Origin: Deltaproteobacteria bacterium
GTDB lineage: Bacteria; Desulfobacterota; DSM-4660; Desulfatiglandales; HGW-15
Reading direction: 5' to 3'
Assembly (NCBI GenBank): GCA_019310485.1
Contig: JAFDEF010000005.1
Coordinates: 38,583 to 102,582 of the forward strand
Length of the DNA stretch: 64,000 nt
The notes under the pieces were generated by a model that saw only the letters and a list, made by a program, of their open reading frames with translations, ran no database searches and was not told where the DNA came from. Shown piece by piece: positions 1 through 64,000 of the stretch. The translations under genes were made by a program, and so were the position numbers. Each line of letters opens with the position of its first letter. Position 1 is the first letter of the stretch.

Positions 1-2
1 TT

Positions 3-686
3 GAAGGCGGAGGTACGAGATGCGGTATGCGGGCGACAAGAGGGGCCATTGAAAAGGTCCAAGTCAAGAACGGGGAGGTAGTCTACAGCACCATAGGGAA
101 TGCGGCCCCCCGGGGAATATGCGGTTCTGGCCTAATCGACTGTATATACGAATTAGTGAAAAACAAGATTATCGCATCTGACGGTAAGTTCAACAGAGAC
201 CGCAAAGACAGCCGGCTCAGGGTGCAAGATGAAATACCTGAGTACGTAATCGCTCCAGCAGAAGAGACGGAGACGGGCCAGCCTATAGTGATCACTGAAT
301 CCGACATAGACAACCTCATAAAGTCAAAGGGAGCGGTATTTGCGGCCATAAAGTCGCTTGTTGAATATATCGGGCTTACTTTTGACCAGCTTGATACTTT
401 TTATGTGGCAGGAGGGTTTGGGAATTACCTCAACATACCCAAGGCGATCGGAATCGGACTTTTGCCGGACATACCTCATGAAAAGATAAAGTTTATAGGA
501 AACAGCTCGCTAACGGGTGCTCGAATGGCCCTCAGTTCAGAGGCGGCTTTTGAAAAATGCCTGGCCGTGGCCAAGTCAACCACCAACGTGGAGTTAAGCA
601 ATTACCAGCCATTTATGGATGAATTTGTAGCGGCCCTTTTTCTCCCGCACACTGACCACAGGCTTTTTCCCTCAGTGAAGTACTAG
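3..686 (+). CDS. C-terminal part of a RACo/DUF4445-like ASKHA-domain corrinoid-protein reductive activator; 5' truncated by window edge
   Basis: Reading frame is open from nt 3 (EGGGTRCGMRATRGAIEKV...); ASKHA-like motifs GICGSGLID and FYVAGGFGNYLNIPKAIGIGLLPDI. Confidence 0.8.
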   Translation, partial: EGGGTRCGMRATRGAIEKVQVKNGEVVYSTIGNAAPRGICGSGLIDCIYELVKNKIIASDGKFNRDRKDSRLRVQDEIPEYVIAPAEETETGQPIVITESDIDNLIKSKGAVFAAIKSLVEYIGLTFDQLDTFYVAGGFGNYLNIPKAIGIGLLPDIPHEKIKFIGNSSLTGARMALSSEAAFEKCLAVAKSTTNVELSNYQPFMDEFVAALFLPHTDHRLFPSVKY

Positions 687-1022
687 TAAAGCCAAAGTGC
701 CCCGTGCTCTGCGCCTTTTACCCTTTCACGGTAAGATGCAAGCATCACCATCCCTTGAAAACCATGGGCCCTTACCATTGCCTCAATCGAGGACCCAATC
801 AGGTCCCTTTGGGGAAGAATGTAGTGCTGGCCCGGCCCCTGTAGTAAGCTTCTGTTATTTGCTCCGGTTTGCCCCGGTGCGAGCTATTCATCAGGTTGTT
901 CCTCTTTTTCTAAACTCAACATAAACCCCACGCTAGTTTTCATTTTCTGCACCTCACCTGAAGGGCACGGCTTCGACCACTTGCCCTGTGATAAGTAAAC
1001 GGCTCACTCCCAAAGACCATAT

Positions 1023-2065
1023 CTAAATCCCCAGCAGCGTTGATGGGTTTTCTGAGACCATTGTTCTTATAGCTTTTTCAGATAGACCCAGGTTCAGCAT
1101 GTCTTTAATGTAGATCCCCATCTGCTGGGCCGGTACAGGATTAAGCCATTGCCCGGAATCGGTTGACATAATACAGTGCTCCGGGCCTATGGCCTTTATA
1201 CCCTCATAAAGAGCGCTTATTTTAATCTGGTGAGACACCTGCCGGGTGGTGTCGTTGTAAACATGTTCCAGGCAGGTGGCCCCGAGATCCAGGATCTCTT
1301 TCATGTCTTCCACACTGTAATTTACAAAACTTGCCAGAAGGTGAGTAACGACAATCTTTTTTACGCCCTTGAAGGCTGCTTCACGGACCACGGCTTTTGC
1401 CTCCTCTTTGCTTCAAGCCTGTAAGGCATGTAATCCTTTGCGTAGCTATAATGGGCAAGGCCGCCTTCCACCATGCATGCCAGAATGATTGTGCCTCCAT
1501 CCCGGACAAAGTAATCAAGGTTTGCTATCGGCCAGCATGCATGGGCAAAAAAAAGGTCCCCCGGGAATGATCCGCTTATCCCGACGTCGAGCTTCCCTTC
1601 TGGCACCTCAGATGAGCTGACTGAATAGAGTTGTTTGTATTTTTCCACAGAAGCCCTGTGAGCTGCAATTGTGGTTCCGGCAGTCACATCAACTATTTCA
1701 AGAGCGGGGTTGAGGATAACCAAAAGCGACATGTCCAGACCAGACATAACGGTGGCCTCTTCGATGTCTTCTCGCATTCTATTGTTGGGAGCATCATTGC
1801 CAACTGTGCGTGTCGGAGAAGTCATTAACCGGTGATTCCATTCTATGCTTTCCCGGGAACAGATGCCCGGCAGCACCATGCTTCCCCCTCCGGCAAAACC
1901 CCAGAGCGTAGCCTGGGTCATGGTTACTGCCAGGCTCAGGTCTGACTTCCTAAGAAGCCTGTGAACATTGACAGGTGTCCCATAACTTGTAATTCCGACA
2001 AACTCATACACCCAGGACTGCGAGGCCTTGTAGGGCCCCTGAGCTTCTGCACAATAACCGGGCAT
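1023..2065 (-). pseudogene. Chimeric remnant: internal fragment of a LarA-like (DUF2088) protein joined out of frame to the C-terminal part of a DUF6282-like protein
   Basis: ORF 1361-2065 carries LarA-like GFAGGGSMVLPGICSRESIEWNH and FVRDGGTIILACMVEGGL but lacks N- and C-terminal parts; ORF 1023-1391 is in another frame and resembles the DUF6282 C-terminus (VKKIVVTH...ILSTDSGQ-like...NPSTLLGI); in-frame TGA just upstream of the first ATG. Confidence 0.6.
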
Positions 2066-2238
2066 CAGCTCTCAGAATAGTTCACGGGATTTTTGGAGAT
2101 TGTATTTATTCTCATACTAATTTAGAATTCATTTTAGTTACTTTAGAAAAGCCGACATGTTTGGCCCGGCATTTTGGCTGCCCGGCTCTGGAAGCGAGTT
2201 GGTAGCTGTGTGGGTCATAACTTCTGAGCCATGATATC

Positions 2239-3234
2239 ATGTTACAAATCGGCACCGTCAAATTGGCGAATTGGCTGGTAATGGCACCAATGGCCGGCTA
2301 TACAAATCTTGCCTTTCGCCTTGTTGCCAAGGCTCAGGGCGCAGGGCTTGTTACAAGTGAAATGATTAGTGCCGCCGGCCTGACAAGGAGACAGAAGAAA
2401 ACTATCGAGTACCTGAAAAGCGTGCCTGCTGAGAAGCCCCTGGCAGTTCAAATCTTTGGTTCAAGCCCTGAAACGATGGCCAGGGCTGCAGAGATAGCAG
2501 TTGAGGCTGGCGCTGATATTGTGGATATCAATATGGGCTGTCCTGTCAAGAAGGTGGTGAAGACAGGGGCCGGAGCATCCCTGCTTCGGGATTTAAAACA
2601 AACTTCAAGAATCATCCGGGCAGTGAGGCATGTGTGCCCGGTGCCCCTAACAGCGAAAATCAGGCTAGGATGGTCTCGGGGGAAACCTGTTGCTCTTGAA
2701 ACGGCTCGTATGCTGCAAGATTGTGGGGTTGATGCTCTCACAATCCACCCGAGGTTTGCCACGGATGGGTTTTCTGCGCCTGCAGACTGGGAATGGATCA
2801 GGAAGGTCAAGGAGCACCTGAAAATCCCGGTTATAGGAAATGGTGATGTTATGGAAGCCCCCACTGCGATTAGAATGAAAAAGTCTACCGGTTGTGACGG
2901 GGTGATGATAGGCCGTGGAGGGCTAAAGAAGCCGTGGATTTTTAGGCAGATACTCAGGCTTGAAAAAGGAATGCCTGCTCCAGATCCTGATCTCTTGGAG
3001 AGGCGCAACCTCGTTATTAACCATGTCCGGCTCTTTCGCGAGTATATGCCCGAGAAAAGGGCGCTTCATGGGATATTGGGTGCCCTGATGTGGTATACCA
3101 AGGGTCTCCCAAACAGTGCCCATTTTAGGGAAAGCATTTCGAGGGCAAGGGATTTTGATTCATTGCTTGGGGCTGTTGATAGGTACTTTGCAGAACTAGA
3201 AAACGTCCCGGCTGCTCGTTACGAGGCTCAGTGA
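2239..3234 (+). CDS. dusB: tRNA-dihydrouridine synthase, DusB family
   Basis: MAPMAGYTNLAFR, DINMGCPVKKVVKTGAGASLL, LTIHPR, IGNGDV, GVMIGRGGLKKPWIF motifs. Confidence 0.93.
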   Translation: MLQIGTVKLANWLVMAPMAGYTNLAFRLVAKAQGAGLVTSEMISAAGLTRRQKKTIEYLKSVPAEKPLAVQIFGSSPETMARAAEIAVEAGADIVDINMGCPVKKVVKTGAGASLLRDLKQTSRIIRAVRHVCPVPLTAKIRLGWSRGKPVALETARMLQDCGVDALTIHPRFATDGFSAPADWEWIRKVKEHLKIPVIGNGDVMEAPTAIRMKKSTGCDGVMIGRGGLKKPWIFRQILRLEKGMPAPDPDLLERRNLVINHVRLFREYMPEKRALHGILGALMWYTKGLPNSAHFRESISRARDFDSLLGAVDRYFAELENVPAARYEAQ

Positions 3235-4967
3235 TGAAGGTCAAACTCGCCAGAATGGCGGGCTTCTGTATGGGCGTGCGCCGCGCGCTCGAGATGGTGC
3301 TCGCCGCTGCAAACAGGGGGGATGGCCCGCTGTATACCCTTGGCCCTCTGATCCACAATCGGCAGGTCATGGAGCTCCTTGAATCAAAGGGAGTGAAACC
3401 CGTTGAGGATGTCTCTGAGATAAAGAACGGCATTCTTGTTTTACGTGCCCACGGAATCCCTCCTCAAGACAGAAAACGGATTAAAGACTCAGGCCTGGCC
3501 CTAATTGATGCAACGTGCCCTCGTGTCGCCCGGGTCCAATCCATTATCAGGTATCACACACGCAGGGGTTACAGTGCAGTTATTGTAGGAGAGGAAGACC
3601 ACCCGGAGGTCATAGGCCTCATGGGTTACGGCAATGATCGGACATTCGTTATTAGCAACCCGAGCCAGGTGGAGCTTCTGCCCCCAGACGGAAAACTCAT
3701 AGTGGTAGCCCAAACAACGCAGGAAAAGCAGAACTATGACCAAATAGCGCAAAGGATCAAAGAGCGCGTTCCAGGTGCCATTGTGTTTGACACAATTTGC
3801 GATGCAACCTTGAACCGACAGCATGAAGTCAGGTCTCTGGCCCCTTACGTGGATGCCATGGTGGTTGTGGGGGGCTATCACAGCGGTAACACGCGGCGGC
3901 TTGCACAGGTTTCCCGATCAACAGGTATCCCCACATTTCACGTGGAGACCGAAAAGGATCTTGATAAAACAAAGCTCGCCTCACTGGAGGTGATTGGCGT
4001 TACTGCAGGGGCTTCCACGCCTAACTGGATGATAAAAAACGTGGTCAGAGAGCTTGAGAGCATAAGAACACGACGAGACTCCCGGCTTGTGAGATGGTCA
4101 AGGACTGCTATCAGGGGACTTCTCCAGACAAACATACTGGTGGCAGCAGGAGCCTTTTCACTATCTTATGCTGCCGCCATTCTGGCAGGCCGAAAACCGG
4201 ACTTCCTCCATCCCCTCATTGCGGCACTATACATTTACGCCATGCATGCTCTAAACCGCCTGCTTGACAAGGGAGCCAGCACTTATAACGACCCTGAAAG
4301 GGCAAGCTTTTACAGGCGATACCGTGCTCCTCTTGTGTTATCTGGTATTTCTTCCATAGCAGGGGCTCTTGTCTTGTCTTACATTCTTGGCTTTAGAGTG
4401 TTCCTAGCGGTACTGGGGTTGAGCGTTTTGGGGACAATCTACAGTGTACCTTTACTGCCAAGAGGCAGCAAAAAGGCGTGGCGTTATTATAAAATAAAGG
4501 ACATTCCGGGCTCAAAAACCCTTTCTCAGGCTCTGGCATGGGGAGCATTGATTGCGCTGGTTCCAACCCTGGAAAGCGCAAATCCTGCATGGGGGGTGGC
4601 TATAGTATCTTTTTGTTACATATTTTCAATTGTTTACGTCAGGTCAGCCCTGTTTGACATATTCCAGGCCCAGGGGGACCTAATCGTGGGCGCAGAGACC
4701 TTACCCATTACCCTGGGTGAGAGAAGAACTCTAGTTCTTTTGAAGGTCTTCGTTTTATTTGCCGCTGCGGTGCTTGCACTCGCGGCCCTGATCCGGGCTG
4801 CGGGTGGTTTTTCATTCTTTCTTCTCCTCTCATGCCTTTACCTTGGGCTCTGTGTTCTGGCTTATGAAAAACGCTGGCTTTACCCGGGCCCCCGCCTGGA
4901 AGCGCTTGTGGAAGGAAACCTCCTACTGATCGGCCTCCTCGCTCTGAGCTGGCAATTAATTACGTGA
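3231..4967 (+). CDS. ispH: IspH (4-hydroxy-3-methylbut-2-enyl diphosphate reductase) fused to a C-terminal UbiA-family prenyltransferase-like domain
   Basis: N-terminal ~280 aa carry IspH motifs (GFCMGVRRAL, RAHGIPP, DATCPRV, DTICDAT, GVTAGASTPNWMI); C-terminal ~290 aa multi-TM with NRLLDKGASTYNDPERASFYRRY and DIFQAQGDLIVGAETLPITLGERRT. Confidence 0.9.
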   Translation: MMKVKLARMAGFCMGVRRALEMVLAAANRGDGPLYTLGPLIHNRQVMELLESKGVKPVEDVSEIKNGILVLRAHGIPPQDRKRIKDSGLALIDATCPRVARVQSIIRYHTRRGYSAVIVGEEDHPEVIGLMGYGNDRTFVISNPSQVELLPPDGKLIVVAQTTQEKQNYDQIAQRIKERVPGAIVFDTICDATLNRQHEVRSLAPYVDAMVVVGGYHSGNTRRLAQVSRSTGIPTFHVETEKDLDKTKLASLEVIGVTAGASTPNWMIKNVVRELESIRTRRDSRLVRWSRTAIRGLLQTNILVAAGAFSLSYAAAILAGRKPDFLHPLIAALYIYAMHALNRLLDKGASTYNDPERASFYRRYRAPLVLSGISSIAGALVLSYILGFRVFLAVLGLSVLGTIYSVPLLPRGSKKAWRYYKIKDIPGSKTLSQALAWGALIALVPTLESANPAWGVAIVSFCYIFSIVYVRSALFDIFQAQGDLIVGAETLPITLGERRTLVLLKVFVLFAAAVLALAALIRAAGGFSFFLLLSCLYLGLCVLAYEKRWLYPGPRLEALVEGNLLLIGLLALSWQLIT

Positions 4968-4977
4968 GAGGCATTGT

Positions 4978-5838
4978 ATGGCCATGCCCTTGGTCTGCGT
5001 TATAATCCCTACATTCAATAGAGGAGACATGGTGGGAAGGGCGATCTCCTCGGTTCTCTACCAAACCTTTCAGGACTATGAAATAATCGTTGTTGATGAT
5101 GGATCCACGGACCAAACGCTCAGTAAGCTGCGCCCCTTTGAGCGTGTTGTCAGGATTCTCAAGCACGAAACAAACCGCGGCGTTTCCGCTGCCAGGAACA
5201 CGGCTATTCGGGAATCAAGCTCACCTCTCATCGCTTTCCTCGACTCCGATGATTACTGGCTTCCTGATAAGCTCCGCGCCCAGATCGAGTTTTTTAAGGA
5301 CAATCCCGAAGCTTTGGCGTGCCAGACCCAGGAGATATGGGTGAGGAACGGGCAAAGGGTAAACCCCGGGAAAAAGCATCAGAAGCTCTCAGGCCATATT
5401 TTTGAGCCATCCCTGAAGCTGTGCATGGTAAGCCCATCTTCCGTCATGCTCAGGCGAACCCTTCTTGATGAAGTGGGACTATTTGACGAAGAGCTTCCAG
5501 TTTGTGAAGACTACGACCTGTGGCTGAGAGTAACGTCCCGCTATCCTGTGTACCTGATAAATAAATACCTGGTGGTAAAAGACGGGGGAAGGCCTGATCA
5601 GCTTTCCAGAAGTACGCCTGCTATGGATCGTTTTAGAATCAAGGCACTTGTAAAGCTGATCCAGAGTGGGGCGCTTGGAAAGGATCAAAGAAAGGCCGCA
5701 CTGGATGAACTCTCCTTCAAATGCCGTATTTATGCCAATGGGTGCCTCAAGAGGGGACGAAACGAAGAGGGGCGCTATTACCTTGACCTGCCGCAGCACA
5801 TGGTACAATTTTGTCTTAACACAACCAATTCTTCTTAA
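4978..5838 (+). CDS. Glycosyltransferase family 2
   Basis: CVIIPTFNRGDMVGRAISSVLYQTFQDYEIIVVDDGSTDQT; LDSDDYW. Confidence 0.93.
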   Translation: MAMPLVCVIIPTFNRGDMVGRAISSVLYQTFQDYEIIVVDDGSTDQTLSKLRPFERVVRILKHETNRGVSAARNTAIRESSSPLIAFLDSDDYWLPDKLRAQIEFFKDNPEALACQTQEIWVRNGQRVNPGKKHQKLSGHIFEPSLKLCMVSPSSVMLRRTLLDEVGLFDEELPVCEDYDLWLRVTSRYPVYLINKYLVVKDGGRPDQLSRSTPAMDRFRIKALVKLIQSGALGKDQRKAALDELSFKCRIYANGCLKRGRNEEGRYYLDLPQHMVQFCLNTTNSS

Positions 5839-6034
5839 TCCAAGGACAAATTGCTTTGTAACGCTTAAATAACGAAATTAAATATCTTTAGCTTGCCTTG
5901 GAATAATTTAAGCTAATTGTCAAATATTAGGGCAAGGTTTCCTCCTTCTCATGTCTAGATCCCCCGGCAAACGGCCATTCTACGCCCCTAGCCTCCCTTC
6001 TCAACCAGAAAGTCGGGCTGCCGGCGCAAGAAAC

Positions 6035-6661
6035 CTAGGTTTTTGGAAGCACCACAACATCCACTTTTCCCTCAAGAGCCTCCTTGAACTTTCTAGCATC
6101 GTTTTCATCACCCACCACGGTACCATAGTGCATTGGTATTGCGAGCTTGGGCCGTATTGCCAGAGCAGCCTCGATTGCCTGATCCGCCGTCATTACATAG
6201 GTGCCGGATACAGGAAGCAGTGCTATATCGACCTCCAGGTTCTTCATTTCTGGAATAAAATCCGTGTCCCCGGCATGGTAAATCCTTACCCCATCCATTT
6301 CGACCACAAAGCCAAGCCACCCATTGCGCTTTGGATGAAAATCTTTGTCTGTGTTGTATGACGGAACAGCCTCAATTTTTACTTCACCAATCCTCAATGA
6401 ATCTCCTGGCTTAACAATCCTGACATCTCCGGATAGCTTGTTTGCGGAATCCTTTTCCGTCACAATAATGGTTTCAGGTTTTTGGATCTTGGAGACATCC
6501 TCTGGTGAGCAGTGGTCAAAATGTTCATGGCTTATAAGGATTAGGTCCGCCTTTGGACCTTCAGGAATCTGATACGGATCAAAATAGATCGTTTTGCTGC
6601 CTTCGATTCTGAAAGAATCATGCCCTAGCCACGCAATGTTTTTTGCCATGTCCTGCAACAT
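6035..6661 (-). CDS. Metal-dependent hydrolase, UPF0173/beta-lactamase-fold family
   Basis: ISHEHFDHCSPEDV, YHAGDTDF, IPMHYGT motifs. Confidence 0.88.
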   Translation of the reverse strand: MLQDMAKNIAWLGHDSFRIEGSKTIYFDPYQIPEGPKADLILISHEHFDHCSPEDVSKIQKPETIIVTEKDSANKLSGDVRIVKPGDSLRIGEVKIEAVPSYNTDKDFHPKRNGWLGFVVEMDGVRIYHAGDTDFIPEMKNLEVDIALLPVSGTYVMTADQAIEAALAIRPKLAIPMHYGTVVGDENDARKFKEALEGKVDVVVLPKT

Positions 6662-6766
6662 CTTTCCCTCCTGTGATTGTGTATTTGAAAAAAAGCCTTT
6701 TTATGAAATGGCTCCGCAAAAAGCTCAACGACCAAGGCGCCTCAGATGAAGTCTTTTTCGAACACA

Positions 6767-6955
6767 TCATAATGGTTCAAGGATAATCTTGTGATCTACG
6801 AGCGAAAGAGATTTGACCCTGGCCTTGACTTCCATTTCTTCCCCGAAAATATTGACCATTTTGACATTGTCCTCTCTAGATTCAAGAACATCAACACTTT
6901 CAAAAATCTTTTCTTGCTTGCCTTCTCTCAACAAATAGGCTGTGGATTCACACAT
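6767..6955 (-). CDS. cooT: CooT-family nickel-binding protein
   Basis: 62-aa protein starting MCESTAYLL, typical CooT size and N-terminus. Confidence 0.75.
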   Translation of the reverse strand: MCESTAYLLREGKQEKIFESVDVLESREDNVKMVNIFGEEMEVKARVKSLSLVDHKIILEPL

Positions 6956-7370
6956 TATCCTTCATCTCCCTCATGATTTTCACCACCTCATCCACCAGGT
7001 GCGGCAGTGGCTCGCCTGCAACCCCTACAAGCAAAACATTTTCCTGCGTAAGAGGAATCAAAATCTTCCTCGCCTCACTCGAGCAGATCGCCTCGGCCAT
7101 GCCTGGGCTGACCTCTCCCATCATCGCATTGGGCATTAGAATCGCAACAGGACCAATGATAACATCCACCTTGGGACTGGTCCTCAGGATCGGATTTTCA
7201 CCTGTTGCCCCCTTGTTGGCGCCGGCCTTCATCATCCGGGAAGTGGCAATCGAGTTCGTGCCCAATGCCAGTATCTCTATGCCTTCACCAAAGGCTGCCC
7301 TCAGTCCTTTGATAACCGTAGCGCCGATACCGCCCCCCTGCCCATCGGTGACCATCACTTTCACAGGCAT
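6948..7370 (-). CDS. DUF3842 family protein
   Basis: VMVTDGQGGGIGATVIKGLR, ALGTNSIATSRMMKAGA; overlaps the cooT start. Confidence 0.8.
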   Translation of the reverse strand: MPVKVMVTDGQGGGIGATVIKGLRAAFGEGIEILALGTNSIATSRMMKAGANKGATGENPILRTSPKVDVIIGPVAILMPNAMMGEVSPGMAEAICSSEARKILIPLTQENVLLVGVAGEPLPHLVDEVVKIMREMKDNV

Positions 7371-7679
7371 ACCCTAGCTGAGCTGAAAGCAGAAAAGACC
7401 TTTACCAAACTCTCCATCCGGAAAACTATCCTTGCGACCCGACATGTCTTTCACACCGAATCCACCCAGCACCCCAAAAGCCGCAGAGGTAACTGGATCT
7501 TTATTTTACTGTGGACTTATTAGAGGTGTTTAACTATATACTACCCTGGCTGAACGTTTCAAGCTTTGTAACAATAATTTTTTCACAAATTATCGGCTCT
7601 CCCTAAGCATGCCCTCATCTTAGGGTTCACTGAGCACCTGGGCGCAACAATCTAACCGCACCAGGAGAACCAGAGCGCT

Positions 7680-8294
7680 TTGCTGGCCCCTGCTATCCTC
7701 ATAGTTCTTTTTTGTTGTGGATCCTTTGTCCTGGGAGCAGTTCCTTTCGGTAAACTCATTGCCAGTGCAGTAGCCCACCTGGATATTACAAAACGAGGTA
7801 GCGGCAACATAGGAGCCACAAACGTTGCCCGTGAGGCGGGAGTAAAGTGGGGCATTATTACACTCCTGCTTGATTGCTCCAAAGGGTTTGTGCCCGCCTT
7901 TCTCTTCATGCACTTATTTGATCAATCCGAACTCCTTTTATCAGGTATCGCCCTCGCCACCCTGCTGGGCCACCAGTACTCCATTTTCCTGGGATTCCGG
8001 GGCGGTAGAGGTGTTGCAACAGCACTGGGGATTTTTCTTGCCCTTTCGCCACTTGAGTGCCTCATTGGAGCCGGGATTTTCACAGGAACCGTTTGCTTTT
8101 CAGGCTTTGTCTCTGTCGGCTCAATGCTCGCAGCCTGTATTATGCCCTTTTTGCTCCTCGCCACAAGAAGGTCAATCACGCTCGTTGCTCTGTCAGCACT
8201 TGTAAGCGTGCTTATTTGCATCCGCCACAAGGACAACATAAGGCGCCTGCTGGCCGGGGAGGAGAATCGGTGGAGGGGAAGGAATCCTTGCTGA
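7680..8294 (+). CDS. plsY: Acyl-phosphate:glycerol-3-phosphate acyltransferase PlsY
   Basis: GSFVLGAVPFGKLIA, RGSGNIGATNVAREAG, FRGGRGVATALG motifs. Confidence 0.9.
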   Translation: MLAPAILIVLFCCGSFVLGAVPFGKLIASAVAHLDITKRGSGNIGATNVAREAGVKWGIITLLLDCSKGFVPAFLFMHLFDQSELLLSGIALATLLGHQYSIFLGFRGGRGVATALGIFLALSPLECLIGAGIFTGTVCFSGFVSVGSMLAACIMPFLLLATRRSITLVALSALVSVLICIRHKDNIRRLLAGEENRWRGRNPC

Positions 8295-8424
8295 GCACCC
8301 ACTCACAAGTGAGACATTAGAGAGAAGCACATTTCAAATCTAGAGAAGAGCCTTTTGTGCGATCAAGAACCAAGGGACTGCCCGAAGGCATACTGCGCTC
8401 CGCCACGCAACTTATGGATGCATG

Positions 8425-9270
8425 CTAACTGAGGAGATCAAGGAGCCGGTCCAGTTCCTCGCTAGAATAAAAATGAATTACTATTCTGCCGTGCTTTCCT
8501 CGTTTCTTGATTTCAACCTTTGTTCCAAGTGATCTCTTGAGATCCTCTGCCAGTGAACGGAGGTAGTAGTCTTCCTTTCCGGAACCTTTCCTCTTTCGCG
8601 CAGCCCCCTCCCCCTGTTTGGCCAGAGCCTCCACCTGTCGCACTGAAAGACCATTTCTGAGGATCAAGTCCCTAACGGCCATCTGCCTCTCTCTTGACTT
8701 GATGCCCGCCAGCGCCCTTGCATGCCCCATGCTGATGCGATTCTCGATAATATCCTTCTGGATGCTCTGTGGCAGCCTCAAAAGCCTGAGCATGTTTGTA
8801 ATCGTTGAGCGGTCCTTTCCCAGTCTCTTTGCCAGGGTCTGCTGAGTCATTTTTCCATCTTCAAGGCACCTGCTGTATGCTGAGGCCTCTTCTATTGGAT
8901 TCAGATCCTTCCTGTGAATATTCTCTATGAGTGCGAGTTCAAGAGACTCAACAGGGGTGCTCTCCCGTATCACTACGGGAACCCTTGTCAGCCCAGCTTT
9001 TTGAGCTGCCCTCCAGCGCCGCTCCCCCGCTATGAGCCTGTACCCCTTGTCCTTCCTGCTCACCAGGAGAGGGGTGATGATACCCTTTTCTTTGATAGAG
9101 GCAACGAGCTCATCGAGTTCGTGTCCCTCAAAGCTTTGGCGTGGCTGAAAGGGATTGGGCTCTATTTCTTCAATCGGGCACTGAAAGTAGCCCCCCTCTG
9201 TCCCAGGCAGGGTTTCCGCCTCTGGAATTAAGGCGGAGAGCCCTTTACCCAAGGCCTTGTGTTTTGCCAT
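8425..9270 (-). CDS. parB: Chromosome partitioning protein ParB
   Basis: GLSALIPE, NPFQPRQSF, LIAGERRWRAAQKAG, ENIHRKDLNPIEEA motifs. Confidence 0.95.
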   Translation of the reverse strand: MAKHKALGKGLSALIPEAETLPGTEGGYFQCPIEEIEPNPFQPRQSFEGHELDELVASIKEKGIITPLLVSRKDKGYRLIAGERRWRAAQKAGLTRVPVVIRESTPVESLELALIENIHRKDLNPIEEASAYSRCLEDGKMTQQTLAKRLGKDRSTITNMLRLLRLPQSIQKDIIENRISMGHARALAGIKSRERQMAVRDLILRNGLSVRQVEALAKQGEGAARKRKGSGKEDYYLRSLAEDLKRSLGTKVEIKKRGKHGRIVIHFYSSEELDRLLDLLS

Positions 9271-10051
9271 AGTGAAAAGCTCCTTTACCCATCAATTCCC
9301 TGGCAAGGGCCAGGTAGCTCTGAGCACCCCTTGACTTTGCATCGTATAAGAGGGCCGGCTTCCCGTGGCTTGGCGCCTCGCTTAACCGAACGTTCCTGGG
9401 AATGATCGTCTCAAACACGAAACCCTTGAAATGCCCCCTAACCTCTTCCTCCACCTGTCGGGAGAGGTTGTTGCGTGAATCGTGCATGGTCAAAAGAATT
9501 CCGGCCAGAGTCAGGGAAGGGTTGAGGCCCCTTCTGACGGCTCGCAGCGTTTTTATGAGTTGGCTCAGGCCTTCCAGCGCATAATATTCGCATTGAAGGG
9601 GAATTAAGACAGAGTCCGCCGCTGTGAGGGCATTCACGGTCAAAAACCCCAGGGATGGCGGGCAGTCCAGAAAAATGAACTTGTAACTATGCTTGAGGGA
9701 AACGATTTTTTCCCTCATTATGAACTCGCGTTTACCCGCGGAAGCCATCTCCACTTCAGCTCCAATAAGATTGGGAGTTGCCCCGATTAGATGGAGGCCT
9801 GGAAGCTGTGTTTGTGAGATCACCTCTGTCAGCTTTGCCGAGCCAAGCATAAGCTCGTAAAGCCCTTTTCCAAGCGTAGATTTGTCTATCCCAAGCCCAG
9901 TGGTTGCATTGCCCTGCGGATCACAATCAACCAGCAGGCAGGGCTCACCGGCAACCGCCAGGGAGGCACAAAGGTTAACGGCAGTCGTTGTTTTTCCAAC
10001 GCCTCCTTTTTGGTTAGCAATTGAAATAATCCATCCGCTCAAGAAAAACAA
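9245..10051 (-). CDS. parA: Chromosome partitioning ATPase ParA/Soj
   Basis: ISIANQKGGVGKTTTAVNL, LVDCDPQGNATTGLG, FLDCPPSLG; overlaps the parB start. Confidence 0.95.
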   Translation of the reverse strand: MFFLSGWIISIANQKGGVGKTTTAVNLCASLAVAGEPCLLVDCDPQGNATTGLGIDKSTLGKGLYELMLGSAKLTEVISQTQLPGLHLIGATPNLIGAEVEMASAGKREFIMREKIVSLKHSYKFIFLDCPPSLGFLTVNALTAADSVLIPLQCEYYALEGLSQLIKTLRAVRRGLNPSLTLAGILLTMHDSRNNLSRQVEEEVRGHFKGFVFETIIPRNVRLSEAPSHGKPALLYDAKSRGAQSYLALARELMGKGAFHYGKTQGLG

Positions 10052-10509
10052 TCATCTCCCGGCAAGATATCGCTCTCAAGGCCCCTCTTCCCAACAATCT
10101 TTCTCTTTGGAGATAGCATAACCACTTTGCTTTGAAAATAAAAAACTGGCGCCTCCTTCCGCTGTAAAGAAAAGCGCACTTGCCGCTGTTTGTTCTCCTG
10201 CTGCGGAAAGACTCTTCACTGAAGCAGAATCTGCCTGGAGAGGCACGGGAGGGTGAAGCTAGTGCAACAAGTCAGTCCCCCGCCAGCGGGGGTGGCAACT
10301 TTTGAGACGGTGTGGCGGGGCGGCCATGAAACTGAGCAGATGAGGGCTTGAAAATGTGCAGTTTTCTCCAAGGTGAAAGGACGGCTAAGAATTCGACTCG
10401 CTTGAGGGCCAGGACTGTGTCCGGAAAACTAAATTCATCGGAGGTTGATGGAAAACTTGGCCGTAATGTAAAAATTGCTCAAAAGGGGCAACTTGCAAAG
10501 GCCGAGAGA

Positions 10510-10525
10510 TGTTTCACGTGAAACA
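10510..10525. promoter_or_regulatory. parS: parS centromere-like site TGTTTCACGTGAAACA
   Basis: Perfect 16-bp palindrome of parS type next to parAB; embedded in a larger near-palindrome at 10501-10534. Confidence 0.9.
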
Positions 10526-10557
10526 TTTCTCGGCCTTTCCCCTTTGCGGCGCCTGAC

Positions 10558-11508
10558 TTAGGGCAAGCTCCCTGGGCCTTTTTCCTCCAGGGATAGATCA
10601 ATCAATTTATCCAGAAGCTTAGAAAACGGGATGCCCGCAGCGCGCGCTGCAAGCGGCACAAGGCTTGTTTCAGTCATTCCGGGCAGGGTATTTGTCTCCA
10701 AGACATAAATCTTTTTACCCTCCAAAATCATGTCGGTCCTGCTCCATACCCTGCATTTTAAAACCTCATGCGCCCTCCTTGCACAGGATTGTGCTTTTAA
10801 TGCCTCTGTTTCCGTCAAGGGGGCGGGGCATATTTCTTTGGTGGCACCCGGCCTGTACTTGGCCTCGTAGTCAAAGAAACTATACTCAGGGTTCGGCACA
10901 ATCTCCACAACAGGTAGCGCCTCGGTTGCACGATTTCCTAGAATGCAGCATGTAAGTTCACGACCCTTAATATACCTTTCCACCATGACTTCCTCGCCAT
11001 AGCTAAAGGCCTTCTCTATCCCTGCTTCAAGCTCTTCATGAGAATGACAAATTGAAGCACCAAGACTTGAGCCCTCGGCCACAGGCTTCACAACCGTTAA
11101 AGGACCCAGTGCCCCGAGAATTCTTGCCACTGAAAAATCCCCGCCACGTCTTACGACCACGTCCTCGACTACGGATAGCCCGGCATTTCTGTATCGTTCC
11201 TTGGCAATCTTCTTGTTAAAGGACATGGCGCTGGCCAAAACGCCTGAGCCCACGTAGGGTATATCCAGGATATCCAGAAAACCCTGCATAGAGCCATCCT
11301 CTCCGAGCTTACCATGCAAGAGCACAAAAGCTAGATCGATTTGCTCTCGGTCCCTGACCAGAGTCTCAAGATCATCCCTTGGATCATACCGGCTTACTTC
11401 ATACTTGCTTTTGTCAAGGGCATCAAAAACGGCATCTCCGCTTTTAAGCGATACCTCTCTTTCTCCAGACCATCCTCCCGCAAGCAGTGCAACTCTTAGC
11501 TTCGCCAT
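10558..11508 (-). CDS. ddl: D-alanine--D-alanine ligase
   Basis: AGGWSGEREVSLKSG, LLHGKLGEDGSMQGFLDILDIPYVGSGV, YVLETNTLPGMTETSL. Confidence 0.94.
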   Translation of the reverse strand: MAKLRVALLAGGWSGEREVSLKSGDAVFDALDKSKYEVSRYDPRDDLETLVRDREQIDLAFVLLHGKLGEDGSMQGFLDILDIPYVGSGVLASAMSFNKKIAKERYRNAGLSVVEDVVVRRGGDFSVARILGALGPLTVVKPVAEGSSLGASICHSHEELEAGIEKAFSYGEEVMVERYIKGRELTCCILGNRATEALPVVEIVPNPEYSFFDYEAKYRPGATKEICPAPLTETEALKAQSCARRAHEVLKCRVWSRTDMILEGKKIYVLETNTLPGMTETSLVPLAARAAGIPFSKLLDKLIDLSLEEKGPGSLP

Positions 11509-12194
11509 TCCCTATGCCTGCCCCATAAATTTCAGCGTTAAGACATAATCCCTTGATATTACTAAGGAATAAAGTTAGGGGCTTGTTTCCCCCCAACCGT
11601 ACCCCGTCACAGAACTAGATAAGCTTCCTGAGTGGTAAAAAAACAAATAATTTTTTTATGAAAATTTTTCTAAGATTATCAAAAAATCTTGCACCTCCAT
11701 AGCGTATTGAGAAGATCAATACAACCCAAAAAATTGTAGCCTGAGCGACCTACCTGCATCTCAGGAAACATGCAAGATTCTTTCCGAAACCAACCCGTTA
11801 AAAGACTCCACTCAGCAGCTCAGAAAAAATCAAATGAAAAAGAATGAAAATCGCCAAAATTGAGCTTAAGAGCGAGAAAATCGAAGATTGCATCCTGTTG
11901 ATATTTTTTTGCACCATGCAAAAACACCTGATAAGCATTTGATATCGTTGATTACTCAGAAATCTGGATATCATCCCTGTTCCCGATATCTTATCATGTT
12001 CAGAAAACATATTCTTGTTGTTTCAATGACTTATTCTTTGTCAAGACTCACGGGGCGGCTAAGTGTTTCCTGGCTCTGATCCTCTTTGACAGAGCTATTT
12101 CTTTTCTTGTAATAGAACCCGCTAAAGGTAGCTCCGATCTAATCATAATGACTCACCATAGATAATAGCGCATTTCTCTGTTACGAGGCGGAAA

Positions 12195-13541
12195 ATGACC
12201 ACCCTTTGGGAAGCTGTAAAGGAGCAAATCAAAACCAAGCTACCAAAGAATAGCTTCTCCTTGTGGATCGAACCGGTCACCTTTCTGGAAGAAAAGCACA
12301 ATAGTATTGTTCTTGGCTGCCCAAATAAGTTTTCCATGAAATGGATCACGGAAAACTATATGGCCCTCATAGAAAAAGAGCTCCGAAAAGTTGGGGAAAA
12401 TCAGTTTAAAATTGCCCTCAGGGTGAGCCCTCCCGCAAAAGCCTCCTTTCCGACGTTTGAGGCAGAGTCAAGGCAACTCCTCCTCCCCAACATACCCCGA
12501 CCTCCAAAGAGGGGGCTCAATGTCCTTAACCATGACTTTACCTTTGAGCGCTTTGTTGTGGGAAAATGCAATGAATTCGCATATTCAGCGTCAAGAGCCA
12601 TGGCATTTGAGCCAAACCCCAGCTATCCCTGCCTCTTTATCCTGGCAAATACCGGACTTGGTAAAAGCCACCTTTCTCAGGCAACCGGACACGCTATTTT
12701 GAAAAGCGACCCTCGCCTAAGGGTCTATTACATCACCGCAGAAGACTTTGTAAATGAAATGATCTTCGCTCTTAGAAATCACAAAATTGATGAATTCAAG
12801 AATAAGTATAGAAGATCATGCGATGTTCTGCTCCTCGAAGAAGTCCACTTCCTTGGCGGAAAGGAAAAAACCCAGCTCGAACTTGGCTACACCCTGGACT
12901 CTCTCATAAACGATCACAAGAAGGTTATTTTCACAAGCTCCTTGCTCCCAAAAGACATCCCAAATCTCAAGAAAGAGCTTGCATCGCGGCTTACTTCAGG
13001 TATTATCACCACCTTGCAAAAACCCGATTATGAAACCAGGGTGAGAATTCTTGAACAGAAATCCCGTGAACAAAGCCTCAACTTACCAGAAGAAATCCTC
13101 CACTTGCTCGCTAAGAATCTTCAGGCAGATATACGCCAGATGGAAAGTGCCCTCAGGTGCCTGAAGGCTAAGTCCGAGCTGATGAAAGTCAAAATTGACC
13201 TGGATCTTGCCAGAGAGGTGCTTAAGTGCCATGTGCCACTGGAAAAGCCCACCACCATAAAGGACGTTGAAAAACTCGTGTGCCAGTATTTCAAAGTCGA
13301 CCCTGAAAGTCTTCGCTCAAAATCTAGGAAAAAAATACACGCTTACCCCAGGAATGTGTATGCATACCTGTGTCGGAAACATACCGACAAGACCTTGGAA
13401 GAAATCGGAAAATCTCTCAATAGAAACCACTCCACAGTGCTTTATGGGCTTGAAGTCATAGAACGCAAGATCAAAACGGATGGCAGAATCAAGAAAGAAG
13501 TTGAGTTCTTAGATCAAAAGCTGAAAAAAATGAGAAAATGA
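12195..13541 (+). CDS. dnaA: DnaA-family chromosomal replication initiator paralogue 1, divergent
   Basis: Walker A ANTGLGKSHLSQ, Walker B-like DVLLLEEVHFLGGKEKTQ, domain IV SRKKIHAYPRNVYAYLCRKHTDKTLEEIGKSLNRNHSTVLYG. Confidence 0.85.
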   Translation: MTTLWEAVKEQIKTKLPKNSFSLWIEPVTFLEEKHNSIVLGCPNKFSMKWITENYMALIEKELRKVGENQFKIALRVSPPAKASFPTFEAESRQLLLPNIPRPPKRGLNVLNHDFTFERFVVGKCNEFAYSASRAMAFEPNPSYPCLFILANTGLGKSHLSQATGHAILKSDPRLRVYYITAEDFVNEMIFALRNHKIDEFKNKYRRSCDVLLLEEVHFLGGKEKTQLELGYTLDSLINDHKKVIFTSSLLPKDIPNLKKELASRLTSGIITTLQKPDYETRVRILEQKSREQSLNLPEEILHLLAKNLQADIRQMESALRCLKAKSELMKVKIDLDLAREVLKCHVPLEKPTTIKDVEKLVCQYFKVDPESLRSKSRKKIHAYPRNVYAYLCRKHTDKTLEEIGKSLNRNHSTVLYGLEVIERKIKTDGRIKKEVEFLDQKLKKMRK

Positions 13542-13795
13542 AGGATCGAAGGCCCTTCCCTTTCAGAAATTTTGCCCTGTGGTTGTTGCTTGCTTGCTGG
13601 ACTGTTCTCAGTGCTTACCTCATTTTCATCGGCTGTATCTCATTATGGGTTGGGTTCGATCATACTCACCAAGATGGCTCTTGGCTTCCCCTGCTAGCTG
13701 GTGGCCTTATAGTCGCGGCCACCGGGTGGGTGTTCTTCCGCTTTTCCAAGTTGATACTCAACCAGACCAGGCGCTCAAAAAGGCTAGGTCCATAG
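13538..13795 (+). CDS. Small two-TM hypothetical membrane protein
   Basis: Overlaps the dnaA paralogue 1 stop; two hydrophobic segments. Confidence 0.5.
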   Translation: MKDRRPFPFRNFALWLLLACWTVLSAYLIFIGCISLWVGFDHTHQDGSWLPLLAGGLIVAATGWVFFRFSKLILNQTRRSKRLGP

Positions 13796-13850
13796 CCTTT
13801 GCCGATGAATAACAGAAAAAAGAATAATCAAGACGAGGAAAAGCCGATTT

Positions 13851-14048
13851 CTACTCTCGGCCCTTGTCCTTAGGGCCCTCAGCGTAAAATGAAACCAAGT
13901 ATTCCTCTTCCATTGGTGATAGATTGAATCTGAGCGCTGCATCCTGGATCAGCTCTTTTATCGGTTTTTTCTCATTTTCAAGTCGTTCCGCAGAAATCCA
14001 TTTTACCGCCTGCCTGATCTTCTCCCCTTTTGGTTGAATCGTTGCCAT
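13851..14048 (-). CDS. Conserved-looking small hypothetical protein, 65 aa
   Basis: Compact charged ORF in an otherwise unassigned gap; no clear family recognised. Confidence 0.5.
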   Translation of the reverse strand: MATIQPKGEKIRQAVKWISAERLENEKKPIKELIQDAALRFNLSPMEEEYLVSFYAEGPKDKGRE

Positions 14049-14298
14049 TAATCTAACCTCACTTGTCTATCAGTGTAGTGCCAATCGCCAGTTAACCAAA
14101 AATAATACCGAGAGCAATTATAAAGGCGCCGAGTTACAAATAATTGTTTGGAAAATTTAATTGCCCCACCTTAAAGCTTTGAGTATAGTTTAATTGTTCG
14201 GGGATCCAGGTTCAAGACTGAAGAGTGAAGTATTTCTAATCAGGAACCCAAAGCTGCTTACCTTCGAGTGGGCGCAAATAAGGGAAAATTGTACTTGT

Positions 14299-15408
14299 AT
14301 GAAGGCAATACCAGTAAAATTTTTTGTAGTCACCGTTTTGCTCCTTGGGCTGCCCTTACTGGGCCCTTCTCTCACCCGGAAACCCCTTGGCCACTATTTT
14401 GAATTCCCACCGCGCTCAGTTTACATCCAACATGCCCCTTTCTCCTGGGTTGCCTTTTGCGCCTACACCGTATTTGTCCTGGGAGTGACGATCCCTTTCA
14501 TCATCCGCTCCTTCCGGCGCCACACGCAAATGGATTCGTGCCCTCGCCAGCGCTTTCCTTTTCCCTGGTGGGGGTACCTTGGCATTTCTTTTGGCGTTAT
14601 CGCCTGGGTGCTTGCCTGGACCCGTTTCTCCTGGTTTGAAAAGCTTCAACCACACACCTTTACACCCCTCTGGATAGCCTACATCGTCACCATAAATGCC
14701 CTGTCGTATCAGAGAACCGGCCGCTGCATGCTGATTGATCATACGAGCAAATTTCTCGTTCTTTTTCCCGTGAGCGCTCTTTTCTGGTGGTTTTTCGAAT
14801 ACCTCAATCGGTTCGTTCAAAACTGGCAATACATGGGACCTGATTTTGGCCCCGAGGGGTATTTTTGCTTTGCCACCATGTCTTTTTCCACGGTCCTTCC
14901 CGCAGTATCAGGAACGCGCCAGTGGCTCATGAGCTTTGCCTGGTTCCAGGACACATATAGCAATTTCGCGCCTTTTTCGCCTACTCAGCCAAAAGCACTT
15001 GCATTCGCGGTTCTCGCTCTTGCGTGCACCGGCCTTGCCTGTATAGGCATTTTGCCCAATCTGCTCTTTCCTCTTTTGTGGATCTCGCCCCTGCTCCTTC
15101 TTGTCTGTATTCAGGCTTGTTTGGGGGAGCGCACCATTTTTTCGAGCATCAGCCATGGGGACTGGCACCCGGTGCTCGTGGCTTCCCTCTCTGCCCTCAT
15201 TTGCGGACTTTTCTGGGAAATGTGGAACTACTACAGCCTTGCAAAATGGATCTATCACGTACCCTACGTGGGGAGATTCAAAGTTTTTGAAATGCCCGCT
15301 CTTGGTTATGCTGGCTATCTTCCTTTTGGGCTGGAATGTGCGGTCATAGTGGATATGATTCTCTGTGCCCCTGTTTCCGCCGCACCGCTAAGCCGCAAAA
15401 TCCACTAG
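14299..15408 (+). CDS. Hypothetical multi-TM membrane protein
   Basis: Long ORF with many hydrophobic segments and a distinctive WEMWNYYSLAKWIYHVPYVG...LGYAGYLPFGLE C-terminus; ORF open from 14194, ATG at 14299 gives a plausible signal/TM start. Confidence 0.65.
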   Translation: MKAIPVKFFVVTVLLLGLPLLGPSLTRKPLGHYFEFPPRSVYIQHAPFSWVAFCAYTVFVLGVTIPFIIRSFRRHTQMDSCPRQRFPFPWWGYLGISFGVIAWVLAWTRFSWFEKLQPHTFTPLWIAYIVTINALSYQRTGRCMLIDHTSKFLVLFPVSALFWWFFEYLNRFVQNWQYMGPDFGPEGYFCFATMSFSTVLPAVSGTRQWLMSFAWFQDTYSNFAPFSPTQPKALAFAVLALACTGLACIGILPNLLFPLLWISPLLLLVCIQACLGERTIFSSISHGDWHPVLVASLSALICGLFWEMWNYYSLAKWIYHVPYVGRFKVFEMPALGYAGYLPFGLECAVIVDMILCAPVSAAPLSRKIH

Positions 15409-16268
15409 CGAGTCTTTGCCAGCCTTATTGAGACATCTGCGCTCACTATTTTTTTCTCTTTCCCTTCAGAATCGACAATCACCAGCGCACCGTCCAAATC
15501 AATCTTTTGCGCCCTAGCCTGGATCCTCTGCCCCTTAGAGGATACAATCACATCTTTTCCGAGGATCATGGAGCGCTCATTCCATGTTCTGTAAAAGGAA
15601 TCAATTTCACCCGACTTAACATTGCCGTAAGATTTTTCAAAACTCTTCAAAAGCTGGATCAAAAGAGCGGTCCTGTCCACTCGCATCCCTGTTTCCACCA
15701 AGATGCTGGTGGCCGGAGGCGCAATACCCCATATCTCTCCCGGCTCCCAGTTGACATTAAGGCCCAGTCCTAATACCCCGTATTCGATCCCCTCTGACTG
15801 AAGCGAAAATTCCGTCAATATGCCTGCCAGCTTTCGCTCTCCAACGTAGAGGTCATTTGGCCACTTGATCATGGAACGCAGGCCGGTGAGTTCTTCAATG
15901 GCCTGGCCGGCAGAAACGGCAAGCACCATGGTCAGCACGAAAGCCTGTCTTGCCGGAATAGGAGGCCGCAGGAGCACTGAAAAAAGCAGGTTTACATATC
16001 CCGGGGAATGCCAGCTTCTACCCCTTCTTCCTCTGCCTTTCTTCTGCTTTTCGGCAATGACGAGCGTCCCCTCTGGGGCTCCCTGCGCTCCCAGAGTTTT
16101 TGCCAGCGTATTAGTTGAATCGATTTCTGGACGGTAGACTATGTTCCTCGCGAATATGCAATCGGCCAACTCTTCTCTCAAAACCGAGACATTAATGCGA
16201 TCCCGGTGTGTAGACGATTTGCGCTTATTTAGCTCCGAGGCTTGTCTTCTTCCCTCTCCGTCTGACAC
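15405..16268 (-). CDS. birA: Biotin--[acetyl-CoA-carboxylase] ligase BirA
   Basis: EIDSTNTLAKTLG, GRGRRGRSWHSP, IKWPNDLYVGERKLAGIL. Confidence 0.92.
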   Translation of the reverse strand: MSDGEGRRQASELNKRKSSTHRDRINVSVLREELADCIFARNIVYRPEIDSTNTLAKTLGAQGAPEGTLVIAEKQKKGRGRRGRSWHSPGYVNLLFSVLLRPPIPARQAFVLTMVLAVSAGQAIEELTGLRSMIKWPNDLYVGERKLAGILTEFSLQSEGIEYGVLGLGLNVNWEPGEIWGIAPPATSILVETGMRVDRTALLIQLLKSFEKSYGNVKSGEIDSFYRTWNERSMILGKDVIVSSKGQRIQARAQKIDLDGALVIVDSEGKEKKIVSADVSIRLAKTR

Positions 16269-16429
16269 AAAATAGGCTCCTTTGCTTCATCATTGGTAAC
16301 TACTCATGTAGATAGAGTGAAGGTTTACCTGCTGATCTCATGGCGGGTAGAAGGCTGAAGGGAAAGGGTAGCTGCCTTGGTTTCCTCATTAAGAATACTT
16401 CAGTCTTAAACCTAAATACCTGGGTACCA

Positions 16430-17449
16430 TTAGTCGAGCTCGGCCTTCAGGTCCCTGGTCATAACATCCCTAAGCGCTTCTCGGGGATCCTTACTCCTAT
16501 ATAACACTTCATAGACTTGGGATGTAATAGGCAGCTCAACCCCCATCTTCTCCCCCAACTGAATAGCTGAAGCACAGGTCTTCACGCCCTCTGCCACTGT
16601 CTTCATCCCAGCCACTATCTCCTCAAGGTCCATGCCCTGGGCAATTTTGAGGCCGACCGTTCTATTTCTGCTGAGGTCCCCTGTACAGGTCAGAACCAGG
16701 TCACCAAGTCCAGCCAGGCCCGCAAAGGTTAAAGGATTCGCACCCATTGATACACCCAGCCTTGCGATTTCAGCCAGCCCTCTAGTGATCAACGCTGCTC
16801 TGGCATTGTGACCAAAGCTCAGACCGTCCGCCACTCCCGCCGCTATGGCAATCACGTTCTTCAAGGCCCCGCAAAGTTCAACCCCCATAAGGTCGTTGGT
16901 TGTGTAAACCCTAAAGAATTCAGTGTAAAAGGTATGCTGAATCCTTTCCGCCTGCTTCACGTCTTTACACGCTATTGTGACGGCAGTAGGCCGTTTCATG
17001 GATACCTCTTTGGCAAAGCTCGGACCTGCCAGGCATGCCAGCCGGCCTTCACTGCAAGCGGGAAGGACGCTCCTGATCACCTGTGACATGGTCATCAGGG
17101 TTTCGTTTTCGATACCCTTTGTTGCCGTAACGATTGGGGCACCCTTAGGTAGGTGGCTTTTCAGTTCCATGAATACATCGCGGAAAACGTGAGATGGGAC
17201 AACCATCAACACGAGGTCTTTGCCTCTCAGTGCTTCCCGAAAAGTCCTTACGGGCTCAAGTTGGGGGTGGAGCCTGGTTTCTGGAAGGAAGGTCTCATTT
17301 ACTCCCTTTTCTTTTATCTGGTTAAAGACCTCTTCTTCTCTCACCCACAGGGAGACCCGGTAACCCTTCTCAACAAGAAGGTTAGCCAACGTGGTACCCC
17401 ATGCTCCCGCCCCTATCACCCCGATACTGCTAATTTGCGTCCCTTCCAT
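16430..17449 (-). CDS. gpsA: NAD(P)H-dependent glycerol-3-phosphate dehydrogenase
   Basis: GVIGAGAWGTTLANLL, ATKGIE, AGPSFAKEV, ELCGALKNVIAIAAG. Confidence 0.95.
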   Translation of the reverse strand: MEGTQISSIGVIGAGAWGTTLANLLVEKGYRVSLWVREEEVFNQIKEKGVNETFLPETRLHPQLEPVRTFREALRGKDLVLMVVPSHVFRDVFMELKSHLPKGAPIVTATKGIENETLMTMSQVIRSVLPACSEGRLACLAGPSFAKEVSMKRPTAVTIACKDVKQAERIQHTFYTEFFRVYTTNDLMGVELCGALKNVIAIAAGVADGLSFGHNARAALITRGLAEIARLGVSMGANPLTFAGLAGLGDLVLTCTGDLSRNRTVGLKIAQGMDLEEIVAGMKTVAEGVKTCASAIQLGEKMGVELPITSQVYEVLYRSKDPREALRDVMTRDLKAELD

Positions 17450-17459
17450 CTACCTCCCA

Positions 17460-19883
17460 CTAGTCCTCCATAACCTTGGCTACAGCAACGACTTTCTCGC
17501 CCTCTCCAAGGTCAATCAGTTTCACTCCCTGGGTATTGCGTCCGATGGTTGATATATCTGAAACTTTCAAACGAATTATCTTTCCCTGGCCCGTAATAAT
17601 CATGACTTGATCTTGATCCATAACCTGATGAGCACAGACAACCGGTCCGTTGCGCTCGGTTGTCCTTATTGTTAAAATGCCTTTTCCTCCCCGTCCCTGC
17701 ACACGGTATTCTTCTGTCTTAGTCCGCTTGCCATAACCGTTTTCCGTTACGGTTAAAATGGTTGCCCCTCGTTCCGCAAGTGCTTCCATGCCGACAACCT
17801 CATCTTCCTGATCAATCCTGATTCCGATATTACCTGCTGCAACACGTCCCATAGGACGTATTTCTGATTCGTGGAAACGAATTGATTTCCCTCCCCTTGT
17901 GGCGAGAAAAATATCTTGACTACCGTCTGTGACTCTCGCTCCTATTACCTCATCCCTGTCATTAATCTTAATGGCAATGATGCCCCCCGCTCTAGGATGA
18001 CTATAAGCTGAAAGGGGGGTCTTTTTCACCAAGCCCCTCTTTGTTCCTAGCACAACATAACTTCCTTCGGTAAACTCCCTCACCGGCAGTATCGTCGCTA
18101 TATGCTCCCCCTTTTCAAGATTCAGCAGGTTTACTATGGCTTTACCCCTGGACATGCGGCCGGCTTCAGGAATCTCGTGGACTTTTTTCCAGTGTACCTT
18201 TCCTTTGTTAGTAAAGAAAAGGAGTGAGTCATGGGATGAGGCCACAAAAAGAAGTTCCACAAAATCTTCTTCCTTGGGCCTGACTCCTGTAAGCCCTTTA
18301 CCCCCTCTGCGCTGCGCTCTGTAAAGACTGATTGGATTTCTCTTTATGTACCCTGTATGGCTGATCGTCACTACCATGTCCTCGTCGGCGATTAGGTCTT
18401 CAACATCAATCTCACCGGCATCCTGGAGGATCTCCGTTCTGCGCTCATCGCCAAATCTTCGCTTGACTTCCTGCATTTCCTCTTTGATTATTTGAAGCAC
18501 CATAGCAGGACTTTCAAGGATGGCCTTATACCGGGAAATGTTCTTTATCAAATCCTCGTACTCCGTATTCACCTTTCCCCGTTCAAGACCGGTAAGACGT
18601 TGAAGCCTCATGTCCAGAATTGCCTGGGCCTGCCTATCACTAAATGAGAACTCTGTTATAAGGCGGGACTTTGCTTCTTTGGGATCTGTTGAGGAGCGAA
18701 TGAGCTCAATGATCTCATCAAGCAGGTCAAGCGCCTTTTTCAATCCCTCCAGAATGTGCGCCCTCTCCTCCGCTTGCTTGAGCTCGTAGAGCGTCCTCCT
18801 TACGATAATCTCGCGGCGATGCTCAATGAACTTTTCAAGTATTTCCTTGAGATTCAGCACCTGGGGCTGGCCCTTTACTATTGCCAAGAGGATGATCCCG
18901 AAAGAAACCTCCATTTGCGTAAACTTGTAGAGACGATTCAGAATGACAAGCCCGTTGGCGTCTCTGCGCACGTCTATGGCGATTCTCATGCCGTCGCGGT
19001 CAGACTCGTCCCTTATGTCTGTTATCCCTTCGACTTTCCTATCTTTCACAAGCTCTGCAATTTTTTCCAAAAGCTTTGCCTTATTCACCTGATAGGGAAT
19101 CTCAGAAATTACGATCCTTTCCCTGTTGTGGGCAAGCTTTTCAACAAATGCCCTTGCCCTGACTTTTATAACGCCCCTGCCTGTTTTGTACGCATCCTCT
19201 ATCCCCTTACTGGCAAGGATAAATCCAGCTGTAGGGAAATCAGGCCCGGGGATAATCTTCATCAGATCATCAATGCTAATTTCGGGGTTATCCACCATTT
19301 TCTCAATAGCTTCTGCAACCTCTGAGAGGTTGTGGGGAGGAATGTTTGTTGCCATACCGACCGCAATCCCGGATGAACCGTTAATAAGTAGATTGGGGAT
19401 GGATGTCGGGAGGATGACCGGCTCCTTCAACGAACCGTCATAATTGGGCATGAAGTCTACTGTTTCTTTTTCAATGTCGGTGAGGAAATCCTGAGCAAGT
19501 TCCGTCATCCTGACTTCGGTATAACGCATAGCCGCCGGAGGGTCTCCATCCACTGATCCAAAATTCCCCTGACCATCTACAAGGGCATACCTCATGGAAA
19601 AATCCTGTGCCATGCGAACAATCGTATCGTAAACAGCGGCATCTCCGTGCGGATGGTACTTGCCTATAACGTCCCCGACAACTCTGGCGGACTTTTTAAA
19701 CGGCCTATTAAAGTAGTTCTTCATTTCATACATAGCGTATAAAACACGCCGGTGCACCGGCTTCAGACCGTCTCTTATGTCAGGCAACGCTCTGCCCACT
19801 ATGACGCTCATTGAGTATTCGAGATAAGATTTCCTCATCTCGTCTTCAATATTGACACTCTCAGGGATTACATTGGTAACCAT
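17460..19883 (-). CDS. gyrA: DNA gyrase subunit A
   Basis: [34 protein letters not shown]-terminal beta-pinwheel repeats; 807 aa. Confidence 0.97.
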
Positions 19884-20088
19884 TCTGCTTCTCCACTAAC
19901 AAAATCTATGCTGTGTCGCTTCACCTTCTCATACCTGGCGATGTTGTATGATCGTTCAAAGCGAAGGCTCATTTAAGGGTAGGTTCTGCAGCATATAAAA
20001 GGTAGTGCCTTGGGTGGGAGTATCTTCCAATTCAGCCCCAACCCCGTCTTGAGGCATGGCGTTTGGCTGGAAACCTCGCTGAAATGGC

Positions 20089-23620
<3,532 letters not shown>

Positions 23621-23809
23621 ATCATAGTATACAATAAGAAGCAGTAAGTTGTTTAGAACTATTATAACTTATTATGATTACAGTAAAAATTTTCTTATCT
23701 CTAATGTTCAATATTTTGGTTTTAAACTACATTTTTACCTTATTGCAGCACCTCTAGGACTCATTGAAGTGCAATTTGTTGAATTTTCCCGGAACAGAGG
23801 TCCAAGCGA

Positions 23810-25117
23810 TCAGAGTAAGAGGTTTTCGATTCTCTTAAGGTCATTAATGACCTCCTTTTGCCCTTTTTTCCTAAGGGTCTCAATTTTTTTCAATGCGTAG
23901 TGCGCTGTAGAGTGATCCTTATAGCCAAAAGCCCTCCCGATTTGCTTTAGGGACAAAGAGGTATACTTCCTGCTTATGTATATGCCGATCTGCCTTGGAT
24001 AGGTATACACTCGCTTTCTATTAGTTGAAGTAAGATTTCTTATGGGGACATCAAAATAGGTAGCAATAACTCCCTTAATATCTGGTATATCTATCTCGGT
24101 TTTATACCTATCATGAACAAGTGACTTGACAACTGAAATACTAACGTTTGAATCACTTACTGAGGCATAATTGGTTATCTTAATTAAGTTTTTAACAAGG
24201 GTTTTTATATCCGAGCTGTAGTTCGCCAAAAAGAATAGGACATCATCAGCCATATTGATATGGTCTTCTTGCAGCCTTCTTTTAAGGATTTCAATTCTCA
24301 TACCTGTATCAGGGACCAGCAGCTCTGAAATAAGGCCACCGGAAACCCTTGATTTCAGTCTGCGGTCTATGTTTTTGAGATTCTGTGGAGGTTCAGTGGC
24401 GGTGATTACGATCTGTTTTTGATTCTTATGTAACTTATCAAAGATGACTAGGAATTCTTCTTGACTCTTTTCGCGGAACTCCAAAAGATGCATGTCATCG
24501 AAGAGGAAAAGGTCAAGCGTGCCATATTCCGCTCTAAACTCATTGACGCTATCGCTTCTGATTGCATAGGTCAGATCCGAGGTAAAGGTGTCTGCTGAAA
24601 CGTACTTAACAAGACAGTGCGGATCCGTTGCAGCGCGATAATTTCCAATCGCATTTAGCAGATGCGTTTTACCCAATCCCGGAGAGCTGTAAATATAGAA
24701 AGGATTATAGGGATTTAGCCTATCTTTTGCAATACTTAAAGCAGATGAATAAGCGAACTCATTGCATTTGCCTGCGACAAAGCTCTCAAAAGTTAGCGAA
24801 GGATTGAGGCGCTGAATCGGGTAATCTCCTGTAGACGTTCCTTGCGGAAACGCCACTCCTGTGCGGGAGCTTCCCTCGTAGGTAAGGTAAATACTTGGAG
24901 AATGTTTTGTTATACGCGAAAAGGCCTTTTTAATCTCGGTAAGGTACTTCTCAATGATCCAGTTTCCTACAAACTTATTTGGTGCCCGAAGGATGACTAG
25001 GTCCGGATCGAGTTTTTCGACAGCTAGTGGCCTAAACCATATTTCAAACTCTGAGCTAGGGAGCTTAGAGCGAAGATCGGCACTGATTTTATCCCATATA
25101 TCTTTTTTTTTTGACAT
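23810..25117 (-). CDS. dnaA: DnaA-family chromosomal replication initiator paralogue 2
   Basis: Walker A SSPGLGKTHLLNAIGNY, Walker B LFLFDDMHLLEFREKSQEEF, domain IV NRKRVYTYPRQIGIYISRKYTSLSLKQIGRAFGYKDHSTAHYA; adjacent to dnaN. Confidence 0.9.
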   Translation of the reverse strand: MSKKKDIWDKISADLRSKLPSSEFEIWFRPLAVEKLDPDLVILRAPNKFVGNWIIEKYLTEIKKAFSRITKHSPSIYLTYEGSSRTGVAFPQGTSTGDYPIQRLNPSLTFESFVAGKCNEFAYSSALSIAKDRLNPYNPFYIYSSPGLGKTHLLNAIGNYRAATDPHCLVKYVSADTFTSDLTYAIRSDSVNEFRAEYGTLDLFLFDDMHLLEFREKSQEEFLVIFDKLHKNQKQIVITATEPPQNLKNIDRRLKSRVSGGLISELLVPDTGMRIEILKRRLQEDHINMADDVLFFLANYSSDIKTLVKNLIKITNYASVSDSNVSISVVKSLVHDRYKTEIDIPDIKGVIATYFDVPIRNLTSTNRKRVYTYPRQIGIYISRKYTSLSLKQIGRAFGYKDHSTAHYALKKIETLRKKGQKEVINDLKRIENLLL

Positions 25118-25210
25118 ATTGATAATGAGCAACTAAAAGCTTAATTTTTATTGGATACTAGGAAAGTTTTTCATAAATGGCAAACAAAAAGTAGGGTAAA
25201 GGAGGATAGT

Positions 25211-25969
25211 GTGCCTCGTAAACCTTATTCTATTGGACTGGCTGGGAAGGGTGGTACTGGTAAAACAACAATCGCGGGATTGCTTGTTAAGTTTCTAGTG
25301 GAGAAGGGAAAGGGCCCGATTCTTGCTGTGGACGCTGACTCAAATGCGAATCTGAATGAAGTGCTGGGACTTGAAGTTGAGGAGACTCTTGGCGGCGCTC
25401 GTGAAGAAATGAAAAGAGGTGTGGCAACGGGCATGACCAAGGATGTTTTTATGGAAATGAAACTTGAGCAGGCAGTAGTTGAAGCAGACGGTTTTGACTT
25501 GATCGTAATGGGAAGGCCTGAGGGTCCGGGTTGTTATTGTGCGGCCAACTCTCTTCTCACCATATACCTAGAAAGACTCATAGGGAATTATGAATACGTG
25601 GTTATTGACAACGAGGCGGGTATGGAGCATATCAGCCGGCTTACTACGAACGATATCAATCTCTTACTCGTTGTATCCGATCCAACCAGGAGAGGAATAC
25701 AGTCGGCTGCCAGGATTTTCGAGTTGACCAAGGAGCTAGGCTTGAACATAGATCGTGAACTGCTGGTGGTCAACCAGGCCAGAGAGGGCCAATTTGATAA
25801 CCTATCCAAAACTGCTAAGGAGTTTAATCTCGACTTAACAGGTGTCATTCCAGAGGATGAGGAGATTCGAGAATTCGACTTGAACGGCAGACCCACTGTA
25901 CAACTAAGTCCCACCAGCAAAGCGCTGCAGGCAGCTTATTCAATTTTTGGAAATGTTTTAAGTCTATGA
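25211..25969 (+). CDS. cooC: CODH nickel-insertion/maturation ATPase CooC
   Basis: IGLAGKGGTGKTTIAGLLV deviant Walker A, LAVDADSNANLNEVLG, GRPEGPGCYCAAN, VIDNEAGMEHISR; RBS AAAGGAGG before GTG start. Confidence 0.93.
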   Translation: MPRKPYSIGLAGKGGTGKTTIAGLLVKFLVEKGKGPILAVDADSNANLNEVLGLEVEETLGGAREEMKRGVATGMTKDVFMEMKLEQAVVEADGFDLIVMGRPEGPGCYCAANSLLTIYLERLIGNYEYVVIDNEAGMEHISRLTTNDINLLLVVSDPTRRGIQSAARIFELTKELGLNIDRELLVVNQAREGQFDNLSKTAKEFNLDLTGVIPEDEEIREFDLNGRPTVQLSPTSKALQAAYSIFGNVLSL

Positions 25970-26121
25970 TTTTGCTGATACATCTTTGCTGTTTCCAAAT
26001 GAATCCCTGAAAGTACCTCTCCCACCTCCTCAGTCTTTTGGGCCACCTAGGATTGTACCTCATCTATTGAGCTCAGGTATAAAGAATTATTCAATCTTCC
26101 TTCCAGGGTGCCAGAAATTGC

Positions 26122-26150
26122 TTGACAAGGTGGCTTGAGTCATCTATTTT
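26122..26150 (+). promoter_or_regulatory. Candidate sigma70 promoter upstream of acsD (TTGACA, 17-nt spacer, TATTTT)
   Basis: TTGACA at 26122-26127, TATTTT at 26145-26150, in the ~410-bp cooC-acsD intergenic region. Confidence 0.45.
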
Positions 26151-26383
26151 TTAAAATCTTTTGGAAAGGATAACTCTGTATTCTCCGGGGTTGCAACAAC
26201 CTCCAGAAATAGTTTGCTTTTTTTGTTACAGCCACTGGAGACCCCACAGACCATAAAGGCGCCTGAAAGCTGCTTTTGGGTCTGAGAGGGCGAATAACGT
26301 GCAGATGGGGTGCCCTGGTATATATGCTAAATACCAGTGGCGAAGAATCGCGAATGTTTGAGATCAACAAGGAGGGATAGAAA

Positions 26384-27988
26384 TTGGCCTTTGAAATTCC
26401 AAAACAGCCTTATTCAGGAAAAATCACCACTACAACTATTGGTACAGGAGAATCGGCCATCACATTGGGGGGGACGGACTCATACCCATTTCATTTATTC
26501 GAAGGACACATGCCCAATCCCCCAAAGATTGCCATGGAAATATGGGATTATGACCCCTCTGAGGAATGGCCGGCTGCAGCGGTGGAGCCTTTTAAAGACG
26601 TTATCTCCTCCCCTGAAGCATGGGCGAAGAAATGCATCGAGGAATACGGTGCGGATATCCTCGTTGTTCAGCTAAAGAGTACTGATCCTAATGGGATGGA
26701 CAGGGGTCCGGATGAAGTTTTGCAGGTCGTGAAGAAAATCGTGGATGCTGTCTCTGTGCCCATTGTATTCTGGGGGACCGCTAATAATCAAAAAGATGAA
26801 GAAGTTTTGAAAAAGATTGCAGAAGCATTTCAGGGCAAAAACTTCGGTCTTGCGCCCGTGGAGGAAGGCAACCATAAGGGCGTGGGTGCTGCTGCACTGG
26901 GCTACGGGCACATAGTAGTTGCCTCAACTCCGATTGACGTTAATTTAGCTAAACAACTAAATATCTTACTCGGAAATCTGGGCGTCCAGACAGACAGGAT
27001 CATAATTGATCCCACCACTGGGGGCCTTGGCTATGGCCTGGAGTACTCATACTCCGTTATGGAAAGAATCCGGATGGCAGCCCTTACCCAGGAAGATGAC
27101 AAGTTGCAGGTTCCAATGATTTCAAACATTGGAAATGAGATTTGGAAGTGTAAGGAGGCAGGTGAATCCATTGAAGAGGCACCTACCATGGGGGACCCTG
27201 AAAGGCGCGCCATCTTGATGGAGACGGTAGCCGCTGTGTGCTATCTTCTTGCAGGATCCGACCTGGTGATCTTGCGGCACCCTGAAAGCGTGAGACTCGT
27301 GAGAGCGTTCATTGAACGCATTAGTGAGGGCGGTTCCATGGTGGACCTCGCGGAGATCAACAAAAGAGCGGAGCTTAAAGAGGTCGATCTTGCCGCTATT
27401 TCTCCTGAGCCTGATCTGAGTATAGCCGAAGAGGAAGCTCCTCCAAAGGAAAAAGCAGCGAAGCCTGAAGTAAAAGAGGCCAAAGCACCTCCAAAGAAAG
27501 AGGCCAAGGCCCCACCCAAAAAAGAAGTAAAGCCTGAGGAGAAAGAGGTCAAAGGGCCTCCGAAAAAGGAAGAAAAGCCTGCCGAGGCTCCAAAGGTGGA
27601 AGAGAAAAAGGTTGTAGAGCTGAAGGCCAAGGAAGAGGAGGAAGCAAGGGAGAAGGTAGAAGCTGAAGCAAGAGCCAAGGCGGAAGCAGAAGCAAAGGCC
27701 AGGGCAGAAGAGGAGAAGAAGGCGGAAGCAGAAGCAAAAGCCAGGGCAGAAGAAGAGGCAAAGGCCAAAGCAGAAGCTGAGCGCAAAGCCAAGGCAGAAG
27801 CCAAGGCCAGAGAAAGGGAAGAGCTTCTTGCGCTCAGGCAGAAAAGAGCAGAAGAGAGGGAAAGGCTGGAAGCAGCAAGGAAGGCTGCAGAAGCAGGCAA
27901 GGTGCCCAAAACACCGGCTGCTCACCAGCTGAGCCTTGTGGATCGATTGATTATGAACGTTGATCGGATACACAGGCGCCAGTCCTAG
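26384..27988 (+). CDS. acsD: Acetyl-CoA decarbonylase/synthase corrinoid Fe-S protein small (delta) subunit with a long charged C-terminal extension
   Basis: IGTGESAITLGGTDSYPFHLFEG, GYGLEYSYSVMERIR; TTG start with RBS AAGGAGGG; residues ~350-510 rich in E/A/K. Confidence 0.92.
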   Translation: MAFEIPKQPYSGKITTTTIGTGESAITLGGTDSYPFHLFEGHMPNPPKIAMEIWDYDPSEEWPAAAVEPFKDVISSPEAWAKKCIEEYGADILVVQLKSTDPNGMDRGPDEVLQVVKKIVDAVSVPIVFWGTANNQKDEEVLKKIAEAFQGKNFGLAPVEEGNHKGVGAAALGYGHIVVASTPIDVNLAKQLNILLGNLGVQTDRIIIDPTTGGLGYGLEYSYSVMERIRMAALTQEDDKLQVPMISNIGNEIWKCKEAGESIEEAPTMGDPERRAILMETVAAVCYLLAGSDLVILRHPESVRLVRAFIERISEGGSMVDLAEINKRAELKEVDLAAISPEPDLSIAEEEAPPKEKAAKPEVKEAKAPPKKEAKAPPKKEVKPEEKEVKGPPKKEEKPAEAPKVEEKKVVELKAKEEEEAREKVEAEARAKAEAEAKARAEEEKKAEAEAKARAEEEAKAKAEAERKAKAEAKAREREELLALRQKRAEERERLEAARKAAEAGKVPKTPAAHQLSLVDRLIMNVDRIHRRQS

Positions 27989-28030
27989 AAAGCGTTGACC
28001 AATAATATAACACGAGGAGGAACCTTACCA

Positions 28031-30073
28031 ATGGCGACAGAAGGTGTCAAAGAAAAGGCAGCCGCTGCAAAGGTAAAAAAAGCGGCTAAGCCTCAAGAAC
28101 TGACTATTGACGTGGCCAGCATGGAAATGATTGAAAGGTCTCGGGAATTGGAAGTTGAGACCATTTTCGACAGGGCTGCCACAATGAAGCCGTGTAACAT
28201 AGGAGCACAGGGCACCTGCTGCAAGAATTGCGCACAGGGACCGTGCAGGCTTCCTTTACCAAAGAGCGGTATCGAAGGTGAAGATACCCGAAAAGGTTTG
28301 TGTGGTGCAACACCGCAAACAATTGCCGCTCGAAACTTCGCCCGGATGGTGGCCGGCGGGGCTGCTGCTCACTCGGATCATGGAAGAGGAGTGGCAGAGA
28401 CTTTCCTGGCCGCGGCAAGAAAAGAAACCGAAGATTACAGAATTAAGGATACCCAGAAGCTGCTGGAGATTGCACCTGATTTTGGAGTCGACATCACGGT
28501 GGAAGGAGAAAACGGAGAGGTCCTTGACAGGGATATTGATGAGATAGCCGTGGAGGTGGGCGAAAGAGCGCTGGCCCAGTGGGGACAGCAAACCGGCGAG
28601 GTTGCTACTGTCAAGAGAGCGCCGGGGCCACGATACGAGCTTTGGAAAAAGCTGGGCGTGGTTCCAAGAGGAATAGACCGTGAAATTGTTGAGATCATGC
28701 ACAGAACCCACATAGGGGTTGACCAGGACTATGAAAATATTTTGGAACAATGTACGAGGGCTGCCATCGCCGACGGGTGGGGCGGTTCGATGATTGCCAC
28801 TGATCTTCAGGATGTACTTTTTGGTTGTCCCTATCCGTTGAAGAGTTCCGCAAACCTTGGTGTTTTAAAGGAGGATCATGTGAACCTGGTGATTCACGGC
28901 CATGAACCTCTTTTAAGCGAGATGATAGTGCAGGCAGCCGAACTCCCGGAGATGCTCGAACTGGCGAAAGAAAAAGGCGCCAAAGGGATCCAGCTCAGTG
29001 GCATATGCTGCACTGCTAATGAAATTTTAATGCGCCACGGGGTGCCGCTGGCCGGAAACTTCCTCCAGCAGGAGCTGGCCATTATTACGGGAGCCGTGGA
29101 TGCGATGGTGGTTGACGTGCAGTGCATAATGGAAAATATCGCGAACGTGGCGCAATGTTTTCACACCAAGATCATTACAACAAACCCAAGAGCAAGAATA
29201 GCTTCCGGAGATACAGTTCACATTGAGTTTGACGAACACACTGCCTTTGAAGACGCAAAGAAAATAGTGAGAACCGCAATAGAGAATTTCCCAAACAGGG
29301 AAAAAGAGGTTATTATCCCTCGCCAGAGCTCCGACCTGGTGGCGGGCTTCAGCTACGAGGCGATCAACTACCACCTCGGAGGCACGTTCCGGGCATCTTA
29401 TACGCCCCTTAACGATAATATTATCAATGGCCGGATACGAGGTATCGGCGGCGTGGTTGGGTGAAACAATGCCAGAACCTCTCTGGATGAGGGGCACATC
29501 ACTGTAGTAAAAGAGTTGATCAAGCACGATGTCATTGTTCTCACCACGGGATGCAATGCAATTGCCTGCGCAAAGGCAGGGCTTTTGACGCCTGAGTCTG
29601 CAAAAGTTTACTGCGGCCCAGGCCTTGCCGAGGTTTGTGAGGCAGTGGGAATTCCACCGGTGCTGCACATGGGTTCCTGTGTGGATAACAGTAGGATTTT
29701 AATGGCGGCCACAGAAGTGGTTAAGGCAGGAGGCCTGGGTAAAGATATAAGTGAGGTTCCTGTTGCAGGTTCAGCACCTGAGTGGATGAGTGAAAAGGCC
29801 ATTAGTATTGGGCATTACTTTGTGGCATCAGGAGTTTATACCGTTTTTGGTGTGACCATGCCGGTTACCGGTGCACCGGTCTTTGAACACTACCTCTATA
29901 AGGAGCTGGAAGACATCTATGGCGGCATGTGGGATTGTGAACCTGATCCTGTTAAACACGCGCAGAAAATGATCGCCCATATCGACAAGAAACGAAAGGC
30001 CCTTGGCATTGATAAGGCCAGGGAGCGAGTGCTTTTCGATATGGCGGCGCGTCGTGAGATCGAAGCAGCTTAG
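28031..30073 (+). CDS. acsA: Anaerobic Ni-CODH catalytic subunit, candidate selenoprotein with in-frame TGA at 29462-29464 (residue 478)
   Basis: ORFs 27995-29464 and 29516-30073 are in the same frame, separated only by a TGA at the conserved Cys of GVVG[C]NN; C-cluster motifs GICCTANE, VDVQCIMEN, TTGCNAIA, GSCVDN present; RBS AGGAGG before ATG 28031. Confidence 0.88.
29470..29496 (+). promoter_or_regulatory. Candidate bacterial SECIS-like hairpin immediately downstream of the in-frame TGA
   Basis: TGCC-AGAA-CCTC-TCTGGAT-GAGG-GGCA: two 4-bp stems with 4-nt left bulge and 7-nt loop starting 18 nt after the TGA; loop lacks the usual early G, so match is partial. Confidence 0.45.
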
Positions 30074-30120
30074 TGAATTGTAAAAAATTTAATGCCTCTT
30101 AGGAAGGGAGGAAAGAACCT

Positions 30121-32340
30121 ATGTCGAAACTAGTCGCATTTGCTGCCATACAGGGAGCCTACAATATAGTTTCCAAGGCAGAAGGAAAGTACAAAAGGGC
30201 TCTGGAGACGTATGGTGGAAGTCAGAAACTGGAATTTCCGAACACAGCTTACTACTTACCTATCATTTATTCTCTGACAGGTATGAAGGTTACAGACCTT
30301 GATTCTGCAAGAAAACCGCTTGAGTTTGCGAGAAAACTTTTACCCCCGCACATAAAGAAAGACTGTTACCTGCCCTACCTGGGCCCCCTGTTGGACGCCG
30401 GTATGGCAGCGCTCTTTGCCGAGGAGATCGTGGAAGCAATTCGTTACGTGGAGGATCCCGATTTCTACCAGCCTGAAGTGGAGGAGCCTGACATAGACAA
30501 TGGGAAGATCTGGCTTGGAGCCGCAGATGATGCAATCATGAGAAAGCGAGGCGTTGAATTTGTGGATGGAACAGCGCCCGGTTTTGCTGCCATCGTCGGC
30601 GCAGCTCCGGAGCCGGAGACAGCAAAGAAGATCGCTGAAGAGTACCAGGTAAAGACGATTTACGTTTTTATGGCTGCGAACCAGAATGGGACAACTTTTG
30701 CCGAACAGCTAATCGAAGCAGGGGTGCAGATCGGGTGGAATACACGTCTTGTGCCTTTTGGACCGGACATATCTGCCGCGGTTTTTGCTCTTGGTTTTGC
30801 CAATAGGGCGGGAATGTCATTTGGCGGTATTGCTCCCGGCGATTATAAGAGGCAGCTCAGGTACCAGAAAAACAGAATTTTTGCATTCGTGAACGCCCTG
30901 GGAGATGTTAACGCCGAGTGGGCTGCAAATGCAGCAGGCGCCCTCAACTGGGGTTTCCCCACGATCGCGGATACGGACATACCTGAGGTGTTACCCACAG
31001 GAGTTTGCACTTACGAGCATGTTGTCGCAAACGCGTCACATGATGAAATTGTCGCCAAGTCAATCGAGATACGCGGACTGAAAGTCACGATCAGCAAGGT
31101 GGACATCCCGCTTGCGTATGGACCGGCTTTCGAGGGCGAACGAGTGCGCAAGGATGATCTCTACCTTGAAATGGGTGGGGGAAAGACTCAGTGCACCGAG
31201 CTTTGCAAGATGGCCGAAATGAACGAGATCGAGGACGGCGAAGTGGAAGTTATCGGCCCGGACGTGACCGATGTGAAAAAAGGCGACCGACTGCCGCTCG
31301 GCATCTATGTGCAGGTGGCTGGAAGGCAGATGCAAGTGGACTTTGAACCGATTTTGGAGAGGCAGATACACCACCTTATTAACTATGCCCAAGGCATTAT
31401 GCATATTGGGCAGCGCGACATTTCCTGGATCAGGGTAAGCAACCAGGCAATAGAGAAAGGGTTTACCCTAAAGGATATTGGCGTAATTTTGCATGCAAAG
31501 TTTCATCAGGACTTCGGCAATATCCTGGACAAGGTGAAGGTTACCCTTTATACAAAGAAGGAGGATGTGGACAAGCTCACAAAGTGGGCAAGGAAGGAGT
31601 ATAAAACAAGAGATGACCGCGTGGAGAAAATGACGGATGAAAGCATTGAGATTTTTTACTCCTGCACCTTGTGCCAGTCATTTGCACCTAACCACGTTTG
31701 CGTTGTAAGCCCTGAAAGAACAGGACTTTGTGGTGCTTACAACTGGATGGATTGCAAGGCCTCCTACGAGATTAACCCCACTGGGCCGAACCAGCCTGTT
31801 GAAAAAGGAGAGTGCCTTGATCCAAAGCTCGGGCAGTGGAAAGGGGTCAATGAATTTGTTTATAAAGCCTCAAGGCAGGCCATTGACCACTATAACTTTT
31901 ACAGCCTGGTGCACGACCCAATGACCACGTGCGGGTGCTGCGAGTGTATAGCGGCGGTTTTGCCAGCCTGTAACGGCGTCATGACCGTACACAGGGACTA
32001 CAGCGGTGAGACGCCCTGCGGCATGAAATTCTCTACCCTTGCAGGTGTAATAGGCGGGGGGCAGTCTACCCCGGGTTTTGTAGGCCATTCGAAGTACAAT
32101 ATCACGCAGCGCAAGTTTATCGTGGGTGACGGAGGACTCCTGCGAATGGTCTGGATGCCTAAATCCTTGAAAGAGGAAATAAGGGAGCGGCTGATCAAGC
32201 GAGGAGAAGAGCTGGGCATGCCTGATTTAATTGACAGGATAGCGGATGAGACTATTGGGACCACTGAGGAGGAGATTCTACCTTTTCTCCAGGAAAAGGA
32301 TCATCCTGCTTTGAAAATGGAGCCCATTGTAAGTGAATAG
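30121..32340 (+). CDS. acsB: Acetyl-CoA synthase (CODH/ACS beta subunit)
   Basis: A-cluster motifs CTLCQSFAPNHVCVVSPERTGLCGAYNWMDCKA and MTTCGCCEC; 739 aa full bacterial-type length. Confidence 0.95.
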   Translation: MSKLVAFAAIQGAYNIVSKAEGKYKRALETYGGSQKLEFPNTAYYLPIIYSLTGMKVTDLDSARKPLEFARKLLPPHIKKDCYLPYLGPLLDAGMAALFAEEIVEAIRYVEDPDFYQPEVEEPDIDNGKIWLGAADDAIMRKRGVEFVDGTAPGFAAIVGAAPEPETAKKIAEEYQVKTIYVFMAANQNGTTFAEQLIEAGVQIGWNTRLVPFGPDISAAVFALGFANRAGMSFGGIAPGDYKRQLRYQKNRIFAFVNALGDVNAEWAANAAGALNWGFPTIADTDIPEVLPTGVCTYEHVVANASHDEIVAKSIEIRGLKVTISKVDIPLAYGPAFEGERVRKDDLYLEMGGGKTQCTELCKMAEMNEIEDGEVEVIGPDVTDVKKGDRLPLGIYVQVAGRQMQVDFEPILERQIHHLINYAQGIMHIGQRDISWIRVSNQAIEKGFTLKDIGVILHAKFHQDFGNILDKVKVTLYTKKEDVDKLTKWARKEYKTRDDRVEKMTDESIEIFYSCTLCQSFAPNHVCVVSPERTGLCGAYNWMDCKASYEINPTGPNQPVEKGECLDPKLGQWKGVNEFVYKASRQAIDHYNFYSLVHDPMTTCGCCECIAAVLPACNGVMTVHRDYSGETPCGMKFSTLAGVIGGGQSTPGFVGHSKYNITQRKFIVGDGGLLRMVWMPKSLKEEIRERLIKRGEELGMPDLIDRIADETIGTTEEEILPFLQEKDHPALKMEPIVSE

Positions 32341-32376
32341 AGGATTCTTTTACTTTAGTTAGCATAGGAGTGGACT

Positions 32377-33723
32377 ATGGGATTGACTGGAATTCAAATT
32401 TTTAAGCTATTGCCCAAGACGAACTGTGGTGAATGTGGGGTTCCCACCTGCCTGGCGTTTGCCATGAACCTGGCCGCCGGCAAGGCAGAACTTGATTCAT
32501 GTCCCTATGTATCGGATGAAGCAAGGGAAAAGCTGGCCGAGGCTTCGGCTCCTCCGATTCGACAGGTTGCTGTAGGGGCAGGTGTAAGGGCCTTCAAGAT
32601 CGGCGGCGAGACAGTCATGTTCAGGCATGAGAAGACTTTTTATAATCCCACGGCTGTAGCAGGGCTCATAACCTCGGACATAGACCCCGGTGCCCTTGAA
32701 AATAAGCTGAAGACCTGGAACGCATTTCAGTTTGAAAGGGTGGGTCTTAATCTGAGGCCTCAGGCCGTGGCATTAAAGGACGTTAACGGTGACGGGGCAG
32801 CATTTGCCGCAACAGCGAAAAAGATAGCAGAAGAGAGTGAGTTCAACCTTATTTTGATGACCGATAAGCCCGAAGTGATGAAGACGGCAGTGGAGGCGTG
32901 TGGTTTCAAGAGACCCCTCCTTTATGCCGCAACACCTGAAAATGCAGAGGAAATGGGCAACCTGGCAAAAGAGAAGCAGTTGCCTCTCGCTGTCAAGGCG
33001 GAGGGCCTGGAAAACCTTATTGCGCTTAGTGACAAACTCACCGGCATGGGGCTAAAAGATCTCGTGCTCGATTCCGGCTCAAGAGAGCTTAAAGATGCTT
33101 TCCAGGACCAGGTAATAATTCGCAGGGCACCCCTTAAGGCCGGAAACCGGTCCCTGGGATTCCCGACAATTACGTTCCCTTGTGAAATGGCGAGCAATCT
33201 TGACGTGGAAACCATGATTGCTTCAATGCTGATTGCAAAATACGCAGGGATTGTTGTTTTATCCGATTTCAGAGGGGATAGCCTTTTTCCGTTGCTGGTT
33301 GAAAGGCTGAACATATTCACGGATCCTCAGAGACCAATGACGGTTACACAGGGGATTTATGAAATTGGTGTGCCTGATGAGAATTCTCCGGTGCTCGTGA
33401 CCACCAACTTTTCACTGACCTACTTTATTGTCAGTGGCGAGATTGAGGGAAGCAGGATTCCCAGCTGGCTCCTGATCATGGATACCGAAGGACTTTCCGT
33501 CATGACTGCGTGGGCTGCGGGAAAGTTTTCGGGAGATGCCGTGGGTGGCTTTGTGAAAAAGTCAGGGATTGCTGATAAAATAAGCCACCGGAAGGTTATT
33601 ATTCCGGGATACGCTGCGGCCATCAGCGGTGATATGGAAGAGGAACTGCCTGACTGGGAGGTGATCATTGGGCCAAGGGATGCCTCCCTGATACCGAAAT
33701 TTCTAAAAGATATGGTAAAGTAA
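32377..33723 (+). CDS. acsC: Corrinoid/Fe-S protein large (gamma) subunit
   Basis: N-terminal 4Fe-4S motif LPKTNCGECGVPTCLAFAMNLA...CPY; order after acsB. Confidence 0.94.
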   Translation: MGLTGIQIFKLLPKTNCGECGVPTCLAFAMNLAAGKAELDSCPYVSDEAREKLAEASAPPIRQVAVGAGVRAFKIGGETVMFRHEKTFYNPTAVAGLITSDIDPGALENKLKTWNAFQFERVGLNLRPQAVALKDVNGDGAAFAATAKKIAEESEFNLILMTDKPEVMKTAVEACGFKRPLLYAATPENAEEMGNLAKEKQLPLAVKAEGLENLIALSDKLTGMGLKDLVLDSGSRELKDAFQDQVIIRRAPLKAGNRSLGFPTITFPCEMASNLDVETMIASMLIAKYAGIVVLSDFRGDSLFPLLVERLNIFTDPQRPMTVTQGIYEIGVPDENSPVLVTTNFSLTYFIVSGEIEGSRIPSWLLIMDTEGLSVMTAWAAGKFSGDAVGGFVKKSGIADKISHRKVIIPGYAAAISGDMEEELPDWEVIIGPRDASLIPKFLKDMVK

Positions 33724-33762
33724 ACTCGGTGCGCAAAAGTGGAAGAAAACTTTATTTGCCAT

Positions 33763-33782
33763 CCCCGTGCTTCTGCACGGGG
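33763..33782 (+). other. Strong intergenic hairpin between acsC and acsE
   Basis: CCCCGTGC-TTCT-GCACGGGG perfect 8-bp stem. Confidence 0.7.
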
Positions 33783-33814
33783 CATTCCTACGGGGTAAAA
33801 TCCAGAGGGGGAGG

Positions 33815-34705
33815 ATGACCATGCTACTTATAGGCGAAAATCTGAATGTAATCAACAGGGTTATAGGAAAGGCTTTTAGAGAAAAGGACCCTCGGCCGAT
33901 CGCGGAGGAGGCGAAAAGGCAGAAGGAAAAAGGCATGGATTGGATTGACGTCAATCTGGGTCCTGCTCGTAAAGGAGGGCCCGAGTTAATGGAATTCGTG
34001 GTCAAAACGATCCAGGAAGAAATTGGGGATACTCCTCCCTTGAGTTTGGACACTTCCAATATAGAGGCCATGGAAGCAGGTCTTGCGGTTCATAAAGGCA
34101 AAGCAATTATCAACTCGATTATGTGCAGGGCTGAGAGATATGAAAAAATGATTCCTTTGGCCGTCAAATATAAAGCAAGCTTTATTGCCCTTATGTGGGG
34201 GCCGGAGGGTCTGCCAAGAGACGAGCATGAAAGGGGAGCGCTCGCCGCAGAACTCATTTACGCTGCAAACGAAGCTGGCATTCCCAATGAAGACATATTC
34301 GTGGACGGTGTTGTGACACCTTTGAATATCCAGCAGCCTCAGTTGATGAGTCTCCTGGCTTTTCAAGAGATGCTTCAGGATATGTTCCCCGGCATAAAAT
34401 CTACATGCGGGCTTTCAAATGTCTCAAATGGACCTCCGACTCACCTGAGGCCGATCATCAACCAGACTTACATGGTCATGCTCGAACGCAAGGGCATGTA
34501 TTCCTGTATTGCGGATGCGTATGACGACAAATTGATTGATATCGCCAGGGGGAGGAGACCCGATATCGTTGAAGTCATACACAAAGTCATGGACGGGGAG
34601 GAGATTGACATGGACTCTCTGTCCAAGGAACTCCAGGACTATGTCAAGACAGCACGTGTAATCCTGGGCCATACCCTGTATTCAGACTCTTGGCTGGAAG
34701 TATAG
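33815..34705 (+). CDS. acsE: Methyltetrahydrofolate:corrinoid/Fe-S protein methyltransferase
   Basis: Pterin-binding fold: LLIGENLNVINRVIG, DWIDVNLGPA, LSLDTSN, GLSNVSNG; RBS GGGGGAGG. Confidence 0.92.
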   Translation: MTMLLIGENLNVINRVIGKAFREKDPRPIAEEAKRQKEKGMDWIDVNLGPARKGGPELMEFVVKTIQEEIGDTPPLSLDTSNIEAMEAGLAVHKGKAIINSIMCRAERYEKMIPLAVKYKASFIALMWGPEGLPRDEHERGALAAELIYAANEAGIPNEDIFVDGVVTPLNIQQPQLMSLLAFQEMLQDMFPGIKSTCGLSNVSNGPPTHLRPIINQTYMVMLERKGMYSCIADAYDDKLIDIARGRRPDIVEVIHKVMDGEEIDMDSLSKELQDYVKTARVILGHTLYSDSWLEV

Positions 34706-34737
34706 ACCGAAGTTCCTGAACAAATAGAGAAGAAAAG

Positions 34738-34776
34738 GAATCCCCCTGGAAGATGCGTTTTGGGGGATTCTTTTTT
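34738..34776 (+). terminator. Rho-independent terminator after acsE
   Basis: GAATCCCCC ... GGGGGATTC followed by TTTTTT. Confidence 0.88.
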
Positions 34777-34797
34777 ATTTAGGCGGGGTTAGTCCAA

Positions 34798-35643
34798 GTG
34801 GATAAGGAAAAGCAAAACATCCCGGTTATGACACCGGCAGAACTTGAAAGATTAGACCAAGAAAAGACTATTAAGCACAGGCTCTCAAAGATCGGGCGAA
34901 AAATACTTGTAATGAGCGGCAAAGGAGGTGTGGGGAAAAGTACGGTGGCCGCTTACATGGCCTTAATCTTGAGCAAGAATGGCAAGCAGGTCGGCCTTTT
35001 AGACGTTGATCTCCACGGGCCAACAATACCTCATCTTCTAGACATTCGTGGCGGGCTGGTAATCTCTGAAGATGGGCTTGTGAAGCCTTATTTTGTTTCA
35101 GATAGATTAAGAGCAGTTTCGCTGGAGATGCTGGTTCATGACAAAGATGCAGCGGTTATCTGGAGAGGGCCGATAAAGATAAGTGCGATCAAGCAATTCA
35201 TTTCTGACATTGACTGGGGTCAAATAGACTACCTCATCATAGATTCACCCCCCGGAACCGGGGACGAGCCTCTTACTGTAGCGCAGACTATCCCCGAAGC
35301 AGAAGCTATTATTGTGACCACCCCTCAAGAGATATCGCTTGCAGATGTCAGGAAAAGCATTAATTTTTGCCGCCAGGTAAATATGCGGATTGTCGGTGTT
35401 GTTGAAAACATGAGTGGGCTCATGTGCCCGCATTGCCACCAACCTATATCTATCTTTGGCTCGGGTGGCGGCCAAAAGATGGCGGATCAAAAGGGGGTTG
35501 CTTTTTTGGGGACGATTCCCATTGAGCCTCTTATGGTGGAATACGGGGACAGTGGGCACCTTGCTGATCTCGCCTCAAGGAATGACCTGGGAATAAACAG
35601 CGCATACCAAGAAGTACTTGATAAGGTGGAAAGAACCGGCTGA
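34798..35643 (+). CDS. Mrp/NBP35-family P-loop ATPase (Fe-S carrier)
   Basis: VMSGKGGVGKSTVAAYMAL, DVDLHGPTIPHLL, IDSPPGTGDEPLT, GLMCPHCHQ CxxC motif. Confidence 0.9.
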   Translation: MDKEKQNIPVMTPAELERLDQEKTIKHRLSKIGRKILVMSGKGGVGKSTVAAYMALILSKNGKQVGLLDVDLHGPTIPHLLDIRGGLVISEDGLVKPYFVSDRLRAVSLEMLVHDKDAAVIWRGPIKISAIKQFISDIDWGQIDYLIIDSPPGTGDEPLTVAQTIPEAEAIIVTTPQEISLADVRKSINFCRQVNMRIVGVVENMSGLMCPHCHQPISIFGSGGGQKMADQKGVAFLGTIPIEPLMVEYGDSGHLADLASRNDLGINSAYQEVLDKVERTG

Positions 35644-35721
35644 ATCTTGCTTATTGTCGGGCTGGGCGTTTGAAGGCTGGCGAAATGCCTTGGTAAAATT
35701 CTGATGAGATAATCATTTATT

Positions 35722-36312
35722 ATGACCGTAAACCTTGACGAGATCCTTAGCAAACTAGACCCCGAAGAAAAGGACTTTATTGCCGCGCTTATTGATAAGG
35801 ATCCACTTACCGGCGTGTACAACAGGAGAAAGTTTGACCGCGATGTTGAGCTGCTGGTAGCCGTATACAGAAGAACCCAAAAAGGATCGGCATTATTGAT
35901 TATTGATATTGATCATTTTAAGAAATTCAATGACCAATATGGGCACCAAAGAGGAGACCAGGTTCTAATAGAAGTATCTAAATGCATAGAGCAGAGCTTG
36001 AGGGATTATGACCGAATCCATATTTACCGTTATGGAGGAGAGGAATTTGTGGTGATGATTCCCGATGTCACCACAAAAGACGCGAAAAAAATTGGAGAAC
36101 GGTTGAGGCAAAAGGTCGAGAAAACGTGCCCTGTAACGATCAGCATTGGCATATCCCACTACAGGGAGATTTCAGATAATCTGGAGACTCTCGTTAGTGA
36201 TGCGGACCGCGCTCTTTACCAGGCTAAGCGTAAGGCCAGGAACAGGGTGGAGGTTTACTCAAAAGTGGAAAGAGAAGAGGAAAATATCAACCCAGGACCT
36301 CGTAAACCTTGA
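35722..36312 (+). CDS. GGDEF-domain diguanylate cyclase
   Basis: DPLTGVYNRRKFDRD, DIDHFKKFNDQYGHQRGDQVL, YGGEEFVV (GGEEF active site). Confidence 0.92.
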   Translation: MTVNLDEILSKLDPEEKDFIAALIDKDPLTGVYNRRKFDRDVELLVAVYRRTQKGSALLIIDIDHFKKFNDQYGHQRGDQVLIEVSKCIEQSLRDYDRIHIYRYGGEEFVVMIPDVTTKDAKKIGERLRQKVEKTCPVTISIGISHYREISDNLETLVSDADRALYQAKRKARNRVEVYSKVEREEENINPGPRKP

Positions 36313-37939
36313 TTGGCTTGCTTTTGCCTTTAAGTTTCTTTTCCCCGATCTGCCTGATCCGAAACATGTTCTTGACACTCCGGTAGGTCTTTTCACCAAT
36401 CAGAATCTGGTTTGGTTCCGCAAGAGTTTCCAGCCTTGATGCAGTGTTGACTGTGTCCCCTATGACGGTATAGTCCATTCGCTTCGGGGAACCAAGGTTT
36501 CCTGCTACCACCCGTCCGGTATTTATGCCCAATCTTATGCTGAACCTCCTGTCGGGCTCGATTTCTTCCATCATCTGAGAAAGAGTTTTGCGCATGTCAA
36601 GCGCGGCCCTGACAGCTCTTTCCGGGTCATCTTCCCGTTCAATGGGCGCTCCGAACACTGCCATGATCGCGTCTCCGATGTACTTGTCCAGGGTTCCATT
36701 ATACTTGAATATAATATCAGTCATTTCGCGAAAATAGTGATTCAATAGCAGGCTGACCTCTCCGGGTGAAAGCCTCTCCGAGAGAGGGGTAAAGCTCACA
36801 ATGTCACTGAACAGGATAGTTGCAATCTTTTCAGTGGGAGCCACAAGGGCTCCGCTTTCCAGATCCTCCCCGTGGATGATAAGGTCCACGACTTCCGGGG
36901 AATGAAATCTTTCAAGGCGAGTTCTAGCGATTGTCTCACGCCGTATCTTTTCGTTTAATTCAGCCTGCTCAATAACCATAGCCACTTGATTGCTGATAGT
37001 GGTGAGCAGGTCCAGGTCCGCCCTTGTAAATTTGTTCGTCAGGCGTGAGCTGTGAAGCTGGATAATGCCTATGACCTCATTTTTTCGCCACAGTGGAACA
37101 GACATTGCCGAGCGAATGTTCTGCACAAAAATACTTTTGGCTCCTTGAAAGCGGGAGTCTTCCATTGCATCTGAAGTGAGCACGGATGCCTTTTCATGAA
37201 CCACCCTGTTGAGGATCGTGCGGCTAACCTTCATTTCGCCGCTGCTTTTCTTGGAAGAGATTCTGTATTTTACAACTTTTGGAACCAACTCGTCGGGACT
37301 TTTCCCCAGCAGGGCAACAAAACCGTAGTCAGCATCAATGACTTCGAAAATTGAGTCCATTATGGCGCTCAAGAGCTGGTCAAAATCTGGAACGGTGTTA
37401 AGTTTGCGGCTAATTTGGTAGAGCACGTAGAGGATCTTGTTACTTTTTTCCAGGTCCACGAACCTTGCATGCTCAGGTCCCGACCTCCTCCGTTCTGGAG
37501 TAGTTTCGGAATCACCCGCCTTTGCCGTGGCTACCCGGCGGGCTGAGATTAGCAGGTCTTGTTGAGAGTCCAGCTCACCAACACGGGGGGCTTTCCTCAG
37601 AACTTCCTCTTCCTTTTGTTCCGCTGAATCTTCCACCAGCCGAGCTCTTGGAACTTTGTCCAGAAACACAATTGTGGCAGTTCCGACCTTGACCTCATCC
37701 CCATGCTCCAAGATATGCTCTTTGATTTGTGATCCATTGACGTAGGTACCGTTGTGGCTGTCAAGGTCTTTCAGGAGATATCCCCTGAGGGTTTTTCTTA
37801 AAGAGGCGTGTCTTCTGGATACCGTGTAATCAGGTATGACAATATCGCTCTCTGGCGCCCGGCCGATTATGATTTCACCTTTTTCAATCAAATAGGTGCT
37901 GGTTTTACCGTCGATTGTGTGAACACTGAGCTCTGCCAT
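36287..37939 (-). CDS. FHA-GAF-class III adenylate/guanylate cyclase
   Basis: FHA: IIGRAPESDIVIPDYTVSRRHASL...SHNGTYVNG; GAF domain; cyclase: ILFSDIVSFTPLSERLSP, KYIGDAIMAVFGAP, GDTVNTASRLE. Confidence 0.92.
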   Translation of the reverse strand: MAELSVHTIDGKTSTYLIEKGEIIIGRAPESDIVIPDYTVSRRHASLRKTLRGYLLKDLDSHNGTYVNGSQIKEHILEHGDEVKVGTATIVFLDKVPRARLVEDSAEQKEEEVLRKAPRVGELDSQQDLLISARRVATAKAGDSETTPERRRSGPEHARFVDLEKSNKILYVLYQISRKLNTVPDFDQLLSAIMDSIFEVIDADYGFVALLGKSPDELVPKVVKYRISSKKSSGEMKVSRTILNRVVHEKASVLTSDAMEDSRFQGAKSIFVQNIRSAMSVPLWRKNEVIGIIQLHSSRLTNKFTRADLDLLTTISNQVAMVIEQAELNEKIRRETIARTRLERFHSPEVVDLIIHGEDLESGALVAPTEKIATILFSDIVSFTPLSERLSPGEVSLLLNHYFREMTDIIFKYNGTLDKYIGDAIMAVFGAPIEREDDPERAVRAALDMRKTLSQMMEEIEPDRRFSIRLGINTGRVVAGNLGSPKRMDYTVIGDTVNTASRLETLAEPNQILIGEKTYRSVKNMFRIRQIGEKKLKGKSKPIKVYEVLG

Positions 37940-38014
37940 TATCTTTTTTCAAACGGTATTTAGTAGCGTTTCCATGAAAGCCTGGATCAGAAGAGATGTA
38001 TCACACCAAACCGC

Positions 38015-39628
38015 TCAGATCCAAATCACAGTATCCCTTTTCCAATGTTCATTGTCCTGGTGGGGGTAATCAAGGTTGTAGTGCAGGCCGCGGCTTTCTT
38101 TTCTCAGGGATGCACAGGTAATTATCAATTCCGCTACCTGGGCAAGGTTCCTCAGCTCAAGTAGGTCGCTGGTGACAATGAAGTTCCAGTAGTACTCCTT
38201 TATTTCTTCCTGGATGATCTGAACACGGCTTCTGGCCCTTGCCAGGCGTTTGTTGGTCCTCACAATACCAACATAATTCCACATAAATCTTCTTATTTCA
38301 TCCCAGTTATGCGTTACCACCACGGACTCCTCGCTGTCTGTTGCACTTCCCGAATCCCACAACGGTGCCTTGCTGAGAGGGATATTCCGATTTGCAGCAA
38401 GGTCCTCAGAGGCACTTTTGGCAGCGCGTTTGGCAAACACGAGCGCTTCAAGTAACGAATTGCTCGCCAAACGATTAGCACCATGAAGCCCCGTGCAGGC
38501 AACTTCTCCAATGGCATATAGGTTATCAATATTGGTGAGCCCATTCTTATCGGTGAGGAGGCCGCCACACATGTAATGGGCTGCAGGAACCACCGGTATA
38601 GGCTCTTTTGTAATGTCAATCTGATATTTCAAGCAGGTGTGATAAATGTGGGGGAATCGTTCCTTTATAAAAGCCGCAGGCTTATGGCTTATATCAAGGT
38701 AAACGCATTCATCCCCGCTTTTTTTCAGTTCCAGGTCAATTGACCTTGCCACGATGTCACGGAAAGCGAGTTCTTTGAGCGGGTGGTATTTTTCCATGAA
38801 ACGGTTCCCCTTGCTGTCAAGCAGAATCCCTCCCTCGCCTCTCACCGCCTCTGAGATTAGGAAGCTTTTGGCCATAGGGTGGTAAAGGCACGTGGGATGA
38901 AACTGGACAAATTCCATGTTCGCCACCTTGACTCCTGCCCGATAACCTATGGCAACACCGTCCCCGGAGGCGATGTCAGGATTGCTGGTGTAAAGATACA
39001 CCTTGCCCGCTCCTCCCGTAGCCAACACAGTGACCCTGGCAAGAAATGTTTTGACTTGATTTGTTTTGACATCCAGAACATAGGCCCCCCAGCATGTCTC
39101 TCTTGTCTCCGAAATTACAATTCCCCTCTTGATCAACTTGGATTTTGTAATGAGATCTATGGCCATGTGATTGTCGTATATGGTTATGTTGGGCTGCTCG
39201 CGGGCGCGCTCAAGGAGTACTTTTTCAACCTCCTGGCCAGTGTGGTCCTTGGCATGCACAATTCGGCGCCTGCTGTGCCCTCCTTCCATCCCTAGATCGA
39301 GTTTTTTTTCGGGACCGGATTGCCTGGTGAAGTTCACTCCCAGCCCAATGAGTTCCTGAACCCTTCCAGGGCCTTCCCTTACTACCATTTTGACGACATC
39401 TTCTTTGCACAGGCCGTCTCCTGACTCAAGGGTGTCTTTAATGTGTAACTCGGGTTGATCCTCGGGGTCCAGTACAGAAGCAATACCTCCCTGGGCATAG
39501 TTTGTTGATGTCTCTTGCGGATCCCTTTTAGTAACAATAGCCACGGTGCCAGAGCGTGCGCTCTCGAGTGCAAAACTCAGTCCGGCAATGCCGCTTCCAA
39601 TAACGAGGTAGTCTGACTGAACTTCCAT
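38015..39628 (-). CDS. nadB: L-aspartate oxidase
   Basis: [32 protein letters not shown]-like [36 protein letters not shown]. Confidence 0.93.
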
Positions 39629-39889
39629 TCTTGTCCCCCAAAATCGCTAACAGAATAAAGAGATTTCTCCTCAGTTCACCTTTAGGTGGGCAGAAAGTTA
39701 ATGCTACAACATTTTCAATAGATCAGGCTCTCATCCTTGCAAGGTTGACAGAGAACATAATTTCTTTTACTGTGTCGCATCCTATTTATCAAGAAAACTT
39801 TTCACCATTAAAGTGGATAGTGTGAAGGTTCCCCCCGCAGAGCCCGTACTGGGGGAGAAGGATGGGGGGAGTAGGATTGTGCCCTTGGT

Positions 39890-40552
39890 GTGTTAAAGAT
39901 GCGTGCAGATGCAGAGGAAGCCGTCAAAAAGATTGCTGCGGTAATATTTGATTGCGACGGGGTGATGTTTGACTCCCGCGTGGCCAACATCAACTTCTAC
40001 AACCATCTCTTATCCCGCTTTGGGCTCCCCCCCATGACCCAGGAGCAGGTGGCTTTCGTGCACATGCACACTGCTGAGCAGTCTGTAAACCACATATTCA
40101 AGGGAACGCCTTTCGCAGACGCAGCCCAGGCCTACCGGAAGAAGATGGATTACAGTCCATATATAAAGGACATGAAAATGGAGCCTGGATTAGAAGAATT
40201 GCTTAAAATTCTAAAGCCGAGAGTGAGGCTTGCGGTGGCTACAAACAGAAGTAATACAATCGAAAGGGTGCTTGACTGCCACGCGATCAGACACTTCTTT
40301 GATCTGGTGATTTCATGTCTGAATGTTACTCACCCAAAGCCCCATCCCGAATCCCTCCTCAAGATCCTGGAGGCGTTTTCTATTAAGCCTCAGGAAGCAT
40401 TCTATGTGGGCGATTCTTCCGTGGATTGTGAAACCGCCAGATCAGCAGGAGTTCCTTTCATCGCTTATAAGAACAAAGCATTATCAGCAGAGTATCACGT
40501 GGACCGCCTGATGGACATAGCAGAGAAGATCCTGGATCTCAAAAGGCCTTAG
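39890..40552 (+). CDS. HAD-family hydrolase
   Basis: AVIFDCDGVMFDSR, VATNRSNT, KPHPESLLKIL, YVGDSSVDCETARSAG. Confidence 0.9.
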   Translation: MLKMRADAEEAVKKIAAVIFDCDGVMFDSRVANINFYNHLLSRFGLPPMTQEQVAFVHMHTAEQSVNHIFKGTPFADAAQAYRKKMDYSPYIKDMKMEPGLEELLKILKPRVRLAVATNRSNTIERVLDCHAIRHFFDLVISCLNVTHPKPHPESLLKILEAFSIKPQEAFYVGDSSVDCETARSAGVPFIAYKNKALSAEYHVDRLMDIAEKILDLKRP

Positions 40553-40597
40553 ATTTTCGGGCGCCCCATTTCGGGGGATATTTCCCGGGGCAGCCTC

Positions 40598-42931
40598 CTA
40601 AGACTTGACCCCAGACGGAAGCACGCTGGGGGTCAGGAATATCAGAAGCTCCGTTTTTGTAATCGTCTTCCTTTGAGCCTTAAAAAGCCATCCAAAGAAC
40701 GGGATCCGCCTTAAGCCGGGAATTCCATTTTCGCTCTTGGAGTTGTCTTCCTTGTAAATACCACCCAGCACAATCGTCTCACCACTTTTTACAAGTAGAG
40801 TAGTTTCCAAGTTTTTGCCACTCGTTCCATCGCCTTCCTTTTTCTTGTCCTCGAGTACCACGTGTAGCGTAACGTAGTTGTTGTAGCTGATAGTTGGGGT
40901 AACATTTAAGGAAAGCTTTGCTTCGATCTCTTTCGCTGGAATGTTCTCTGTGGCCGGAAGGAAGAATGATGTTCCTCTGCCTATTGTAGCTGTCTTTCCG
41001 TTCATGGCGATAACCTTGGGTGCTGAAATAATTTTGGCGGTGCCTTCGCTTTCGGAAAGTGCCAGTTTTGCGTCCAGGATAGTTGCGGTCAGCCCTGAGC
41101 CGCTGAGCTTTGAGAAGACAAGCCCCATATTCGGGGTCCAATCACTGGGTGTGTTGGTCACGAAAGTGGGGCTTACCAGTCTGCTCCCAGCAGGAAGGTC
41201 TGTTCCCGGCGTTGCCGGGTCTACCGAGCTTGGCGTGCCCCCGAAATCTGTAAAGGTCACTCCCGTACCGCTGCGCTGCTGTATTTGAAACTGATCCCAC
41301 TGGATGCCCAGGTCCCGGATAAACCTATCAGTAGCATCCACGATCCGCGCTTCTATCATCACCTGTTTTACCGGCGTGTCAAACTGCTTGACTATCTGTT
41401 TTGCCTCCTCGACGTTAGAAGCGATATCTCTTATGATGATCGTGTTTGTTCTAGCGTCAACGCTCATTGTAGCACCGCGTTTTTTTCCCGCCTCACTAAG
41501 GGGGATGAGCTTCCCGATTTCATCGGCCTTGGCAAAATCAACCGGGATGTATTCGGTTACCAGGGGTTCGAGTTCCTTCTCTTTTTCTTTTTCCTGGAGC
41601 ATCTTTTTTCGAGCAGCCTCTAGCTGGGCTTCATACTCCTGGACCTTTCTTTTCTCCTCGGCTTCGATCTGGGAGATATGTGACTTGGTCGTCACCCAAA
41701 TCACGTTCCCGACCCTTCTCATGCCCAGATTGTTATTATCAAGCACTAAATCCAGGGCCTGATCCCATGGCACATTCTTGAGCCTCATGGAAACCGTTCC
41801 CTTGACATCAGGGCCCCAGACAATATTTAAGTTACTTACTTCTGCGATCAGCCGTAGGATATTGGTGACATCGGCATTCACAAAATCCATTGTCATAGGC
41901 GCACCGGTGTATTTCTTCTGCAGGCCGGGGATTCCCTTAGCCTTTGCAGAAACAGGCATTGCAACAACAGCCGTCTGCTTTTGCGCAGGGGCCTGGGCCT
42001 GAGCGGGCTGAGTAGCTTGCGCAAGCCTTAGGGGCACTATTTTCTTTTCCACAGGTCTAACAGACGTGCGCCCAAAATCAATGGTGATTTCATTGCGTGT
42101 TTGTTTAACATGGTAGGGGACCATTTCCTTTAAGGTTATTTCCACGGTAACGAGCCTCCCTGCAGGTGAGCGGGAAGCCTTAATTCGGTCAACGGCTCCA
42201 TTAAACTGGGAGGAATCCACCTGTCGCATTATAAGAGGGGGGATCGTCGCATCGGGGATAGCCAGAACAATGGTCTTCGCTCCCTTCTGGTCGATAGAGT
42301 AGCGGGCTTTTTTGTCTGTGGTAACAATGACTCTAGATTTTCCATGTGCAAGCATTGTGAAATCAATGCCTAGAATCTGGGTCAAATCTATGGGTTTTTT
42401 CTTGAAAAAGATTCTGGGTTCAGAAGGAGTGAAGGGAAGTTCAATTTCTTTTTGCTCACCAGCGGTAGCTTTTGGGGCAGCTTTTGCAGCAGCCTTTTGG
42501 GGTGTCAAGGTTACCATAATTTTGCCGTCCCTGTCTTCTACCGCGTAATCAAGAGGGGTGAGTAGGCCGATGGTCACCCTTGTTGTCAGGGCCTGGGTCC
42601 TGCCCTCAGCTGCAGTAATGGTGGTTAGCTCTCCGCTGTAAACCTCTTTTTTCTTGGGAAGATCTCCGGAGGGTTTCGCCCTGATATCTAAAATGATCCT
42701 GGGGGGGTCAAGAAGTTTAAATGCTTTGTAGGGAGCGGATCCTCTGTAGGTGATTTCAACTACTGTTCGGTCAGGTCCGGGATTAACGCTTATGGATTTT
42801 ATAACAGCTATTGGTTGCCCCGTGCTCTGGGTTGTGCTGGTTGTAGCACAACTGCCCAGTAGTAAAGCCGCGGCAGCGATATATATGAAAAAGAGTTTTC
42901 CCTTTTTGTTAAGGATTGATTTCTTCCCCAT
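40598..42931 (-). CDS. pilQ: Type IV pilus secretin PilQ (AMIN domains plus secretin)
   Basis: FVNADVTNILRLIAEVSNLNIVWGPDVKGTVSMRLKNVPWDQALDLVL; secretin C-terminus VLGGIYKEDNSKSENGIPGLRRIPFFGWLFKAQ. Confidence 0.95.
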   Translation of the reverse strand: MGKKSILNKKGKLFFIYIAAAALLLGSCATTSTTQSTGQPIAVIKSISVNPGPDRTVVEITYRGSAPYKAFKLLDPPRIILDIRAKPSGDLPKKKEVYSGELTTITAAEGRTQALTTRVTIGLLTPLDYAVEDRDGKIMVTLTPQKAAAKAAPKATAGEQKEIELPFTPSEPRIFFKKKPIDLTQILGIDFTMLAHGKSRVIVTTDKKARYSIDQKGAKTIVLAIPDATIPPLIMRQVDSSQFNGAVDRIKASRSPAGRLVTVEITLKEMVPYHVKQTRNEITIDFGRTSVRPVEKKIVPLRLAQATQPAQAQAPAQKQTAVVAMPVSAKAKGIPGLQKKYTGAPMTMDFVNADVTNILRLIAEVSNLNIVWGPDVKGTVSMRLKNVPWDQALDLVLDNNNLGMRRVGNVIWVTTKSHISQIEAEEKRKVQEYEAQLEAARKKMLQEKEKEKELEPLVTEYIPVDFAKADEIGKLIPLSEAGKKRGATMSVDARTNTIIIRDIASNVEEAKQIVKQFDTPVKQVMIEARIVDATDRFIRDLGIQWDQFQIQQRSGTGVTFTDFGGTPSSVDPATPGTDLPAGSRLVSPTFVTNTPSDWTPNMGLVFSKLSGSGLTATILDAKLALSESEGTAKIISAPKVIAMNGKTATIGRGTSFFLPATENIPAKEIEAKLSLNVTPTISYNNYVTLHVVLEDKKKEGDGTSGKNLETTLLVKSGETIVLGGIYKEDNSKSENGIPGLRRIPFFGWLFKAQRKTITKTELLIFLTPSVLPSGVKS

Positions 42932-43024
42932 GGGTGGTCTCCTTTTAATTGGTTCTAACTGCCTACTTTTCCATTCCTCCCACTCGCAAGAGCCGCGTGC
43001 AGCTCTTCTCAGATGAGATATTTT

Positions 43025-43576
43025 TCACATTACAGGAGAAGGTAGTTTTTTCTTAATAATCTTGAATTTCTTATTACCTCTGAAATCCCTGTATTCTTCC
43101 TTGATAATAACTTCTTTGTCCGTAATCTTGTCTACCACGCCGCCGTCTGTACCTATGGCTGTTCCTTTCTTGATCACGTGACCGGTGCCTTTAGAATCAC
43201 GAACCATGGCGAAATTACCCTTTGGGCCTGTAATAATGGCTATCAACTGCAATTGCGAAAGCTCTAGAGTTTCCAGGTATGTTTTCGGTTTTCTGCGTTT
43301 CTTTTCTTCAAGCTCTTCCTGCTTTGCAAGGAAAGACTTGAAAGGATCTGTTTTTCCAGTAGGGTCATATATATACTGTTCCTCTTCCTCGGCGGCTACT
43401 TCTTTCTTTGTTTCCTTTTTCTGCTTGCTGAGCACCTCCTTGGGGGCATGAGCTGGCTTGTATATGATCTCATGGGCAGCAAATGCTACACCGGGGAAGA
43501 CAATGAAAATACAAAGGACGAGGAAGAAGCTACCTCCTACGCCTTTTTTTCTGAGTGGTCTTAACATCACTAGCAC
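43025..43576 (-). CDS. pilP: Type IV pilus lipoprotein PilP
   Basis: YDPTGKTDPFKSF, LSQLQLIAIITGPKGNFAMVRDSKGTGHVIKKGTAIG. Confidence 0.88.
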   Translation of the reverse strand: MLVMLRPLRKKGVGGSFFLVLCIFIVFPGVAFAAHEIIYKPAHAPKEVLSKQKKETKKEVAAEEEEQYIYDPTGKTDPFKSFLAKQEELEEKKRRKPKTYLETLELSQLQLIAIITGPKGNFAMVRDSKGTGHVIKKGTAIGTDGGVVDKITDKEVIIKEEYRDFRGNKKFKIIKKKLPSPVM

Positions 43577-44138
43577 CTTTGAATCTGTATGTCACAGCAT
43601 CACACCTGGTGAGCAAAATATTGGAAGTTTTGCTTACCGGCTTCATGGACACATTCAGGATATTGACAATTCGTTCCATTCTGCCCACTTTGTCAAAAAA
43701 AACAGCCACATTATGGTATGGTCCGCTCACCTCAATAGCAACTGGGATTTCCATGTAAAAAGTTCTCGGTCTTTCCTTCTGCGGACTGAAAAGTCGGAAG
43801 ACAAGCTGTGAGTCGGCTCCCAGCTTGGTAATGGTTTTCAACAAACTGGGGATTTCTTTCTCATTCGGGAGAAGCTTCAGTGCCTCTTTGAACTGGGCAT
43901 CCACGGCGTCGAATTCGGCCTGAAACTTCTTATATGCCCTTGCCCTGACCATTGCCCTGTTAAGCTTTGTCTTGAGATCAGAGATATGCTTCGAGGTCCT
44001 CTCAATTTCCTGGGTTTTTGGGAGGAAGAAAAACCACCCGAACACAACCGCCAGGAGGATAATCGTGCCCGCAAAGATCAAGATCCTGTGGGACATCTTG
44101 AGTTTTTCTATTTGCTCTATAAAGGATCCTTTTGGCAT
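43530..44138 (-). CDS. pilO: Type IV pilus inner membrane protein PilO
   Basis: Single N-terminal TM, coiled coil, LLPNEKEIPSLLKTITKLGADSQL; pilMNOPQ order. Confidence 0.88.
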   Translation of the reverse strand: MPKGSFIEQIEKLKMSHRILIFAGTIILLAVVFGWFFFLPKTQEIERTSKHISDLKTKLNRAMVRARAYKKFQAEFDAVDAQFKEALKLLPNEKEIPSLLKTITKLGADSQLVFRLFSPQKERPRTFYMEIPVAIEVSGPYHNVAVFFDKVGRMERIVNILNVSMKPVSKTSNILLTRCDAVTYRFKGASDVKTTQKKRRRR

Positions 44139-44164
44139 TTTTTGCTAGCTTTCCTTGTTCAGAA

Positions 44165-44758
44165 TCAGCCCCTTCTCCTTTTCTTAACCGGTGCCTTTTC
44201 TTCCTTTTTGTAGGCATAGGTCTTGCAGTCCAGGACAAAATCAGAGACCCTTAGCTTGTACTTTGGCAAGTACCTCAACCTCACGCTTTGCAGATCCACA
44301 CTTCCAATATATTTTGACTTTTCGAGGTTGGTCATGAAAAGGGCCACGGTTTCATTGTCCATAGCGGTTCCCTGCAGCTTCAAGCTGCCCCCCGACTCCT
44401 TGAGGGAGGTAAGCCACAATTTATCCTTAGGTACAGCCATTGCGATCTCATCCAGGAGATGCACAGGTCCGGTTTTGTTTTTTTCAAGTTCCCTGATAAC
44501 CTTTAGTTTGGTTTTTATCTCCTTGGTCTTTTTTTCCAAAATGTTGATCTTGCGTATCGTGGCCTGATAACTTCTCAGTTTGGCCTGGGTATCCGCTTCT
44601 TCTTTCTTAAGGTCGGCAAGCCGGCCGTTAAACTGTATCATGTAGTAGGCCATCACAAGAACAAGGAAAAGCACGCTCAGCGCGTAAATAGTTACCTGCC
44701 GTCTTATGTTCTCTTTTTTCCGGGCGGCCCTAAAGGGCAGTAAATTGATTCTTATCAT
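44165..44758 (-). CDS. pilN: Type IV pilus assembly protein PilN
   Basis: MIRINLLPFRAARKKEN start; pilMNOPQ order. Confidence 0.9.
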   Translation of the reverse strand: MIRINLLPFRAARKKENIRRQVTIYALSVLFLVLVMAYYMIQFNGRLADLKKEEADTQAKLRSYQATIRKINILEKKTKEIKTKLKVIRELEKNKTGPVHLLDEIAMAVPKDKLWLTSLKESGGSLKLQGTAMDNETVALFMTNLEKSKYIGSVDLQSVRLRYLPKYKLRVSDFVLDCKTYAYKKEEKAPVKKRRRG

Positions 44759-45843
44759 TTGTCGCCAATACTCCTAAGGGCCAGGCCCACTGCAACAGCA
44801 GCCTGGGGAGCCATATAGCTCAGGTATTTTGGATCAAACACCTTCTCGTTTATCTGAAGGTTAACGAAAGGATTCAGTTCTTCCACTGCGATATCGGTTT
44901 CCAGTTCCAGGTACTTTTGAAAGCCAGGAATCCGGCACGAGCCCCCGCTTACGAATATTTTTTCAATATGCTCGTCAGGGTAAGTGGTCGCCAGAAAATC
45001 AAGGGCCCGTTTGATCTCATTTACCCATCCCGAGACAACAGAAGTGAATATCTCCTCCATATCAGCCCTATTCTTGGCCTCAATCTTGGTTCCTCCAAGC
45101 TTCATTTTTTCCGCATCTTCATAGGAGACGTCAAACTTGGACATAATTGCCTCATTTATTTGATACCCCCCATAGGAGGAATCTCTGGTAAAGATTGAAA
45201 CACCCCCTTTTATCGCATTGATGCCCAGCTCCTCTGCTCCGAGGTTTACAAGGGCATAGCAACCTGATATATCTTCCTGGCTACTTTCAAATGCGTTTTG
45301 AAGGGCAAAGGCGTCCACGTCAAGTATTGCAGGGTTGAGGCCGGTAAGCTGAAGAAGGCTTACATAGTCGTCTACGATATCTTTCTTGGCTGCAACGAGC
45401 ATGACATCCATGAGATCTTTTTCCATCTCTTCAGCCTGCTCTTCTCCCCCTTCCCCAGCACGCTCCGACAGGATTTCGTAGTCTAGGTTCACGTCATTAA
45501 TGTCGAAAGGTATGTACTGTTCAGCTTCTTCCTGAATAGAGCTTTCGAGTTCAGACTCTTTTCTTTTCTCAATGCTGATTTTTTTGACGATCACCGAATA
45601 TCCGGATATTGAAGTCACCACATTTTTGTTCTTAACCTTGAGGTTCTTGTAAAGATTCTTAATGGCTGAGGAAACCACCTCCATCTCCTTGATAGAGCCT
45701 TCAACTATAGCATCATGGGGAAGGCCGATTGTTCCAAAGTTCTTGAGAATCATCCCCTTCTTGCTATTATCGATCTCTACAAGCTTGATGGAGTAGGATC
45801 CAATATCAAGCCCGACAAGCTGGTTTTTCTTGGGTACCGCCAT
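44755..45843 (-). CDS. pilM: Type IV pilus assembly protein PilM
   Basis: LVGLDIGSYSIKLVEI; actin-like fold; EEAEQYIPFDINDVNLDYEIL. Confidence 0.93.
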   Translation of the reverse strand: MAVPKKNQLVGLDIGSYSIKLVEIDNSKKGMILKNFGTIGLPHDAIVEGSIKEMEVVSSAIKNLYKNLKVKNKNVVTSISGYSVIVKKISIEKRKESELESSIQEEAEQYIPFDINDVNLDYEILSERAGEGGEEQAEEMEKDLMDVMLVAAKKDIVDDYVSLLQLTGLNPAILDVDAFALQNAFESSQEDISGCYALVNLGAEELGINAIKGGVSIFTRDSSYGGYQINEAIMSKFDVSYEDAEKMKLGGTKIEAKNRADMEEIFTSVVSGWVNEIKRALDFLATTYPDEHIEKIFVSGGSCRIPGFQKYLELETDIAVEELNPFVNLQINEKVFDPKYLSYMAPQAAVAVGLALRSIGDK

Positions 45844-45857
45844 ATAGCTGTCCTTCT

Positions 45858-46058
45858 TTAATCTTCAGGAAAGATTCTGTCTTTGTCTGCAAGGCTGTAG
45901 CCCAACGCCAGGATGATCTTTCTCCTAGTCTCCATGCGACAATTTTTACCCTTCTCAATCCTGTCGATTGTCAAAGGGGAGACGCCAGCTTTCCTAGCCA
46001 GTTCCGCTTTACTCATTAAAAGTTCTTCGCGGATTTCTCTAACAATATTCTGAGCCAA
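45858..46058 (-). CDS. Small XRE-family helix-turn-helix protein
   Basis: EELLMSKAELARKAGVSPLTIDRIEKGKNCRMETRRKIILALG. Confidence 0.85.
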   Translation of the reverse strand: MAQNIVREIREELLMSKAELARKAGVSPLTIDRIEKGKNCRMETRRKIILALGYSLADKDRIFPED

Positions 46059-46421
46059 TTTTTCCTCCAGCCTTCAGGGTTGAAATTATTCGGTTTCTGA
46101 GGATGCTAAAAATATCATATATATATTGCTATTTGTCAAGTATTTTCTTATAAATTAACTAAAATTTGCATAATTTGTCTATATGTAGCCTATAATAAAA
46201 AAAATTCATACCATATGTTGTGTCGAAGGCTTTGCAAGGAACTAGCGAAGAGAATGCTCTTTTCGGAGGCGCGGTGCAGGAAAAAAATCCTTTACAAATC
46301 CATTTGCCGCTACTAGATTCATTCCGGCCCGGCCAGAGGATGGAATCCAGCAGTTTAATCCGGCCTGCGAGGAGAGATCCTGCGCCTCGAGTGCACAAGG
46401 ACGAAGAATCGGGAGGAGCTT

Positions 46422-47039
46422 TTGAGCGCAAAGAAAAGCAGGGGCGCTGTTAAGAAAAAAAGTACGTTTAGGGAATATGCAGAGGCGGCAGTCATTGCGG
46501 TCCTTCTCGCCTTATTTATAAGAACGTTTGTGGTTCAGGCTTTCAAGATACCTTCCGGATCCATGGAGCCCACCCTTCTTGTGGGCGATCATATCCTGGT
46601 GAACAAGTTCATTTATGGCATAAAGCTTCCTGTTGTACGCAAGACAATCATTCCGATCAGCAAACCGTCCAGAGAAGATGTAATAGTTTTTATTTATCCC
46701 GTAGATAAGAGCAAGGATTTTATAAAACGTGTGATCGGGCTACCCGGAGATACTATTGAGATTGTTGGAAGGGACATCCTGATAAATGGGAAGCGGTTCC
46801 CTGACAGACATGCTTATTACTCCGAAAAGAGCTCATCCATGGATAACCCGTGGAGTAGCTACCATTTTGGACCCATCACCGTGCCAAGAGGCCATTTTTT
46901 TGTAATGGGAGACAATCGTGACCACAGCTATGACAGCCGATTCTGGGGGTTTGTGCCCTCCGGTGCTATTGAAGGGAAGGCTTTTCTGATTTACTGGTCG
47001 TGGCCACACTGGAGGAGATTTTTTCACGTCATCAAATAA
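46422..47039 (+). CDS. lepB: Signal peptidase I
   Basis: FKIPSGSMEPTLLVGDHILVNKFIYG, KDFIKRVIGLPGD, GDNRDHSYDSRFWGFV. Confidence 0.95.
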   Translation: MSAKKSRGAVKKKSTFREYAEAAVIAVLLALFIRTFVVQAFKIPSGSMEPTLLVGDHILVNKFIYGIKLPVVRKTIIPISKPSREDVIVFIYPVDKSKDFIKRVIGLPGDTIEIVGRDILINGKRFPDRHAYYSEKSSSMDNPWSSYHFGPITVPRGHFFVMGDNRDHSYDSRFWGFVPSGAIEGKAFLIYWSWPHWRRFFHVIK

Positions 47040-47043
47040 CTGC

Positions 47044-47508
47044 TCAGGGGGCAACATCTCTCTTACTTTTATTGAGATCGCGAGTACGTATCTCGTCAGC
47101 CATCAAAATGGTCTCCAAAACCTCTTTTGGCAGCAATGTCTCACCCAACTTGTTCAAAGGCACAAATTGAGCTTCGGTCACATCAGAGCCGGGGCTAACG
47201 GTACGGGAGGATGCGGATCCCCAGTAGTCGGCTATCACATAATGGAACTGCACCCGTCCCTTGCGATCCAGTACTATCCTGTCCGCAAGCCTAACAAGTC
47301 CACCGATCTTGACCCGTATGCCGAGTTCCTCCCAGAGCTCGCGCCTCAAAGCATCCTCCACCTTTTCTCCGAGTTCCACCACGCCTCCAGGCAGGCTCCA
47401 CTGTCCTTTGCCTGGCTCCTGTTTCCTTTTTGCAAGCAAAACCATGTCTTCGTTAAAAATGACTCCTGCCGTGGCAAGGATTGGACAGTCTGGATATTTC
47501 CTTTTCAT
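47044..47508 (-). CDS. NUDIX hydrolase
   Basis: GGVVELGEKVEDALRRELWEELGI Nudix box. Confidence 0.93.
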   Translation of the reverse strand: MKRKYPDCPILATAGVIFNEDMVLLAKRKQEPGKGQWSLPGGVVELGEKVEDALRRELWEELGIRVKIGGLVRLADRIVLDRKGRVQFHYVIADYWGSASSRTVSPGSDVTEAQFVPLNKLGETLLPKEVLETILMADEIRTRDLNKSKRDVAP

Positions 47509-47617
47509 TTCGCCTCTCTAAAAGTCATCATTGGGGAAAACTGAAGCCGCCCTCTTTATCCGCTTTAAGAATACTTTCCTTATATGAGAGACCCCAAAAA
47601 GTGCAGTAGAGCGAGGT

Positions 47618-48400
47618 TCATTCAGGGTCAAGCAAGTGCCGGTAGTCAGGAAGTGGGCAAGATCTTAGCCTCTCCACTTCTTCCATGCACGTGAGGTCAT
47701 AGCTGATAGGGGTGATTGTGATTTTCCCTTGCTGCAGAGCCCTGGCATCAGGATCAGCAAGGCGTCCGTTGACAGGCATTTCCTCTGCAAGCCAGTAGTA
47801 GACGTTCCCGCGGGGGTCGACCCGCTTCTCAAATCGTTCCCTGAACCGGCTTACGCCCTGCCTTTCTATTGATATGCCTTTTATCTGATCAGCAGGCAGG
47901 GCCGGTATATTCACATTAAGAGCCATTCCGTCTCTTAGGCCGTTTTCTTGCATAAAACTTATTATCTGCCGGCTGAAGCGGGCAGCAAAACGGAAATCAG
48001 GATGCTGCCGTGCATCCAGTGAAATAGCTGCGGATTTTATTCCCAAGAACGCTCCTTCGGTTGCAGCGGAGACAGTGCCTGAGTAAAGCACATTGACTCC
48101 AACGTTCGCACCGGGATTGATTCCCGAGATAATAATATCCGGAGGGGATTCAAGAAGTTCTTGTACGGCGATCTTTACGCAATCAGCAGGCGTGCCCTTA
48201 ACCCCAAACCCGAAAAAGTCTCCATTCTTGTACACAGGCTTGACCCACAGGGGAGAGCTTAGGGTAATGGCATGGCCTACAGCGCTCATTTCAGAATCGG
48301 GTGCAACAACTTGGACCTCGAAGTCGTGTCTCAACTCTTGATAAAGGGCCATCAGTCCCGGCGCGTGAATACCGTCATCGTTTGTCAGGAGAATTTTCAT
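47618..48400 (-). CDS. surE: 5'/3'-nucleotidase SurE
   Basis: MKILLTNDDGIHAPGLMALY, ISGINPGANVGVNVLYSGTVSAATEG. Confidence 0.95.
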   Translation of the reverse strand: MKILLTNDDGIHAPGLMALYQELRHDFEVQVVAPDSEMSAVGHAITLSSPLWVKPVYKNGDFFGFGVKGTPADCVKIAVQELLESPPDIIISGINPGANVGVNVLYSGTVSAATEGAFLGIKSAAISLDARQHPDFRFAARFSRQIISFMQENGLRDGMALNVNIPALPADQIKGISIERQGVSRFRERFEKRVDPRGNVYYWLAEEMPVNGRLADPDARALQQGKITITPISYDLTCMEEVERLRSCPLPDYRHLLDPE

Positions 48401-48635
48401 CCCTTATTCCTCCTGTCCGGTCCCGTCTTCTTGCATAATTTTCTGGGCTACGCATGTGCGTATAGCATTAAAGAGCTAAAGATTGAAGACAAAACTGTAA
48501 CGTCCCCGTTTCAAGCACTTTTGAAAAAAAGAAATTTCTCCCAATACAAAGACTCCGGAAAAATTCCAGGAAGGAGTTTTCGTTGCTTCTCCAGGCGGTT
48601 TCCTGTATACATAGGGTGCACTGGAGAAAGTATTT

Positions 48636-49934
48636 TTGAACGGGCACACACCTGGGCCACCACTTGAGAAAGGTGATATTGCTTTGAAGGACATGGAGAA
48701 AGTTTACCGCAAAGAGCTTGTCACCATGCTAAAGTTTGGTGCCCTTATCAACTCCTCCCTTAATATTGAGCGTATCCTTGAGACTGCCATGAAATGGGCT
48801 GAGGAATTTACCAGAGCAGAAGCAAGTTCTGTCTACCAGCTTGATGAAGAAAAGAAGCTTTTGCTTGTTCGGGTGGCAAGGGGTGAGAAAAAAGAGCCCG
48901 TCAGAAAGATCAAGCTCAAATTGGGCGAGGGGATCGCAGGCTTTGTTGTTAAGACAGGAGAGCCTATGGTGGTTCAGGATGTGCGGAAAGAAAAGCATTT
49001 CAGTGACAAGTTTGACAAGATGACCGGTTTCCAGACCAGATCCATGATTTGCGTCCCCCTTATAATAAGGAATAAGGCGATAGGAGCCCTTCAGGTTCTG
49101 AATAAAAAATCGGGAGAGTCATTTGACCGCTCTGATCTTGAGCTTCTTGTCGGGATGGCTCAACAAATTGCTATAGCCCTGGAAAACGCAAGACTCTATC
49201 AAATAATGAGAAAAAGAGTTAGGTCCACTACGCAGGAGCTGAAAATTACTCAGGAAAAGCTGATTCGTTCCGAGCGCTTGATCGCAATGGGACACTTGGT
49301 CCAGGGGGTCGCCCATGAGATCAGGAATCCGGTGATGACCATAGGGGGCTTTGCGCAAAGGATAAAAAGGGAACTTTCAGACAATAACAAACTAAAGCAG
49401 TACCTGGACATAATTATTGACGAGTCCGGCCGTCTGGAGCACCTCGTCAGACAGGTGCGTCAATTTGCCGAAGTGCAGACAGCCCACCTGAACCCGGAAA
49501 GCCTACAGAGTGTTGTAAGCGAAGTTTTGAGAGACTTCAAGAAAGAGGCAAAAAAGCAGGGGATTAAGCTCAAGTCCAGTATCCCGCGATCTTTACCCCA
49601 AATAAGACTGGATGCCTCCCAAATTGCTATTGCTCTAAGAAATGTTCTGGAAAATGCTGTTGAATCAATGCCAAACGGGGGAACTCTTGCGGTGCGGCTG
49701 AAAAAGAATGACAACTTTATCTCCATGGAAGTAAAGGACACGGGCTATGGCATAGCTCCCGATCAACTGGATTCAATATACGACCCCTTTGTTTCCTCTA
49801 AGACAAGGGGAGCGGGTCTAGGCCTTACCATGGTCCACCAGGTTGTCACGAATCACCATGGCGAGATTAAAATCAACAGCAAATTAGAGAAGGGAACAAC
49901 TGTGATCATAAAATTGCCGATCACAGTGGTTTAG
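48636..49934 (+). CDS. GAF-domain sensor histidine kinase
   Basis: GAF region; LVQGVAHEIRNPVMTIGGF H-box; ENAVESMPNGG, DTGYGIAPDQLDSIYDPFVSSKTRGAGLGL. Confidence 0.92.
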   Translation: MNGHTPGPPLEKGDIALKDMEKVYRKELVTMLKFGALINSSLNIERILETAMKWAEEFTRAEASSVYQLDEEKKLLLVRVARGEKKEPVRKIKLKLGEGIAGFVVKTGEPMVVQDVRKEKHFSDKFDKMTGFQTRSMICVPLIIRNKAIGALQVLNKKSGESFDRSDLELLVGMAQQIAIALENARLYQIMRKRVRSTTQELKITQEKLIRSERLIAMGHLVQGVAHEIRNPVMTIGGFAQRIKRELSDNNKLKQYLDIIIDESGRLEHLVRQVRQFAEVQTAHLNPESLQSVVSEVLRDFKKEAKKQGIKLKSSIPRSLPQIRLDASQIAIALRNVLENAVESMPNGGTLAVRLKKNDNFISMEVKDTGYGIAPDQLDSIYDPFVSSKTRGAGLGLTMVHQVVTNHHGEIKINSKLEKGTTVIIKLPITVV

Positions 49935-49984
49935 TGGTTGAATAGCCAAACATAAAGGAGGGACCCGGTTTCAGGGGAAACATT

Positions 49985-50890
49985 ATGAAAAAAAGAAACA
50001 GGGGGCTGTCCAGGACGGCACTGATTATTATTGTAATTGTAGGAGCGGCTATCTTGGCAGGCTATTTTCTCGGAAGAGAAATACTGCGGGAAGAGTCACG
50101 GAAGATGGTCGCTGCTAAGCCTCAAGAGCACACTGAAAATAGGCCCACGTCCCAAATACCAGAAAAGCTCACACCTGAAAAAGGCAAGCCTTTTGTATCC
50201 GAGGAAATCAAGAAATCAATACCACCCCAGAGTGAAGAAAGGGGTCCTAAGAGCCAGGAGGACTACTGTGCCCAGATTCAAAAGGACATCACCGAGTTTT
50301 TCGACTATCTGGATACCAAGCCCTATATAAAGCACCTGGAAAACGATCAAGATTCTTATTCGCACTTCAAGAGACTGATAAAAGGCCTTTCTTCACGGCC
50401 TCCTGTGCCTGCAGGAGAAGGTGTCGATTCAGCTCTCATTGCAAGGAACGTGTTTCATTTATACAGGGTGTTGGACAAGGGGGATATCAGATTTATCAAA
50501 GCTATTCTCAGAAACGAGCAAGATACCCTTGAAATGAACATGGATCTTTTTTACAAGTGGCTCATGCTTGGCAACAGGTGCCCGGATTCTGAAGGTATCA
50601 GGCCGCCACTGGAAGTATTATATGACTATGCTGGCTTTTTCCTGAACACCATTGGGGGAAGAGCCTACCTGTTCAGGAGGCCTCTCAAACTGAGGCTTCT
50701 TTGCACCTATTACAGTCTTCTGATAATCCACGAGGCTGACAAAAAGGGGAAAAATAGTTACGGGATAGATATATTCCCCATGATAGACCCTCTTGCCAAG
50801 GAAATCACGGTCTATTCCGACCTTCAATTCAGAGAAGAGTACGTGAAAAACCTGGACCAACTGGAAAGGTATTACATCCAAAAAAGATAG
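49985..50890 (+). CDS. Hypothetical single-TM protein downstream of the histidine kinase
   Basis: N-terminal TM segment TALIIIVIVGAAILAGYFLG, then a soluble helical domain. Confidence 0.65.
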   Translation: MKKRNRGLSRTALIIIVIVGAAILAGYFLGREILREESRKMVAAKPQEHTENRPTSQIPEKLTPEKGKPFVSEEIKKSIPPQSEERGPKSQEDYCAQIQKDITEFFDYLDTKPYIKHLENDQDSYSHFKRLIKGLSSRPPVPAGEGVDSALIARNVFHLYRVLDKGDIRFIKAILRNEQDTLEMNMDLFYKWLMLGNRCPDSEGIRPPLEVLYDYAGFFLNTIGGRAYLFRRPLKLRLLCTYYSLLIIHEADKKGKNSYGIDIFPMIDPLAKEITVYSDLQFREEYVKNLDQLERYYIQKR

Positions 50891-51260
50891 ACTCTCTTTG
50901 CTGAAATTGCCGCCATTTGAAAATACATCCCACCTCCGCGGCATAAAGCCCCACCACCGGATACCTGGACCAAAATTTGGAAAATTCTTGAAAACGCAGT
51001 GGTTGTGGAAAATTGTGCTGCCTAGGTGCGGGCATGATGCGGGCTTGGGTTAAATTCATTCACTTTGGTAGAGCAGTATTGTCAAGGTTTATGCTATAAT
51101 ATTTTCGCTGTAGGCAGGATGCTCACGTTTGAGATCAGGGCAAGTAGCATCTCAAATGCGGGAGAAGCGTACTTGTATGTTTAGCTGCTAAGGCAGTTTT
51201 GCTAGGGATTGAGGTGGGGCAAAATGTAATACCGGTTTAGAAAATTGAAGAGGGAGTAGC

Positions 51261-52508
51261 ATGCACCTCGTTGCTATTATGTCAAATCTACGTCTCCAGG
51301 ATGTGCTTGACATCCTGTTTCTCACATTTGTGGCATACCATCTCTACCAGTGGTTCCGGGGCACAAAGGCCTTCAAGGCCCTGGTAGGATTACTGGTACT
51401 GGGCATCATTTTCACAATAGCACGCACATGGGGGCTGTTTTTGACCACTTGGGTATTCCAGATACTTTGGCAGGTACTTGTTCTGCTTCTCATTATCCTT
51501 TTTCAATCAGAGATTCGTCAGGCATTGGAAAGGGTGAATCCCCTCCAGGCGCTGGGTCTTCGCAAAAGAAGGACTCCCGGAAAATGGGTCAACGAACTTT
51601 CTGATGCAGTATTCCAGATGGCAAGAGAAAGGATTGGAGCCCTGATAATCATCGAAAGAGAGGATAGAGTGGAGGAGTTGATCACTGGTGGGCAAGAGCT
51701 GGAAGGGACTCCGAATGCTGAACTGGTATTGAGCATTTTTCAAAAGCACTCACCCCTTCATGACGGGGCCATTGTAATAAGGGACGGCAGGGTTACTCAC
51801 GTGGCCTGTTATCTTCCCCTCAGCTCTGATGGCGGACTACCATCTGAGTGGGGAACCCGGCACAGGGCCGCATTAGGTCTCAGCGAGCGTTGTGATGCTC
51901 TGGTCATAGTCGTTTCCGAAGAACGTGGTGAAGTATCACTGGTCGTAGAAAGCAAGGTTGAGCATCCCGCGGCAGCCGAAGAGCTTTCAAGAAGGGTTCT
52001 GGAAACATTCCGCATGCTTGCCCCATCAAAGCTCACAATTCGGGAGAAAATTCAGTCTGGGATCTTAAACCAGTGGCGAGTAAAGGCAGGGGCGTTTGTC
52101 CTGGTCATGGTATTTTGGTTACTCCTGGCAGGGCAGCAAGATTTTGAAGTGGCTTTCAGTGTTCCGCTACAGCTAAAGAACGTACCTCAAAAGATGGAAA
52201 TTCTTGACCCACACGACCCTCGTATAATGCTCAGGGTACGAGGACTTCGAAAAGACGCCAGCACATTGAGCGACAAGAACGTGCGCGCGGTGCTGGATCT
52301 GTCGGCTGCAAGTTTCGGCAGGAGAACGTTTACCATAACCGCAAACCAGATTTTGCTTCCCAGTGAAGGGGTTCGCATTATGAGTATTGAGCCGCATGAA
52401 ATAAGATTCAAATTTAGAGTAAAGCCCTCCCCAATTACAGGGAACAAAGGAATCAAGGCAGCGCCACCAGGAAGTGCTCCCGGAAGTCCTCGGGACTTGC
52501 TACGCTAG
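51261..52508 (+). CDS. cdaA: Diadenylate cyclase CdaA (DAC domain) fused to a C-terminal YbbR/CdaR-like domain
   Basis: N-terminal TMs, SPLHDGAIVIRDG (DGA), GTRHRAALG (RHR); after ~265 aa a further TM and YbbR-like VPLQLKNVPQKMEI...IMLRVRGLRKDASTL. Confidence 0.9.
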   Translation: MHLVAIMSNLRLQDVLDILFLTFVAYHLYQWFRGTKAFKALVGLLVLGIIFTIARTWGLFLTTWVFQILWQVLVLLLIILFQSEIRQALERVNPLQALGLRKRRTPGKWVNELSDAVFQMARERIGALIIIEREDRVEELITGGQELEGTPNAELVLSIFQKHSPLHDGAIVIRDGRVTHVACYLPLSSDGGLPSEWGTRHRAALGLSERCDALVIVVSEERGEVSLVVESKVEHPAAAEELSRRVLETFRMLAPSKLTIREKIQSGILNQWRVKAGAFVLVMVFWLLLAGQQDFEVAFSVPLQLKNVPQKMEILDPHDPRIMLRVRGLRKDASTLSDKNVRAVLDLSAASFGRRTFTITANQILLPSEGVRIMSIEPHEIRFKFRVKPSPITGNKGIKAAPPGSAPGSPRDLLR

Positions 52509-52778
52509 TTTCTCCAGAACTTCTGGGCGCGGGAAGCCATCAAGGACAAAGGGTTCCCTTAACCCATCAATACCTCCTTGCCCTGGCAGCCAGAGCAAGC
52601 GGTTTTTGCTGCCCTTGTTAATAGTTTGACAGGGCGCAAGAAAATATTATATGAATGCTTTTCGTAATTGCGCAGGTATTTAGGTTAAAAACTGAAGGCA
52701 GCGTTCAGTCCGTCCACCTGAGTAGTTGCTACTTTTCGCTACAAGATAATATGGTTTGTTGATAAGGGGTTTTTTGAT

Positions 52779-53885
52779 ATGGGTAAGATCAGGATCGCTA
52801 TTGCGGGAATTGGAAACTGTGCCAGCGCGCTTGTTCAGGGTATCGAATACTACAAGAGCAGGAACAGTAATAATGCCATTGGATTCATGCACTGGAACCT
52901 GGGTGGGTATGAGCCTGGAGATGTTGAAGTCGTCACAGCTTTTGATATTGATAAAAGGAAAGTAGGAAAGGATCTGGCTGAGGCTATTTTTCAGCCCCCC
53001 AATTGTACAAGGGATATCTGCCCGGATGTGCCCAAAAAGGGTGTAATAGTAAAAATGGGCAGGATACTTGACAGCTTTGCCGAGCACATGAGGAACTATG
53101 ATGAAAAATATACCTTCTTGCCTTCTCCTGAACCGGAGGCAAGGGAAGAAGACATTGTAGGGGCACTGAAGGAATCAGGGGCCGAAATTCTTCTCAATTA
53201 CCTGCCTGTTGGCTCTGAGGATGCGGTAAGATTTTATGCGGAGTGTGCCTTAAAGGCGGGAGTTGGTTTTATTAACAACATGCCTGTGTTTATAGCAAGT
53301 GATCCCTACTGGGCGAGCCGTTTTCAAGAAGCGAACCTGCCGATAATAGGAGATGACGTAAAGTCACAGCTGGGTGCCACCATTGTGCACAGGGTACTGA
53401 CCAACCTTTTCAAGAATAGGGGGGTCGAGCTGGTCCGGACATACCAGCTAAATACGGGAGGAAACACGGATTTCTTGAATATGCTTGATAGAAATCGTCT
53501 GCGCTCAAAAAAGAAATCCAAGACCCAATCCGTGCAGTCACAACTGGGGGATCACCCGCTGGAGAACGAAAACATTCATATTGGGCCAAGCGACTGGGTG
53601 GCGTGGCAGAAAGATAACAAGATCTGCTTTATTCGCATGGAAGGAAAACTTTTCGGTGACATACCCATGGACCTGGAACTGCGGCTCTCAGTGGAAGACT
53701 CACCCAATTCAGGGGGTGTTGTTATAGATGCGATCAGGTGTTGTAAGCTTGCCCTTGACAGAGGAAAAGGAGGAGTGCTTTATTCTCCATCTGCCTATTT
53801 CATGAAACACCCGCCAAGGCAGTTTACAGATGATGAGGCACGCAGGATGATGGAGGAGTTCATTGCAGGGAAAAGGGACGATTGA
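52779..53885 (+). CDS. Inositol-3-phosphate synthase
   Basis: IAIAGIGNCASALVQGIEYY, GDDVKSQLGATIVHRVL, LNTGGNTDFLNM. Confidence 0.92.
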   Translation: MGKIRIAIAGIGNCASALVQGIEYYKSRNSNNAIGFMHWNLGGYEPGDVEVVTAFDIDKRKVGKDLAEAIFQPPNCTRDICPDVPKKGVIVKMGRILDSFAEHMRNYDEKYTFLPSPEPEAREEDIVGALKESGAEILLNYLPVGSEDAVRFYAECALKAGVGFINNMPVFIASDPYWASRFQEANLPIIGDDVKSQLGATIVHRVLTNLFKNRGVELVRTYQLNTGGNTDFLNMLDRNRLRSKKKSKTQSVQSQLGDHPLENENIHIGPSDWVAWQKDNKICFIRMEGKLFGDIPMDLELRLSVEDSPNSGGVVIDAIRCCKLALDRGKGGVLYSPSAYFMKHPPRQFTDDEARRMMEEFIAGKRDD

Positions 53886-53988
53886 GGTGTTTAAATAGTA
53901 TGTATCTTTCCGGTAGCTCAATTCAATAACTTTGATGCCAGGAACTCAACTCCCCCCACCAGGAAAAACGTTGAGCAGGAGGGATATT

Positions 53989-54507
53989 ATGCGCGAAAGA
54001 ATTGAAATCTTTGAAGGTGACATTACCAAGCAGCAGGTGGACGCAATAGTAAATGCGGCCAACACCTCCCTTCTGGGAGGAGGAGGCGTGGATGGTGCTA
54101 TCCACCGGGCTGCAGGACCTGAGCTGCTTGAGGAAACAAGAAAGATCGGAGGGTGCCCCACCGGTGAGGCAAGAGTGAGCAAAGGATATCGCCTCCCTGC
54201 CAAATGGGTGATCCATACTGTAGGGCCGGTGTGGGCTGGTGGGAACAGAAACGAGGATCAATTGCTTGCAAGTTGCTACAGGAATTCTTTGAAAGCTGGG
54301 ACGGAGCTGGGTGCAAAGACCATTGCCTTCCCTTCCATAAGTACCGGCGCTTACGGGTTTCCCCTGGAAAGGGCCACAGAGATAGCGCTCAGGGAGACCA
54401 AGAACTTCCTGGAGGCGGACAAGAGCTTGGAAAAAGTAATATTCGTTTGCTTTGGCCAAAAGGTGTTCAACACCTATAAAGAGGTTGCAAAACGCATTTT
54501 TGGCTAA
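53989..54507 (+). CDS. Macrodomain protein (O-acetyl-ADP-ribose deacetylase family)
   Basis: [63 protein letters not shown] before ATG 53989. Confidence 0.93.
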
Positions 54508-54586
54508 TAACTTGGCCTTGGCCTGAACAACGTACGGACGATAAATTTTGGTTCTTGGGGGCCTGTTTCGTCCTCCACTTAGCTCT

Positions 54587-55666
54587 CTAGTCTTTGAATG
54601 CCCTCACTTTTATCAATTCTGCCACAATGCTGATGGCAATCTCCTCGGGTGTCTCTGCCCCAATTTCAAGGCCAATCGGCGCGTGAACTCTCTTAAGATC
54701 ATCTTCACTGAATCCTTCCTCTTTGAGCCTTTCAAAAATGGCAGACACCTTTCTCCGGCTACCTATCATGCCTATGTACCTCGCTTTTGTTTTCAGGGCC
54801 TGGGCAAGCACAACCTTGTCATGTATATGCCCCCTGGTAACAATCACAAGAAAGGATGATTCATCAACGGGCAGTTTTTCCATGACCCCTTCAAAGGAAT
54901 ACCTGTAAACTTTTGAGGCTTCCGGAAATTTACCCGGGTCGGCAAAGTCCGGGCGATCGTCAACAACCACCACCTTAAACCCCGCCATGCTTGCCACTGG
55001 GACAATTTTTGAAGACACGTGTCCTGCGCCGAAAACATAGAGGACCGGATCTGCTGCGACAGGTTCAACGAAAAATTCAAGGTTTCGCCCCGCGCTATCA
55101 CGATAAGCTAAAATTGTGCCCTGGCGCATCTTGAGAAAATCCCCGACACCCCGGGCAAGCTTTTCCTCTATCCCTTCCTCCACGTGGAGTGACCCGGCTC
55201 TTTGACCCCCAGAGCCAAGGAACATCCTGCTTGCCTTTCCTTTTTCCCACAGCTCAGTGTTAAGGAGGATGGCAACAATCCCGGAGCCTCCTCTTTTCTG
55301 GATGTCCGAGACATTTTTGAACACAGCCACAGCTCCGGAGTCCTCAGGGGCCAAAGGCTCCAGGAAGATCTCAGTATCACCACCACAGAGCATGTCAGTG
55401 TTAGCCACATCCGTCCCTTTTAAGCTGAAACTCAAGCGATCAGGCAGGCGCATTTTGAAAATGTTCTCGGCCTTTTTGAGAACCGTTGCTTCAAGCACTC
55501 CCCCACCAATGGTACCCAGAAAAGAGCCATCTACCTTCACCAGACACTTAGTGCCAACTCCTCTTGGCCCTGATCCTGTCAGTTTAATAATAGTTGCAAG
55601 AACTAAGAACTCTCCTTTTTGAAGGTTCTCTGCAATATCCCTATAGATCGATTCCATTGTTTTCAC
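54587..55666 (-). CDS. XdhC/CoxI-family protein
   Basis: GSGPRGVGTKCLV, GTIGGGVLEA, YVFGAGHVSSKIVPVASMAGFKVVVVDDRPDFA, YIGMIGSRRK. Confidence 0.92.
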   Translation of the reverse strand: MKTMESIYRDIAENLQKGEFLVLATIIKLTGSGPRGVGTKCLVKVDGSFLGTIGGGVLEATVLKKAENIFKMRLPDRLSFSLKGTDVANTDMLCGGDTEIFLEPLAPEDSGAVAVFKNVSDIQKRGGSGIVAILLNTELWEKGKASRMFLGSGGQRAGSLHVEEGIEEKLARGVGDFLKMRQGTILAYRDSAGRNLEFFVEPVAADPVLYVFGAGHVSSKIVPVASMAGFKVVVVDDRPDFADPGKFPEASKVYRYSFEGVMEKLPVDESSFLVIVTRGHIHDKVVLAQALKTKARYIGMIGSRRKVSAIFERLKEEGFSEDDLKRVHAPIGLEIGAETPEEIAISIVAELIKVRAFKD

Positions 55667-56447
55667 TCCTGCCCCTCAGGACCTCGTATTCTCCCCCTTC
55701 TACTGATCCCATTACAACTCGCTCTATTTTTCCCTGGCCTTTTTCAAGGATTACGCTTGCCAGCTCTTTAGCAATACCTCTTTCTTTTAGCAGGTCGAGT
55801 TTATTAAGGAATACGATTCTGTGCGCACCATCAGGGCTTCCCTTGAATAGCCCCTCATGATTGAGGAAAAGTCTTACAACCGCTGGAGGTACCAGCCTTT
55901 CCCCGGGAGGAACCCCTGTTAACTTGCTGACAAGATCTATCCTGAAGGCCATGCTTGGCTCCAATCGCCGGCCCAGCGCCTCCACTCCGAGCATGGCTAT
56001 GACCTTTGTTGCCGAACCGGGAATAACCGGCTCATGTTCAGAGGGCGCTTTCACGGGATGCCCGGCAGCACCGTCTGCTTCCAGGATCAGGTAATCGATA
56101 GCGGTGTCCTGGAAAAGCCCGTCTGCAAGAGATGGACTGATCCCCATTACCTTTCCTGTTTGGAGAAGATCCCGGGCCAGAAAGACATATCCCCCTGTTT
56201 TGAAAACCTCTTTTATTTTAGCACGCCAGGCAGGATCCTTTTCCGTAAATAGCACGGTAGGGGCAGTACAGGCTTCCCGGTGCCAGAGCTTTGTTGTGCA
56301 GGAAGTGACCAGGTGCCGCCCGGCTTGCTTCAATTCCTCCGCAAGGGTAAACAACAATGTGGTCTTCCCGCCCCCGCCAACCAGGGCAACGTGTTCCCTG
56401 GGCCCCAGCCCCAGGGCTTGTACCAAGGTTCTGTGCGATTTTTCCAA
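55641..56447 (-). CDS. yqeC: Selenium-dependent hydroxylase accessory protein YqeC-like
   Basis: ALVGGGGKTTLLFTLAEEL, DYLILEADGAAGHPVKAPSEHEPVIP. Confidence 0.87.
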   Translation of the reverse strand: MEKSHRTLVQALGLGPREHVALVGGGGKTTLLFTLAEELKQAGRHLVTSCTTKLWHREACTAPTVLFTEKDPAWRAKIKEVFKTGGYVFLARDLLQTGKVMGISPSLADGLFQDTAIDYLILEADGAAGHPVKAPSEHEPVIPGSATKVIAMLGVEALGRRLEPSMAFRIDLVSKLTGVPPGERLVPPAVVRLFLNHEGLFKGSPDGAHRIVFLNKLDLLKERGIAKELASVILEKGQGKIERVVMGSVEGGEYEVLRGRSENNGIDL

Positions 56448-56468
56448 TTTTCAGGCTCAAACTGGCTG

Positions 56469-58379
56469 TTAAGTACTACTTTTTCTTAGAATGCGCTTGT
56501 CTCCTACCCTGACTGTCACCTGGCTGTGGTCAAAATATTCAAGCAGAGGAATCGTATATTTTCTCGAAGCGTTGGTCATGCTTTTAAACTCGGGAGTGTC
56601 TATCTCTCCATTTTGTCTCAAGAACTCAATCAATTTTTTCCTGAGGCCCTCAATAACATTCCTGTGGAAGTAAAGATCCTCTTTCACCTTGACCAGGATA
56701 CCGTCTTTTACCATGACCTGGAGAAGTTCATCAGCATCACTTCCGCCAAGCTTTTCTTTCACTTCTCTAAAATAAGGAGGTTGAAGGCCCCCCTTGAGAT
56801 AAATTTCCTCGATTTTGCTCCTTACTTTTTCCTGGTCTCTGGCAAGGGTGACCCTGTGTCCTTTCAATCGGAGTATTTCCCTTTCTTGAACTATGACGTT
56901 TTCTTCTACGAGCTGGTTGACAAGGTAGTTGAAAAGCTTTTGATTATCCGACCATTTCAGCCTGGAGCGGAGCTCTTCCTTTAGGAGCCCCCCCTTGAGG
57001 GGGAAGTCACGGTGATATTCTGCAAGTATTTTTGTGATTTCATCCCTTGCTTTCCCCAAGAAGTCAGCATGCAAGAAAAGACCGCTTTCCTTGTCAAAAA
57101 GCATTATCTTTTTCTGGGCAGCCAGGTCATTCAATATTTTTTCCAGGCTTTTCTTGCTCGCGTTTGTCAGGAAAGGCAAAATTGAGCGCTTTACTCCTTT
57201 GTAGCGACCTGAGGCAATGTATTGTTCCGTGATCCTGCCAAGATCTCCACTGTCCAGAACCTTGAGTTCTGCCAGCACCTTTTCGGAAAAACGCTTCTTT
57301 TTTTGCGGAAGAGCGTTCAGGATCTCGCCACCTCCTATGGTTCTTACGGGGGAGTAACTTCGCAGCACATAGCGGTCGTGGGCAAGGACCACTGTGGGCT
57401 GTTCGAGCCTTATCTGAGAATAGCAACGATCTCCCGGCTTCAGCTCATCCCTGTCAAGTAGAATAACGGTTGAGATGATTTCACTCGTTCCGGTATGGAA
57501 CCTTACTTTGGCCCTGTTTTTCAGCATTCGGGGGGCACTCGGCAGCAGTTCCAGCACCACGTCAACCATGTAGGTGGGTTTTAGGGAGTCCTCGCTTGCA
57601 AGAACATCGCCGCGCTGAATCTGTCTTTTTTCTACACCCTGAAGATTAATTGCAGTCCTGAGCCCTGCCCTGGAATGGCTGACCTCTCGATTGTGGACCT
57701 GGATTCCCCTTACACGGGTGCTGAACCCTTCCGGATAAATCGTTACTTCATCCCCGGTGTTAATCTCTCCCGATATGGTAGTGCCCGTAATAACCGTGCC
57801 AAACCCTTTCATTGTAAAAACGCGGTCAATGGGGAGTCGGAAAAAATTACCGGTTTCTCTCTCTGGAATTTCCTTCACAAGTTCGTCAAGTACCCCCAAT
57901 AATTCTTCAAGCCCCTGGCCTGTAAGGGATGAGACTTCAACAACCGGTGCATCTTCCAGGAACGTTCCTGAAAGAAACTCCCTCACGTCCTCCCTTACCA
58001 GCTCAAGCCATTCCTCATCCACCATATCTATCTTGGTAAGGACAACAAGCCCCCGTTTCACTTTCAACAGCTCGCAGATCTCCAGGTGCTCCCTGGTTTG
58101 AGGCATTACACCCTCGTCTGCGGCAATTATCATGGCAACAAGATCAATGCCCGTAGCGCCTGCAACCATGTTCTTGACGAATTTTTCGTGGCCGGGCACG
58201 TCCACGATCCCCAGCACCTGTCCGCTCGGCAATTGGAGGTGCGCAAAGCCCAGTTCAATTGTTATCCCCCGTTCTTTTTCCTCTTTTAGCCGGTCGGTAT
58301 CTATACCGGTTAACGCCTTAATAAGGGCAGTCTTACCGTGATCAATGTGCCCTGCTGTTCCCAGGATTATCTGCTTCAT
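56469..58379 (-). CDS. selB: Selenocysteine-specific translation elongation factor SelB
   Basis: [49 protein letters not shown]-terminal winged-helix repeats. Confidence 0.95.
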
Positions 58380-58527
58380 TACTGTTGCACCTTTTAGCAT
58401 TATAATACCCTATACTCAGTTAAATAAAAGGAATGCCAAATATTGTCAACTTATACACCCGCGGCCCTCAAACCTTCAATAAATTAGTTGACCCCAACAT
58501 TTGGTTTTGCTAAATAAGAATTACAAA

Positions 58528-58860
58528 TCCCCGGTAGCTCAGTTGGTAGAGCGGGTGGCTGTAAGAAAAGAACTGCAGCTTCCACGAGAAATCGTGGTTG
58601 AAAAATCGGGTGAATTCAGGGAAGCCTGCCCTCCACCGCATATGGAGAATGGTAATCCTGAGCCAAGCCCTGAACTGTCACTGTTCAGGGAAGGTGCAGA
58701 GACTAGAGCTTCGGCTCGTACTCCGGACAGTTCCGGGGGAAGCGCCCGACACCCTCAGCCCAGGTATGTGGGACGGGTGATGAGATAGTCCAAGCCTGGT
58801 AGAAATATCAGGGCACTTGTAACCACTTGGTCGGCGGTTCGAGTCCGTCCCGGGGAGCCA
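58528..58860 (+). tRNA. tRNA-Asn(GUU) split by a group I intron; exons 58528-58562 and 58820-58860, CCA encoded
   Basis: Spliced 76-nt sequence TCCCCGGTAGCTCAGTTGGTAGAGCGGGTGGCTGTTAACCACTTGGTCGGCGGTTCGAGTCCGTCCCGGGGAGCCA folds as a cloverleaf with anticodon GTT. Confidence 0.93.
58563..58819 (+). mobile_element. Group I intron (257 nt, ORF-less) in the anticodon of tRNA-Asn
   Basis: 5' exon ends in U and intron ends in G; P1 GCUGU/GCAGC with U.G at the splice site; P2 CCACGA-GAAA-TCGTGG; hairpins CCCTGAAC/GTTCAGGG and GAGC-TTCG-GCTC; P7-like GACTA(58701-58705)/TAGTC(58786-58790). Confidence 0.92.
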
Positions 58861-58869
58861 ACAACGAAT

Positions 58870-58893
58870 GCAACCGGTTTCCTAACCGGTTGC
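58870..58893. repeat. Inverted repeat GCAACCGGTT-tcct-AACCGGTTGC downstream of tRNA-Asn
   Basis: Perfect 10-bp arms. Confidence 0.7.
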
Positions 58894-58905
58894 TTAACGA
58901 ATAAA

Positions 58906-58928
58906 GCCCCGCATCGGCGATGCGGGGC
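58906..58928. repeat. Inverted repeat GCCCCGCATCG-g-CGATGCGGGGC, possible terminator without a clear T-tract
   Basis: Perfect 11-bp arms. Confidence 0.6.
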
Positions 58929-59239
58929 GTCGTTGTTATAAGTGCAGTAATTTCATAAAGTTACGCCACCCCCGACATTACCGACTGCATTCTCGATTCT
59001 CCGCCAAACCGCCTGATTCATGTCCGGCGATGAATCTTTAACCTGAAATCTGCCTTCGGACCCCGAAACGAACGCGGAATTCTCCGATTCTCCGTTTTTC
59101 AGAATTCCTTGGTTAACAGGTCGGTTGCATTCAGGGTCGGGAAGCGCGGCCGGCAGTAACCTAAAAATAGCCGAATATCTTTATCTGCAGCCGATTCATT
59201 CGGGAGTTGATCAAGAAAAATTTCAATAAAGGGTTTTTC

Positions 59240-59270
59240 TTGACAGGGATTTGGTCTATCGTATGATAGA
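59240..59270 (+). promoter_or_regulatory. Candidate promoter (TTGACA-16-TATGAT) overlapped by an operator-like inverted repeat TCTATCgtatGATAGA
   Basis: TTGACA 59240-59245, TATGAT 59262-59267, inverted repeat 59255-59270, ~70 bp upstream of an XRE regulator. Confidence 0.55.
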
Positions 59271-59340
59271 TCATCTGATAACGCGCGTGATATGAATTCT
59301 GTGGGATTCAGATTTACCCGACTTTTCAAGGAGAGCACCA

Positions 59341-59577
59341 TTGAACGCCCAGACCGATATCCCTCGCTTGGTCCGTGAGCTGCGGGAGCGCACGGGCCTG
59401 ACCCAGGAAAAGTTCGCCGCCAGGCTCGGCGTGACCTTCCCCACCATCAACCGTTGGGAAAACGGCCGCGCCCGGCCGTCACCGCTGGCGTTGAAACAGG
59501 TTGAAGACTTGTTGCGGAGTATGGGTGAGCGCGGCGAGGATCTCTTGCAGGAGTTTTTCCCTGATGAGCAAAGCTGA
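59341..59577 (+). CDS. XRE-family HTH regulator
   Basis: LVRELRERTGLTQEKFAARLGVTFPTINRWENGRARPS. Confidence 0.88.
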   Translation: MNAQTDIPRLVRELRERTGLTQEKFAARLGVTFPTINRWENGRARPSPLALKQVEDLLRSMGERGEDLLQEFFPDEQS

Positions 59578-59636
59578 TATTGCCGACTGTGTATTGGTCC
59601 CATTGCTGTGTGTGCTGATAGATAAGGAGCTCTTTC

Positions 59637-61571
59637 ATGCCCGATCATAACTATTTTGCCAACCTGATCTGGCAGATTGCCGATTTGTTGCGCGGCCCCT
59701 ACCGGCCGCCGCAATACGAGCGCGTCATGCTGCCCATGACCGTGCTCCGGCGGTTCGATTGTGTTCTGGCCCCCACCAAGGCCAAGGTTTTGGCCGAGTA
59801 CGACCGGTGGTCGGATAAGCTCCGGGATGAGGCCCTGGACGCCAAGCTGAATCTGGCGGCCGGCCAGCGGTTTCACAATCATTCGCCTCTGGATTTCGAA
59901 AAACTCAAGGGCGACCCGGACCACATCGCCCAGCATTTGGTCAGCTACATCAAGGGGTTTTCCTCCGGCGTGCGGCGCATCTTCGAGTATTTCGAGTTCG
60001 AAAACGAAATCGAAAAGATGCGCGAGGCCAATATCCTCTACCTGGTAGTTTCCAAGTTCTGCGAGATAGACCTTCATCCGGACAGAGTTTCCAATCGTGA
60101 AATGGGCTACATCTTTGAGGAGCTCATCCGGCGTTTCAACGAGGCGAGCAACGAAGAGGCGGGCGACCATTTCACACCACGCGAAGTTATCCGGTTGATG
60201 GTTGATATCCTGTTTCTCCCTGACACCGATATTCTTACCACGAAAGGCATCATCAAAACGCTCTATGATCCTGCCTGCGGAACCGGAGGGATGCTTTCCG
60301 TTGCTGAAAGCTACGTGCGGGAGCTCAACCCCGATGCACGCCTTGAGGTCTTTGGACAGGATTTCAACTCGCAGGCCTATGCCATCTGCGGCTCGGACAT
60401 GCTGATCAAGGGCCATAACATCGACCACATCGCCTTTGGGGATAGCTTCACGGAGGACCGTTTTCCGAACAAGAAGTTCGATTACATGCTGGCCAATCCA
60501 CCTTTTGGAGTGAAATGGGAAGCAGAAGCCGAGTTTATCAAGCGGGAACATGAGGAACAGGGCTTTGGCGGTCGCTTCGGCGCGTGACTACCGCGCATCA
60601 ACGACGGGTCCCTGCTCTTTTTGCAACACATGATCACCAAGATGAAAGACCCCGAGGAAGGCGGCACGCGCCTGGCCATAGTTTTTAACGGCTCTCCTCT
60701 GTTTACCGGTGGCGCGGGCTCCGGCGAGAGTGAAATCCGTCGCTGGATTGTCGAGAACGACTGGCTGGAAGGTATCGTCGCCCTACCCGACCAGCTTATC
60801 GACGCCCGGACTTTCTTCAAGAAAATGCGCAAGAGTCTGGGCCAAAAGCGCCACGAGATATGCGAAGACCAACGCGCCGAGATCACTCGCCTCTACGGCG
60901 AGATCAATAAAAACGAATATGTCAAGATATTCGATAACGAGGACTTAGGCTACCGGCGCATCACGGTAGAGCGACCTCTGAAGTTGAATTTCACTGTTAC
61001 GGACGAGCGGCTTATGCGCGTACGTGAAACCAAACAATTCCTGAACCTGGCAACGAGCAAGAAGCGCAAGGATAAAGAGAAGGCCGAATCCGAGATAGCT
61101 GAAGGAAAGAAGCTCCAGGAAGCGATCCTATCGGCAGTTAATGACTTAAGTGGGATGGGTGTGGTCAAGAACCGTGACCACTTCGTGAAACTGCTGAAAG
61201 AGGCGTTCAGGGAAGCGGGCATCAAAGTCCCAGCGTCCCTTTTCAAGGCCATACTTATGGCGCTGGCAGAGCGGGATGAGACGGCGGACATCTGCACTGA
61301 TTCCAAGGGCAATCCCGAGCCTGATCCAGAATTGCGCGATTACGAGAACGTGCCGTTGAAGGAAGATGTGCAGGCTTATTTTGAACGGGAAGTCTTGCCA
61401 CATGTTCCCGACGCCTGGATCGATTACAGCAAGACAAGGATAGGTTACGAGATCAACTTCAACCGCTACTTCTACAAGTACATACCTCCGCGCCCACTGG
61501 AGGAAATCGAAGCGGACTTGAAGAAGATTGAGCAGGAAATCGCGGACATGTTGTCCGAGGTCACCGAGTGA
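59637..61571 (+). pseudogene. hsdM: Type I restriction-modification DNA methyltransferase HsdM, interrupted by an in-frame TGA and an internal deletion
   Basis: DPACGTGGMLSVAE and ANPPFGVKW motifs; TGA at 60585-60587 where Gly of RFGA[G]LPRINDGS is expected, same frame continues; expected segment between LPDQL and LIDAR is missing. Confidence 0.8.
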
Positions 61572-61580
61572 GGCAATGGC

Positions 61581-62663
61581 ATGGCTGAAACTGTACCAGC
61601 AGATGTGATCGGAAAGCTTCGCGAGGCTGTCGCGAGCCTCAAGGGCACGGCTATCTATAAGGAGATTGTGGAGCCGAGGGATGCCGTATTGGCGCGGTTC
61701 CAGCCGGTCTTTGCTCCCGACCATGTGACCGAGATAAGTGAGGACGAGTTCCGCAGCTTCCTCCTGCTTGAGGACAATCAGCACTGGAGCGGACTCCACC
61801 GGCAGGGACCTCGGATGTGTGCCGACATGGACCGGCTCAGAGGTGCCCTGGCAATACTCGTTGACGAGAGTCAACCGGTAGCGGACCGGCTGGATAGGGC
61901 CATCGAAATGGTCTCCGGCATGGGCAAGAATGTTGCCTCGGCCATCCTTCTGGTCGCCCAGCCTGAGCGGTACGGTGTATGGAACAACCGTTCCGAAGCA
62001 AACATGAGGCGGCTGGGCATTTGGCCGAAGTTCGACCGAGGCGAATCCTTTGGCAGTCGGTATGTGAAGGTCAACCAGATCTTGCTTCAGCTCCGGGATA
62101 TGCTCCAGCTCGACCTTTGGACATTGGATGCCCTCTGGTGGTATCTGGACCAGAAAGAATCGGGCGATCTGCCCCTGTCCGAAGTTACCGGAACGACGTC
62201 CGGCGGCGTGTCGGCGGAAACCGAACAGCGGTTCGGACTTGAACGTCACCTTCATGAATTCCTCCGTGACAACTGGGACCGGCTGGAGCTAGGTGGCGAA
62301 TGGGCGCTCTACCATGAACCCGGTGACGAGGAGGCCGGGTACGAGTATCCTTGCGACGTCGGCCGTATTGATCTTCTGGCCAAGCACAGGAAGAAACCAC
62401 GCTGGCTTGTAGTCGAGTTGAAGCGCAATCAAACCAGTGATCAGACTGTCGGGCAACTCCTTCGCTACATCGGGTGGGTCAAACAACATCTGGCAGAGGA
62501 TGGAGACGAAGTGCATGGACTCATAATCTGCCACGAGGCGGATAACGCCCTCCACTATGCATTGAGCACAGTTCCGGATGTTGAACTTCGACTATATGAA
62601 GTTGAGTTTCATCTTAAAAAGCCGGAGGTAATCCTGGGAGTGAGCAGGAGGGGCTGCGAATGA
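61581..62663 (+). CDS. NucS-C-like PD-(D/E)XK nuclease-domain protein
   Basis: YPCDVGRIDLLAKHRKKPRWLVVELKRNQTSDQTVGQLLRYIGWVKQHL; extra ~200-aa N-terminal domain. Confidence 0.75.
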   Translation: MAETVPADVIGKLREAVASLKGTAIYKEIVEPRDAVLARFQPVFAPDHVTEISEDEFRSFLLLEDNQHWSGLHRQGPRMCADMDRLRGALAILVDESQPVADRLDRAIEMVSGMGKNVASAILLVAQPERYGVWNNRSEANMRRLGIWPKFDRGESFGSRYVKVNQILLQLRDMLQLDLWTLDALWWYLDQKESGDLPLSEVTGTTSGGVSAETEQRFGLERHLHEFLRDNWDRLELGGEWALYHEPGDEEAGYEYPCDVGRIDLLAKHRKKPRWLVVELKRNQTSDQTVGQLLRYIGWVKQHLAEDGDEVHGLIICHEADNALHYALSTVPDVELRLYEVEFHLKKPEVILGVSRRGCE

Positions 62664-63188
62664 AGTGGCGGGCCTACCCAAGATATAGGGACTCCGGCAT
62701 CGAATGGCTGGGCGATATACCGGCACATTGGGAGATCGTTCCTTTAAAATTTGCTCTTAAGCCTCGAGGAGATGCTGTCAAAACAGGACCATTTGGAAGT
62801 CAACTGTGCACTATTCCCAGATGATGCAGAAATTGGAATTTTGCATCCATGCCTGATGAGGATACAAGTTAATCCAAATATGGTCCTGTCTGAGTATCTC
62901 GCTTTGCTAATCCAAGATGGAGGCATAGTGCTACTTCAACTTCAACTCATGAGCAATGCAACTACAATTGACGTAATATACTCTGACTCTTTGAAAGCGG
63001 TTAGGCTCCCATTGCCTCCCATTCAGGAACAAGGTGAAATACTTGCTTGGATAAGCCAAGAAACAAAAAAACTCGATATTCTGTTGGCAAAAGTCCGCGT
63101 AAGCATCGACTTGCTCCGCGAATACCGCACGGCCCTCATCACGGCCGCGGTGACGGGTAAGATCGATGTGCGGGAGGAGGTCGCTTGA
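62660..63188 (+). pseudogene. hsdS: Truncated, frame-disrupted type I R-M specificity subunit HsdS
   Basis: N-terminal MKWRAYPRYRDSGIEWLGDIPAHWEIVPLK...KTGPFGSQL in one frame ending at 62824; C-terminal LPPIQEQGEILAWI...LREYRTALITAAVTGKIDVREE in another; most TRD sequence missing. Confidence 0.75.
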
Positions 63189-63835
63189 TGCCGGTGCCGA
63201 ATCCCACGCCGATCTATCGTTTAATCCATGTGGACAACCTGCACGTATGCTTGCAGCACGGCGGACTACATGCGCCGAACTATACCCCAAACGACGGATT
63301 AAGATACAAGACGATTCATAACGTAGATATCCAACTCCAGCGTCGAGTCGTCCGGATTCCATGTGGGCCAGGAGGTGTGATACATGACTACGTAGGCTTC
63401 TATTTCGGTTTTTTGTCTCCGATGATGCTCCAACTCAAGACAGGGCAGGTAGAAGGATACAATGAGGGGCAAGAACCATTGATTTACCTGGTCTCTACGG
63501 CACAGGCTGTAGTGGATAGCGGAGTCGGTTACGTTTTCTCCGACGGGCACGGGATTGCGGCCTATACAGAGTGGTACGATGACTTATCCGATTTAGGTAA
63601 GGTGGACTGGAACATGGTCTATCAGCGGTACTGGGCAGACAACATAGACGATATGGACCGCCAGCGAAGGAAGCAAGCAGAATTCCTGGTGCATCGGTTC
63701 TGTGATTGGAAATTGATCCATGAAATAGGGGTAATCAATAACACAGTGAGCGTAAAGGTAGATAACGTACTGAACCGCTTCCCTAATCGTTCGCACCCAC
63801 CCGTGCGGGTGCGACGAGAGTGGTACTACTGGTGA
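63188..63835 (+). CDS. darT: DarT-like ssDNA ADP-ribosyltransferase toxin (DUF4433)
   Basis: [38 protein letters not shown]; followed by a macrodomain gene. Confidence 0.87.
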
Positions 63836-63849
63836 AAGGAGGTGCCACC

Positions 63850-64000
63850 ATGATAGAGATTACGCGTGGTAATGTCGTCGAAGCCAACGCAGAAGCGTTG
63901 GTCAATACCGTGAATTGCGTTGGCTACATGGGTAAAGGAATTGCCCTGCAGTTCAAGAAAGCATTTCCCGAGAACTTCAAGGCATACGAGCGGGCCTGCA
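63850..64000 (+). CDS. darG: DarG-like macrodomain antitoxin, truncated by right edge
   Basis: [61 protein letters not shown]. Confidence 0.87.

Follow-up and report, generated by a model that had tools for sequence, protein, structure and literature searches.

Predicted selenocysteine at a C-cluster ligand position of a Ni,Fe-CODH from uncultured anaerobic bacteria

Results

The 64-kb window (i.e., the whole stretch of DNA analyzed here) carries a complete acs operon on the forward strand. Its genes encode, in order, a CooC/MinD-like ATPase that is a probable CODH nickel maturation factor (25151..25969, inferred from position and family), the corrinoid protein delta subunit AcsD (26384..27988; NF003377, 595 bits), the Ni,Fe-CODH catalytic subunit AcsA/CooS (28031..30073), acetyl-CoA synthase AcsB (30121..32340; NF040764, 1116.9 bits), the corrinoid protein gamma subunit AcsC (32377..33723; NF003195, 628.8 bits), an AcsE-like methyltransferase (33767..34705) and a MrpORP/ApbC-like Fe-S carrier ATPase (34798..35643). 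The initial annotation had called the operon intact apart from the CODH gene, and all of these genes are indeed present. The C-terminal part of the acsD ORF (~residues 350-534) is a low-complexity extension that matches only TolA-like repeats; homologues of AcsD align over ~347 residues. Between 16430 and 25151, the operon is divergent from the adjoining dnaA, beyond which lie dnaN, gyrB and gyrA.

As the initial annotation stated, the ORF track splits acsA/cooS in two (27995-29464 and 29516-30073), and the two parts share one frame with a single TGA between them. Read through, this frame runs from an ATG at 28031 to a TAG at 30071-30073 and specifies 680 residues, the sole in-frame TGA (29462-29464, forward strand) being codon 478. 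A GAGGAGG ribosome-binding site lies upstream on the same strand (28014..28020), in keeping with the good site claimed earlier. The read-through product matches TIGR01702 with 628.7 bits (cut-off 478), and its AlphaFold2 model (mean pLDDT 89.5) matches CODH crystal structures across nearly the full length (Foldseek TM ~0.88/0.96). By both family profile and fold, the protein is a Ni,Fe-CODH catalytic subunit. The model was built with Cys at residue 478 and without metals, and is hence uninformative on the C-cluster itself. Where the window has other same-frame TGA junctions with long flanks, we read them as boundaries between genes or as shadow ORFs; the TGA in the CODH gene is far beyond chance, because 14 other genomes have a TGA at exactly codon 478.

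Codon 478 aligns with a Cys in every CODH compared, and the next conserved Cys, residue 508, lies exactly 30 residues downstream, the spacing that had been claimed. The other C-cluster regions, also said to be present, were found as His291, Cys326/327, Cys365, Cys508 and Cys550, along with Lys589. Four of the five C-cluster Cys positions are thus occupied (Cys327, Cys365, Cys508 and Cys550, besides His291) and the fifth is the UGA, such that the full set of one His and five Cys, including the Ni-binding Cys, is met only if the UGA is read as Sec or Cys. Given the GVVGCNN motif and the 30-residue gap to the next ligand, the UGA corresponds to Cys446 of Carboxydothermus hydrogenoformans CODH-II, which we take to be an Fe ligand of the C-cluster, as established from the CODH-II structure. 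This correspondence, already given in the initial annotation, is supported by solved CODH sequences and by the literature. When aligned with Desulfovibrio vulgaris CODH (6vwy), the UGA falls on position 448 of that protein, with its Cys478 thirty residues further and its Cys519 at the GSC motif (counted by hand). The active-site residues listed for CODH-II are Cys446, Cys476, Cys526, Cys333, His261 and Cys295 (PMC10502027); in the D. vulgaris enzyme, Ni is bound by Cys519, the unique Fe by His266 and Cys302, and one cubane Fe by Cys340 (PMC6168284). Direct coordination of selenium to a C-cluster Fe is inferred from this position only, without selenium data.

Recurrence of the TGA in homologues had been proposed as a check. 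A pattern search detected TGA at codon 478 in 15 of the 85 genomes of the window's order (the 85 being the whole class as sampled), versus TGC or TGT at this codon in all 95 Cys homologues compared; the same search found none among ~380 genomes of the phylum sampled outside the order. In a protein search of 326 phylum genomes, an in-frame TGA was flagged in only three genomes, all of this order, among the ~150 CODH matches listed. Other CODH copies flagged with an internal TGA, in G003, G018 and G038, have Cys at codon 478 and no stop in their aligned parts. Among viral contigs, the pattern gave a single, unrelated match (L163). The carriers appear to be mostly metagenome assemblies; one carrier, G052, consists of a single 5.09-Mb contig. 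The gene is full or nearly full length in 14 carriers, with the TGA as its sole internal stop and no frameshift; in the fifteenth (G035) it is spread across two contigs. The acs operon is syntenic among carriers, and the ratio pN/pS among them is 0.107 both before and after the TGA. The order dnaA-cooC-acs is retained in most carriers with contigs long enough.

Shortly 3' of the UGA lies a bSECIS-like hairpin, CCUCUC-UGGAU-GAGGGG (29478..29494, forward strand). This 17-nt element begins 13 nt past the UGA and pairs nucleotides 17-22 with 28-33 (the U of UGA being 1) around the loop UGGAU. Published bSECIS limits are a loop of 3-9 nt, a stem of 4-16 bp, a G in the first two loop positions, a spacing of 16-37 nt and an MFE of at most -7.5 kcal/mol (PMC13188914). 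With 6 bp, a 5-nt loop containing GG, 19 nt from UGA to loop and -8.9 kcal/mol, the window's hairpin meets these limits, the rules having been applied by us and not through the published program. All 15 carriers share the consensus CCUCKC-UGGAU-GMGGGG. Across 14 distinct carrier sequences, standard pairs fill 98.8% of stem cells, compared with 40-66% when partners are slid, and the fifth stem pair is fully compensated (G-C in eight, U-A in six). This covariation is limited to one pair, the others hardly varying. One U-A group (L115, L121, L021) is nested within the G-C group on a quick tree; therefore, if that tree is right, the pair switched more than once.

The hairpin distinguishes Sec genes from Cys genes. 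The mean energy of the stretch is -9.6 kcal/mol in the former versus -1.4 kcal/mol in the 95 Cys genes, none of which is fully paired or reaches the window's energy. When synonymous codons were drawn at random, 0.6% of draws reached the observed energy with the window's peptide and 0.06% did so with the common Ala form. The protein, too, seems to have been altered by the hairpin: every carrier has Leu (CTG) at +7, where His (CAC/CAT) is common, which is what codon constraint by the RNA loop would predict. The stretch after the UGA, which had been singled out for a bSECIS check, thus fits the published rules and covaries. Support is not uniform, as the G079 stem has one A-G mismatch and a weaker bare hairpin (-5.3 kcal/mol), and an Rfam search of four loci matched no model. 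Folded alone, the 39 nt after the window's UGA exceed shuffles in stability by only a modest margin (z -1.07), and a competing fold exists; the case for a recoding signal therefore rests on comparison and not on one fold.

Variability is also low just upstream of the UGA. The 14 complete carriers all have the same codons at -9 (ATA), -7 (GGT), -2 (GTT) and -1 (GGG), positions that vary in Cys genes, and synonymous variability in Sec genes reaches its whole-gene minimum in 12-codon windows spanning or just preceding the UGA, a region that is ordinary in Cys genes. RNAalifold proposed two possible forward-strand hairpins here: AUAC/GUAU (29435..29445), fully paired in 14/14 Sec genes versus 18/95 Cys genes, and a small GUUG/CAAU hairpin with the UGA in its loop (29456..29470), fully paired in 14/14 versus 24/95. 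With the window's peptide fixed, 14% and 23% of random synonymous draws produce them. The 29435-29470 block may be an extended recoding element, yet a short block spread by recombination would give a like pattern.

The window encodes the selenocysteine-specific elongation factor SelB on the reverse strand (56469..58400; TIGR00475, 388.8 bits, cut-off 242.25). The initial annotation was correct as to the gene; the end it gave, 58379, reflects another choice of start. It had further proposed a search for selA, selC and selD, all of which were found in the genome: selA; a tRNA-Sec gene (C28:42982-43075, 69 bits); and a selD (L187, C2:11800-13800) with an in-frame TGA of its own (KGSG-U-ASKLPPGDL), the SelD of this genome probably being itself a selenoprotein. 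Formate dehydrogenase, taken as a Sec control in this genome, presented no internal stop with the profile used, and selD took its place as the control. In fragmented bins of other carriers, selA was not found in G049 and G061, nor a strong tRNA-Sec match in G008, G049, G063 and G073. Sec machinery occurs in nearly all members of the order, and is therefore required but non-discriminating. With a Cys-aligned UGA, a bSECIS-type hairpin, compensatory change within it and selA, selB, selC and selD, those criteria for a bacterial selenoprotein gene that can be read from sequence are fulfilled.

A second intact CODH, which the initial annotation had considered a possible objection, is absent from this assembly. 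No other CODH match was found in G041 and G045, two carriers that are 95% complete, and in these two the Sec form may serve the pathway alone. Several others (e.g., G029, G031 and G052) have a second, Cys-type CODH, ~56% identical. Elsewhere in the window's own genome (L113, C56:66000-72000, at 3053-3421) we observed an isolated CODH-like fragment of 113 residues that is 50% identical to residues 279-391, with the rest of the gene absent and unrelated neighbors.

Sec genes are interspersed with Cys genes, with four changes on the best trees and three to four over bootstrap trees; gains, losses or transfers therefore occurred. One Cys gene (L033; DTYH01000156.1, 3001-5049) is 90% identical and groups, on the quick tree, with that of the window; it has TGT at the codon, a retained 5' arm and a decayed 3' arm of the hairpin; judged from these features, it is an apparent natural Sec-to-Cys reversion. 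Another (L005) has TGC and a partly similar loop. Exclusive monophyly of the Sec genes was rejected (AU p 0.02), and their monophyly including these two relict-looking Cys genes was not (p 0.21). Neither one origin with losses nor several gains or transfers is excluded by the tree tests, and the number remains unresolved.

Discussion

We propose, with a probability of roughly 93%, that this gene encodes a Sec-containing Ni,Fe-CODH of the CODH/ACS complex, its UGA being decoded by SelB and tRNA-Sec via the hairpin. SelB with Sec-tRNA would bind the 17-nt hairpin and deliver Sec at codon 478, where it would replace the invariant Cys ligand and bind, as a selenolate, to one Fe of the [Ni-4Fe-4S] C-cluster. 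The proposal is strongly supported by comparative sequence evidence, i.e., an intact frame under selection, a covarying hairpin, Sec machinery and the identity of the ligand position. Selenium insertion, Se-Fe coordination and any functional benefit are inferred, with no protein or selenium measurement behind them. The same interpretation was put forward in the initial annotation, and the recurrence of the TGA, the covarying hairpin, the four sel genes, the lack of a second CODH and the ligand position all speak for it. We also find it likely, though with appreciably less confidence, that Sec sits directly on a C-cluster Fe, that selenium alters catalysis or oxidation recovery in the Wood-Ljungdahl pathway, and that the signal may extend upstream as two hairpins. 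By analogy with [NiFeSe] hydrogenases, we infer that the benefit would probably lie in altered redox properties or cluster potential, or in easier recovery from oxidation.

Sec could be inserted with the main role of a selenium-dependent switch, where CODH would be truncated without selenium and a Cys-CODH paralogue would take over. In methanogens, Vhc replaces Vhu in such a manner, and the Cys-type copies of G029, G031 and G052 would suit this arrangement. However, the two 95% complete carriers and this assembly lack a second intact CODH, and a switch leaves the choice of ligand position unexplained. We therefore regard it as unlikely to be the main role, although it is compatible with, and not exclusive of, the Sec-CODH proposed above.

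UGA is the leakiest stop codon, and inefficient ordinary readthrough by a near-cognate tRNA (e.g., Trp), without any Sec, has a precedent in the same enzyme. The acsA of Clostridium autoethanogenum (CAETHG_1621/1620) likewise has one in-frame TGA and a reported full-length product, and its authors judged Sec unlikely (PMC4895105). There, however, a Ser codon (TCA in relatives) lying ~50 codons before that of the ligand has become TGA, in only one species among the acetogens compared, with no SECIS detected by algorithm (PMC4895105). The CODH described here does not fit that type of readthrough, as position, recurrence and hairpin all differ: its TGA occupies the codon of an invariant ligand Cys and does so in 15 species-level genomes, accompanied by a covarying hairpin, and Sec machinery is available. 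Moreover, we infer that the enzyme would be inactive with Trp in place of a cluster ligand. We thus hold readthrough without Sec to be very improbable.

Less probable still is a nonsense mutation that left a dead gene or a shortened protein. The ORF caller does give two ORFs, and the genome does hold a fragment of another CODH, but purifying selection is as strong after the TGA as before it, the operon is conserved, and the codon recurs in 15 carriers, 14 of whose genes have no frameshift or second stop. Starts after the TGA lack a clear ribosome-binding site, a truncated product of 477 residues would miss the ligands Cys508 and Cys550, and in two carriers of 95% completeness no further CODH was matched. 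Genome-wide reassignment of UGA to an amino acid (e.g., codes 4 or 25) would account for an in-frame UGA within a conserved gene but is already refuted, since UGA ends dnaA, gyrB, the cooC-like and mrp-like genes and others in the window, and occurs just once across the 680 codons of the CODH gene. An assembly or sequencing error, conceivable in a draft of 103 contigs, can be set aside, as 14 further assemblies, the single-contig G052 among them, share the TGA despite many synonymous differences.

CODH, a key enzyme in the Wood-Ljungdahl pathway, also serves as a model for catalysts of CO2 reduction. The Sec-CODH predicted here would be a kind of selenoprotein from uncultured anaerobic bacteria in which Sec stands in for a metal-site Cys of a CO2/CO-converting enzyme. 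If true, this natural ligand substitution would offer a ready means to probe the C-cluster, by 77Se spectroscopy or at the Se K-edge, and a test of whether selenium protects or speeds a Ni-Fe-S center. A central carbon-fixation enzyme would thereby join the selenoproteins, linking selenium supply to anaerobic carbon metabolism. Standard annotation splits such genes, so that CODH would be scored as broken in these organisms.

The initial annotation knew of no described Sec ligand to the C-cluster, and this stands within the sources searched: the CODH catalytic subunit is absent from a catalogue, dated May 2026, that covers 119 families and subfamilies of prokaryotic selenoproteins (PMC13188914), and no report of Sec in CODH was found in the open-licence PMC literature, subscription papers and preprints being outside its scope. 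The C. autoethanogenum acsA described above was the one related case found there. HgcA appears among known selenoproteins under the name 'CO dehydrogenase/acetyl-CoA synthase gamma subunit'. Its link to the CODH/ACS system is in the name; the protein is a corrinoid protein homologous to AcsC and not the CODH catalytic subunit. Class III HCP has a homologous fold, and its Cys347, equivalent to the position discussed here, bears a persulfide (PMC10502027); this is extra sulfur on a Cys and not encoded selenium, in another cluster and for another reaction. By analogy, it suggests that the position equivalent to Cys446 and HCP Cys347 may tolerate varied chalcogen chemistry. The [NiFeSe] hydrogenases and Sec formate dehydrogenases likewise use Sec for a Cys metal ligand in redox metalloenzymes of anaerobes, including sulfate reducers, whereas here the enzyme and the metal site are different, the predicted ligand being to an Fe of a Ni-Fe-S cubane. 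Closest are the known Ni,Fe-CODHs (C. autoethanogenum 6ytt, D. vulgaris 6b6v and C. hydrogenoformans CODH-II), with which the present protein shares its fold, operon context and other C-cluster ligands, but from which it differs in that the Cys446 position is encoded by a UGA with a SECIS-type hairpin.
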